DNA of 64,000 bases from Arabidopsis thaliana. Taxonomy: Eukaryota; Streptophyta; Magnoliopsida; Brassicales; Brassicaceae. The stretch spans positions 12,890,001-12,954,000 of the forward strand of contig NC_003070.9 in assembly GCF_000001735.4 (NCBI RefSeq), given 5' to 3'. This document shows positions 1 through 64,000 of the stretch, in pieces. Every line of letters starts with the position of its first letter. Positions within the stretch are counted from its first letter, which is position 1. The translations under genes were made by a program, and so were the position numbers. The notes beneath the pieces were generated by a model. The model searched no databases and was not told the origin of the DNA. It saw nothing but the letters and a program-made list of their open reading frames with translations.

Positions 1-543
1 TCCAAATCGAAAACCCCGAAAAATAACCGAACCGAACACGAATCCGATTTTTAAAATTATCTGAATAGGGCGTACACTTCACTATCCAAAAAAACCCGAA
101 CCGAATCCGAAGCAAATCTATTACCCGTGGATATCCGAATATAAATATAAACTTAAAAATATTAGTTATATATATATTTATAATATCTCAAACACCTAAA
201 ATTAAAATTATAAATCCCAATATACTAAATTTTTTAGTGATGCATATACATTTGGATTACACGACCATGCAAGTTAACATTGTCTGGATCATAATTCTAG
301 TAAAAAATATAAAACGAAAAGCGAATAATTAGACTATTGCATGTTAAAAACTCAAAAAGAAAAAAGATTGAAACTTTTTTTATTTAATACTATAAATTAT
401 GCAGAAAGTGGCATATTTAGATACTAGTCTGTTGACCACATTCTGACAACAAGCTAGCTGATATGTCGGGACGGCTGCAATTCCTTTTTTATTAGTGGAG
501 AAAAAAACAAAAAAAATACCCGAAAGAGAAAAAAAAGATAGAG
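1..543. repeat. degenerate AACCGAA-rich repeat and upstream region
   Basis: The first ~180 bases are rich in CCGAA/ACCGAA words and turn into AT-rich sequence. Similar reverse-complement patches (CGGTT-rich) occur near 18540-18740, 24040-24420 and 29050-29560. I see no open frame. Bases ~400-543 are the upstream region and probable 5' UTR of the dioxygenase gene. Confidence 0.45.
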
Positions 544-2632
544 ATGGAGAATCACACGACCATGAAAGTTTCATCTCTTAATTGTATCGATCTAGCCAAC
601 GACGATCTTAATCATTCTGTTGTTTCCCTCAAACAGGTTTGTCTCCCATCTCAGTTTTTCGATTTTGCATGTTGTTGTTTTCTTTTGACAAATCAATTTT
701 GCATGTTATGAATCTTGATCATTAAAAGATTTTTTTTTTGATTCAATGATGATATGGGTAATTATGGCTTCAGGCATGTTTGGATTGTGGATTTTTCTAT
801 GTGATCAATCATGGGATAAGCGAAGAGTTCATGGACGATGTTTTCGAGCAGAGCAAGAAGCTTTTTGCTCTTCCTTTAGAAGAAAAGATGAAAGTGTTGA
901 GAAACGAAAAGCATCGAGGCTATACACCTGTTCTTGATGAACTTTTAGATCCCAAGAATCAAATCAATGGTTTGTGTCACCTCTTGCTTAATTTCAAAGG
1001 TGTTTTTGATTGATTGATATTGAATTAATCTTTTTTTTTTGGGGTTTAGGGGATCACAAAGAGGGTTATTACATTGGAATTGAAGTTCCTAAAGATGATC
1101 CTCATTGGGATAAGCCATTCTATGGTCCTAACCCTTGGCCTGATGCTGGTTAGTACTTTTTTTTTTTGTGTGTTGATTTTGTTAATAGCACTTTCTTTGA
1201 ATAAACCTTGATGTTTTTGGTTAGATGTTTTACCTGGTTGGCGAGAAACAATGGAGAAATATCATCAAGAAGCATTGTGAGTCTCATCTTTGGTTTGGCC
1301 TTGTTTATTTCAATAATTTATCTGTGTGTTGAAAATCTGAAAAAAGTATAACTATATGAACAAATTATTTCACCAAACTTTTCGCCTTTAATATGATGAG
1401 ACGTTTTTGTATGGTCAGGAGGGTTTCTATGGCTATTGCAAGACTTTTGGCGTTAGCACTTGACTTGGATGTGGGATACTTTGATAGGACGGAGATGCTT
1501 GGAAAACCTATTGCAACTATGCGACTGTTGCGGTATCAAGGTAATTTATGGTCTTATGAAGATCATAGAGCTTTATAAATCCTTAAGCTTTGTATGTTCA
1601 TCCCATTGGCTTCTTTTGATGACTTTAGGGATTTCTGATCCTTCGAAAGGAATATATGCATGTGGAGCACATTCTGACTTCGGAATGATGACTCTGTTAG
1701 CCACTGATGGTGTAATGGGACTCCAGGTTTTAAGCAGCTCAGATTTGCTTATTTACATACGTTTTGACATGACGGGGTTAGTTATGTGACGTTTAATAAA
1801 ACTTGATGGTAGATATGCAAAGATAAGAACGCGATGCCGCAGAAGTGGGAATATGTACCGCCGATTAAAGGGTATAACGAACAACCTTTCTTATCGTTCG
1901 TTTTTCCATCATCTATTAAACCTTGAATTATATATTGACTAGCATCTGATACATATTAGTATTTTGTCAATTGGTTGGATTTATTTATTTTCTGTCTACA
2001 GAGCATTTATAGTGAATCTTGGCGATATGCTGGAACGTTGGAGCAATGGCTTTTTTAAGTAATCTTCTAAGTTCTAACTAACAAGTTATAGTGATTTGAA
2101 AGCAAGTTTTTCTAGCTAACATTTTTCTCACATATGTATGACCTTACAGATCCACGTTGCATCGGGTTCTTGGAAACGGTCAGGAACGATATTCTGTAAG
2201 GCCCTTACTAAAGCACATATGTGTATTATCTTTCTAATCTTGCAGAATTATTAGGGAGATGTTTTTAGCCATATACTCAATGCTTGCTTATAATATTCTC
2301 AACAGTTTACTTTGTATTTGACATGTTCAGAATCCGGTCTAGCAAGATATACCACATCTAATGTTTTCTTTATGCAGATTCCATTCTTTGTGGAACCAAA
2401 TCATGACTGTCTCGTGGAGTGTCTCCCAACCTGCAAGTCGGAAAGCGAGCTTCCTAAGTAAGACTTTACCTTGTGTTATACTGAGACCTTTTAAGTGGTA
2501 AAAAGTTTTTTTTAAATGTTTATGATTGTTTTATGCATGTATAGATATCCACCGATCAAATGTTCGACATACCTCACCCAGCGTTACGAGGAAACACATG
2601 CGAATTTAAGCATCTACCACCAACAAACATGA
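544..2632 (+). CDS. 2-oxoglutarate/Fe(II)-dependent dioxygenase, 11 exons
   Basis: Exons 544-636, 774-969, 1050-1148, 1225-1276, 1419-1540, 1629-1726, 1813-1871, 2002-2058, 2150-2195, 2378-2457 and 2545-2632 join in frame across GT-AG introns to 329 codons ending TGA. The protein has the DIOX_N start (CGFFYVINHGI) and a complete 2OG-FeII_Oxy jelly roll. Iron ligands are His202 and Asp204 (AHSDFG) and His263 (STLHRV); Arg272 and Ser274 (RYS) bind 2-oxoglutarate. The family couples 2OG decarboxylation to oxidation of small molecules, normally in the cytosol. This clade is described as hyoscyamine 6-dioxygenase-like; the substrate cannot be read from sequence. ATG 544 is the first start in the conserved frame. 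The gene looks intact. By synteny it is At1g35190. Confidence 0.93.
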
Positions 2633-3338
2633 ATGCTCTTTGTGAGATCGACACTAGGAGGGAGTCTACAAAAGTAAATTTTATGTAAGTTCGTTGTTAG
2701 CTCAAAGCAAAGTAAAAGATATTGTAAGAATGTAAGGTAAGTGAAGTTTACGGCCACACCCTCCCTTACTTATTGGGAGGGATACACATACTTATGTCTT
2801 GTTTCAATCTATGTATCTGTACGAATTGACAGTCTCTTTAACGTTTAGAATCTACACGGGCTAGACTTGTTACATTACGAGTTTACGAGATGTTTTTCTA
2901 ACGAAAATTCACCCACAACATATACATACATCACGTTGGTGGAGATCATTAGCCCAAAATGCGTTAAAGTGTTCACCAGAAGTGATACAGAAATTACGTA
3001 TACAAGCAAACGTAACAAACCATGTACACTAATCATCATACATTGCCACAAGACAACAAAACCTTTTGAAAGCTCAGTTTTTCGCATGTAGACATTCTTG
3101 CAATGTGAAAATGTTTTCAACTGTTTTTCCATCAGCAATGGTTTGAAATCTGAGTTGTTATATTAAGTCTCACATGAATGAAAGTGGAGCGATCTACTTA
3201 TTAAGGTAAATCAAAGACACAAAGGCCAAATTACAAACAAAAAGTTTTATAACTTTGTTTGCTAATGTCGAAACACAAAATAAACTGGTGGTAACAAAAA
3301 AAGTTTCTCTAGTTAATCTAAAGATACAACAGTTAGAA
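2633..3338. other. 3' flank between dioxygenase gene and RPL4 fragment
   Basis: The 3' UTR of the dioxygenase gene is likely in 2633-2880. The rest is AT-rich with only short shadow frames on both strands. No RNA gene or repeat is recognised. Confidence 0.5.
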
Positions 3339-3790
3339 TCATTGGCTCGAACCGAGCCACTTAGAGAAGTTGTCAAACTCGGGGTAGTCACTGTCCGAGA
3401 TCATGGTCTTGTACCATGACTTCCCTGCTGATCTAATCTTCATTGCCTCCTCCTGTAAACGCCACACAAGTTAACAAAAAACCTTTAGTTAGGTGAACAA
3501 AGAGATGCAAGAAAACAGTTATTTAGTGAACGCATATCAAAATCAAGCAGAGCATAAGTGCATAACAATATTACAATACCTTAGATATGGGTTTGCTCTT
3601 CTTCTCCTTCTTAGCTTTCACTCTCTGAGCTTCAGCCAATAATGACATCCTCTTCGAGGTCTTAGCATAAGGATTAAGCTTAACCATCAAATTTAAATTA
3701 TTCGAAGGATTCTTCATAATCACACCTCTCTTCACATCCTTCTTCATCGGCTTCACCACACTCTGTCCCGGTATGTACCAACCACACTCT
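3339..3790 (-). pseudogene. 60S ribosomal protein L4 (uL4) C-terminal fragment
   Basis: Two segments on the minus strand, about 3790-3580 and 3452-3339, are joined by a GT-AG intron (3579-3453). They read through the C-terminal part of ribosomal protein L4: [30 protein letters not shown], then the [15 protein letters not shown]-type end and a stop in GSSQ. The N-terminal three quarters (over 250 residues in a normal ~405-residue RPL4) are absent, and sequence upstream of ~3790 does not look like RPL4. The frame inside the fragment is open, and a lysine-rich stretch before the intron looks shortened. The retained intron points to a DNA-level partial duplication, not a retrocopy. Synteny agrees with the RPL4 pseudogene annotated as At1g35200. 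Confidence 0.85.
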
Positions 3791-4687
3791 ACATTTCTTT
3801 GATGATGTTGGTGTTAATCTCACCGAGAAGTTGCATATCCTCTACGAATCGAAAAGTTACAACCGTCTAAAACGAGAAAAAGGGTTCTCGACAATGATGG
3901 TCCATGCATGATCTCTTGGCTCATTCGTGGTGATAGTCTCTTTGGTCATACCTTTCATCCCATCTCTTGGTTCGAACAGTGTGACCTGATCAATTGTCGG
4001 TCACTGGCGGTGCAAATCAGAGAGCTCGTGATGTCTGCTTAAAATAGTCACGTAAAGTCCAAAGCTATTATGTGGTAAAAGTTGTTGTTAAAAAACAAGA
4101 AAGTAAGATGCTCAATCCGGAAAGGAACATATGGAAAAAGCAAGATACTCAAAAGCGAAAGATGGTCGGTGAACTGTTTGGAAAAACGTAAAAAGTAAGG
4201 TATTCAAAAGAAAACGAATTATAGAGTTTCCAGGTAAATGTGGGAGCTACAAAAGTGTTGCAAGATCCTTTGAAAAGTCTCGCTCTCAAAAACACACATT
4301 CGTAAAGCTTGACCGATATATATTTATTATTCTAAATACATGTGAACGAACATCTCAAAGTAGTTTCATTTGTTGACAAAGATAGTTGCTATCGAAATTT
4401 TACATTACGTATTGCATCTGAATGATTTATCTGTTTATAATTTTCAGTTTTAAGATTCATGGACTAGCGTTTTGTCGACAGTGTCGGTCTAATGGAACTA
4501 CTTGTCCGAATCCAAGAAAATAAGTTTACTTAAAAATGTATATATCATGGACTACTAATATGACAACTAATTTTGGTGGTTTTAAAGATATAACCATACT
4601 TTAAAACAGTTATTTGCATCTACAAGAATTGAAAAAATTGATATCTTGCATTTTGGCCCGAACATGGTTATCTACAAAAAAACTAAA
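3791..4687. other. unannotated AT-rich stretch
   Basis: No open frame longer than about 60 codons and no recognised domain. It runs from the truncated 5' side of the RPL4 fragment to the first Mutator-like terminus. Confidence 0.5.
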
Positions 4688-5192
4688 GGGAGAAATATCG
4701 AAAAAATCACGAACTTTCAAATTTGAGACAAACAAATTATGAACTTTCGAAATATCATTTAAATCTCAAATTTTAGTTTGACTTAATAATAAAATGGTTA
4801 AGTTTTGTTGACTGAGTCATTTTAGGCAGGTTTTTTGTTAACTTTTGATGGAGTTGATTTTCCCTAACGTTTGGGTTTAGAATGATACCTTATATGTATT
4901 TAGAAATATACCTTATAAGCTTTCTGATACCCTACGTTGTGCTGATTTTTCTCTTTAACGATACCTTATATGTATGTAGAAGATTTATTTATTTTCCAAA
5001 CGCTACGAAAAGTTAACTCCGTTTTTTTTTTGTTAAAGGAAATTTATCGATATGTCTAAAATGACCCAGTTATCGAATTTTAACTCTGTTATTAAAAAGT
5101 CAAACCAAACTTTTGAGATTTTAATGACATTTCAAAAATTCATACTTTTTCGTACTAAATTTAAAAGTTTGCGATAATTTGACATTTTTCCC
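4688..5192. mobile_element. non-autonomous Mutator-like element, short, diverged
   Basis: Starts GGGAGAAATATCG and ends GACATTTTTCCC. Both arms carry the same family words, in inverted orientation, as the neighbouring element at 5330: AACTTTCAAATTTGAGA and AACTTTCGAAAT on the left, TTTCAAAAATTCAT and AATTTAAAAGTTTG on the right. The ~200-bp interior encodes nothing. The flanks are A-rich and do not give a clear 9-bp duplication. Call rests on terminus similarity. Confidence 0.6.
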
Positions 5193-5319
5193 AAAAAATA
5201 AATGTAGGGTTTTTGTTATGTATTCATTGTAGATAGGGAAGAGAGAGAGAAAAAAATAAGAAGAAGTTTTTTTAATCAAATTGGAGAAAAGTTTCTTAAT
5301 ACAATGTTAAGTTATATGG

Positions 5320-5329
5320 ATTTTATATT
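5320..5329. repeat. target-site duplication of MULE, left copy
   Basis: ATTTTATATT, identical to 6495-6504 on the other side of the element. Confidence 0.88.
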
Positions 5330-6494
5330 GGGAAAAATGTCAAAACAATCATGAACTTTCAAATTTGGGATGAAAAAAACGTGAACTTTCGAAATGCCAC
5401 TAAAATCATAAAATTTCGTTTGACTTTTGATAAAATGATTAAGTTTCGTTGACTTTGCTATTTTGGGCATGTCGTTAAGTTTCCGTTAACAACAAAACAA
5501 CGGAGTTAACTTTTCGTTAACATTTTCCGTTAGAAGCGAAACGACGTCGTTTCAAAATGAAAATATATTACACAATATTTGCCAAGAAGGAATCGAACTC
5601 ATGACTCTCCAGAATTATTACAAGCGCTCAACCAATATGCTACGATAACGTTTTGATTTTTTTGTAAACTGAAATATATATATATGTATATATACGCAAA
5701 ACTAATTAAAAATAACCGAACTATAAAAACAATAACCAAACATGTAAAAATATGAAATACACCTACCATTAATATATATTTCGAAATAATAATGTAATTT
5801 TTTTTATTAAATGTATTGAATTAAAAAAATTTCTCTTAAAATATAAAAATGAAACTTGTGAAATATAGAACCTATAAATATATTACCAATTTTTTTTCTT
5901 ATATACTTTCCATCTAAATATGAATAACAAATTGATTTGAAGATGGAATAATGATCTTATATTTATCTTTTATCAAATATTTATCAAATATATGTTTTAT
6001 TATAAATAAAATTATATATAAAGTGAAATTGAATGAAACTCTATGTGCATGTATAGATTAATCCTATATTTATATGAGAAGGATTGGGTAAATTTTCTCT
6101 ATTATTGAATTATTTTAGTTGGTTATTTTTAATTTATTACGTATATATATATATGTTTACAATACTTCTAAAACGTTAACATGGCTCAATGGTTTAGAGC
6201 TTTAATAGCATTGAGAAGGTCACTAGTTCGATTCTTCCTTGTGTTTGTTTTTGTTTCTTTTTTCCAATTTCAAAATGACGTCGTTTTGCTTTTAACGGTA
6301 AATGCTAACAAAAAATTAATCCTGTTATTTTTTTGTTAACGGAAACTTAACGACATGCTTAAAATGGCAAAGTCAACAAAACTTGACTATTTTATCAAAA
6401 GTCAAGCAAAACTTTACAATTTTATTGGCAGTTTGGAAGTTCACGTTTTTTTCGTCCCAAATTTGAAAGTTCATGCTTTTTTTGACATTTTTCC
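5330..6494. mobile_element. non-autonomous Mutator-like element with long terminal inverted repeats
   Basis: The element begins GGGAAAAATGTCAAAA and ends TTTTTTTGACATTTTTCC, with inverted arms of at least ~190 bp (AACTTTCAAATTTGGGA, AAAACTTGACTATTTTATCA and similar). It is flanked by identical 10-bp direct repeats ATTTTATATT at 5320-5329 and 6495-6504, the 9-10 bp duplication expected of MULEs. Further in, each arm has an ACGTC palindrome (near 5545 and 6275) and a tRNA-like segment (5583-5650 and 6176-6243). No transposase frame is present. Confidence 0.88.
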
Positions 6495-6504
6495 ATTTTA
6501 TATT
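6495..6504. repeat. target-site duplication of MULE, right copy
   Basis: ATTTTATATT, identical to 5320-5329. Confidence 0.88.
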
Positions 6505-6913
6505 CTCACGAGTTTCATCAAAGAAAAGTCTAAGTTTTCTTTCAAGTAAGTGTGCGAACATTAATAACTACAACGACAACATTTTTTTGGGGGGTCAACT
6601 AAAATCAACAACGAAAATATTTTTTTTCAAGAAAATAAACAACGAAAAACATGTTCGCAAATCTCTTGATTTAGCGCATATAATTATATGTTCAACGCAT
6701 ATTAAATCTGGATTATCACATTTTATGTTACCACACTAAACTACAAGCTTAGGGAATCAATCACAAGAATACGTATAAAGAATCTCTCTCACTTGCACGT
6801 ACCCACCAAACTGATCTAGTCATCTATATGTAGCAATCAATCTAAAATGAAAGAATCAAGAAAATACACAATCAAGAACAATCTAATCTAACAAATCTAC
6901 AAGACTGACTATC

Positions 6914-7384
6914 TTATTGTCTCTTCTTTGTGCCCATTACCAAACCAAAAAAGAAACCACTATTCGTCTTTGTCTTCTTCTTCCTTCTTTTCTCATCATC
7001 CACTTTATAAGCTACGGATCGGCTTTTCGTCATCCACGAAATCACTTTCTCTCCTCTACCGCTGCCTCCGGACATTAACAAGTATCGTCGGCGATCAACA
7101 ATAGGAGAAGGACAAGAAGAGACAGAAGAAGAACCGTCAGATGAAAGAGAGGAAGTAGTTGAGGAAGAAGTAGACAAGATTTGACGAGATCTTGGTCTAC
7201 GTGAAGAAGCTGCTTTGATAAAAAGAGAGAGCCTCTCGTTAAGACAAAGAGAACAAACACCAGGTGATTGTCTATGCTTTGGATGCTTCTTGCAAAACAC
7301 TGCGTTTTTGGTCTTATCTTCTGCCTTGTTCTTGTTACTTGACCCTCGTCTTATTCCGAGCAAGCTCGTGCTTAAGCTCGCCAT
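6914..7384 (-). CDS. small basic protein with OCTOPUS-type N-terminal Cys motif
   Basis: A single-exon frame of 156 codons from ATG 7384 to TAA 6914. Residues ~30-50 have the arrangement CKKHPKHRQSPGVCSLCLNE, i.e. C-x3-H-P-x-H-R-x4-G-x-C-x2-C-L-x-E-R-L-S, like the N-terminal motif of OCTOPUS/DUF740 phloem membrane proteins. The rest is a serine-rich region followed by a Lys/Arg-rich tail, with no transmembrane helix. It is far shorter than OCTOPUS proteins, so only the motif is shared. Function unknown. Its AT-poor coding sequence contrasts with the flanks and supports a real gene. Synteny: At1g35210. Confidence 0.8.
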   Translation of the reverse strand: MASLSTSLLGIRRGSSNKNKAEDKTKNAVFCKKHPKHRQSPGVCSLCLNERLSLFIKAASSRRPRSRQILSTSSSTTSSLSSDGSSSVSSCPSPIVDRRRYLLMSGGSGRGEKVISWMTKSRSVAYKVDDEKRRKKKTKTNSGFFFGLVMGTKKRQ

Positions 7385-7399
7385 TTCTTCATCTATTTG

Positions 7400-8535
7400 A
7401 GTGGTTAAGAAGAAACATCAAAAATGTTTATATAATTTTAATGGAGAGAATGATTTGGTCGTGGATGGTTCATTGGAGGTTTCTAGGGATTTTCCGGGAA
7501 AGTTTGAAGATGGGCCTTTTGTAAGATTTTTTTAGTTGACAGGTCGTGTGGGTCGGGGAAAAGAAGAATCAACGGTTAGGATGAAAGTAAGAGATTAAGT
7601 GACGGCTAAGATTGAGTGTAACAGGTCAGTTGAAATGACTAGAAAATTCCGAGTCTGGTAGGCGCAGAAAGTCCCAAACATTGTGTAATTCATATACAAT
7701 ATATAAACATTTACATATTAAAAAACATAAAACAAACAAAAATATATATAAGTTTAGTTCTTTTGGTTTGTACGTTATTAAATTTACACACAAAATACAT
7801 TTAAACGCCATAATGTTTTAATCATAAGATGGTTTTTTCTACCATTTTGAAAAAATTAATTCCAAATCAACTACAATTGAATTGATCTTTCTAAAATTAA
7901 CATATTTCTATGATACCATAATATTTGATATTTTTGCGTCTACCAAATAGGAAAAGGGTATTTTCATATTTTTACTGTTGGCTAAGTGTATTTTCATACC
8001 TGAATAATTTGGTAGGATAAACATGGGTTAAATTTTAGTTTTGTTTAATTTTTATTTCTATATTTTTGTTAAAAACAAATTGATATATTATAGTAGTAAG
8101 TGAAAAAAATTTAGCAACCACAAAATAAGATTGCATATAATTATGTTAGATCAAAAGTCAACATATTATAAATGAACCATATCTAAAATATATTAATTAA
8201 GGAACTTAGCTATTACTTTGAGTTAATTTAGGAAGTCATTTCTGAATTTTCAGTTTTTTAGTTGTTGAAATAGAAGTTTGTTTGAGCTAATTACATAATT
8301 TAGCATAATCGAATATATTATAAACATATATTTGGTATATAATAATACAAAATTCAGCCCGTACATAGAAACCGTATTTTTCATTTTAGAATTCTAATGA
8401 AAAAATTACTTACAAAATCAAAATTTTAAATATTTAGAGGTTGCAATCCTTATTTAAATCATCACATCTAATTTTAACCCACCGTTTATTATAAACATTA
8501 TAACTTGTTTTATCATATAATATATTATATTTAAC
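7400..8535. other. promoter of small-protein gene, then AT-rich relic sequence
   Basis: Bases 7385-7500 are immediately upstream of the minus-strand gene. The rest is very AT-rich with only chance frames. Confidence 0.45.
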
Positions 8536-8815
8536 ATGTTTAATTGTGAATTTCTGATTGATATGGCCAAGGGGAAATTGTATGATATATTTATCGTTAG
8601 AATTCATCAAAATATTCATTACTGGGCTACAAAATTACGAAAAATTGAATTTAGCTTCGCGAAGAGAAGTTGTAATAAGGCAGCACACTTGTTAGCTAAA
8701 AGGGGATGTCGATCTACTTGTTATTTTTCTGATTGTATGTACCTGCAATTATGGCCCAGTGAACAATTGTATCATGACGTTTTAAATTAATAAAATTATC
8801 TTTTCGACGAAAAAA
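8536..8815 (+). pseudogene. LINE remnant: RNase H-like C-terminus and 3' tail
   Basis: An 84-codon frame contains IHYWATKLRKIEFSFAKR then CNKAAHLLAKRGC, the conserved last helix region of the RNase H-like (RVT_3) domain that ends plant LINE ORF2 and related captured domains (pattern N-x-A-A-H-x-L-A-K). The frame closes at 8790 and is followed by AATAAAATTATC and an A-rich end, as expected for a 5'-truncated non-LTR insertion. No reverse transcriptase lies upstream. Confidence 0.65.
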
Positions 8816-10437
8816 ATATGTCACCTGTTATAAATATTTTAAATATATCTATTTTAAAAAATCAAATTAGAGTACTAACAATTTTTCAAATTTTGATTTA
8901 TTAAATAATTGTGATATTCTTTAAAAATATTAAATTACAATATTTATAAATGTTCAAAATTTTTTTTTTTTATTATGGTGGTATATAATATTATTTCAAA
9001 AAACAATTCTACGAAATCGAATATAAATTTTGGCCCGTCAGTCAGTTAAAACTTTTGTTGAATTATTTTTTTTAAGAATATATATTACCTAAGTCTGAAA
9101 ATCTATTTATTTTTATATTTTATGGATGATATGATGATCTATTTTGTTCACAAAAATAGTATGATAAAAAGATGTGAGGTGAAGTATAATAATTAATAAC
9201 AAATTAATATGGTAAGTTAGATATCAAATCTTATATGATCATTTTGATTGGTTATTCTTTTTTTAGAAATAATAACTTGACCGTTTTAGAATCCGTAGAC
9301 CCGTGAGATTATTAAGTGGATCAAATTCTATGATTATATTTTTCTATGACATATTAATGTGGTTGTTACACTTTTGAATGTGACAACTTATGAGTGTAGT
9401 CTCCAATTAATAGTATAGGATTTACTACCCAAACCGCACAATTATTTGAAATTTATACATGAACTTGATAATTAGTGTAAAAATCAGATTCAAACTAACA
9501 TGTGTTAGTCAACATCGTTACAAATCTGACTCAGCAAACATGTGGATTATGAAGTGTATATAAACGACGTTGTTTTGCATTTTTGGAGTTAAAATCTTAA
9601 AATAAAATTGCAAAACAAGGATTTCGAATCTTCGACCTTGTCCCTTTTAAAGGTGGTACATATATAACCATTTGTTCTCAAAACCTTCATTGAGACTTAC
9701 CCAAGGATGTGAATTTATAAACATTAACGGTTTTGGGTTTTCAAACTAACAAAACAACGTAGCTGCGAATTGGGGAAAAATAATCCAAATCTAGGGTTTC
9801 AAATTGAAAACAATTTCTCATTTCTTCTTCTTCTCTAAAATAGAACAGAGAGCGACAAACAAGGAAATATTGAGAATAGAGAGCTAAAGAGATACATTGA
9901 GAAGAAGATATCGTCATTTTTCAAAAACAAAGTGATTCCTACTTATCCAGATATACCAGATTATCCATGGAAAGAGTTTTAAAACCTCCTCTCCTAATCT
10001 GAATTCCCGGCCTCTCCAAAAAATGAAGTCAAAATTATAAAACAGGGAATTTCTAGGGAAAATATTCCATGAAGAAGGAATAGGCGAAAGAGCCTAAATC
10101 TGTCTCGATGGTGTAATGGAAAAGAATTAAAGAAAATCTTCCGAGAATATCGCTGGGGAGGGGGTCTACCATCTCTATATAAAGCGATCCAAAGACTTCA
10201 TAGCAACGGAGAAGAAAACGCTTTCAACTTCGGACAACGCAATAGCTCCGACTTTGAAGGCAAAAATACTTTTTCTATTTCAAATCTAAACACTTGTATG
10301 ATCAAACACTCTTTTCATTAATAATATCTAGAACACCATCTTTGGTTCACTATCATCTTCTGATGTTCTTTGAGATTCTCGAGAAGTTTCTTTCCTCAAA
10401 CGAACCTAAGTATAAATTTGATTATGTAAGTTTTGGC
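8816..10437. other. AT-rich relic region with one Mutator-like arm
   Basis: No gene is supported. Bases ~9545-9780 resemble one arm of a Mutator-like terminus: an ACGACGTTGTTTTG word near 9565, and a tRNA-like box B reading on the minus strand near 9625-9640. I could not place a matching opposite arm. A TATATAAA at 10176-10183 sits in a GC-richer patch with no frame behind it. Confidence 0.35.
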
Positions 10438-10762
10438 TTTCACAAAGACAATTGTGCGTTTTCTATTTGATATAATGCATATATTTTTCTTGATATATAA
10501 GTTTTATCTAATCTGCTTTAAAATAGATTGAATATTATAGAATTAGCTTTAAGATAATGATAGATATAGTTTTTTGTTTGTTTCTTTTTGTGCACTATGA
10601 GATATATACTTAAATTTTATTGATAACGTGTGTTGTTGATAAGAATGTTAGTATATTTAGATGTGTCTATTATTTTATAAATTCTATCTCATTTAAAGTA
10701 AGTTTTCAGGAGAGAAAATTTGTACTTATGTGATTATGACATTGAGGAAAATAATATTTAGG
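10438..10762. repeat. diverged direct repeat, copy 1
   Basis: About 325 bp that align by eye with 11137-11458 in the same order: GCATATATTTTTCTTGATATATAA, TTTTTGTGCA, TTAGTATATTTAGATGTGT, ATTTTATAAATTC, then TTATGTGATTATGACATTGAG. Copies are diverged by many substitutions and small gaps. Confidence 0.65.
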
Positions 10763-11136
10763 AAATAGTTGGATTTTCAAAATAAATTGTAAGTTTTTTC
10801 TAATTTTTTTTTTTTTTAATCTTAATTTTTCTTATATTAGCTAAAATTTAAATTTAATATGACACATATCTTATTTTAGATAAACAAATGGATGAATAGT
10901 TGCAAATGGATGAATAAATGGAATGCATAACTGATATGTTAAAACTAAATATTTCATCTGCACCGGCAATCCGCTTTTACTATTCAACACATATTTTAAA
11001 GCGTTTGAACTGCTTGATCCTCATTTGTACTGCTAAATTTACTTGATCCGCTTTTGTATTGTTTGATATGGCTTATCTGTTTCTTCTGATATGTTTTATC
11101 CATTTGGAGCTTCTATTTTTGAAATATTGGTTTTTG

Positions 11137-11458
11137 AAAACAGTTGTGGATTTTTTACTTGATATATGCATATATTCTTATTGATATATAACTTTTTTTT
11201 CTTTTCTCTATTACAATGAAGTTAATATTATAAAAATCAGCCTAACAAATGATGAGAGATACAGTTTTTTTTTTAGTTTTTTTTGTGCATGATTAGATAG
11301 ATAGTTAAACTGTATTTGTAAGATGTGTAGTTGATAACAATATTAGTATATTTTGATGTGTGTTTTATTTTATAAATTCCAGCTTATTAAATATAGTTTT
11401 TCATGAGATAAAATTATCACTTATGAGATTATGACGTTGAGAAAAAACAATATTTACT
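11137..11458. repeat. diverged direct repeat, copy 2
   Basis: Second copy of the 10438-10762 repeat, ~700 bp downstream (start to start). The ~370 bp between them include short degenerate copies of a CTTGATCCGCTTTTGTA-like word (10970-11090). Confidence 0.65.
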
Positions 11459-12717
11459 TTTATCGCGATTCACTAAAGAAAATCATAACGTACGACCACG
11501 ATTAAAAGTCAAGTGTGGACGCGTGCACAGCTGATAAACGGACGCGGATAGAAGAAAAAGTGAAGTGGCAAGTTTCCCAAATTTTCCCAGTCCCGAAGAA
11601 TCTTCGGAAATATTTGGATTTCCACCATAAAGATGGATGTCATTATTATGAGTGATGACATAAGTATGATAATGTCATACACCTTTGGGATGATGTAACT
11701 AAGATGATGACATGCATTTTTATGTGCCATCATTATGATTATGTACCCACATCACACATCTCTCACTTCACACATCAAAACTTCTTTTAGTTATTCCACA
11801 TCCAAAACATGACTACAAATAAACAATCGATGGATTTGGCGTGAGGAAAAGAAGACCGATGAAGACAAGAAGACCGGAGACAAAAAAGTGATCTCTCTCT
11901 AGGATTCGTCGGAGGAATTGTCTCAAGAAGCCTTGAACTATTCAGAGAGTTGTCTTAAAAGTAGGTCTGCGAGGAAGATGAAGAAATTCAGGTATGAGGC
12001 TGAAGCAAACACCAGAATAGGCGCCAATAAGAAGAAATAACGAAGAAGTGTGAATCCTATAGTGCAAAATAAGTGCATCGCACAAAATTATGAAATTTTC
12101 AAATATTTGTGTGTTTTGTATTAATCTTTCCTTCATTCTTCATGTTGTCGTAATCAAAAAATTATTAGTATGTCATATGTTATGGTGCCACCTAGCTAAA
12201 AAAAATATTAACTTAAGAAATTGGCCGTTGATCTGTCTGCTTGTTTCTCGTTATAGCGGCTAACTCGGATAATAAAAAAACAAAATTTCAATTTTAAAAC
12301 AACAAACAAAAGGACCTTAGTTGTATGAAATCAATAACACTACCGCTTACTCGAATTAAGCAAAGTATATTATATTATTGGCTCTTCTTATTATATTTTG
12401 TTTATAGTTTTAAAAGTATGGGTATGAGAGAACCAATGAGCGAGATAAAAAAAAATGAATCAATGCTTGAGGGTTTGATGCATTTCATGTCAACATCCAT
12501 GACTCAGCAATTATTGTTTTAATTCTAATAAGTGAGGATGTTACATTAATTCTAATACCTACATATCCATATGCAATTACATTCTTTTTATTAAAAATGA
12601 CAATGCTTGAGCGTCATCACCACCAATTAGTGTCAACTCCTTGATTTTGAAGCCAAATAACAAAACTCCATACCTCAAGCACCGGTTTTGTCTAATATTA
12701 GTCGAAACATCAATTCT
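11459..12717. other. unannotated sequence, no gene recognised
   Basis: Moderately GC-richer than its surroundings around 11500-12000, with repeated GATGACAT/ATGTCAT words at 11636-11720. Frames are short on both strands. Nothing is assigned. Confidence 0.35.
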
Positions 12718-13177
12718 TCATTCCTTCCATTGATATTGACCACGGTGTAATGAAATGGGATTGGACCACTTTCGTTTAATCTCATCACGACCGGTCACTA
12801 TGAAATGCCACCATTTGTTACATTTGAAAATCTGGGTTTGCAATTGTGATACAAGAATATCATCATCTAAATAAAGAGCAACAAAATCATCTTCATATAT
12901 TATTGATATATTTTTCATTGATCCGGAGATGAATCGAAAGAGAGGTATAATTCCATCCGTAGATAATCCTAATCCTTCAAGTGAAACTTCCATACCATGG
13001 GGCATTGGGACAGTCACCAGTTGATAATCGGAAGTTTCGCCGGCAGAGTAAGAACTCACTGGAAACATAGACTCTACAAATAAAAATATCACAATCGTAC
13101 TGAATTGACATTAGGACAGTGGAGAACCATTTTTCATTCTTCTCCCAAAATCCATTAAATAGAATCATTGGTGACAC
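12718..13177 (-). other. unrecognised open frame, probable gene fragment
   Basis: A minus-strand frame (13092-12718, 124 codons) reads coherently: SYSAGETSDYQLVTVPM, LSTDGIIPLFRFISGSMKN, then ALYLDDDILVSQLQ and TGRDEIKRKW before a TGA. A second frame (13177-12977) overlaps its N-terminal end, so either an intron with acceptor near 13082 or a frameshift is possible. I do not recognise a domain. There is no signal peptide or membrane helix. It lies among relic repeats and may be a captured or truncated gene piece. Confidence 0.3.
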
Positions 13178-15226
13178 GACTTCAACTATTCTCTCGGAGG
13201 TAAGACCGAATCGGTGAAGGATCCATCATAGAAGCATCAACCGGAGAAAAGAGGTTTGATAGAAACCAAAAATCTGTAAATCCATCAAAAGTTTCCTCAA
13301 TTGAGAATTTATTTGGAAAATCTAATCAAACAAACAATAACGGGAGTACGGTCGACATCAGAGTCGACGCTGACCGAAAAAAAGCATAGAAAGTTGCTTT
13401 CACAAGGGGTCGCCTTTTGTCTCTTCTCTTGTAAATGACTTTATTAGTTTAATGGGAGATGAGTACATGTGCTAAAATTCTAAAAATAAACCATAAGTAT
13501 AAGTTTGCAGTATCACATCAAACGATGTAAGCCCCTTCATGACATGTCATGATACGTTTAAATTCTTAAAATGAAATATAAGTATTCAAAAGTTTGTTCC
13601 TATAAGTTATTTTAACTTTTTTGTGTTTTAATTTAACGAATGAAAAAATTATATTACTATGTAAATACAATTTTATCTAATTAAATTAATGTAAAATAAA
13701 TTATATGTTATGTTAAACTTCAATGACCTTTTTAATTAGTTATTATCCATATTAAATGATTATTTTTAAAGTTAAGAAATGCTAAATTTGGTTGACTAAT
13801 AACACAAGTAGAAACAAAATTTTAATCTTCCTTTTTTTTTTTTTTCAGATATAGACATTAAAATTATTTATTATCCATACTAAATGAATTTTTTCTTTCA
13901 GATGTAGACATAAAAATTATTTATTATCCATGCTAAATTTAGTTGACCAATAACACATGTAATTATTTTTTGTTAATTTCCTTTTGGTTAAGAAGTGTTT
14001 TTTTTAATAGATATAGGCATAAATTAGTATACCTAATTTTGGTTTTGTTAGGTTTTCTATTTCTTTAACGGTAAAAGGCAAATCTTTTCTGACACATGTA
14101 GACATTTGATCAATAGACTTGACACATCGCACAATCTTATGAGTTACTAACTTTGAAAACCATACTTTATATAATAAAATAAATATTTAAGTAAGTTTTT
14201 TTTTGAATAAAATATTTAAGTAAGTTTTAATAAAAAGTTCGTACAATAATTAAGTAGAAAATAGTATATTTTACATTTTTCTCTCTTCCACAGTCTCTAT
14301 TAATTCAATCTCATTACTTTTTTCAACATCAGCATAAAATTTCAGTTATATAGAAATCAATGAATGGTGTTTTAATCATACAAATATTTTCTTACCATAA
14401 AATTACATTACATATGATTTTGACTTCATTTGTAAATTTTTAAGATTGGTTTTGTATTTTTATATATAAGATAGAGTTGATGAATCTATGTTTTTAAGAT
14501 TATGATGACCATTATGTCATATTTTGTTGGACTAAACAGTAATATTGGTTTCACACGGATATCATATATTATCAATCGTTGCAAATTGTAAACTATGTAG
14601 TATATACATAATGTAAGTATACAAATTTGGATTTGTTATGAGTTTACTAAAGAACATAATGGATATATATATATATATATATAGTTTGTCTATCGAAATT
14701 GTTTTACGATTTACATGAAAAATAAATTCTAACACTTTTCTTTCCTTGAGATGGATGTTCCTGTTTACTGTTTAAATTTTGGATGAGTTTATAAAAACCT
14801 AACCCATTAAAAAAATATTTGTAATTTTCAGTTTGGTTTATTTTTTTCAGATTTTGTTTGGTTCCTATTAAGCAAGCAACCAAAATATATAAACAGATAG
14901 TTTCTTATCTTATATTATATTTATTGATGGCTCTGATTGGTAACATTGGGTAATAGACTAATAGCATACTAGTATAAGTTGCAAAGTAAAAATTCGCAAA
15001 ATGAAAACTTGTAGATGAAAAACCGTAAATGAAATCAATTTAAAAATATGTTGATACATTTTTCAGAATATTTGATAATAAAAAATTATTTAAAATTTGT
15101 AAAAAAGTTTTTTTTATTATTATTTGAATGATAAAATTTTCATGTAAAGAATTACCTATTTTCCTTTACAATTTCTAATATTTAGTAAACGTAAAATAAT
15201 AAAAATTTATTATGCAAATACGCAAC
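13178..15226. other. AT-rich region with degenerate tandem repeat
   Basis: Bases ~13730-13960 contain about three degenerate copies of a unit with TTATTATCCATACTAAAT and TAGACATAAAAATTATT. A TA microsatellite lies at 14660-14684. No gene is seen. Confidence 0.45.
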
Positions 15227-16177
15227 TTTTTTTTTTTTTTTGGACAAAAACTTTTGATTTCACTCATTCTAAGGAATACAAAGTTCAGTAGCTCTACAAC
15301 CTTGAAGAATACAACAATAAGATTTAAAGCATATAGGTATGCAGCATAAGTAAAATAAGGATAGACCGACGATGAATCCATGAATTCTCGGAGACAATTG
15401 TTGAGGTTGCTACAAACGAGAAGACGGTCAGCCGGGATCACCACCACGATCACGTCGGGAGATGAGAGGATAGTCACGGTATTAGATATAGTGACGTTGA
15501 GAAAAGTTCTGAAACCTTGAAACTCGCCGGCGCAAGACACTCTACACGAAGTAGTGATAGGTTTATGGAACTCGATTGCTTGCACAGCATAGAAGCCGAA
15601 AGCAGAGGACGGTTGGAACAAATGGTTCTCTGCATAAAGGAGGAGGGGTTGAAACAAATGGTTCTCTCCATAAAGGAGGAGGGTTGGAACAAATGATTTT
15701 CAGATTCTAAATGAAGATGATTAAAGAGGACCTTTACAAATTGATTCGGGATCTCTCAATAGATGGTCAATGAAATTCCTATGCGACTGGATCCAAATCT
15801 GAAGGATGAGGGTGGTTGGGAGATGCTTTGTCGAAAACTCAGCGGAGCTATTGATCGGAATAAGAACAGATATACCAAGATGGTGACCATGGTCACACCA
15901 AAACCGACTCGAATGTGGATATACTATGCCGAAGAGCGTAGATCTTGTTTTCTCAGACAAAGGAAAATGAGTAATGCTTTGGACCAGGGTTCGAAGGAGA
16001 TAATTGCAAAGACAAGATATAGATGTCGACACAAGGATTGAAAGGTGTCCTCTCCCATTCAAAACAAAGTATCGAAACATCAACGTAATTGGATTTTGCA
16101 ATAGTATTAAAAAATCAGACCTGGGCCTAGTAGGGGATAGGGTTGGGCCGCAAATAAAGATGTTGGATTTCATTAAA
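15227..16177 (-). mobile_element. retroposon-like sequence, 3' part with A-tail (minus strand)
   Basis: On the minus strand this sequence ends in a 15-base A tract (T tract at 15227-15241), preceded by GTGAAATCAAAAG-type 3' UTR. It contains two copies of a ~35-bp unit (15614-15690), and open frames of 159-160 codons with no recognised domain. Together with 17866-18345 it looks like one inserted, A-tailed unit (a LINE/Sadhu-like or processed sequence) later split by a Mutator-like element. Target duplications at its ends were not found, so the class is uncertain. Confidence 0.4.
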
Positions 16178-16561
16178 GGGAATGTGACACGTTTAGGCAC
16201 TTTAAGATAATCTTATTCCTTTTGAGACACTTATAAGGGAGAGGACACTTTTTCCATTATTTGACTTTTTTTAAGACATTTTTACCCTTAATTTAACCAA
16301 CTACTTTTATTTTAAAATTTAATACAAATTAAACATTTTCTCTCTCTTCCACAATCCTTACGCAAAATAAAAGAAATCTATCTCTCTCTCTCCCCCTTTC
16401 ATGATTTGTAGTGTCTTTCTCTCTCCACGTCTCCATAACTTCTAGGCTCGATTCCTCTTATCGAGTATGGCGGCCGCTCACCAAAAATCGATGGTACCAA
16501 TTCTGCAAATAAATGGGAGAATTTTCTTAAACAATTAGATCTCGATTATCTCAGGAATTTG

Positions 16562-17152
16562 GTAAAATTTCTATGTTCATAAGGTCTTAGAGGTGGAGAT
16601 CTCTGCAAACTGTAAAAAAAATCAACAAACAATTTTTTGGTGTCCATAATAACGAGTCCATTTAAATATATCCATTCGGAAACCTTTTTACTGATCCATA
16701 TCCAATCTATATATCATGTCCATAATAACAGGAGATTCGATTAACTGTGGTTTGTAAAAAAACCAAAGTTTCATGTCCATAAGGTCTTGAAGGTGGAGGT
16801 CTCTGCAAACTAAAAGAAAAATCAACAAACAATTTTTTGGTATCCATAATAACGAGTCCATTTAAATATATCAATTCAGAAACTTTTCTACTGATCCGTA
16901 TCCATTCTATATACCATGTCAATAATAACAGGAGATTCGATTAACCGTGTTTTGTAAAGAAACCAAAGTTCCATGTCCATAAGGTATTAAAGGTGGAGGT
17001 TTCTGCAAACTGAAAAAAAAAATCAACAAACAATATTTTGGTGTCCATAATAACAAATCCATTTAAATATATCCATTCGAAAACCTTTTTACTGATTTAT
17101 ATCCATTCTATATAGCATGTCCATGATAATAGGAGATTCGATTAACTGGAAT
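16562..17152. repeat. tandem repeat, three copies of ~200 bp
   Basis: The word CATAAGGT(C/A)TT recurs at 16579, 16779 and 16979, exactly 200 bp apart. Each unit continues with GGTGGAG, CTGCAAACT, AATCAACAAACAAT, GTCCATTTAAATATAT and GGAGATTCGATTAAC. Copies look over 85% alike by eye. Confidence 0.92.
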
Positions 17153-17608
17153 CTCGATGCTACGTAGATGAAACGAGTTTGATACATGAGAGAGAGCAAA
17201 AATCAAATCAAGCCGCCAATGTTGAAGAAGAAGAAGTTTCTTAGAAAACTGAATCTCAAATTTATGTCAAAACAAAGATTTAAATTGCAAAATAAATCAC
17301 AATCTACAATCAGTGAAAACGAATAAAATATCGAACTCTCCAATCAATCCATAATCTCACAACAATCCGAGTAATTATACAATATAGAAATCTCAAATTC
17401 TGCAAAATTTGAATACCCAATCCTTTAACTGAAAGAAGAACTCTATAGCATCTAAAATACTAAAATAAAGAAATGAGTGAGTGGATCCAACAAATAATTA
17501 TAAGGAGATCGGCTATTTTGAACATCCAACAAATAACTTTTTTTGAGAACTGTCTATTTTGAACAATTCCATTGAAGGAGACGCAACTAAAGTTGTTTAC
17601 AAAGATGA

Positions 17609-17721
<113 letters not shown>

Positions 17722-17865
17722 GTGGATTAAGGATTAAGAGAGTAGTTTAGTTAATAGGGTATTTTAGTAAAAAAACATAGAGAAAGTGTATACTCTTTTG
17801 GAAGTGCCTAAACACGGAAATAGTTTTAAAAAAGTGTTTAAGAGTGTAATATTCTCTTCATTAAA

Positions 17866-18345
17866 AGGCAATGTGGGCCTGATGTTTGTTGCTGAAACCC
17901 ATTAAGGGAGACCTCCAACCAGATTAGGGTTAAGTCGTGCGCCGTCGACGTACCGGAGGCGCAACTGACGGTCCAAGAGGAGAACCTCCTGCCATCAACG
18001 AAGTTCGGTGAGAATAATCTTCTGGGGAAGCCAATGCATGTCCAGATTTAGAGGAGTTAAGCGGAGCGATGAAGCTAAGTTCAGATCTAAGTGAAGTGCC
18101 GCTAGATTTATATAGTTTTTTAAAATTCTTCTTCTTCGACGTAGATAATGAGCCCAGAGGGTAGAAGATGGTCGCCGGAGTCCACTTTCGTCCTCTGTTG
18201 CTAGCTTATGAGAGAAGGTTGAAGCTTGTCGAACAAAGAGATTGGGATAAAAGAGTTTGTGATGATTGAGAAAGTAACCGAAACAAACGTAAAACAGAGA
18301 GATTTAAGGATCGAAAATTAAAGGAAGAGGAGGAGATGTCTCGAC
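17866..18345 (-). mobile_element. retroposon-like sequence, 5' part
   Basis: This sequence is GC-richer than its flanks. Read on the minus strand it begins near 18345 (CTCCTCCTCTTCC) and runs to the Mutator-like insertion, then appears to continue at 16168. It resembles the 5' leader of a non-LTR element, but no ORF1 domain is recognised. Confidence 0.35.
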
Positions 18346-19292
18346 TATGTATCCACTTTTTCATATAATAATTTTTTACTTGTAATTTTAGGCAAAAATA
18401 TAAATTCAGGATTTTTGCATTTTCTAATGTGAATATACATATTTTATTAATTGTCTAATTTTTTGTATAATTATATCAGAAAACGTCATTATGGCATTAT
18501 GCATGTTATCAATCGGAGTCTGTCGTTTATACGTTATACACATGGTTCATTCGGTTCCATTTGATCTGGTTTATTCTGTTCCGTTTGACTTGGTTACCCA
18601 AAGAAAACAGTTTCATCCGATTTTGGGTTTCTGGATTTCATAGTAATGAAACTAAACGCTTTATAAATATACTTGGTTCGATTGGTTTAACTACTTCGGT
18701 AAGGTTCGGTTTAGTTTTTTCGGTCAAGGTATTTTTCCCACCCTACTTATAATTTTATTATTTTAGACATATTGGTTGGCATATTGCGATGATATTTGTA
18801 ATTTATGATTTTGGGGCCTACATGCAACTTTTCAGGCCCACACGCTACCAACTTCGGCCCATGGCCTGTATCTGAGCCAAGCAAGATCAGTCCTTGCCAT
18901 TTTTTTTTTCCCAGTCGCTTCAGATCCCATGAGATTCCTCCGGTCAATGAAACTCTAGTTTCTCTGCAATCTCCGGTGTGTGCTCAGGTACTACCTCTGA
19001 TCTCCGATCGTCAATTCCATTGTCTCGTCTTCTTCAATTCATCTTTGAAATTCTTATGAATTACAGATCAACAAGTGCGAGATCATTGCATATTCACTCA
19101 CCGATGTTCTTCAAATTTCATCTAGTAGTTGACATTAAACTGCATTTCTTTGTTCGACTTTCGCATTGCGTAGAAGATTAAGATTAGATATTGATCTAGG
19201 TTTTGCGATTTTTGTCGGTGTGATGATGATTCTGAATTGCTTCTTCTACTATTATTTTTGATGTCATTGGAAGATAGTGAAATTTAGGGAAG
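18346..19292. other. intergenic and 5' leader of FAM91 gene
   Basis: Bases 18540-18740 are a CGGTT-rich degenerate repeat. From ~18830 the sequence becomes GC-richer and CT-rich (GGCCCA motifs at 18815 and 18858), typical of a plant promoter. A 5' UTR intron with donor GTACTA at ~18988 is possible. Confidence 0.4.
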
Positions 19293-22200
19293 ATGCAGCA
19301 CACTCCAGTAACAATAGAGGACCAGTTAATATCGAAAGCTGTAAGAGAAGAATGTCAATGGGAAAACCTCCCAAAACGACTTCAATCGATCCTTGGGTCT
19401 AAGGATGAATGGCATAGAAGGTTAGATTTTCTTTATGCTTTCTACTTGTAGTAGCTCGGTGCACGGTGACATAGTTTACTTTGACATAGTTCACTGTTTT
19501 GATTGTTTGTGTAGGGTTACGGCGCATTGTATAAAGAAAAGACTCCTATGGAATACGTGTTTTGCTTGTAAAGTTTGCAAAGAAGGTGAATATTATGAAG
19601 ATATGATGCGTTACTTGCGAAAGAATCTGGCGGTGCGTGTTGATGGATTACTCTTTAAGAGGTCTTTTTGTTTTGATTGCATTCTAGTGGAGAGTTACTA
19701 GCAAATCATTTTTCTGAAGTTTATTTTTGTTTGTGTTCGTTCCTCATTATATCTCATTTTCAATGGCTTTCTCACTGCGAATTTTTATGTACTATAGCGA
19801 CAATGCATAAGAAAAGGGTTTGGAATTGACAATAGTGGTTAACAAGGTTTATTTTAGATTTTAGATACCATAGTCTGTGATGCCAATTTATGAATATGTT
19901 TGCTACTCTGAAAGATAGCCGTGGGTTCAGATAGTCGATAGAAAGAGAGAAACTTGGTGATCAAGGACGAAATATAGGGCATTGTTGTCTGTTACTGTCA
20001 GAGGATCTCTAATCTTAATTGCTGTTAACAATTATCCGCAGCTCTTTCCGTATCACCTTGCAGAGTATGTTTGCCGTGTGATGAGGATATCACCTTTCAG
20101 ATACTACTGTGATATGATATTTGAAGTCATGAGAAATGGTATTTTTGTTTCTTTACTATATCGCTCATTTTTCATTTACCTTAAATTCGAGCCAGTGATT
20201 TCGTCATTCCTCATTCCTTTTAATTTGACACAGAGCAACCTTATGACAGTATTCCAAACTTCAGTGCGGCAGATGCTTTCCGGCTTACAGGAATAGGGAG
20301 GAATGAGTTCATTGATATCATGAATAAATGCAGATCTAAGGTACTCTTTCTTCTAGACTCTGTACTGCTTTATATGCCTGGCATGTCGTGCAAGTTACAC
20401 TCTGCAAAGTATCTGTTGCTTTGACTTCTGACTTGAAAAATCTTTATTCTGGGTAAAATATGGGAATTCAATGATTACAAAATTCTAGATGGAGTTTCTA
20501 TCATAATAACTTGAGCCTATAAGTGGATGTATATTATGTCTTATACTTCTCATTTTTGTTTTGAGCTTTCCAGAAAATAATGTGGAAGCTGAACAAATCG
20601 ATTGCAAAAGACTTTTTACCTACTCTACCTGTGGATTTCCCTATTGACCCTTGGTGGGGTGTTTGCCTTGTCAACTTCACCATAGAAGAGTTTAAGGTAA
20701 CCTAAGCTCTTCTTTATCATTTTATTTTCTTTCTTTTCAAACTAAGTTTACCCGGAGTGAACAATGTCACTGGCATCTTACTTGTTCCTTGTCTGATAAC
20801 AGATCTTATTTCCTTGTTCTTTGCATAGAAACTTTCAGAAGATGAGATGGCGACAATAGATAAAATCTGCAAAGAGGAAGCTAATGCATATTTCCTCTTC
20901 GATCCAGAAGTCATAAAAGGCCTGTACCAGAGGGGATTGGTATATTTTGATGTCCCAGTCTATCAGGACGACCGCTTTAAAGGTGAGTTTATGTTTGCCA
21001 ATATTTTCTTACCCCTCCGTTTCTTCTATCTTTACTTACAATGTACTTCAAGGGTGGAGAATGCTGAATTTTTGCTAAGGCATATAATCGCATGTCAGGG
21101 GGTTCCAATAATTGATTCATAATCAGCTCTTCATATAACAATTTTTTCTTACCATTGTTTACCAATACCATATCATGCTACTTTTACTTACTTGGAACAG
21201 AGCCAGTGAAGCTCCTGGATAGCCTGTTCTTAGATTCATATGTATTCTCATATTTTCTATTTTGAAAATAAAATTTTCACTGAGATGCCTGTCCTTTTGG
21301 TTCCTTTTTCAGTTTCAAAGCTTGAAGGGTTCATCTCTAATAGAGAGCAGTCTTACGAAGATCCCATTGAAGAGTAAGGGAACTATTGTGCCACATGGAA
21401 GCTTAGATTATCCTGGTTTTAGTTACCCCTGAGATTATCTAGGACTCTAATAGCTGCAACTGCATTTTGCAGATTACTCTATGCAGTTTTTGTTGTTTCA
21501 AATGAGAACTCAACAGTTGCAGAGCTGGCATCCACTTTGCAAGCTGACGTAACTCAATTACAGGCTGCTGCATCTTTTGTTTGCCGGCTGGGATGGGCTG
21601 TCAAATTAATTGATCCGTCATCTGTGCTTCATGACAAGATTGGGTCTCCACGTGCCATCCTCAGTGATGACGAAGATGCATCTCGCGCTAGCATATCCTC
21701 TACCTACAGGTCTGCTGATGGTGAGGAGGCTCAACATGGAGATAATTTAGGGACTGAAAGCTCTGGATCACGTTCTAGTCATGTTCGGGTTGCTTTCATA
21801 GTTGATGCTAATATAACATCGTATCTAATGATGGGTTCTGTGTCACCAGGTAAACGTTCCTAGTTCTGTTTGATGGCTAACTTATAACTAGTAACAGCCG
21901 ATGAATATCAACTAATGTTGTGAAGGATCACTTTTTCCATTATTCTAATATGTTCCATCCATGTTTATGAACGATGTTGTAGGATTGAAATCTCATGCTG
22001 TGACACTCTATGAAGCGGGAAAACTCGGACACACTAGTATCCCAGACCTTTGCCAGGATTTGAGCACATTAGAGGGAGCGAAATTTGAGGGTGAACTGCA
22101 AGAATTTGCAAATCATGCCTTTAGCCTTCGTTGTGTCCTGGAATGTTTGATATCTGGTGGAGTTGCTACTGATGCAATAGTTGACACAATGGGTTCGGGA

Positions 22201-23916
22201 ACTTTGAGCAATGATGAGGCTGTTACTCTTCTTGCAGATGTTAATTTACCTGATAATTCCGGAGATTCTTTAACTAGCCAAATTATTGAGGCTTCCATGG
22301 TTTCAGATGCCCCTCAAGAGGTTCCCTTGTCGACAGAGCATGTCCCCGAAAGCACTAAGCATGAAGCAGCTTCCAGTACACCGTCTGTCGATACTACTGC
22401 CTTGACTGAGACCTTCAGTTCCAACCTTAACCTTCAGAATGAGGGGAAGCCAATTCCTGTAGAGGGACCCGACACCGGTAAAGGAAACAAGAAAAGGAAA
22501 AAATATCGCGTTGATATTCTCCGTTGTGAAAGTCTGGCTTCTCTAACACCAGCTACTCTAGATCGTTTGTTTTCCCGTGACTATGATATTGTTGTTTCAA
22601 TGATTCCTCTTCCACTTACAACTGTTCTTCCTGGACCGTCAGGCCCTGTTCATTTCGGTCCTCCCTCCCATTCATCCATGACACAGTGGATGAAACTGGT
22701 ACTGTATTCAACCGTGGGCATTGGGCCTTTGTCGGTTATCTTGATGAAAGGGCAGTGTCTGCGGATGCTTCCTGCTCCACTAGCTGGCTGTGAGAAAGCT
22801 ATCATTTGGTCTTGGGATGGATCTTCGGTTGGTGGTTTAGGAAACAAGTTTGAAGGTAACTTGGTCAAAGGAGGTATTCTGTTGCACTGTTTAAATTGCC
22901 TTCTCAAGTGCTCAGCTGTTCTTGTTCAGCCTCTCAGCAAGCATGATCTTGATAGCTCTGGAAGAATTGTTACTTTAGATATACCATTACCCCTAAAGAA
23001 TTCTGATGGTTCCATTCCTCATTTTGGTGATGAGCTTGGACTTCCCCTCGAGGAAAATACAAAGTTGAACTCTCTTTTAACTAAGCTTGCGAACAATATG
23101 GAATTGAAGACAGTCGGTTACATTCGCCTTTTGAAACTCTTTAAAGCAAAGGATTCATTGAAGCATTTTTCTCCCGACAATGATGAGAAGTATGAATGGG
23201 TCCCTTTAACCGTGGAATTTGGGTTTCCACTTTTTAGTCCAAAGTTATGCAACAATATCTGCAAAAGGATTGTCTCATCACAGTTACTTCAAGCAGATTC
23301 GCTCATGGAACAACACGATGCAATGCAATGTATAAGGAAAAGGTTGAAAGATATATGTGCACTGTACCAAGCAACAGGTCCAGCTGCTAAACTTCTTTAC
23401 CAGAAAGAACAAGCAAAGGAGCCTACACGTACTAATAAGCTCATGAACTACGCAAGTGGAAGGTGGAACCCACTTGTTGACCCGTCCTCACCAATTTCAG
23501 GAGCCACAAGCGAATTCCAACGGCTGAAACTAGCTAATCGCCAACGTTGCCGGACTGAAGTTCTGAGCTTCGATGGTAGCATCCTTAGGTCAGTTAATTT
23601 CCTTTCCATGTTTCATGAATTTTTATTTTCTTTTCTTGGTTGTTGAGGAGTTTTGGGTGGTGGTCGCAGATCCTACACCTTGGCACCAGTATATGAGGCT
23701 GCCACAAGGAGCATTGATGAGAATGCACCTTTAAGTACAACAAAATCAGATTCTGATGAAGCAGATAGCCGAGAAGTGATTCTTCCAGGACTAAATCTTC
23801 TCTATGATGGTTCAGAGTTGCACCCTTTTGATATTGGCGCTTGCCTTCAGGCTCGTCAACCAGTTGCTCTCATAGCAGAAGCTGCTGCCGCGTCTGCATC
23901 CCTCGCCCCAAAGTAG
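19293..23916 (+). CDS. FAM91 family protein, 10 exons, intact
   Basis: Exons 19293-19420, 19515-19632, 20042-20138, 20234-20340, 20574-20696, 20829-20982, 21313-21373, 21473-21849, 21983-23588 and 23670-23916 join in phase to 1005 residues. The FAM91 N-terminal domain covers roughly residues 10-310 ([49 protein letters not shown]). The FAM91 C-terminal domain covers ~335-980, including [36 protein letters not shown] and [20 protein letters not shown]. An acidic/Ser-rich linker follows the first part. In animals FAM91A1 is part of the WDR11 complex for endosome-to-Golgi capture via TBC1D23; the plant role is inferred only. The start is the first ATG of the conserved frame. Synteny: At1g35220. 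Confidence 0.95.
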
Positions 23917-26483
23917 ACTAGTACTCAAAAAGATTCTAATCCAGATTTCATTGCACATCAAGTAAAAGGTAAATTAATCAACTGAAATCTTGAGTCTTAG
24001 CATGTTCAATGTAGCTCTGAGAATTTGGTTTGCATCTGCATATATAGAAGTGGACATTCGGTTATTTCGGTTTCACTAATTCATGACTAATTGTTTTCAG
24101 GTTGGATTCAAACCGCTTGGTTTGTTGAATTTATAGTATTAACTCTGTTGGATTCGATGCCATTTTGCGGTTTGGTTTCCGGTTTTCATTAGATTCTTGC
24201 TTTACACTAAAAAACTAAACTTAAAGATAGTTATCTAACAACTATTTTTAGTTTCTCACTATGTAGTTTATACATATAAGTAAATTTCTCAATAGTTTTG
24301 GTTTATTCAGTCTGGTTACACTAAAATTGGTTTCAATTTCTTGGTTTTAAAAGAATTCTTAACCAATTTTGTTCGGATTTGGTTTGGTTTTACCCACTGA
24401 CCAAGATCTAACTCCGCTAGATGTATTTGCAGGTCGGGTTCTTGTTTGTTTGTCTTACATTCTGGCCGACTGGAAAACATCCGCGGTGACCATCAGACCA
24501 AACTGATGCTGCCTTATACCTAGCAAGGCATTAGGAGTTTTACAAATTTCTACATTTGGGCCATTTGGCTAACGAGTGAATGAATGTATCCTTATACCAT
24601 TTGTGTGCTTCGCTTGAAACTTTTTTGGAGACTGTAATGTCAAGGAAGGTTGTGGTTAATAGAGGAGTTATAGAAGAGTTTTGGGTTGGGGGATCAAGTA
24701 TGTTGCACAGATTTTATTTCAATTTGTTCTTAACTATCGATGTCCATCGAGGACGTTAATCAGATCAAAGTCTCTTTTTTTCCAATACCAAATTATATTT
24801 TCAATTTGTATACTTATTTTCTTCTTTTTCTCCAAAAATAAATAAAATTAATTAACCTCTTTCTGCTACATATATGTCACGCATCAAAATGGCAAAATCA
24901 AACATGGATTGTCAAAGAATACTATCCAACCACGTTCACAAATCATAATCGATTTTTTTTTTATATATGTTTTTGGTAGGAATCATTTTTTTTAGAAAAT
25001 GTAAAAGAAGTATCTATAATTTATTCTAACTATTTTAATCATGAACAATTATCTATATTTTTAGTATATATCATATATGGTTTATTTGTTTTAATTTGAT
25101 TATGTTTTATGTTATTCATGTGAATAAAATTTTGGTATTGATTTCCTTAACAATAAATTATTATTTTATAAAGTCGGAATTTTCCACTTTATTGTTTCTT
25201 TACTTTATAAATCCTCTTCTTAAATCTGAAATTCGATCCATATTATTTGATTCGCTTATCATAAAAAAAATTGGCTTTTGTTACTTCATTTACGCGAACA
25301 TTAGATCGTTCTTCGAAATGTCGTCACCTTTCTTTTGCTGACCTATAAGATTTCGTTTTTGGGTCAGCTTGTCATACTTATCGTTTCGTCTTTTAGTAGG
25401 TCTTCTTGGTAATACGTTACATCGTATATTATTGCTGTCTAGACTTTATCTCACGACTTCTTAGCATAATTGTTACTAATTTCTGTCTTCCCTTCTTAAA
25501 GTAGCTTTCTTGGTTACTTTTGAAGCTCTCTCAAAACAATAGAAGGTAGGAGACTTTTTCGTATCTTGACTAAATGTATATTCAAGATGTTCACTCTTGT
25601 TTTTACTGAAGCCTAACTGCCTAAATAGTTGACCACAAACATTGTATCGACGATACTAGAGTAACATTTGGTTCAAAATGTGTTGTTGAAATCGTTTTCG
25701 AAGAGACGTATTAACGACCTAAAGTAATGTATAAAAACTTGAGTTGAAAAGTCGAATTTGGTTCAACTTACAGTGGACTAACCCGAAAGTATTTTTTGTT
25801 ACTTATATAATTATAGTTGTTCTAATTCGCTTGATGGTGGGACGGTTAATATATAATTGACACCAAACATATAAGAATTTTTGAAAAATTGCAATAACAA
25901 CAAAGGCATTAGTTGCATACAATACAATGTTCAAATTATGCATTGAAAATTTGAAACAAATATACGTTAAATAGAACAGAGATCTTCTAAGAATAGTTGC
26001 AAGCCTTTAAATACTCCGACAAATCTGGCATTAGCCGAAAGATATTCCAAACTCAAAATCGGATCAGATAGTGTGGTGGTCTAATTTTACCTGGATCGGG
26101 AGATGTCCACTCTGTACCACCTTGATGCATTTTTACTGATACTGATCAGATCAACCGATATAATATATATATAAAAAAAGAAAGTTCGTCCAAAAGGAAT
26201 CATTATTTTCTTAACCAATAGAATATAGGAAATAATAGGATAAATCTATATTAGTGGACAGGTAATAGAATGCTTTCATTCACATTGAAATCATATTGTA
26301 ATAAGCACACTTTTCTTATCAAAAAAAAAAAGGCAAAAAGAAATGGCCACGCAATAAAATCATTAGGGTAAGTTGAATTTTGGTCCATAATATTATAAAT
26401 TAATTTAATCTCGAAAGCTTAATCTTATGATCTCATGTGATCTTTATTGAATTTACTTACTTCCATAGAGTTTTGTATTTTGT
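23917..26483. other. intergenic, CGGTT-rich repeat then AT-rich
   Basis: Includes the 3' UTR of the FAM91 gene, a degenerate CGGTT/CCGAA repeat at 24040-24420, and long AT-rich sequence without convincing frames. Confidence 0.5.
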
Positions 26484-26726
26484 CTAAGGAAAGAAAAAAA
26501 AAGTCTGCCAGCTTTGGAACGCCGCCCATTCCTCTAGACTTTCTTGGAAACAACGCGTTGTTCTTGTTGGGGTCGACGAAGACTCACTAAATCCATCCGA
26601 CGACTCAGATTTTATCTTGGCTTCTTTTGATGTGTACACATATCCACCCTGATTTGATTCCCAAAGCCAAAAGCCTGAACAATGTAGTGTAGAAGAAGTG
26701 ACGGGAAAAAACGGTAATGAATCCAC
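26484..26726 (-). other. unrecognised 80-codon open frame
   Basis: Minus-strand frame with a Ser/Thr-rich segment (SSDGFSESSSTPTRTTR) and a Trp-containing C-terminus, GC-richer than its flanks. No domain is recognised and no start context supports expression. Could be a relic exon or chance frame. Confidence 0.2.
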
Positions 26727-26850
26727 AATGGATATTTACAGAAAGAAATAAAATTATATAGATTATAGAGAAGCAAAATTATGCAAATAATCTTTATTTA
26801 ATACTATTAAAAGAGTAGCTGTTGGAAACTATAACAGGTAATTTAAAATA

Positions 26851-27052
26851 TTTTACAAGTTCAACATATAATAATTTTGAAATTCAGTCCAACATAACTA
26901 TCAGTATGGAAATAAGCCAAACAAATTACTCAAAATAAGAAATATGTTTTCACATTATTATTTAAACATTTTTAGTCATTTGTTTGGCTTATTTCCAAAA
27001 CGATATTTATGTTGGACTTGTTTTCAAAAGTATTATGTTGAACTTGTAAAAA
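26851..27052. repeat. foldback (inverted-repeat) element upstream of AGP5
   Basis: Left arm 26851-26936 (ACAAGTTCAACATA, CAGTCCAACATAA, GGAAATAAGCCAAACAAAT) is mirrored by right arm 26973-27052 (ATTTGTTTGGCTTATTTCC, TTATGTTGGACTTG, TATGTTGAACTTGT) around a ~36-bp AT-rich loop. It has the form of a foldback MITE. It ends ~60 bp before the AGP5 TATA box. Confidence 0.85.
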
Positions 27053-27113
27053 AAATTTATATAGCTGTTGAAATTTCCAAGAAAATAAGGTTTTACACCT
27101 AAACCCTTCCACT

Positions 27114-27123
27114 ATATATATAA
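27114..27123 (+). promoter_or_regulatory. TATA box of AGP5
   Basis: TATATATAAA, 61-70 bp upstream of the AGP5 ATG. This implies a transcription start near 27150 and a ~35-base leader. Confidence 0.7.
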
Positions 27124-27183
27124 ACCCCACTTTTGTCTCTATATCTTTACTAATTTCTTAAACCCTCTCAACAATACGTAACA

Positions 27184-27585
27184 ATGGCCTCCAAATCCGT
27201 CGTCGTTTTCCTCTTCCTCGCTCTCGTGGCTTCCTCTGTCGTTGCTCAAGCTCCCGGACCAGCTCCGACCATATCTCCCTTGCCAGCCACTCCTACACCG
27301 TCTCAATCGCCTAGAGCCACCGCACCGGCACCTTCACCATCAGCCAATCCTCCTCCCTCAGCTCCTACCACTGCTCCTCCGGTTAGTCAGCCGCCTACTG
27401 AATCTCCACCAGCTCCTCCGACGTCTACTTCCCCATCCGGAGCTCCGGGCACAAATGTTCCGTCTGGAGAAGCTGGACCTGCTCAGTCTCCCCTAAGTGG
27501 CTCTCCAAACGCAGCTGCAGTTAGCAGAGTCTCCCTCGTCGGAACTTTCGCCGGAGTGGCCGTGATCGCCGCTTTGTTGCTGTAG
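27184..27585 (+). CDS. AGP5: classical arabinogalactan protein AGP5
   Basis: Intronless, 133 residues. A signal peptide (MASKSVVVFLFLALVASSVVA) is followed by a mature start QAPGPAP, then a Pro/Ala/Ser/Thr-rich backbone with many AP, SP, TP and PP units. The non-contiguous Pro would be hydroxylated and carry arabinogalactan chains. A GPI-attachment end has small residues near SGSPNAAAV followed by a hydrophobic tail to the stop. The product is a secreted, GPI-anchored cell-surface proteoglycan, with suggested roles in wall and signalling biology. The length and layout are exactly those of classical AGPs. An overlapping frame (27242-27496) is a shadow. Synteny: At1g35230. Confidence 0.95.
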   Translation: MASKSVVVFLFLALVASSVVAQAPGPAPTISPLPATPTPSQSPRATAPAPSPSANPPPSAPTTAPPVSQPPTESPPAPPTSTSPSGAPGTNVPSGEAGPAQSPLSGSPNAAAVSRVSLVGTFAGVAVIAALLL

Positions 27586-28431
27586 AGGCTATTGACCCAT
27601 CGAATAGATTCACTAGGAATTATTTTTGGGTTCATTGTTTGTCCTTTTGTTACTATTTAATTATGTAGTTTATAGTGTTTTATATGATGCTTTATTATCG
27701 TGTTATTGTTGGTGTTATATTTGTTACAATTTTTTTATAGTTTCCTTGATTATTGGCATTCTTGAATAATTCATGGTCACTTGAATAATTCATAGTTACT
27801 TGAATATTAACTTAAAATTAAAATTACATGCTAAATTGGTGGGTGGTGATGTTATTAAGATTTAAGAGTGGTTAATGAAAAGATTATGAAAGTGAAGTGA
27901 TTAGCGACAACGTGTATATGCGTCTAGAATGGAGCATTTAATTTGTCGTGTGATGTAAGTTGATCGGTGTCGGACCGTTTCTTTTCTTCTTGTCTTCGTT
28001 TCCAATAAATATAGGTCAAGATCAAAACATTGACCCTTTCGTACTCGTTCGAGACTATAGTTTTAGAAATTGCAATGTAAATTAGTTTATTTTTGAAATT
28101 AATATAAGTATTTCATGATGATGGGAACTACGAAAAATAGAAAATACAATTACTGATATGAGTTAATTGAACCAATTATGATAACCATTTGTTGTATCTA
28201 TGCCTTTGTTTAATTAAGCGTTAAATACAAACTAATACTGTATAATGTTTTTCTTGTTTACTACGTGAATTTTTTCATGCTTGTTCCAAGTTCGAAATAC
28301 CATTTGTACAAATAAGAAGACAAGTCAAAGCAATGATTCTTGTGCTAGCTTTTTCACTGTACATGACATCCATATTTAACAAATAACAATCCTTAAAATT
28401 TAGCAATTAGAATATAGATCATATAAATATA
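27586..28431. other. AGP5 3' flank
   Basis: 3' UTR, then AT-rich intergenic sequence. A TTGAATAATTCAT(G/A)GT repeat pair lies at 27764-27800. No gene is recognised. Confidence 0.5.
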
Positions 28432-28579
28432 CTAGGGAACGACCCAGGCTATGTATTTAATCAAAAGTATTTCAAACGTAAATTATAACTCGTATATGTA
28501 TTCGTACAAAGAATGTCAAATACAAAATATCACAAAAAATAAAGTATTTAGTCAGTTAAGCTCTAATCAACACAAATAA

Positions 28580-28580
<1 letters not shown>

Positions 28581-28620
<40 letters not shown>

Positions 28621-28637
28621 TATATATATATATATAT
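28581..28637. repeat. TA dinucleotide microsatellite
   Basis: TA repeats interrupted once by TAATTA. Self-complementary, likely length-variable. Confidence 0.95.
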
Positions 28638-29649
28638 TGTCATCTGATTGTAGGTAGAGTTCAGAAGAGCCAAACCTGAGGAATGTTGTTCACATAAATG
28701 ACATAAATTAAATAAATGATGCAAAATTTTTACGCCAAATTATCCGCTTTTACATTTGCACTATTGAAAAATATATGTCGTTGAGTAGTATTCATCCTTT
28801 TCTTAAACTATAAACATACATGTATAGGAGAATTACCATTAATTTCTATTCAGTAGTGAGTAGTTCCCACGATTATTTCTTAACACTATGGTAGATGGGC
28901 TAGCAGACATAAGATATGCGGCGACGCAACGTGACATATTTTGGAAAGGTTTTAGTAAGGAGAATATATTGTTCTCGATGATGTGATTTTTAATTAAAGA
29001 TTGCTTTATACTTTATGAGACAATGCTTTTCTTGAAATGGCTACTGAAATCATAAATTAAATTTGGTTCCATTTTGGATATTAAAATTTTGGTCTGGTTT
29101 TGGTTTCAATTCTTTCGGATTTGAATTGATTTGAAAATTTGTTGGTATTTGTTCGGATTTGATACTTTTTATCCTAAAATATCCAAGAAGTAACCAAAAA
29201 AAACAAAATAGTAACTGAAATACCCAAAAGAAAATATATATTAATGAAAATAATCCAAAATCTACCTAAATTCACAAAATACTTGATATACCCAAAAAAA
29301 TTGTTTTTATATTATCCGAATATACTCATATATATCTATCAAAATTACCCAAAAGTAGAGGAGGTACCCGAAAAAATGCGTTTATAATTGTAGTTTTTAG
29401 GTATTTAAATTATTAGAAATATATACATGACTAATATATTTTGGGTATATATAAGTATTTTTATGTATATTTTTGGTTCTCGGTTCTAGGTTTGGTTGTG
29501 GTTCTTTACGTATAGAGGTTTATGTCCACTTCAAATTTTTTACTAATTTTGTTTCAGATTCATGTGTGCTTTTTTGATGCCGTTTGGGGTTGTATTTTTC
29601 TTTCCAGTTTTATTTTTTGCCAAGTGCTACTTGCTGTGTGATAAAATAT

Positions 29650-30410
29650 TTATCTATTTGGAAATATTATAAGCGTGACAAAGAGATGACGTAATTGGCC
29701 AGCAGTAGCCCATTGTGATGTTTCCTCTAATGCTTCTAGCCATTCTTTGTCCCCATCTAACATGCCTCTTGCACAACACGCTTCTTTGAATGTTTGATAA
29801 GTAACTCCCCCAAATGACTTTATTTCAGTAAAGCTGGTAGGACCTTTCACTACATTGAGTAACATCCTCAAATAGGAAAGCTGACCTGCTGTTGGATGTA
29901 TATTGACTATCCTCCCAATGGTGAAACCTTGTTTTCTTTTTGTCCATTTTTTGTCGTGGTATTCCAGACGAACCGAGTTGGGAATTGAACATATGTCATA
30001 CTTTTGGCCTCTTCGTCACTTTGATTAATCTTCATCCACTCTGTGAACATTGTTCTGTCAACTCCATCTCGTGAAATGACACTGTCGAGACTTTGGTTTG
30101 CATCGAATATAAGAGATTGTTGGTCAGGCAGGTGCAAAGAAAGGCGTTGAACGGCTGGTCTGCTGTAGTGAATAACAAACGAAAATATCCTCCACATTGC
30201 CTCACATGCTGATATATATCGACATTCTTGATAATTTTTAATCTCGTCAACATAGTTTGACTCGCCTTTTGTTTTTACCACCGACCCTGAGACCCTCTCT
30301 ACAACAATGGTAGCTTTGTCAACCCCTTTCTTGATGTATTTAAATAAATACTTTATCGCTTCAGTTGAACAGCACTATTCAACATTCACATGTGCCTTGT
30401 ACTTTTTCAG
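29650..30410 (-). pseudogene. Helitron helicase-like protein fragment, copy A
   Basis: Minus-strand frames 30281-29907 and 29871-29650 carry the conserved Helitron N-terminal order: CEAMWRIF, HYSRPAVQRLSLHLPDQQ, DRTMFTEWMKINQSDEEAK, TYVQFPTRFVWN, then HPTAGQLSYLRMLLNVVKGP, TYQTFKEACCARGMLDGD and EWLEALEE..WATAGQLRHLF. This is the segment before the PIF1-type helicase motifs, which are absent. A stop and frameshift near 29890-29910 break it, as does the missing N-terminus. Rolling-circle transposition protein in origin, now inactive. Confidence 0.88.
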
Positions 30411-31936
30411 TAGTGAGGTTGTGTGGCACTACATGACGATTATCTAGGCAATGTATGTAATCACGTGTATGTAGTCAGTTTTTAGGTGTTCAGATTATTT
30501 TAGGCTTATATTTTCAAATGAAATGCATGGTAATCATTCTTGAAAAACCAATGAAATTATAAGCCTTCTTATATAAAAAGGTTTTAACGTCTAAAATGAA
30601 GTTGTAATCTAACCTGATTTCTCTGCAATTTTAGTTGTGTCTGATGCGCCCCGTTTACTACGATTACGCTTAGTTATTCCTAGAACAATAAAATCAAGTT
30701 AACAGAAAAGTAATTAATCCCCTATGAGTGCAAAAATATTTGTCGTAGCTCTTACCATGTTGCATCTGTGAACCTTCTTCCGTACTTCCTAACGTATTTT
30801 TGGTTTGTTGTGTTTTTCTGTTTTAAAATATATGTAAATATGTCACCACTTTCTTTGTAAGGAAGTCGGAGTGCAGCAAGTTTTAGAAGATATTACTTAC
30901 GTTGTTGTCGTATTTGTTTTCGCCTTTTTCGTCGAGCTTCAATTTGTTTGTCTCTATATTCTATGAGATTTGCTGAAGTTGTTGCTTTCTCCACATCTAG
31001 ATTTTAAATAATGTAAGTAAATAATTTTTATTTCAAACAATCAATCATTACATATGATTAATGATGAATCTGAACATGTAGTCAATGACGTTGACGTGGA
31101 GGGAGAGACAAGCTTTTGAATTCTCTTTGGTTGTTTTGCTAATATTTGTCTTCTTTTCATCCTATTTCTTTGAATATCCATTATATCTGGTGAAATAGAG
31201 ATGAAAATAATGTGAAATTTAGAGAAGGGTAATACATGCTCCATATGAGGGTTTACGATTTTCCTTAGAGAAGAACCATTTAATATTTTAATCACATACC
31301 TGGTAAAATTTGGAGGCTTTTTGATGTATCCTTCTCTGATGTTAAAAAGAAAGTGTTCATTTTCAATGTTTTTGGAGGTTTTACGTTCGCATAACAGAGA
31401 ACAAGATTAAGAGTGTGTCTAACAATAATTATTTAGAATTTAGGAGTGAAAGTTGATACGTAATGTTTTTTTTTTTGGAAATAGGAAACTTGTATTACCA
31501 ATTCCATTAATTTTGCATGTTTTAAATGATTTGTTAGTGTCAGTTACCTATTGTAATTTAAAAAAAAAAATATTTTTGAAAATAATTGAAACGAAAAGAA
31601 ATTGAAGTTTGCCTAAGTCCACATCATTCTAGACTAATATGAAATTGGGGGCGTATGATACGAATTAGCCGGAATTTAGTTATTATACTATTGTTTGTTT
31701 GTTTTTTGTTTAAAAATGCAATGGTTTTTCTCTTATTTTATAATTTGCAATGGTATGAGGAGTTTTTTTCCTGAAGTTTGGAGATATTTGTTTTTCCCTT
31801 TTATATGAAGTAATTTATTTTTGTATTAATTTAAATAATAATGTATAACAATGTATTAAAGTATATGCTAATTTTAAATTTATGGAAAAATATATGAAAA
31901 CATGATGCTTTATTGAATAACATAAAGTATCCAAGG

Positions 31937-32203
31937 TTAAAATGATTGAGTTCTACAAATTAGACATGTTGTTATACATTGATGGTGAAATTTGTGACTG
32001 CATATTAGGGTCTTTACTTTCTTCTCCACGCATTCGCCGTTTTTTTCTTTCGGGGCTCTTTCATAAGAAGTGTTGTCTTCGATCTCCATAAAAACTTTGA
32101 GCTTTTGTGTGTACTTGGACCCATCTAATAGAATAGCAGAGTGTATAAATTCCATCAAACTATTGATAAAGTACCTGATGTTGCTTCTTCGATACGATAC
32201 CAA
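31937..32203 (-). pseudogene. captured RING-finger fragment
   Basis: An 88-codon minus-strand frame ends in TLICSHKFHHQCITTCLICRTQSF, the second half of a RING-H2 domain (C-x-H-x2-H-x2-C ... C-x2-C, with parts missing). The upstream part is unrelated-looking. RING-H2 domains are E3 ubiquitin ligase modules; this piece lacks the first zinc ligands and cannot be functional. Its position inside the Helitron suggests gene-fragment capture. Confidence 0.55.
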
Positions 32204-33085
32204 ACTTGTGTTTCACCATCGCTGAACATCCTAAGTGCGTTTTCCGTATCACGTTTCCACTCTTTGAATTTGTTAACTTCTTAATTTCCAAATTTGATTG
32301 CATGTCATGTAATGTAAGAGAAACATATTTTAGTAATGAAGAAAATAGTGGGAATGTTTGAAAATAGAGTGAATACATCCTATCAAAAAAAAAAAAAATG
32401 AAAAAGAGTTAATACAGACCTGTGTTAGGTTCCGTTAAATGGATGAGGAGGCCTTGTGATGACTCGACATGTGCTTTAGGTGAGGCAATGTTCATCGTAA
32501 AGCTTTTGAAAGAGTAGGTGAAATCGAAATGAGGCTATGAATACATGTAAAAATGGTAATACATATACCATATATATACATGTTTGGAAGTGTTGAAGGT
32601 TTTTTAATAATTTTTTTTTGAAATATCAAATTACATAAATTGTTTTTGAATTTTGTTTTCCAATATGCCGATTATGTATTTAATGTTTAAAGATTTTCTT
32701 GATTGGAAGATATTATTAATAAAAATTTTGAATCAAAAACCGTTGAACATATTTTTTTTTTTATGGTAGGAAATAGTTAAAAACCAAAAAAATGTCATGT
32801 TATTCAAACTTAGTTATGCTCATTCCTCACTAATATATGGTGCTCAAACTATAGTGATAAGATAATGGTTTATTACAGAACCAGAGAAAGAAACAAAATG
32901 TATAAAGAGAAATAACTTGTGAAATAAAAATAACTTGTGAAACTAAAGATTTGAGAAGTAGACTAATATAGGAAATTGTAAAGATAGTAACGTCAAGTTA
33001 CAATAATAGATGTGCTAAGGTGTCGCCTCTTCGCCGTCTAAATGTTCTTCAGAATCAGATGAGATGATTTGTTTTTTGCGCACTT

Positions 33086-33720
33086 TTAGATATCGAGTGC
33101 TTCAAACTTTTTGAAACCTTGTTTTCTTTTTGTCCATTTTTTTGTCGTGGTATTCCAGACAAACCGAGTTGGGAATTGAACATATGTCATACTTTTGGCT
33201 TCTTCGTCACTTTGATTAATCTTCATCCACTCTGTAAACATTGTCCTGTCAACTCCATCTCGTGAAATGACACTGTCGAGACTTTGGTTTGCATCGAATA
33301 TAAGAGGTTGTTGGTCAGGCAGGTGCAAAGAAAGGTGTTGAACGGCTGGTCTGCTATAGTGAATATCAAACGAAATATCCTCCACATTGCCTCACATGCT
33401 GAAATATATCGACATTCTTGAAATTTTTTAATCTCGTCAACATAGTTTGACTCGCCTTTTGTTTTTACCACCGACCCCGAGGCCCTCTCTACAACAATTG
33501 TAGCTTTGTCAACCCCTTTTTTTGATGTATTTAAATAAATACTTTCTCGTTTCGGTTGAACAGCACCATTCAACATTCATATGTGCCTTAAAATTGTAAT
33601 TCCTTACATATGGCTTGTATTGATGTGATGGCATGTTGATTACTTGTTGTTCTTTGGTTTCAGAACCGGATGAAACTAGTAGTGGTTGACTTTTCTTAAC
33701 TTGTTGGTAGGACACATCAT
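33086..33720 (-). pseudogene. Helitron helicase-like protein fragment, copy B
   Basis: Overlapping frames (33715-33509, 33576-33223, 33385-33086) rebuild the same segment as copy A, with more N-terminal sequence: HMNVEWCCSTETRKYLFKYI, GVDKATIVVERA, YISACEAMWRIF, HYSRPAVQHLSLHLPDQQ and MFTEWMKINQSDEEAK. At least two frameshifts are visible, including one in a T/A run near 33519. The block 33110-33590 is nearly identical to 29927-30405. Confidence 0.88.
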
Positions 33721-34011
33721 TGGAAGGAATGTTTTTGTTGTATTTCCTGTCATTGGGAGACCATTAATGTTAAGAACCATTAATAAACACTAAAATTTGT
33801 TTTTAGTGGGGGTTTTGGAGAAACTGTACCTTTCTAAAATGCAAGTCAATATAATATTGAATGTTATCTTGGGAGGGTTTGTTTGGTCTTTGTTTTGGGA
33901 TGTCCGACAAGACGAAATTTGACCAAGGTAAGAGGGAGTTGAATGGAAATCACATATAGGCAGAGTTAGAAGAAAGGGACGTTAACATAAGGGGAATAAG
34001 AGGAAAATATG

Positions 34012-34534
34012 TTACCTAGAAGCTCCTCGATCGCCCTTGTTTACCAATTCAAGCAACTTACATCCTAACATATTCGTAACCAATGGAGCAATGTCGCTCT
34101 TTAACACTGTCCAAAAACGTTTTGTCTGTGAAAACAATTTTACATTTGTGGTTGGTTCGACGATAACGGTTTGAGGAAGCAACAACATCGAAATCATTGA
34201 TGCCGTACAAATTGCCTAGAACCATTTGATCTTGGAAGTTAGGCAGCCGATTAGGGAGGACAGAAGCTTCTATAGCACAATCGTGTGAGAAAATATAAAA
34301 TTATGTGTAATAATGAATGTAAAAAATTGAAGAAGATGGAAAATAGTTAGGATTATTTACATTTTCGTCAAAAAGAAGACATTCAAGACTTAGTAAGCTA
34401 TTGTTTCTTCTAAAGTCTCAAAATTCCCAACTATGGATGATCCGAACAACAATCTTATTGTTACCTGCGGTTAAATGATCGTCGTAGATTTAATCTAAGG
34501 TAGAGTAGGGAGCTAGTGCTTTAGTTTTAACCAT
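34012..34534 (-). pseudogene. RPA70-like (OB-fold) Helitron-associated fragment
   Basis: From ATG 34534 the minus strand reads MVKTKALAPYSTLD, then GNNKIVVRIIHSWEF and LECLLFDEN with in-frame stops. This matches the start of the DUF223/replication protein A-like proteins that plant Helitrons often carry. A downstream 61-codon frame (34197-34012) may be its continuation. Broken by stops, so non-coding now. Confidence 0.6.
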
Positions 34535-35215
34535 TGTGAGAGAGAAGAGAGAGGTGGTGTGTGTCGTATATGTAGCTTTTGGAAAACAAATCTTTATAGA
34601 ATATTTAAGGGAGATAATTTGGGGATTGTAATGAATTTTAAATTACCATAATTACGCAAACGTTTGCTAATAAGTTTTTGGATTTATGGTAATTTAAACT
34701 ATGAAGGCGTTACATAGATTAAAATTTTGAAGTTTTTGGATTTATGGTAATTTAAAGTTGGTGGGAAGAAATCAGTCACCCAAAATTGAAATTGAAAGAT
34801 TGAATTGAATTGATTAAAGTAATTGTGAACAATGATGAGATGCCTCACGTCCCCATTATCACTTAATTCAACGTAAACAAAGACATATGGTAAAAAAAAT
34901 TTAAAAAATGACTAACCTTTTTAATCTAGATGGCGCCCAGAAGTCTCCTCTCGTTGATGTTTAGGAAGAAGAGAGATGCTTTAATTTTTTTAGGAATCTT
35001 CTTGGGGAGGAAGAAGATGTCGAGAGTTGGAGGAAGTAATGGGCAATATGGAGTATAGCAAATAGAATGGGCCTTTATGTTAGGTTAGTTAGATAGGCCC
35101 GGTTTTGTTTTTTTTTTGTGTTTTTTTTGTATTGAAAGTACAAAATTCACATAATGAGGACGCCAAATATCGTCTTTTTAGGAGAAGTTTAGGAAAACCT
35201 TCTCTTATTATATAA

Positions 35216-36907
35216 AATTACATAATCAATAAAATCGGTTAAAATTAAGTTAAAAAGAAATCTAGATCCAATTTTTCATCTTTCTTTTCATAGCCTTTTA
35301 ATGGTAAGTTTCTTCCAAGAGGATTAGATTTGTTTGTGTAGCGATTATTTATATCGTTGACAATCTTGTCTAGTTTCAAAGTCACGATAACATAAATTTC
35401 AAAACAAACCATGAATCCTTCTATGATCGCCAAGTCATATTAAGGGCAATGTTCGTTTGATCATCTTGTATTTCCATCGAGAAAGTCCATTGCAATGTTC
35501 ATCCAAATGCTCAATCAGAATGTTGTTTGTTTCAAATGTTGGATATTCATTTAGATACCGCATTTCAATGAGTTTATGTTTGTTAGCTTAATTCTTATAA
35601 ATATTCACCTTCATCTAAACGAGTTTAATAAGAAAATGACTAAAAAAACCTTTACTTGGATCTAATCATTTTAAATTTTAATCTTACCTACATTAATTTA
35701 ACTGTTACAATAAAATATATGCACAACTAAATATTCATTATTATTATTTTAACATATATAAACTAATTTTATGATTCTTGCGGGTTGACGGAAAATATAA
35801 TTTTTTTGGTTATGGTGAGAAAAATAATTTTGTGATGTTGGAAGAAAAACATGATTTGCTGGAAATATTTTGTTCCATAATTCTACAATTGAACATTTTA
35901 TTGGAAAGACATTTTCACAAGTTTCCATAAACAAAACTAGTGATTTCACATTTTTAATGGGAAAAACACAATTCTACGATTTTGTGATTTTGATGGAAAA
36001 TGATAATCCGCGAATTCATGATTTTTAGAGTTCTTTTTTATGCAAAATGTGATTTTTAAAATAGAAAATGAGAACTCTCTATATAAAAAAAATTACATTA
36101 TCTGATATGATCATAAATGATGTCATATTTGTCATTGGTTATTTTTGATTGAATCCTCTTCATCCAAATGCTCCAATTAAGTTCATCTAGAGGAGTAATG
36201 AGTTTGACAATTTGCCTAAATTAGAAAAATCCATTCAGATGATCTATGTGGATGTTGCTCATTTTTGTCACTAAACTAACATCATTTCTCATTTTCATAT
36301 AGACGAACCTTCTGAGTAAACATACATGACCTAATTGAATATTCGGTTCCTCGTTGAAACAGGTTTATGAAGTAGACAACAAAATGCAAAATAGAATTCA
36401 AAATATCTTTTATTTTCTATCAATAATTTAAACTATAGATTGGTAAATCTTTTTTAAATGATCAAATTCTTAAATATCTTTTTTAGTTCTAACATCTCTT
36501 AATAAAATAAAACCATTAAAAAAAATACTTTCCTCAGCCGCAATGTTTAACTAGAAATTCTACATGAGAACAATAATTTACAAAACTACCTGAAATCAAA
36601 TCCAAAGCAACATATGTTTGTACTCAAATGAGATTATAGACATAGCAATTTAGAATTGAAAATTGAATAGCTCATATGGAGCTTTATTGAAACGCAAGAA
36701 AGTAAAGTAAAGTAAAGAAAAACTTTTTAGATTTTCACCAAGATCTAATTGATTCTTGGATTGATTTCTTATTGAAAGAGAATTGGTCAAAAACGCAATT
36801 CTCTAGGTTAGTCGCATTGTTCTCTGTAAATTATTGTTATATAATAAATAGAACCAAGCAGCCAACATAGTAGTTAACTTTACTATGCTAGTTCATTGAA
36901 TATACAC
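35216..36907. other. AT-rich intergenic; possible hAT-like inverted ends at 35444-36260
   Basis: GGGCAATGTTCGTTTGATCATCT near 35444 and its weak inverted counterpart (AGATGATCTATGTGGATGTTGCTC) near 36237-36260 could be termini of an ~815-bp DNA element, but no 8-bp duplication was found. Otherwise no gene. Confidence 0.3.
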
Positions 36908-36916
36908 TTAAAAATA
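36908..36916. repeat. 9-bp target duplication, left of ARF20-bearing unit
   Basis: TTAAAAATA, matching TTAAAAACA at 42286-42294 with one mismatch. Confidence 0.6.
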
Positions 36917-37456
36917 AGGAAAAATGTCAAAACAAATCACAAATTTTTAAATTTGGGACGATTTAATCTACAACTTCACGGAAGACAAATAAATCGTAAA
37001 GTTTTTGTTGACTTTCTAAATAAATGACACAGTTTTTGTTGACTTGCCACTTGAGTCATGTCGTTAAATAGGTTAACAGATTTTTTTACGATGTTAATGT
37101 CTCGTTTATTTGCTCTGTTAAAACAAAACAACATCGTTTATTGTACGTCGTTTTGTCTGTTGAAACAAATTAAAGCCTAAATTCCCAAATCGTGTTACAC
37201 AAATTTCTTTTCAAAATATCATAAAATAAATATTACACTCAAATTTTTAGAATGTAGATGTGATATGTAGATTGTATAAATTAGAAAGAAAGCTCAATAT
37301 CACGACAACAAGAGGATTTTATTTCATTTATGGACGATGGAAACAAAAGTGCATAATACAAATGCATGCAACAACAAATAAGAGAAAAATAAAAATAGAA
37401 CGAGACACCGATAACATTTTTGACCCCTTTTTATTACATATTTTTTTATTCTTAAT

Positions 37457-40400
37457 TCAACTTGAGAGACTCTTACTGGACTTTAGGTTTTTGACCTCCT
37501 CTTTTGAATATATCAATATCTTCTTCACCATTTTGCAGAATTCACTACATGCAAACAACACAAAAATGAAATATCAATGTCTCTCAAGATTTTAACTAAT
37601 CTTTTAATCAATAGAAATAGAAAGGAAACTCACGGCCATGGATCGTCTCCAACAAGCATCTCATACCCGTCACTATCTGTGAAAGCTATTTTCCATTGGT
37701 TGCGAGTTTGTAGTTGGCCTTTGAGATCAAAGAGCTTCTCCAATTCTAGTATTAGCTGATCATATCCATTAAGAACACTTAAATCCACAGCTCTTCCTAT
37801 TGTTACACCTTGCATTTGAACCTGTTCCATATCAAGATTGCATGAGTTGAGTACAATGAGAAAAAGTTTCATATATAAGGAATAAGAATATTGATCTTAT
37901 ACTTACTTTGGTACAAGTTCTAGTAGAACCAAACTGCTTGCTTTGGATCTCTATTGGTGATCTCAAAGTTTGGCTTTGACCAAACTTTTTTCCTTCAGTA
38001 AGTTTCGAAATATCCGAGCCAATTTCTTCAATGGGATCTTTGATCACTAGAGGAATGGCTAGAGAGACTCCAAACAGCCTAAAATTAGTGACTGCCTTGG
38101 TTGTTATATTTTCTTCTATTTGTGTAACCATTTGGTTATTGTAATTTAGTTTGGGCATTGGTTGGACAGGGTAGCTCATTAGCAATCTAGAAGGATTCAT
38201 AGCATCTTCAGTTGTATCACGATAACGAAGAGAAGTATTCATCGGGGAGGCGACGCTTAGTTGTCCAATTTCTTGTCCTTGTGTCAATATAGGAGGCAAG
38301 ATATGTGATGATGAAGAACATGTATATAAAACAAGAATATTGAGAAGGTATTCAAGAGTCTCAAATTCATTAAATAGAAGATTAATCCTTTAAATAAAAG
38401 ATTATAAGAGTGTATTTTTATACCGAATTCATTAACTTCTCGTAAACGCTTGTTCTTGAGCAAAGATGATCGCGGAACATTTAACGCAGACATTAAATGT
38501 TCGATCTCCCAGGGTGACACTTTATTAGGTCTCGAAAATGATGCAAATTCATCCCACTGAACCTGCAAAATTAAAGTTAATTAGTGATATGTTATTTATT
38601 GCACTCAAAAACGTATTCCTAAAAGAATGTTATAAAGTGTGAATGAAATTTTACTTCTAAGCTGCGCCACTCTGAACACTTCCAATGAGGAGAGAAATCA
38701 TTAACTCCAATAATTGTCCCAAAATATCTTAATCAATTGAACAAAATGTGTTATCATTGATAATATTAAACATTATAAATATATTTATGCAGAAATTTTT
38801 TTTCATCTAATGTTACCTTCTTTCAGAGAAATCATCACCCTCAAACCGCATTGTAAATCTTGAACCGACAATGAACTTATTGTTCATAGCGTCTAAGAAT
38901 TTGTCGTAACTGACAATAAATTGACTTGACCTGATACTTAGAAAGACACAAAATATAAACCTATATGTTGAAGGAACTAATCTATTGATAAATCAATATA
39001 ATCTAAAATGTGAGTTCAAATGGTTCTTTGAATTACCTTGGCTTGTAAACCACAATGAATATACATTGGTTATCAAGAGCATGCTTTGCGGAAGCAATTA
39101 CCCCATGTCTCATACAATCTATTGATACTATTGATGAAGGTATATTCCCTTGTTGATGTCTTGCTCGTCTGATACCAACTCGTAACTCTCCAGTCTCTCC
39201 CCTAAAACCACAAGTAAATAGTTTAAAAGTCCAAAACTCCAAAACCAAAAGATATATAACAAGAATCAATATTATACCTAACGAATACAATAACATCTCC
39301 TTTAACCAACTTTTTCGATGTTGTGAATTCATTCCAACCAGTTGTTAACGAATGTCTTTGCGGTGTACCTGCATGGAATAAGAAGATTATTAGTTACTTC
39401 TCTAGGATTTATTACCTCAATAGCTGTGTTTGAATGATTTGAATAAAATGAATTATTACCTCTATAGCTGTGTCTGAATCTCCATTGATTACCATGGAGA
39501 TCTTTAGCAAGAAGTTCTTGTGCCGGTAGAGGCTGAGACATATCCTAAACCAAAATTTAATATGTAATGTCTAATGAAATCTTAAAATTCAAATTCATTT
39601 AAAAAAATTATAACATTAAATACCAGTGGAGGGAGACATTCAATGGCATGTTTTTTCGGAACAAAGAATCCACCATAAGCGCTTGTATCAGAGGCCGTTA
39701 AAACCTTCGTAAAGGAATTAACTAATGGCCTAAATTGATTTTCACTCTGAGTAGGGATTACAACTTGCTAAGGATTTAACAAAATCAGAAAATCAATGAG
39801 ATATAATAGGAGAAAAATACAATTGACTGAAAATAAAAGAGAAATACTAAATTTTCACTTACAGTTGTATCTGGCATCAAAGTGATCTCAGCATAAGTCT
39901 CATCACTATTGTTTTCCACCTAAAATCAAACATCAAACAATTAACCAATTACTTCTTTTTACAATGAAATCAAATATAGATATCATGCGTATTTGCTAAA
40001 ACATAATAGAGATATACCTTAAGATGAATTGCAATAACACGGCATTGAAGCTTAGAAGGAAGATCACAAATTGGTTGTAACTCATTCAACTCTTCTCTTG
40101 TAGATGCATCAACCTGAAAAGGCCGTCAAAAGGTTTCATACACAAGAGAGAGATAGAGAGAAAGAAGAGAGAGAGAAGAAAGGGAGATAGAAAGAAGAAA
40201 GAGAGAGAGAAGAGAGAAAGAGAAGAGAGAGAGAAGAGAGGGAGAGAGAGAGAGAGAGAGAAGAGAGGGAGAACTCACAAGCTCTATATTGCCTTGAGGA
40301 AAGTAATAAACATTTTCTCCAAGTTTTGGAATATCACACAAAGGTCCCGCACAGAGTTTCCATAACTGCTCGTACATATAGCTCTTGGATCCATCAACTG

Positions 40401-40523
40401 CCGAACAAAAACCAAAAAATTATAACCAAAACAAGTTTTCAATAAGAGAAAATAAAAAAGTTAAAATTTCTTACTTATGCCTGATAATTCAGGTTGTGCA
40501 TTCACAACGTTGCCAGTTTCCAT
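37457..40523 (-). CDS. ARF20: auxin response factor (ARF20), 14 exons
   Basis: Exons, 5' to 3': 40523-40475, 40397-40279, 40113-40018, 39919-39863, 39767-39624, 39544-39460, 39368-39278, 39201-39037, 38930-38817, 38727-38655, 38562-38424, 38319 (or shorter)-37907, 37821-37634, 37544-37457. Up to 606 residues. The B3 DNA-binding domain is at ~126-228 ([41 protein letters not shown]), the ARF ancillary domain at ~250-330 ([21 protein letters not shown]), then a short middle region and a C-terminal PB1/Aux-IAA domain ([24 protein letters not shown]). Nuclear auxin-response transcription factor of the recently expanded ARF12-15/20-22 group. The acceptor of exon 12 expected from related proteins reads AT, not AG; in-phase AGs lie 42 or 48 bases downstream. 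Confidence 0.9.
40139..40272. repeat. purine (GA/GAAA) tract in ARF20 intron 2
   Basis: About 130 bases of near-pure A/G (AGAGAGAA, GAAGAAAG), so the pre-mRNA carries a long CU-rich tract just after the exon 2 donor. Confidence 0.9.
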
Positions 40524-41924
40524 AACCTCGTATCCAAATATCGGTATACCAAAATATGTTATCTCAACAATTATTATAAAACTTTCTCCCTTTCCTCAAC
40601 TTCTCTCGCGACCATGATAGCACAAAATATCACATTTATAGGTAAGAACTATCAAAATACATTAAAATACTTCCTTAGATTTGAATACTAAATTTAATAA
40701 GGTTACCAAAAATTAATAAAGGTAATTTAGAGAAATGTCATTAATATTTTGACTACACATAAGAAAATCAATTTTCTTATATGTTTATTGATTAAGTTAC
40801 CAAAATCAACATATGCATTATTCATATATAAGTTGAGTAATATAATACATTTTTAATACTTACAATGAAAAAAAATCTTTGAATTTTGTTTATAGATAGC
40901 CATATAAATTTAAATAGGAGTTCTTGCTAGCTTTTTCTTTTCAACATATGCATTACTCATATATAAGTTGAGTGATATAGGAAAATTTTAGTACTTACAA
41001 CAAAATATTTTTTTCTATGAAATTTGTTTAAAAGTAGCCATATAAATTTTAAATATGAGTTTTTGCTTGATTCTGATTGCATTAATAGGAATTCTCTAGC
41101 ATTATGATCAAACCTTTCATATGGGATCTATGGTACATCTCATGTTAGGTTATTTTTTTTTTGCTTCCTCTTTAAGTTTTTAAGGATCCCATATAAACCG
41201 GCTTTCTCATATATTGTCGCTCTTTGGAGAAATTTCCAAGGGCATGTTCTCTTTTCCATTTAGCTTCCCCTTTCCATTTAACTATGATGTGAATTTGCAT
41301 GTATCCGATGCCTATTGGGATGTCTTTGGTATCAGGGGTAGATCACCGGTGGTGGTGATGGTTTGGCCTTACAAGGGGATGTGGCTTATAGTATGATGAA
41401 TTCCATCAAAAATGTACAAGGGCTTCTCGCTGCCTCTCAACCTAAATGTCAGTTAAGCATTTTTGCTCTATGTTTTATATTGATAATTATAATAGTTATT
41501 AATTATTATTAATGATAATTATTTAGCTTATAGAATTTTTTTTTATCATCTATAGAGAAATTATTAATTGAATAAACTTATTTAATTCATTAATTCAATA
41601 ATTTAAATGACTAATTGTTTTATCCAAACCATTTGCTAAATGAATTAGATTGACTCATTATCCATTAGAATCTAAATTTATATAAATATAGATTGGTTTG
41701 ATTTGGTTTAACCAACTTGACATCCGTAAATATAACACCCACAAAAAAAAAAAAATTATAACACATTAGTCAGACAACATAAAAAAAACTTATAACTCAT
41801 CTTCTTCTTATAACTCATCTTCTTCTTATAACTCATCATCTTCTTCTTCTTCTTTTGTTGAAGAGTAAATTCACCAAGAGAGCCGACATGGAGATAGAGA
41901 AGATGATTGTTGGGTCTGCGGTTT
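40524..41924. other. ARF20 upstream region inside the transposable unit
   Basis: AT-rich. A diverged direct repeat pair (CAACATATGCATTA(T/C)TCATATATAAGTTGAGT) lies near 40805 and 40943. A 60-codon frame at 41214-41396 is not recognised. Confidence 0.4.
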
Positions 41925-41966
41925 GTGATAGATGGAGATTTAGGGTTTAAATTTGTTTTAACACAC

Positions 41967-42110
41967 AAAACGACGTCGTTTTGTCCTTGCAATAAACGAC
42001 GTCGTTTTGTCTCTGTAATAAATGACGTCGTTTTGTCTCTGTAATAAACGACGTCGTTTTGTCTCTACAATAAACGACGTCGTTTTGTCTCTACAATAAA
42101 TGACGTCGTC
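41967..42110. repeat. 26-bp tandem repeat, six copies, with ACGACGTCGT palindrome
   Basis: Units of AAACGACGTCGTTTTGTCTCTGTAAT type start at exact 26-bp spacing (GACGTC cores offset from 41971, 41997, 42023, 42049, 42075 and 42101). Every unit contains the palindrome GACGTC with an ACGT core. It lies in the right inverted arm of the ARF20-bearing unit. Confidence 0.95.
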
Positions 42111-42285
42111 ATAAAAAATAAAATTGTTAACCTATTTAACGACATTACTCAAATGGCAAGTCAACAAAAACTTTATTTATTATTTAGGAAGTCATAAAAA
42201 ACTTTACGATTTATTTATTTCAGTGAAGTTGAAGATTAAATCGTCCCAAATTTAAAAGTTTATAAAATTTTTAATATTTTTGCCC

Positions 42286-42294
42286 TTAAAAACA
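42286..42294. repeat. 9-bp target duplication, right of ARF20-bearing unit
   Basis: TTAAAAACA, one mismatch to 36908-36916. Confidence 0.6.
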
Positions 42295-43045
42295 CTTTAA
42301 CATTTTTTCTGAAGATATACAAATATATATGGCGCCAAGTCATAGTATTATTGACTATAGAAACCCACACGATTATAAGACGAAATATAAATTTAATGGA
42401 TAAATTGGATGTACAAAGAGATATATAACATAATATGAATAAAAGAAAGAAAAGAGAACGAGTTTCACAACATGTACAAAAATCATAAGAATGTCACAGG
42501 AGTGGACATAGAGCGGATATCATGAATTTGTGTGATTTTTGATTAGTTTCCTCTGTTCGATCGGCCATTTGTTTTTATCCATACCCGTTCTGTAACGACT
42601 TATGTCAAAAGATAGATATTCTGACCGATATTGATTACTTCAGATTTTGTTTTTTTCACCAGTTACGTGATAAGATTTTTAAAATAATTAATATATAGCA
42701 AATTTCAAAATTCAACAAACAAAAAGCACTATTGATATATTTTAGGATTAATGTGATGAATACAAATTCATAAAAATTTAAACCTAGATATAATAAACTA
42801 TACAGTTTAAATATATATAATTATATGTATACATATATCATCACATATATCTTGCTCTTCAGATTTTAGTACTATGATTTGCCTCATTTTAATAGGTATT
42901 AAGTTTGAATCTTTGTCCAAAAAAAAAATTTGAATCTATGTTTTGGTCTGTAAAATTATGGATATTTATATTTTCTGCATCAAATCGAAATTGTAACAAA
43001 CCAAAATATATAGGTCATAAATTTTGTGATGCCCTAGAATGTGGA
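42295..43045. other. intergenic, downstream of ALT2
   Basis: AT-rich sequence and probable ALT2 3' UTR. No gene is recognised. Confidence 0.5.
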
Positions 43046-44465
43046 TCAATCGACCAAGTGTTGACACTGGAAGTGACCAAAATATGAGCGTACATGAGAT
43101 GGGACACGAGTAGGCCGGTACTTGTTGTCAAGCCACACAGCCGTTCCTTTTGCCTCCAAAATAGGCTGCTTTGTCAATTATATACCAAAAGGATCCTAAT
43201 TAATCAAAACTATACACAAGCAGAAAACCAACACAAAAGGCTTGATGGAGCAACTAAATATACCTCTTGATTTGGAAGTTTAAAGATGAACTGTTCAAAG
43301 TAAATGCGCACCAAAGATATCCCCGATATCCTCGTTTTCACCACAAACCTACATCCACTCTGCTCGAAGATATCAACATAAATACAAACATTAACTCTAT
43401 AAAAGAGAACAAATATTCTTGGAAAAGAGAGTAAGAATATTACACGTAAAGGTGCAAGGAACTTTATTGTTAACTCAGGAATTGCCAAGGCTCCACCAGA
43501 ACGGGATACTTCATTACAGTTGATACCGATACTATCCATAAACTCGTGTCGACCTTTGTATATATGAAAATAAGTTTAACAAACCATTTTTTGTAAGAAT
43601 GTGACATAGCACTAACGTAAGTACACGTCTCGACTTCAATCGAGGGTTTATAATAATTTGAGACCGCACAAAATTTATAACTAAAGAAAACTAACCGTGT
43701 TGGCAGTAGTTTGCGTAAACAGCATTGTTCACAACACCAAACTGATCCAATTCATAATCACGAACTTTAAGTTCAATCTCATGGAACCCACCAATTCTGC
43801 CATATAGAGATTTTAATAAGATAATAAAGCAACATAATTACATTCACTCCTCTTGGCCACTATATATAAGAAACGTAGTCATTACACACAAAAACAAAAT
43901 CATAAATATAAAACTCCAATATATATGTAACAAGAAATAGTAGTTGCAAACATATATTTCTCTTTTTTTTTTTTTTTTACAAACTCGCTAAAAAAAATGA
44001 TAATCGTAGGTCATAAAAGGAAGTACATTTATATGGCCGTGAGAAGGTAAATGTGTGAATAATTTAGCTAGTTAGTTACCCTTGGCCTTAGTTTATAATT
44101 TTAAAAACTATTCAGTCATCACCTTAATATGCTACAACTGAACCAAAGTTACAATTAAGAAATCTCCTCTCAATTTCTTGGACTCTCAAATTTCTTAGGA
44201 AAAGGGCATTGTTTTTAGAACTAAGGCACGTGATAGTTGCCTTAGTAGCAACTAGCAAGAATACCCCTCGATGAAATAAGATTAGCTCTTATGAATTTAA
44301 ATGAGGGAGGTATATGTATGTGTACCCTGTGCTTCCTCTGAGTTCGAGACATGCGAGGGGCTTGAAGATTTTTGCACTCCGGAGAGGCAGGACATGCCCT
44401 CGCCTCCAAGAACGGGGAAACGCCGCATGCATAATCTGAGCCCCCGTGCTGGTAGCTTGAAACAT
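43046..44465 (-). CDS. ALT2: plastid acyl-lipid thioesterase (hotdog fold), ALT2
   Basis: Exons 44465-44326, 43796-43696, 43553-43444, 43359-43264 and 43165-43046 join in phase to 188 residues. Residues 1-47 form a basic, acid-poor plastid transit peptide. A single 4HBT hotdog domain follows, with [20 protein letters not shown]; Asp of DQFGVVNN is the catalytic residue in this class. FVVKTRISG and [14 protein letters not shown] strands complete the fold. ALT-type enzymes hydrolyse acyl-ACP (fatty and beta-ketofatty acyl) in plastids, releasing free acids and methylketone precursors. All splice sites are GT-AG. The product is a close paralogue of the gene at 57760-58778, with identical intron phases. 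Synteny: At1g35250. The ALT number is assigned by gene order. Confidence 0.9.
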
Positions 44466-45843
44466 TGCTCTTCTTAGATGTGATGAGTAGTACGTTGACT
44501 ACTTTTTGTTCGGTTTGTGAAAATAGTTTCAATCACTATATAGGTATTCTAATATTTAGGAAAATGTTTTCAATCACCTAATAGGTATTATAATATTCAG
44601 GACAATGTTTTCTATATAGATACTTCTCCATCCTATATATATACAAAACTAAGCACTCTTCTGATCCCATGTTGCCATCTCAGCCAAAAATTGACATATC
44701 ATTTATATACATAAATTTAATTTCAACCTCTTTGATGCTGACATCTCATCATCCACATACCACATCTGTTTTCCATTAGAGTGCGATGATTAAAGCTCTA
44801 ATTCACATACTAATTAAACATTTATATATAGTATGGTATAACATATTACATAAGTTGCCCGGGAAGGTGTCTTTATATATAATAGAAAATGTGAAATGTA
44901 TAGATCTGAGGATAAAAATATTATTTGACATCATAAATGTTGTAAAAATAGAAAAGTAGAGGTAAATGTGGTAGAAATGAAAGGCATCTATCAAAATATG
45001 ACATTGTTGTTAATTTTCCTAAAAACAATCGTGGTTAAAATGGTTGAAGCAGGTGTAACTACTCATACTAATTAAACAATCATATATTATGATAAATATT
45101 TCAAAAGAAGCTGATTAGTGATTGATGGGTCGGAGTAGACGACTTCACGTTGTCTAATTACCTTTCAAATAAACATCTTTTGATTGGGGGGCTTGGGGCC
45201 ACTCACCATACCCCTTATTTTTATTTTACATTCAGTACTTTGTATTTTTTTATTGAATAATTTTTAGGTTATGAACCGAGTATTTTATATGAGTTTTTTC
45301 CGAAGTCTTATTCGGACCAGCGACCTCTTAATGTTTAATAATTTACTAAAAGATTAATACAACAATCATTAAGAAATAATTCTCTTAAAAAGAGATATTA
45401 CAATTCTGCGAAACGGGATGGGGATACCTAATATATATTTGGTTTCGTTAGCAGTAAGCTAAAGCGCAATGTTTAGATTTGCTTAATCAAATGTTCATAT
45501 TGGAATTGAAAGAATATGTCATTGTTTATTGATGACAATGAAAAATTCTAAAGAGCATGTTAAGCATTTAATGTTGATGTTTCATAAGTTGAGTGAAAAA
45601 TAATAATAGCTAGGCTTAGTAGATTATGCTAAGATTGACGCAGTCAATATATAACCATTTTATTTCTATTTTTAAGAAGAAATTATCTAATTTTTATTTT
45701 AGTTTTGGGTTTGTTGCCAATTAAAATTTAATACTCAAAAGAATTATCCATCAAAAATACAAAATAGAGGACGACAAAAGAGTTAAATTATTAGAGAGAC
45801 ACTCTATAAAAGAGAATAATACAGATCTCGCAAAACAGAAGTG
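44466..45843. other. ALT2 upstream region and intergenic
   Basis: A 41-bp direct tandem duplication (AATCAC(T)ATATAGGTATT..., 44531-44612) lies just upstream of ALT2. The rest is AT-rich without recognised genes. Confidence 0.5.
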
Positions 45844-46330
45844 TTTTTTTTTTTTTTTTTTGGCAAATCAGAGAAGCTTTACAGCAGAGAAAAATTGGCC
45901 AAAAGATACTGGAAAAGATGAAAATAGACAAAGATCAACCGATTAGCTACTGAATAGCTAACAAAAACCCTGCATTGGTAAAGAGGACACTAGATACTAA
46001 TTCATGCAAAACAATATTGAAGAATCGGGCACAATCGTTGCATCGTTTCTCGAACTTTTCTCTCTCTTGAAGGCGATTTTCTTGATCTAGATCTAGTTTC
46101 TCCGGTGAATCTGGTTTAATCGTAGGTGAAGGTTTTTCGAAGGTGGTCCTGGAGTGAGTCGTCTTTCTCTCCGACAACAGTGGCATGGTGTCTCCTGCTG
46201 ATGTGGAAATAGACAGTTTTTCCGGAGCTGAACAAAGCGAGTTATATGGCTTCAGGATGTTAGGATATTTGAGAAACTTTGTATTACGAGAAGGTGTTGC
46301 TGTTGATTTTGTTAAGGTTAATGCAGTCAT
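45844..46330 (-). CDS. hypothetical 127-aa protein, possibly retroposed
   Basis: Intronless frame from ATG 46330 to TAG 45947, followed after 85 bases by an 18-base A tract on the minus strand (T tract 45844-45861). The N-terminus is Ser/Thr/Lys-rich, the middle is charged (DLDQENRLQEREKFEKRC), and the C-terminal ~25 residues are hydrophobic (FFNIVLHELVSSVLF...FLLAI), possibly a tail anchor. No family is recognised. The A tract so close to the stop suggests a retrocopy or the 3' end of a non-LTR element. No flanking duplication was identified. Confidence 0.35.
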
Positions 46331-46374
46331 TAAGTGGAACCAGACAACCAGTCAAGCATTGTCTTAAAAAAGTA

Positions 46375-47058
46375 ATTCTTCAAATTTTATAAACCAAAAA
46401 TATTCTATAAGAAAAATAGATAAACTAAGTTTCACGAGAAAAGCACCAAAGCTGTTAAGGTCTGGCATAAGAGTTTCAGATCATCAAGATAGTGAATTAT
46501 AGTTCTACGTGAATGATCGAGTCATTGTCTTTTTTCTTTTTCTTTTTTTGTAAGAGATGATCAGTCTTTGTCAAGTTATATTATACAAAGAATAAAGCGA
46601 AGAAAAAGAAGGGAGACAACTGGTATCAGTCTTTGTCAAGGAGACAACAAGTAATGTTAGGTCTTGGATTTTTCCTTGTGTGTCAGCTAGGATAAAATTA
46701 TTTTCTCATTTCAGTTGAGATAGTTACTTGTTGAATTTGGTTCATTAGAGTGCTATATACTTCATTATAATCTCATATATGATTATATCACAAATTTACA
46801 TCAATATATTACTGATTGAAAAAAACTCTAACAATATATCATATGAGATGATAAAAATTGGGAAATTTCACTTTTTCTTAAGAAGGCTTAAACTACAATA
46901 TGATATGATTTTATGAATATATAAACACATATCATATTATATGTACATGTACTTATAAATACGAGAAGCTCAATTACTCAAAATGTTACAACTAGCAACT
47001 TTCACACATAGGCATACAAAACTCTCCCACACATAAGCCAAGCAGAACTGTCCCCTAA
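46375..47058. other. intergenic, MLP165 3' flank
   Basis: AT-rich. A CAGTCTTTGTCAAG word repeats at 46562 and 46627. No gene is recognised. Confidence 0.45.
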
Positions 47059-47689
47059 TTAATCCTTAGACAAGAGGTATTGGTCAATCTCTTTAGTCAC
47101 TTCGACGAAGAACTGGAGAAGCCTGTTTGGGTGATCCACGTTCTGATCAATCCTCTCATATTTCATGTTCCACTTCACCACACTTCCGGGCCCTCCATGC
47201 TTAGGGCTCATCACTTTCATCGTTTTCAGGAAGCTCTTGTATTCTTTCTTCAGAGGTCCCTCTAACACCCTCAACTGAATCACATTCTTCTCCTCATCTA
47301 TTACCTCGATCATATCCTTTGACACTCGTGGCTCTCCATCTACACCAACATGCGTTTATAAATGAATTTTTTTTTTTTTCGTTAGATCCAGTATTATATT
47401 GTCCACTATATATATCTAGTCGAAGTGTTTTTTCTTCCCTAGAATTCTACCATATTAAAAAATACGTTACCATGATCTAATATATTAAGGTGCGATATAT
47501 ATAACCATTACCAAAAACTAATTTCCACAAGAGTATGCTTCCAACTTTTCCCCACTCGCCTTCGAGCAGATCACATCCCTTAATGTAGTGAGTGGCTTTG
47601 GGCACATGTTGTGATCTTCTGATGAACTTGTGGAACTTGTCAGCCCTGGTTTTAATATCGACGTCTACCTCAATCTCCTCTTCTATCAT
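47059..47689 (-). CDS. MLP165: MLP-like protein (Bet v I family), MLP165
   Basis: Two exons, 47689-47512 and 47339-47059, split by a GT-AG intron in the conserved MLP position (after the VF of LWKLVF), giving 152 residues, the usual MLP length. The protein shows EIEVDVDIKTRADKFHKFI, a YIKGCDLLEGEWGKVGSILLW strand, GGPGSVVKWNMKYERID and a long C-terminal helix (FVEVTKEIDQYLLSKD). Bet v I-fold major latex proteins are cytosolic carriers of hydrophobic ligands; the ligand here is unknown. The gene is ~2.6 kb upstream of ALT2 on the same strand, as in the MLP/ALT pairs expected for this locus. Synteny: At1g35260. Confidence 0.9.
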
Positions 47690-48984
47690 GTTTTCTCCTA
47701 CTTTTTTTGTGTTTGCTTACATCACCTTAATGGACTTGTGATGAGAATGAGTGATTACCTTGGCTTTGAGTTCGTAGTTCCTTTGATGGAATAAAGAATA
47801 GAAATGAGGAGTGGTTTCATTTTATTTTGAGAAAATATCCATTACTTTTTGGTTAATCGCGTCATCAGTGACTCAATGACTCAGCTACTTTTTCTTTCAA
47901 CAACTGACCTACTAATAATATCACGTTTTTAAAATTAGTTTTTGATTGGTAATTATTTTATATTTTAATTTGTAATTTATTGTTTTATATAATTTAGTTG
48001 GGTTGCTATATGTACATGCATACTATGTATTTTATATAAGATTTCTATATTATATTGTTCTTTGTTGTTTTAATTTTTAATAAATTGAAAATACTTTTTT
48101 TTTTCTTTTGGATCTTTAGTTTATAAAACCTTCTCGAAGCAATTCTAAATTTGACTAAAAACAAAGTCTTCTCAATACAATTCTAAATTTTGTAGTTATT
48201 TTGCAGTCTATTAAAATTTAAAATACATCACTTAGCCAGTTGCTGAGAGAACACTAATTATAAAGTTAAACAATGAAATTATTGTGAGTTGATTACAACA
48301 TGCTAAATATATTTTCTCATGGTATATATAAAAACAAATTCCTAAATTATATCTGACTTTTATCTTTGACAATCTCGTTTCCAGGTTTTGTAGTGATAAT
48401 ATTTGTCTATCAAAAATACAATGTTGGAAAAATGAAAAAGGTAACTAAAAACAAAAAGAGTTCATCTAAAAGCTTAAGTGGAGAATAATCACATACTGAA
48501 AAAACCTTTAAAATCTTCAAGAATGTTGAGAATTCAAGTAATAATTAAATCCAATATTGTTAAAAATATTTTGAGTGAATTCTCTTCGTAAGAAATATAT
48601 ATAGAACTTAATTATAATTTAATATTGTTTGGTTTAAAGGAAAAAATATATGTAAAGAGGCTTATTAATATAGTCTTATCAATGTAATTAAAAATATTAT
48701 TTTTTTTCTATCTTCTCACAAAGATGCTGTTGCATCCAAAAAATTGTATTCATTTAAAATAAACGAAAGTCGATTTTTCCAACCATTTCCCTATTTCTTT
48801 AGGAATAATTGGCCCGACAATCGTTTTCACAATGAGACTTCAAAATATCTTTGCAATGTAACCTTTTAAAACCTATTAAGACTAGGTTGTTTTTGTTTAA
48901 TAAAAGAGAAGAATATTGTCAAATTTTGAAGTCAATAAATTTTATGTTTTGAGATCCTTTAATGATACTTCTTGAGGTTTGGTT
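47690..48984. other. MLP165 upstream region, AT-rich
   Basis: Promoter-proximal sequence to ~47900, then AT-rich sequence without recognised genes. Confidence 0.5.
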
Positions 48985-49330
48985 TCTCTAGAGATTCTAA
49001 TGCAACGTACTGAATCTCTAGCAGGTGTTTTAATATAGTTATTCACTGTCCTCATTGCAATAAAACCTATAACGAAAAGCAGAACGACTACTCCAATTGG
49101 TACACCAATGGCGATGATTATGGCTATGTAATTCCAACCTTTTTCAGCTGTGGTTTTAAAGATCAGGTAATGTTATCTTGGGACGGCCATGACATGAGGA
49201 AAGTTTTTGAGTAGAAGCAATGAAGCTTGTGAGAAAAGACACAAAGGAAGAAGAAGAAAAAAACATGGTAACAGCAACAACAAGACATGGTTTCATTAAC
49301 TTCTCAAGCTTCAATATCTTTCTCAAGAAA
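48985..49330 (-). pseudogene. fragment of a secreted/membrane protein
   Basis: A minus-strand frame near 49290-49158 starts like a signal peptide (MKPCLVVAVTMFFSSSSF). After an apparent frameshift near 49157-49165, another frame (~49150-48985) encodes KGWNYIAIIIAIGVPIGVVV..FVIGFIAMRT, one clear transmembrane helix with a basic cytoplasmic flank. The layout (signal peptide, short exterior, TM) resembles the ends of a receptor-like protein with its centre deleted. Family not identified. Confidence 0.35.
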
Positions 49331-49660
49331 AATAAGAGTATATTAGTATCTACCCAAATTGTAAAAAGATGTGACAATGCCTATTAACTGTTAAGAAGAC
49401 AAGTCAAAGAAAAAAACTTATTCATTAAATGAAAAATGATACATTTTTGGGCTTTTAAATGAAAAGAATTACTGGAAGTACAAACAATTGAATAAACTTT
49501 CAATTGAATAATTAAATTCCAAACGACTATCTTGATTTCACAAACATAATTTGATTTTTGGGGTTTACCGAGTTATTTTCACTCTGTTGGTCTAAACCTT
49601 GGCATACCTTATGTTCTTTGGATACCAGAAACCATCTATGCAATTTAAAGAGCAAATGTA

Positions 49661-51551
49661 TCAATCTGATGTTCCAAGCATCTTCAAGATGATAGGGTAC
49701 ATACAATGCAACTCACACGCTCTGCAAAGTGGACGAGACATACTATTATTGCGCACCACCTCATATAATCTGTGGGAATACGTTAGTATGCTTCTTGGCA
49801 TCAGCCCTGCAAAGTCTCCCAGCACGCATTGTGTATGCAAACTAGCTCGGTGCTCTTTACACGTGTAGAACCATCTCTTTGGATTCCCTTCTTTCTAACA
49901 AATGTCACACCAGTATTTGCCACTTGCCGTTTCGCCATAGCATAGTGAGAGTGGATGATCGTCTACTCTATGCTTTACCACTTGTGGTAAAGTGGCACAA
50001 TTGAAGCATACCAAAAATCCACAACCACTTTCAATGCACGTAAGCAGAAGAGATGACCAACGGTTGCAGCCATTGCATTGTTTTCGACCCACTAATGGAA
50101 TGTAATATAAGGGATGATGAGGATGACTCGGATGGACAAATGGTTCAGAAATTGAACCACACAGTACATCTAACTTAATATCCCCACATTGGTACTTGAA
50201 ACCATTGGAGAGTCTATCACACGCAGTGCAGTGAAAATAATCATCCTTGCTTGTAACTAAAGTAAGACGTTCATTATGCAGCACATGCCATATCTTTCTA
50301 CGATATTCAGCGCAGTTTTGGTGAAGAAGGAAATCACAATCGATAGAGCTATAGAAGGATTGGAGACAAATGGGGTGGGTGCAAGCGCTGCACCACTTGT
50401 TTTCCTCCCAAAGAAGATCATTAACGTGGAATCTCAGGTAATGCTCTTTGTGGCTGAAATATTGTATTGTGTTGTCATCTATTACCACATATGGCTCTAT
50501 ATCTTCTGTCTCTTCTGGTATTCCTTCGAGTTCTTTCCCATTCCACACATCTTTTCTAGTAGCACATATTGAATGAACGACATAGTGAGGACACTTCTGA
50601 CAAGAATACCCACCCCAAGTCCAATCCACCTTCCGATGACATACTCCACATACAGAATTCACAACACCAAGAACAGAAGTGCGTGAAACACGGTGATCAT
50701 GTCGATTGATGTTAATGAGGCGTGGAAGGGAAAGACACTTTTGATGTATCATGAAATCACATTGAACACATATATAATCAAGCATTACATGTAAAAGAAT
50801 CAAGTCTTGGGCGAAAGATGAGTTGGTGAGCATGAATCTTCAAATCCATAAGAGATTGTGCTGGTGGGTTTAAAAACCAACGCTTATCCAAGCTGAAGTT
50901 ACATGCAGAACAATGATAAAAGAATTTATCATAAATCTTTTGTTCGCAAAAACGACATTTACCATCGGAATACTCTGGTGGTTGACCTATGTGGAGCTGA
51001 AGAGGGTGCAAAGATTGGTGAGAATGGTTTACCTCTAACAAGTTTTTTGCTTCCGGTGGATTCCATACGCAATCAACATGGAAGGTTAAATTACATTCAT
51101 GGCATCTATAAGAAAACTCATAACCAACCTTCCAACGCTTAGCGTCACAAAGGAACTGGCTCTGATCCTTGAGAAGAGTGAGCTTGTGATGATGTGTCTC
51201 GAAATTATCAATAACCTCTGGCGGTGGGTACTTGACGCAGTATAGATCCACATCGAAGTTGCAGATCTCACAACGATAGCATAGATCCATGATGCTCTTG
51301 TCACATAAATCACATCTATGTTGTGGTTTACTTTGAAGCTTCAAAGTGTGAACAGAGTGAGATGGATATTCAATTTATTCAGAGGCCTCATCTACACATT
51401 GTTTGTGAACAAAGAAGTCACAACTTTCGCAGTAATAGGAACCACTGGTAAATCCTGAGCGTCCACAGCAATCACCTTTTCAATGATAATCATTCAAAAG
51501 CATCATAAGATGCTTGTGGATTAATGGTAGTGACACTCCCTCAGATGCCAT
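49661..51551 (-). pseudogene. DC1 (Cys/His-rich C1) domain protein, broken
   Basis: From ATG 51551 the minus strand encodes MASEGVSLPLIHKH, then at least seven C1-like zinc modules (HRCDLCDKSI..CYRCEICNFDVDLYC; FSYRCHECNLTFHVDC; CRFCEQKI..FYHCSACNFSLD; CGVCHRKV; WCSACTHPI; FHCTACDRLSNGFKYQC; CNGCNRW; YWCDIC). The frame is interrupted by TGA at 51480-51482, TAA at 51375-51377, a frameshift near 50779 and TAG at 49895-49897. After the last stop, homology continues to TGA 49661 (WFYTCKEH; RPLCRACELHC). Intronless, as is usual for the family. Intact DC1 proteins are zinc-binding and often implicated in stress signalling. Confidence 0.88.
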
Positions 51552-52059
51552 GGTCGTATACTCGTATACTTACAAGATTAGGAGGAAGAAGAAGAAGAAC
51601 AACAATAACAAGAAAAAGAAGAAGTTGAATCTGAGATCTCGAAACTATGCTCCTTAATTGATATTGATAGTTAAATAACTAAATTAAGGACGAAGTAGCA
51701 GACACTGTCAGTAGCCGTTGATGAAAACAAAGTGAAAGGACCCATAAGAAATTATTAATAGTACATGGAAAAACGGTCCATTGACAATTTATATATGTTA
51801 AATTAGCATCAACTAGTATGTCCATTGAGGTCACCGTTTATTACGCTGAACTGCAAATTTCAAAAAAACCTAAAAACGAAATCTGACTCAAGAGTCAAGA
51901 CATGCACAATATTTTGAAGTTTCACTTTACCGTTACATGTTGGAAGTCTTGAAACTTCAATATCTTTTTTTTTCTGTTTTTTTTTGTTTTTTGAAAATTC
52001 AGTGTCTAAGTTAATGAAATATATGTGAATTGTCGAAATTTAATTTGTAAATCTCAATG
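51552..52059. other. intergenic
   Basis: AT-rich upstream flank of the DC1 pseudogene. Nothing is recognised. Confidence 0.5.
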
Positions 52060-52425
52060 TGCATTATTCTTAACAAAAAGTTACTGATAAAAAGACACAA
52101 ATGAAAAATTACGATGAAAAGACACAAACAAAAAGAATAATGGACAATATTTTAACAGAAAATTGTTAAAAAGATCTCACAACTGAAAAAACTAACAGTC
52201 AATATTGTAACGGAAAGTTGCAATAAAGAGACACACCCCAAGAAAAAATAATCGTCAATCGTTTTACGAAAAGTTAAGATAAAAAGATTCTAACCGAAAA
52301 ATAATTGTCAATGTTAATGTAAAGTTACAATGAAAAGGTACAAACGAAAAATTATGAAAAAACACAAACGAAAAAAATAACTGTTAATATTTTAACGGAA
52401 AGTTGCGATCAAAAGACACAATCAT
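52060..52425. repeat. degenerate minisatellite, ~60-70 bp unit
   Basis: About five to six diverged copies of a unit containing AACGGAAAGTTGCAATAAAAAGACACA and GAAAAAATAACTGTCAATATT follow one another head to tail. Confidence 0.75.
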
Positions 52426-52518
52426 TGAGAAGTGCAAAAGGCATTTATTGAGATTGTTATTATTAGTAGATTAAATGTGTTAACTATTACAAAAAAAAAT
52501 TAAAAATGAATTGCCAAG

Positions 52519-52846
52519 ATGTGGAAGCCCCTTTGGCCCAATGGTTGACCAAAGGTTTATTAATGCTTCTACACTAAGAGGTATGGGGTTCGAGTCCCAG
52601 CTACTACGATTTATTAGCAGATTTGCAGATTAATGGAGGCAAGTGTGCAGGAGATTTACAACGATATACAATTATAGCCGTTCGCCAGGATTCTACGCAG
52701 AGAAGATATTGAAGGTGTCCATCAAGCGCATGGAAAAGGAGAAGGAGGTATCGTCTGTCCTAGATCTAATAAGGGTCGGAAGGAATTGTCCGTGATAGAA
52801 TCGTCTATGTAACAATTCTCATAATTTGTAATAAATACTAAATCTA
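52519..52846 (+). mobile_element. SINE with tRNA-like head, 5' part
   Basis: Begins after the 11-bp repeat GAATTGCCAAG (52508-52518). It contains a Pol III box A-like TGGCCCAATGG (52534-52544) and a perfect box B GGTTCGAGTCC (52587-52597). The element resumes beyond the CACTA insertion at 57015 with AGACGG and a 12-A tail, then the second GAATTGCCAAG (57034-57044). Total about 347 bp, typical of plant SINEs. Confidence 0.8.
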
Positions 52847-53734
52847 CACTACAAAAAAAGTCCTCATTGATAGCAGTAGAGGATAGCTCATTTTCCTTAA
52901 CTGCTATAAAAGATGAATAAATTTTTTGGTTACTTTTTAATAGCACCTTATAAACGCTAAGACCGTAAATCCTCTAGCGGGAATGTAAAATACTTTAGTC
53001 CGCCAACACTTAGGCAAAATTATTCACTTCAGCGCCAACACTTAGGCAAAATTATTCACTTCCCTCTACAGCTTCGTGAAAACCTAAGAAAATCGAGAAG
53101 ATCAAAATTATTCACTTTTGCCTAAAAGCTAAGATCTGTCGAATCCACTCCCAAAATCGATTCAACATTGTCGCTGGCCAGAAATTCGGATTCTCCGCCG
53201 CCACATTCTCCAGCTCAGCCACCGTTGAGCTCAAATTCAAGGTTAGTCTTTCTTCCTTATTAATCCATTTCAGCTTCCATCTTACTCGCATTTTGACCTA
53301 ATCTCATAGAATCGACTTCCATTTTGCAGCCACCACTGAGCTCAAAATCAAGGCATGTCTTACTCTCAATTTGACCTAGTTCTTTGTGACGATTTGATTT
53401 TGGGGTTTATATGCATCGATTTGTTATATTTAGGGCAATGTGATTTGAATAGAATTAGAAAGTGAAACTTTTCTTCTTTCTTATACTGATTATCGTTTTG
53501 GGGTTTATATGCATCGATTTGTGATTTGATTTAGAGTTCTTAAACGTTTTGCTTCAACTTATACTCATAATCGTTTTTTTTATCAAGTGTTGGTGATTGC
53601 AATGTCGAGGAAGTGAAACTTTTCTTCTTCTATTCACACGACTACAGGTTAGTCACACGACAGATTCTTTTGTTCTGTTCTTTACTTATGAGTTGTATGA
53701 ACTTAAGTTGTTGTGATTCTTTTGTTCTGTTCTT

Positions 53735-53970
53735 TACTGAAGTTGATGTGATTGTTGTCGATTGGTTTTATTGGCTGAGATAGTGTAATTTGTTGGTCTT
53801 TAAACATGTGTCTTTGAATTAATCTGAGATAGTATACTGTCGATTGTGTTCTTCATTGAAGTTGTTGTGATTGTTGTCGATTGGTTTTATTTGCTAAGAT
53901 AGTGTAATTTGTTGGTCCTAAAACATGTGTCTTTGAATTAATCTGAGATAGTATATTGTCGATTGTGTTT
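53735..53970. repeat. tandem duplication inside CACTA leader intron
   Basis: Two copies ~115-120 bp apart share GTTGATGTGATTGTTGTCGATTGG-like, GATAGTGTAATTTGTTGGT and AACATGTGTCTTTGAATTAAT segments. Confidence 0.85.
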
Positions 53971-54130
53971 GCCATTGTTTATTTCTTAATTTGATGAACT
54001 TGATAAGAGATAAGTTTGTATATTGGTCCAAGTGCACTTGTCTGTGATGCTATTTGAGTTACTGTCTTCTATAGTTTAATGTTGCTTATGGTTTGAATTG
54101 CTTTTACAAAGGTTTTAATTAAGCTTAGAA

Positions 54131-56494
54131 CATATAATGTTGGACAAGGCATGGGTTCGTCTATGCAGGTAAGCAGATAATTAATATGGGTTAGTTTTCT
54201 GATTAGGTTTGGTTGCTTTAAGAGTTTTTTTTATTTTTCCTGTTTACTTGAAGAGCTGATCCTGGATATGAGAAAGGTGCTCAGAAATTTGTAACCGATG
54301 TGGCTGCTGCATTAGGAGACATTGACATGATAGTATGTCCCTGCAAAGACTGTCGTAATGTGGAACGAAAGTCAGGCAGCGATGTGGTGGATCATCTTAA
54401 GAAGGGGGATGGATGAGGCTTACAAGTTGAGAGCTGATTGGTATCATCATGGGGACGTGGACTCAGTGGCTGACTGTGAGAGCAACTTCAGTCGTTGGAA
54501 TGCTGAAATTTTGGAGCTATACCAAGCAGCTCAGGGTTTTGATGCTGACTTAGGTGAGATTGCAGAGGTTGAGGACATAAGAGAAGATGAGTTTCTGGCA
54601 AAGTTAGCAGATGCTGAAACAGCTCTATATCCTAGCTGTTTAAACCACAGCAAGCTGTCTGCTATAGTGACTTTTTAGGATCAAGACCAAAAATGGTTGG
54701 TCCGATAAGAGTTTCGTTGAACTCCTTGGAACATTGCCAGAGATGTTGCCCGCAGACAATGTGCTTCATACATCATTGTATGAAGTCAAGAAATTTCTAA
54801 AGAGCTTTGATATGGGATATGAAAAGATTCATGCATGTGTAAACGACTGCTGTCTATTTAGAAAGAGGTACAAGAATCTAGAAAATTGTCCTAAATGCAA
54901 TGCGTCACGGTGGAAGAGTAACATGCAAACTGGAGAAGCTAAGAAAGGAGTCCCACAGAAGGTATTACGATACTTTCCGATAATTCCACGGTTTAAGAGA
55001 ATGTTCAGATCAGAGGAAATGGCCAAGGACTTAAGGTGGCATTATAGTAACAAAAGCATTGATGGAAAACTTCGTCACCCTGTAGATTCTGTTACATGGG
55101 ATAAGATGAATGACAAGTATCCTGAATTTGCTGCTGAAGAAAGAAACCTGCGGCTTGGCCTTTCAACAGATGGATTTAATCCATTCAACATGAAGAATAC
55201 TAGGTATAGTTGCTGGCCTGTTCTGTTAGTAAACTACAATTTGCCGCTTGACCTATGTATGAAGAAGGAGAACATAATGCTAAGCCTGCTTATTCCTGGA
55301 CCACAACAACCTGGAAATAGTATTGATGTGTACTTAGAACCCCTTATTGAAGATCTTAACCATCTGTGGAAGAAGGGTGAGTTAACATATGATGCCTTCA
55401 GTAAGACTACATTCACTCTAAAGGCAATGCTTTTATGGACCATCAGTGACTTTTCCGCCTATGGAAACCTTGCTGGATGCAAAGTTAAAGGTAAAATGGG
55501 TTGTCCTCTATGTGGAAAAGGCACAGATAGTATGTGGTTGAAATATAGCAGAAAGCATGTGTTTATGTGTCATAGAAAAGGGTTGGCACCAACACATAGT
55601 TATAGAAACAAGAAGGCTTGGTTTGACGGAAAGATAGAACATGGGAGAAAGGCAAGAATTCTAACAGGTCGTGAAGTTTCACAAACCCTGAAAAACTTCA
55701 AAAATGATTTCCGGAATGCTAAAGAATCTGGGAGGAAGAGAAAAAGGAATGATTGCATTGAATCAGTCACTGATAGTGACGATGAATCTAGTGAATCCGA
55801 AGAAGATGAGGAACTAGAAGTAGACAAAGATGAGTTATCAAGATGGAAGAAGAGATCCATTTTTTTCAAGCTGTCTTATTGGGAGGTAAATGTTAATTTG
55901 TCTATTGATCATGTAAGTGACGTTTATGGTGTGATCCTTATGAACTGTTTTTGTATTGTTTAGGATTTACCGGTGAGGCATAACTTGGATGTAATGCATG
56001 TAGAGCGAAATGTGGGTGCAAGCATTGTATCTACTTTGTTACATTGTGGAAAATCCAAAGATGGGCTAAATGCTAGGAAAGATCTGCAAGATCTTGGTGT
56101 AAGGAAGGATTTGCATCCTAACGCACAAGGAAAACGAACATACCTTCCAGCAGCACCTTGGTCTTTGTCCAAATCAGAAAGAAAACATTCTGCAAGCGTC
56201 TGTTTGAGTTTAAAGGTCCTAATGGGTATTGTTCTAATATATCAAGGCGTTTCTAAGGAAAATATGAAGTGCAAGTTGATGGATATTACCGGAAAGAAAC
56301 GAGTTGTGGCGGAAGGACGTTGGGCAACAAAAGATCCAAAACAGAAGGTTCACTTTGTTCCATTGGGTGATAATGCAGTTAAAGTGTGGGTCGATATTGT
56401 GAAAGTAAGCGATGTAAAAGTGTGGAGGCCATCAGATGAAGTCGAGATCATGGAAGATGCACTTGGCACAGAGGATAAGGTTATCATGTCTTGA
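54131..56494 (+). pseudogene. CACTA transposase TNP2-like, internally deleted
   Basis: Frames around 54137-54360, 54358-54678, 54734-55963 and 55973-56494 rebuild a TNP2 protein. A transposase-associated domain comes first (CPCKDCRN, GMDEAYKLRADWYHHGD), then the Tnp2 core (NDCCLFRKRY, CPKCNASRW, VLRYFPIIPRFKRMF, MAKDLRWH, RLGLSTDGFNPF, WPVLLVNYNLP, MLSLLIPGP, HNLDVMHVERNV). Frameshifts near 54400, 54672 and 56185, and an in-frame stop behind the last, disable it. Most of the C-terminal half is deleted, and the end jumps to a later-type module (VVAEGRWATKDPKQKVHFVPLGDNAVKVWVD). An intron at 55889-55962 is kept. Catalyses DDE transposition when intact. Confidence 0.88.
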
Positions 56495-57014
56495 GGTTTA
56501 CTATACTCTTGAGACTTTTGTTGTGTTTGTAATTCGTTTTGGATAATGTAGTTAAGTAGAACATGACTTGAGAATTGTATTGTGTATCCTGGATTTAGAC
56601 TTATGTGTATTGGATGTTTTATGGCAAACGAATGATGCTTTTGTTAAAAACTTTCGGTTAGTTCAATCATTACAGGTTATCATTGTTATGAAAAACATAT
56701 ATTATCGCAGACACAAATCCTGCTATTAAAAACTTCAAATGTAATGTAACGCTTTCGTAATGCTATGGTTGAAACACCTAACATAGCGAAGAATATGAAT
56801 TATTAAATAATTTAGCAAAAATATTGGTGTTCTCTAATAAAGCGTTTCATTAAAGCTATCGTAGAAAACTATAACATAGCATACAATTCTGACGCTATCG
56901 TATGTGGGGGGTCTACAATAACAGGGGCATAAGATAGCTTTTATGAAAACGCTATTAATAACATATTATAGCGCTTTTCACTGGCTAATAATGTTGATAT
57001 TTGTTGTAGTGCTA

Positions 57015-57044
57015 AGACGGCAAAAAAAAAAAAGAATTGCCAAG
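57015..57044 (+). mobile_element. SINE 3' end with A tail and second target duplication
   Basis: AGACGGC followed by A12 (57022-57033) and GAATTGCCAAG (57034-57044), identical to 52508-52518. It completes the SINE split by the CACTA element. Confidence 0.8.
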
Positions 57045-57759
57045 CTATTATTTGTTACTCTATTTATTTAGGAAAATACATAGAACATAGAACATTAATG
57101 TATATGCTTAATAGTTTTCGTTTTTATGTATGAGAGTTTGTTAAAAAGATATAGTCTTAAATACAATATAAATTAGTTTAATAAAAGCAACAAATTTGTG
57201 TAATACAATAAAGTTAAAATGAATGGAGACCCGGTTTAGGATGCAACACTTCACCTTTTTACCATACATTGGTTTAACATTTTCACATATATTGTATCTT
57301 GCTTTGGTTAGTTTTCCAAACAACCATCTAGTATTATGTTTCAAAAGAACATGATAATAGAAGACATAATGCTACACAACATAGTATTCAAATACCGATA
57401 TGTAATGGCGTAGTTTTTTTCTTTTGTATATAAACTAATTTTATCTTTATCAATATATTTAAAATTCATAAAAATATATGAATTTAAAACTTAAGAAAAA
57501 ATCACTAATATATATACTCATGTTTACTAGAATTAAACATAATAATTATAAAATATTGCATGTAAAAACATTATAAGAAAAAACAAAAACTGTCCACCTC
57601 TCCCGACTATATGTAATTTGCTTCGTTTTGATGAATGGATATTGAGTTTATTAGTGTATCTTTTGCTCCATATCATTACATATGTCTATCTTTTCGTATC
57701 AAATTGCAGTAGAAAACATACCAAAGCGAAATATAACAAATATTTTGTCGAGCCCTAGA
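57045..57759. other. intergenic, downstream of ALT1
   Basis: AT-rich, with the probable ALT1 3' UTR at its right end. No gene is recognised. Confidence 0.5.
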
Positions 57760-58778
57760 TCAATATTCGACAACGTGTTGACGTTGGAAGTGACCGAAAT
57801 TAGAGCGTATGTAAGACGGGATACAAACAGGACGGTACCTCTTGTCAAGCCACACAGCCATTCCTTTTGCCTCCAAAATAGGCTGCTTTGTTAATGATAC
57901 ACAAAATGGATCGAAATAAGAATTCCAAATAAAAACCAACAAAAAGGCTTGATGAGATCAACAAAATATATAACCTCTTGATTTGGAAGTTTAAAGATGA
58001 ACTGTTCAAAGTAAATGCGCGTCATAGATGTCCCCGATATCCTCGTTTTCACCACAAACTTGCATCCACTCTGCTAAAAGAAATCAAATCAATATAAAAA
58101 CTAAAAACAATGATCTTATAAAATATGACAAAACATTATAGGAAACACAGGGTCAAAATTACACGTAAAGGTGCAAGAAACTTTATTGTCAATTCAGAAA
58201 CTGCCAATGCTTCACCAGAACGGGACACTTCATCACAGTTGATACCGATAGTCTCCATAAACTCGTGTTGACCTTAGTATAAAAACATGTTTAACAAACA
58301 ATAGTTTGTAAGAATGAGATATAGCTTAATAATAAAAACTGTTTCAGCATTTGCATCACAATTAAACTAACCGTGTTGGCAGTAGTTTGCATAAACAGCG
58401 TTGTTCACAACACCAAATTGGTCTAATTCATAATCACGAACTTTAAGTTCAATCTCATGGACTCCATTCATTCTGCCATATGGAAATTTCAATAAGACTA
58501 TGAATCAGAAATATTAGATATAACTATGCCCTCTTGGCCATTATAGACTCTACAAATCTTGATGCCTAGTCCAAGTGTCGGTTACCAAAACAAAAATTAC
58601 ACCACTAAAGAAATGAAATTAGAAAGATCTTTCGGTACCCTTTGCCTCCTTGCTGTTTGAAACATGAGAGAGGTTTGAAGGTCTTTGTGCTCCGGAGAGG
58701 TAGGATAAGCGGTCGACTCGAAAAACAGGGAAACACCACGTGCATAGCCGGAGCCACTGTGCCGGTAGCTTTAAGCAT
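57760..58778 (-). CDS. ALT1: plastid acyl-lipid thioesterase (hotdog fold), ALT1
   Basis: Exons 58778-58639, 58472-58372, 58272-58163, 58070-57975 and 57882-57760 join to 189 residues. The first four exons have exactly the lengths of ALT2 (140, 101, 110, 96), and the last is one codon longer. A transit peptide ([17 protein letters not shown]...) precedes the 4HBT domain with [19 protein letters not shown]; the catalytic Asp is present. Predicted plastid acyl-ACP thioesterase. An upstream in-frame ATG (58817) would add 13 residues, but the ALT2 alignment favours 58778. The gene lies between two CACTA elements yet is undamaged. Synteny: At1g35290. Confidence 0.9.
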
Positions 58779-59462
58779 TGCACTTCTTCGAGTGACGCGC
58801 GATGCTAAGATGCTCAAAATTAGTTTGACAAGTTTTTGTTCGGTTTGTGAAAATAACTCACACCATTATATATTATACTTCATGCATTTTCAATCTTAAA
58901 TTTTGGTGGTTGAACTCTTTAATTGTTTTTTGTTTTCAATCTCAATCAAGACGGATGCACGTCTATCTTGTCTTTTCTAGAATTAAATGAGAAAAAGTTT
59001 CAGAAAACTTTAAATTTATAAATAATTATATGGTTTGTTTGCTAACCAGTGGTGGAGGTACATGGAGAGGACGGGGTCATTTTACCCCCATAAATTTTAA
59101 ATTTTATTTTGTTTCAAGCTTATTTAATTAGTAATTGAATTATTTGGACAAATACAATGCATATGCACCTAAAGAAGCTCTAAATGAATGAAAATGCATG
59201 AAAGCTGAAGCAAACCAACATATGAATATTAACAACTTCCACGTTCCACCATGCAAAATTTTCTAGCACTTACTCTCTTTTCATTTCTCCAATACCTCTG
59301 CGACTAGTTCGTTTCACCTTGTATTAATTTTCCGTCAGCTACTTTTGTGAGGGGCACTCTTGATCGTCTTAGACTTTTAGCACTTAGTCCCTTTTCTTTT
59401 TCGTTCGATTATACTAACTTGCTTTCCTTGACAACATCACTCGAGTAGACCAAAAGTAATAT
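58779..59462. other. ALT1 upstream region
   Basis: AT-rich intergenic sequence containing the ALT1 promoter. No other gene is seen. Confidence 0.5.
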
Positions 59463-59697
59463 GTCTATTAAGATAGATGGGTAATGGTTTAATATGGTTA
59501 ACTTTGGTTAACTTAGATTTAGGTTCCATAATAAGATTAATATGAATACTATATAAGCTTATTGTGTAATTAGTTTCTAGTGTAAGCTTTGTAACAAACA
59601 CTTAAACAGATAATAAAAGTTTGTTCACTTTCCGTTTTCGCTCCTCGTTCTCCGATCTTGAATCTTTGATCATCGGAGTTTACTAATCATCAATACC
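59463..59697 (+). mobile_element. possible Copia solo LTR with primer-binding-site remnant
   Basis: Starts TGTCTATTAAG and ends near AATCATCA, with TATATAAG (59550) followed by AATAAAA (59613) in LTR order. Just after it, TACCAGAGGTC resembles the Met-tRNA primer site TATCAGAG of Copia elements. No 5-bp duplication or second LTR was found. Confidence 0.4.
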
Positions 59698-60375
59698 AGA
59701 GGTCAATAAAAGAGAAAAAGGAAATAAAAAATTCTTTAGAAAAAGACAAACAAATCCTAAAACAGCTGGAATAGGAATTGATCTGAGGTTCCTGAGGATT
59801 TTCAACCCATGTATAACCACCAGACTATAATTATACTACAAGAAAATAGATAAATAACGACTACAAAAAGCGACAATAGATGTAGTCGTCTTTTTTGGCG
59901 ACTACTTGACGACAGTTTTACGACAACTTTACGACAATGTGAACATTAGTAGTCAAATAGTCGTTCTTTTACGACTAACTACGTTAGTCGGCAAATACTC
60001 GTCTATTAACGACTATTTAACGATTATATTATTGAAGGGAGACGTTTGTCGTTACTTAGTCGCCAATTGACGACTACCATCTCCGACTACGTTAGTTAGT
60101 CGCCAAATCAGCGACTAATATACGACAACTTTCGGTAATTGTAAAATAGTCGCAACTGAGTCGCAGAGTAGTCGCATTAAGTAGTTGGAAAACGTTTTTC
60201 GCATTGCCAAGTAGGTACACCTAATTTGTTTGTTGTACTCGTAAATTAGTCATAAAAATTCGTCTATATAATCAAAATTCACGACACTCTTCTTTCACTA
60301 AACAAATCAAAACAACGATCAAAAGAAAAAAAAAACGATTGAAACGAAAAAAATAGAAATTTAGTTTATTCTATA

Positions 60376-61246
60376 ATGGCGGGAAACTACAATTACGGCG
60401 GTAGTGACAGTTTCTATCGAGATTGGATGTATAAGAGATTCGATGAAGTGACGGGGAATTTGTCAGCCGAATACGTCGCAGGAGTTGAAGAATTCATGAC
60501 ATTCGCTAATAGTCAGCCTATAGTACAGAGTAGTCGAGGTAAATTTCATTGTCCTTGTAGTGTATGCAAGAATGAAAAACAAATCATCTCGGGTAGAAGA
60601 GTTAGTAGTCATTTGTTTAGTCAAGGATTTATGCCTGATTATTATGTTGTATAAGCATGGAGAAGAAATGAATATGGATATCGGAACTAGTTACACGGAT
60701 AGGACGTATTTTAGTGAGAATCATGAAGAAGTGGGTAATGTTGTAGAAGATCCATATGTGGATATGGTGAACGATGCATTTAATTTTAACGTGGGGTATG
60801 ATGATAACGTGGGGTATGATGATAACTATCATCATGATGGTAGTTATCAGAATGTGGAAGAACCGGTCCGTAACCATTCAAATAAGTTCTACGACTTGTT
60901 AGAAGATGCAAATAATCCATTGTACGATGGTTGTTGTGAAGGGCAGTCGCGACTCATGCACAACAAAGCGGAGTATAATATGATTGAAAAGTTGGTGGAC
61001 TCCGTTTGCGAAATGTTTACAGATTTTTTACCAGAAGGAAACCAGGCTACCACTTCACATTACCAGACCGAGAAGTTGATGCGCAATTTAGGACTTTCAT
61101 ATCATACGATTGATGTTTGCCAGAACAATTGTATGTTATTTTGGAAAGAAGACAAAAAAGAAGATCAATGTCGTGAACTTGTGCCTGGCAGAGAAGCGTG
61201 GACTTGTGTTTTGTCTCCCATTCCCCGGCCAAAAACCGAATGGTAA
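60376..61246 (+). pseudogene. TNP2-like transposase N-terminal fragment
   Basis: Frame 60376-60654 encodes a transposase-associated domain (FYRDWMYKRFDEVTGNLSAEYV; FHCPCSVCKNEKQI; HLFSQGFMPDYYV). It shifts near 60647 into 60560-61246 (YKHGEEMN; KFYDLLEDANNPLYDGC; NLGLSYHTIDVCQNNCMLFW). A 27-base GTGGGGTATGATGATAAC-type duplication is at 60793-60828. After ~61160 the Tnp2 homology stops abruptly and the catalytic core is missing. Confidence 0.85.
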
Positions 61247-61269
61247 GTTCACTTCAAATTCCCTCAGCC

Positions 61270-61690
61270 TTGTTCTATATGCTCTGTTGTGAATCAAACC
61301 GAAAATGTGAAACATTGTTGGCTGTTGTGTTGCTAGTGTTTTCGGGTTAGGCATTTAGTCAAGTTCAGTTCTAGACTCATCAGTTTTTGTTCTATATGCC
61401 TGTTTTATTGTTGTTTGATGCTCTGTTGTGAATCGGTCAAACATAGTTGACTGTTGTTTGACCTGGTTTTTGGCTTAGACCTTTAGTCAAGTTCAGTTCT
61501 ATAGAAGTGTTATGTTGTTCTATATGCTTGTTTTATTGTGAATGATGATGCTCTGTTGTGAATCGGTCAAACATAGTTGACTGTTGTGTTGTGATTGTTT
61601 TTGGCTTAGTCATTAGTTTAGTTCAGTTCTATACTCGTGTTATGTTGTTCTATATTCCACAAATGATGATGCTTTGATTGTGAATGATGC
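61270..61690. repeat. degenerate tandem repeats in CACTA spacer
   Basis: Three to four copies of a ~100-130 bp unit with GCTCTGTTGTGAATC, GGTCAAACATAGTTGACTGTTG and AGTTCAGTTCTATA. They are part of the intron or spacer between the two transposon genes. Confidence 0.75.
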
Positions 61691-61827
61691 TCTATTGTTG
61701 AGACAGTACTATTGTGGAACATAGTTTATAGTCGTGTGTGCTCTTATGTAGCTCTTGTGTAGTTCTTTTGTGGAACATAACTTTGTTCACTTTTGTAACA
61801 TGTTTACTTCTTTCTTTGTTGCATGTG

Positions 61828-63132
61828 ATTGGAGGTTTACTCGCGACAGAGGATCTCGCTTGGTTAGGAAGATCACTAGAATTTTTTTACAAAAATTCGA
61901 TGCTCCCTTCTATAACTGGTCATGTGTGCCAATTGCTAAAAGAGAAAGATTATTTTTAGAGTTTGCGGTAAGCTTCCTCTATATCTGCTCTTGTTCAAGT
62001 TAAGTTTCTGTAGTTTCACTAACTTCTTCATTTTTTTGTAGAAAACTCACCACTGGGATCCCTTAATAATAGGGACAGTCCAGTATTACTTCAATGAGAT
62101 CGTCAAGAGGCGCTTGAAGGACATAGTAAGCACTGCAAGGACAACTCGAGAGCAGCCTCCATGGATTGGAGAAACGCTGTGGGGAACAATGTGTGCTTAC
62201 TGGGACAAAGAAGAAGCACAGAAAAGGAGTCGGACCTATTCCAAAGCTCGTCTCTCTGACCGTAACGGTATCGGTCCTCACGTCCACTACTCTGGGCCAA
62301 AGTTTTATCAAGAAATCCAAGATGAATTGGTAAGTGTTTCTGTAGATTCTCATAAGTTAGAGTTTTACTGTCTGTTTTCTGTGTTCAATCCAATATAGTC
62401 TGTTTTCTTGTGAGTATGTTGAGTTCTATAGTCTGTTGATATTGATTTGTGTTTGCAGGAAGAGAAGTTGGGAAGACCGGTCCATCTTGGTGAGGTGTTC
62501 ATCCAAACACACACTAAGTCGGATGGCTCATTTGTTGATCAGAAGGCGGAGAAGATTGCTCAAACTTATGAGCAGAATGTGAGAGATAGGCTGTCAGCAC
62601 TAGAGGCGGCTGCTTCTGCTGTCTCTGATGGCTCTTCACGACCTCCGGAGCTCACACTAGATGATTATACAGCCATCTTTCTCGAGGTCAGATGTTGTAG
62701 TCTAATTCTGAGTCTTAGAGTCTAATTAATATTCAGTCACTAATTAGCTTCTTCTCTATTTCTTGCAGTCCACAGAAAGGGATTCAAGAGGCAATCCTTA
62801 TGGACTTAGATGTCTAAAAGACACTCTAGGCAGTGCCAACCGCCAACTCTCCGGTTCCTCATCATCCTTTCAAGCCCTATAAGAACGGCTGCAGGAAGCT
62901 CAAAGGAAAATAGAAGAGCAGGCTACATATAATGAGAAGAGAGATGCTGAGATTGCTGCCCCGAGAACCTGAGTCAGCCCGAGTCACAGCTGAGCAAAAG
63001 GACAAGCTCGAGCAATTGTCTTTAGTCGAGAAGTATCTCCGCCAAACCGATCCGCAGTTCTTGGACTTCATGGCCACTCACTCTTCCACACCCACAGAAC
63101 GTCTACCAAGTCCTCCACCTAATGATCCTTAG
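61828..63132 (+). pseudogene. Ptta/En-Spm (TNPA-side) plant transposase-like gene, broken
   Basis: Exons ~61828-61969, 62041-62329, 62460-62686 and 62769 onward join on GT-AG introns. They encode WRFTRDRGSRLVRKITRIF, WDPLIIGTVQYYFNEIVKRRLKD, PPWIGETLWGTMCAYWDKEEAQKRS, GIGPHVHYSGPKFYQEI and LGRPVHLGEVFIQTHTKSDGSFVD, the order of the plant transposase (Ptta/En-Spm) family. A stop (TAA 62880-62882) and a frameshift near 62955 interrupt a coiled-coil tail that ends at 63132 (MATHSSTPTERL). In En/Spm this second protein binds subterminal repeats and assists excision. Confidence 0.85.
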
Positions 63133-63875
63133 ATTATCTTTGCCCAAACACTACTTGAACTTATGTTTATTTGAATAAGTTGTTTGTGTAAGAAACAAGA
63201 TAATTGTATGTGTATTTGAACTTGATTTTCTATATATACAAGTATGTCTTTTCATCTTTTATAGAATTTCAAATAAAAAACAAGAACAAACCATAACTTT
63301 AAACAACAAATAAGAAACCCAACATTCGATGACGAAATTTTTATTCAGTCAAAACCAGTAGTCACAAAATAGTCGTATTTAGGTAGCAACTTAGACGTAA
63401 AATAGTCGTAAAATAGTCACAACAGTTACCGATTATTATCCGACTAACCAACCTAGTCACAATATAATAGTCAAATAGACGTATAATAGTCGTAAATATT
63501 TATACGACTATTATATGACTAAGAGAATTATTTCCCTATATTGGTACAATTAGTCGTCCAATAGTCGTCAAATTGTCGTAAACATTTATACGACTATTAT
63601 ACGACTACTTGTTTCACACGCTCTGTACAAGATAATTAATCGTGCAATGGTCGTCAAATAGTCGCCAAACTTATAGGACTATACAACGACGATTTTGTAC
63701 TAATTGGGTTTTTGTCGTAATATAGTCGTCGATCAACGACTAATTCACGACTACCCTATTCAGCGACTATGTAATAATGACTACCGTCTTTAGTCGCCGA
63801 TTAGTCGTATTATCATTTTTTACGACTACTATGCGACTGCTGTGTAAGTCGTTTATCACCTGTTTTCTTGTGGTG

Positions 63876-64000
63876 TATGGCAATATAGTTGTAAAGACTT
63901 TAAAAGAGATCGTATATATAGACGTAACCGTGGGGGTTAAGTTTTAACAGCAGTTAGAGCTTTCGTTAACAAGCTTAACAGCTGTTAACTCATTGATCCG
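63876..64000. other. right window edge
   Basis: Host sequence after the CACTA element. No feature is seen before the window ends. In A. thaliana an MLP gene would be expected beyond. Confidence 0.4.

Follow-up and report, generated by a model that had tools for sequence, protein, structure and literature searches.

A complete auxin response factor gene, ARF20, enclosed in a Mutator-type element of Arabidopsis thaliana: a probable case of whole-gene capture

The window, a stretch of 64,000 nucleotides of Arabidopsis thaliana DNA, contains a Mutator-type element of 5.4 kb spanning positions 36917-42285, and between its inverted arms lies a complete, intact ARF gene, ARF20. The features of the locus are as follows.

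36908..36916, no strand: left target-site repeat, TTAAAAATA, abutting the family terminus with 0 slide
36917..37192, + strand: left terminal inverted arm, ending in CCCAAATCG, from family matches
37190..37192, no strand: putative left capture junction, a 3-bp overlap (TCG) of arm and paralogue; paralogy starts at 37190 for 6/6 loci
37190..41788, - strand: putatively captured ARF unit of 4,599 bp (promoter region, gene and 3' region), from paralogue alignment
37457..40523, - strand: ARF20 coding region, 14 exons, all open, 592-aa model
41789..41856, no strand: 68-bp filler with an 18-bp tandem repeat, differing from the paralogues
41857..41936, + strand: 80-bp Mutator transposase coding remnant, in frame, from a C2 match
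41937..42285, - strand: right terminal inverted arm, 79.4% identical to the left arm, from genomic matches
42286..42294, no strand: right target-site repeat, TTAAAAACA, pairing with the left 9-mer

The ARF20 model agrees at 99% over its full length with the UniProt entry for A. thaliana ARF20 (590 aa), the only differences being two short splice choices of 4 and 2 residues. Its product carries, in an open frame, the B3 (PF02362), ARF_AD (ARF ancillary, PF06507) and AUX_IAA (PF02309) domains. Besides the whole gene with its introns, the element carries 1,265 bp of the DNA upstream of it and 267 bp of that downstream.

The two arms align over 233 bp (36915-37145 versus 42288-42066, E 6.6e-51), and an additional paired segment was found at 37123-37182 / 42010-41938. 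The inner limit of the left arm is 37184 by family matches and 37192 from the alignment inspected by eye; the right arm starts on its inner side at about 41934-41938, and its inner portion holds a 26-bp tandem array. The outer 9-mers lie directly outside both family termini and are identical at 8 of 9 positions. For random 9-mer pairs from the region the probability of a match of at least 8/9 is 0.0004; it is 0.0017 with the left 9-mer fixed and 0.0077 when a 2-bp slide is allowed at both ends, and in a flank control of 90 mismatched pairings among ten elements, including that of ARF20, the best match was 6/9. A search of Rfam returned 0 families at gathering level. A complete ARF20 bracketed by inverted Mutator termini and a near-perfect repeat, as described earlier in a sequence-only reading, is confirmed.

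The arm family is present at about 35 genomic places, and its relatives bear the DBD_Tnp_Mut (MuDR), MULE and SWIM transposase domains. Among the matches listed for the left arm, for which the best 40 of 93 candidates were scored, 50 of 59 further genomic matches show 82-91% identity; the top genomic matches of the right arm (best 40 of 58 candidates scored) show 78-80% over about 220-255 bp. Within a slide of at most 3 bp, eight of 15 family elements have 9/9 target repeats, one has 8/9 and one 7/9, while four have 5-6/9 and one is incomplete. Of 14 family elements, 10 have the string CCCAAATCG close to where at least one of their arms ends internally, and four have the exact string in neither arm. 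The arm pair around ARF20 has the lowest identity of the 15 elements (79.6% in this comparison, versus 80.0-98.7%), the left arm diverging from the family-arm majority by 8.5% and the right arm by 16.7%.

ARF20 was compared with six paralogous ARF loci, all on C1, the ARF13 locus being left out. Cargo identity to the 12.58-Mb and 13.08-Mb loci of C1 is 94% by search, and 95.6% and 95.2% respectively by alignment; to the remaining four loci it is 89.5-93.7% by alignment. On the left, the similarity ends at the inner edge of the left arm for 6/6 loci, and to the left of 37190 ARF20 shares 0 bp with any of them, whereas the six have at least 415 bp of extra left flank in common in 15/15 pairs. 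At the right end, three loci remain alike for 55-64 bp past 41788; ARF20 lacks these, its similarity ending at 41787-41788 at the filler. Divergence from the 12.58-Mb locus sets in 24 bp before this point, and the matches to the 12.51- and 16.67-Mb loci end well before. This alignment of flanks had been suggested along with the sequence-only reading, and the homology of ARF20 does end at the arm (left, 6/6 loci) and at the filler (right, three loci). Outside the arms, no flank homology to other ARF loci resumes within 6 kb on the left and about 3 kb on the right.

The reading had further supposed that transposition could account for the expansion of the ARF subgroup, instead of only tandem duplication. 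This wider claim is not supported, since a search of 90 kb of partly overlapping DNA at the six other loci gave no match to the arms (E <= 1e-3), and these loci share their left flanks in every pairing. Judged from their sequences, the armless loci with shared flanks fit an origin by segmental or tandem duplication, and the cARF group is described in PMC11208147 as tandem pericentromeric arrays.

The limits of the cargo carry further traces of its history. At the left junction, TCGTGTTACA is found in 4/6 paralogues; the 3-bp microhomology taken alone is weak evidence. The filler has no match in the arm family, and yields only matches of 79-85% at a few repeat-like places. It separates the cargo from the transposase remnant, which lies between ARF20 and the right arm, is 94% identical to C2:5863593-5863672 (E 1.8e-27) and reads in the frame of the C2 transposase ORF, open in both. 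The ARF gene is tied to the element because this remnant lies inside it and because ARF20 is a truncated copy among its paralogues.

Since the remnant is retained and paralogy ends at the element or filler, it is very probable that a whole ARF gene was captured as a DNA-level copy into a Mutator-type element, whichever step came last. The single mismatch in the target repeat and the low identity of the arms count against it. The locus can be filed as a Pack-MULE with an unusually complete, functional cargo. Long Mutator inverted termini, transposase-bearing relatives and a target-site duplication of about 9 bp (8/9) are present, the element carries host DNA that has related loci elsewhere (six, 89.5-95.6%), and source homology ends where the element begins, on the right with the 68-bp filler between. 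Pack-MULEs usually carry, and are discussed as carrying, gene fragments; the ARF20 element, in contrast, holds a transcription-factor gene that is complete, functional and multi-exon and has its upstream region with it.

The chances are about even that an element already resident at the site received the copy there, as opposed to bringing it in by a later jump; the single copy, the microhomology and the filler favour gap repair in place. Under this scheme the element would have lost its interior, which a copy of one pericentromeric ARF gene replaced. While a break or gap in the element was being repaired, synthesis may have switched templates at the 3-bp microhomology, taken about 4.6 kb from a sister ARF locus on the same chromosome and re-entered the element by way of the 68-bp repetitive filler, leaving a captured copy that would have remained a working gene. 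The same-chromosome source says little about mechanism, because all six close relatives are on C1. The nearest locus alternates along the cargo between the 12.58-Mb and 13.08-Mb loci, which are about equidistant overall, and the non-coding K2P of the cargo to the nearest locus is 0.056, with both donor and date blurred by gene conversion among cARFs. The arms look old and the cargo young, an appearance of little weight since other elements also have unequal arms and cARF gene conversion has been reported.

Alternatively, a loaded element comprising arms and ARF20 could have transposed here as a unit after capture elsewhere, a possible but less likely course that has the capture itself in common with repair in place. 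The near-perfect 9-bp repeat directly outside both termini speaks for it, a length of 5.4 kb is plausible because one family member (L073) of 4.7 kb has a perfect target repeat, and PMC8277862 supposes that in plants capture coupled to transposition is likely the more important route. However, prior insertion of an unloaded element would leave a target repeat too, the loaded element is single-copy among the matches listed, and no armed donor was found in the DNA searched at the six other loci. Both outer flanks were searched in the A. thaliana genome, and neither a paralogous empty site nor an unloaded element came to light. Of the suggestion that a whole ARF gene with its promoter formed a transposable unit, the enclosure and the coincidence of homology limits with element and filler stand, and movement as a unit is a possible last step.

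For other Pack-type elements, PMC8903248 proposes that two neighbours lose their inner ends and are then mobilised together as one; had two such elements flanked an ARF gene, this would account for arms that enclose the gene whole, flanks included. Such joint mobilisation is improbable here, given that no arm occurs in the DNA examined at any of the six paralogous loci and that the junctions consist of microhomology, filler and a transposase remnant, with no remains of inner arms. Still less probable are independent insertions of two small family elements, one to the left and one to the right of an ARF gene that had duplicated in the normal way. Short two-armed elements are common in the family, and IQ-TREE places the ARF20 arms on adjacent branches without joining them, FastTree making them sisters; the two trees disagree and were kept out of the evidence. 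Against this explanation, BLAST of the arm regions gives one arm per side, the target repeat spans both arms, the transposase remnant lies inside, and paralogue flank homology does not resume beyond the arms in the 6 kb (left) and about 3 kb (right) compared. That ARF20 arose by ordinary tandem or segmental duplication and has the arms nearby by chance, as the tandem arrangement of cARFs might suggest, is hardly credible: ARF20 alone of the seven loci is without any shared left flank, the flank sharing beyond the gene unit that marks such duplicates being absent on its left side in 6/6 comparisons, and its boundaries fall at the left arm and, on the right, at filler next to the transposase remnant.

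Comparable captures are known. A transposed gene of Arabidopsis, AT1G49715, has been reported to be a Pack-MULE and is likewise flanked by long terminal inverted repeats and target-site duplications, the latter in that case of 10 bp (PMC2869330); ARF20 differs in being a regulator with a published seed phenotype, in the transposase remnant retained by its element and in junctions placed by aligning several paralogous loci. Single-copy Pack-TIRs of animals, formed by transposition-independent gap filling (PMC8277862), resemble the ARF20 element in its single copy (among the matches listed), same-chromosome relatives and junction microhomology, but the latter is a plant Mutator with a whole gene, and for plant Pack-MULEs the choice between gap filling and the transposition-coupled model is left unsettled in the text of PMC8277862. 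A fungal hAT also captured a host gene, for histone H3, and reached hundreds of copies, all inactivated save the original gene (PMC6710886), whereas ARF20 is one intact copy.

The capture shows the origin of one working copy in a seed-development ARF family, and the survival of related copies allows its junctions to be located almost to single-base precision. A role of ARF20 in endosperm cellularization has been published; pARF20::ARF20 fully restores endosperm timing in arf13 arf20 mutants, and pARF13::ARF13 does so partly (PMC11208147). The capture makes ARF20 a natural minimal construct within an expanding, maternally expressed gene group, and regulation common to it and its relatives must either lie inside 37190-41788 or be re-created by the new surroundings. 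More speculatively, and with considerable doubt, a Mutator element may have copied an entire imprinted endosperm ARF with all the cis-DNA it needs and taken it to a new site as one unit, one transposition giving birth to a functional, maternally expressed transcription-factor gene; if so, the 4.6-kb cargo would set the outer limit of the DNA for ARF-group expression and imprinting. The capture model predicts a presence/absence pattern across accessions and sister species that would separate gap filling from transposition.

Two other MULEs in the window, at about 4679-5200 and at 5329-6494, had been assigned to the same family as the ARF20 arms. They proved to be distant relatives instead, matching the arms mostly at 68-73%, save one 44-bp piece at 82%. 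A target repeat was sought at both: none was resolved at the first, and at the second one of 9/9 came up once a wide slide was allowed.

The complete ARF20 gene is enclosed by inverted Mutator termini and a near-perfect 9-bp repeat, as the sequence-only reading had proposed. The two arms of the ARF20 element (36915-37145 versus 42288-42066) align over 233 bp with 79.4% identity, and the flanking target repeat agrees at 8/9 positions with no slide needed. The chance of such a repeat ranges from 0.0004 to 0.0077, varying with the freedom allowed, and among 90 mismatched flank pairings from ten elements the best agreement without slide was 6/9. The gene model (37457-40523, minus strand) is open, with 14 exons encoding 592 amino acids that include B3, ARF_AD and AUX_IAA domains; it matches UniProt ARF20 (590 aa) at 99% over the full length, two short splice choices being the sole difference. 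At position 38320, in the exon-12 splice acceptor, ARF20 has T versus G in the paralogues; the AG is kept in all five aligned paralogues, with a gap there in the 16.67-Mb copy. The ARF20 model takes a downstream acceptor, giving the same exon junction as in UniProt ARF20. Only ARF20 was named by a match for its own locus; the ARF numbers of other loci are presumed from map position.

A genome search with the left arm, in which 40 of 93 candidates were scored, returned at least 59 further matches (60 with itself) in about 35 genomic places, including the element's own right arm; identity was 82-91% in 50 of the 59 matches scored. The family contains many two-armed elements of about 520-660 bp, as well as two long relatives bearing transposase genes.

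Long transposase-bearing relatives of the ARF20 element
L073, C2:5861205-5865907: DBD_Tnp_Mut, MULE and SWIM domains over two open frames; perfect 9-bp repeat
L074, C1:16659688-16664323: DBD_Tnp_Mut, MULE and SWIM domains over two open frames; repeat 5/9 only

These three domains are those of Mutator transposases. Target repeats were scored, with a slide of up to 3 bp, in 15 elements, namely 13 of 24 loci, selected visually because most of each arm was there, and the two long relatives. The repeat was 9/9 in eight, 8/9 in one, 7/9 in one, 5-6/9 in four and incomplete in one; among the four, the arm end is unaligned in three, and the fourth is L074. L074, some 7 kb away from the ARF unit at 16.67 Mb, has arms that are 98.7% identical, yet no recognisable target repeat. 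Arm-to-arm identity is lowest in the ARF20 element, at 79.6%, against 80.0-98.7% in 14 other elements, and is also low (80-84%) in four elements with perfect target repeats. In the family members L002, L009 and L018 one arm is far more diverged than the other; a perfect repeat flanks L009 and L018 but not L002. These unequal arms, in two cases with a perfect repeat, make the divergence between arms an unreliable guide to age among the family's elements. A distant relative of the arms occupies 5329-6494; its 9-bp repeat, ATTTTATAT, emerged when a wide slide was allowed.

Between ARF20 and the right arm, 80 bp (41857-41936) are 94% identical to the L073 transposase gene (E 1.8e-27) and in the same frame. 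Given this in-frame remnant and the relatives L073 and L074, the ARF20 element is interpreted as derived by deletion from a member of the arm family that bore a transposase.

A genome search with 37185-41900 as query found six close ARF units, all on C1 (12.51, 12.56, 12.58, 13.08, 13.11 and 16.67 Mb). The flank comparison suggested by the sequence-only reading gave these edges: paralogy of all six units begins at 37190, left of which ARF20 shares nothing with any of them, and ends at 41787-41788 in three. The six loci share at least about 415 bp of left flank with one another in all 15 pairs, and four of them have further common pieces out to 1.5-5.8 kb. On the right, where flanks of more than 1 kb were compared at four of the six loci, 55-64 bp past 41788 are common to the 13.08, 12.56 and 13.11-Mb loci and absent from ARF20; the 12.58-Mb locus diverges 24 bp short of 41788. 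The proposal that transposition expanded this ARF subgroup is not upheld, as all six other loci compared, a set that does not include ARF13 (the most diverged member), show a pattern of larger duplication, and no arm match was found at them in 90 kb, overlapping stretches counted. An interspersed repeat some 240 bp long sits upstream within the ARF unit (in 41481-41788). It has many genomic matches, mostly at 66-74% and a few higher; the 12.51 and 16.67-Mb loci showed no match across it.

The structure and edges show that the whole gene was copied at the DNA level into a Mutator element. The somewhat better-favoured route is one in which the gene would have been copied in place into the Mutator element in a gap-filling mode. 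Such a mode is described in PMC8277862 for single-copy Pack-TIRs of animals, which the ARF20 element resembles in being single copy and in its same-chromosome relatives, microhomology and filler. In 10 of 14 family elements one arm or both carry the motif CCCAAATCG close to their inner end, the left cargo edge reads TCGTGTTACA in four of the six paralogues, and ARF20 has CCCAAATCGTGTTACAC at this junction, with a 3-bp overlap at 37190-37192. The right cargo end is an A-run at 41788, followed by a 68-bp filler that includes an 18-bp tandem repeat, then by the transposase remnant and the arm. Transport of the loaded element, arms and ARF20 together, is rather less probable, though still a serious contender: the same paper supposes that a transposition-coupled model is likely more important in plants, but the features listed resemble gap filling, and the target repeat is equally expected if a pre-existing element already carried it.

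ARF20 and the 12.58-Mb locus differ by a K2P distance of 0.056 in non-coding sequence and 0.030 in exons (dN 0.024, dS 0.052). With the rate set at 7e-9 per site and year, this non-coding divergence would be equivalent to about 4 million years. Neither bound is firm: gene conversion could lower the apparent age of the copy, and if the donor has been lost, the capture could be more recent than the divergence. Gene conversion among cARFs, the group containing ARF20, is reported in PMC11208147, and the word "transposable" is absent from its main text. ARF20 is about as close to the 12.58-Mb locus as to the 13.08-Mb one, and therefore no single donor was picked.

By the features tested, the ARF20 element is a Pack-MULE, unusual in the completeness and function of its cargo. 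AT1G49715 is reported as a Pack-MULE in PMC2869330. No link between ARF20 and a MULE was found among the matches listed for titles and abstract openings of open-licence papers; one may be in print.

Outside the ARF20 element, 42937-43500 and 57657-58219 form a duplicated stretch at 77% identity. A C1_2-domain gene lies in two overlapping frames at 49895-51344, possibly reflecting an intron or a frameshift, and an open frame at 54734-55963 carries Transposase_21, of the CACTA-type tnp2 family.
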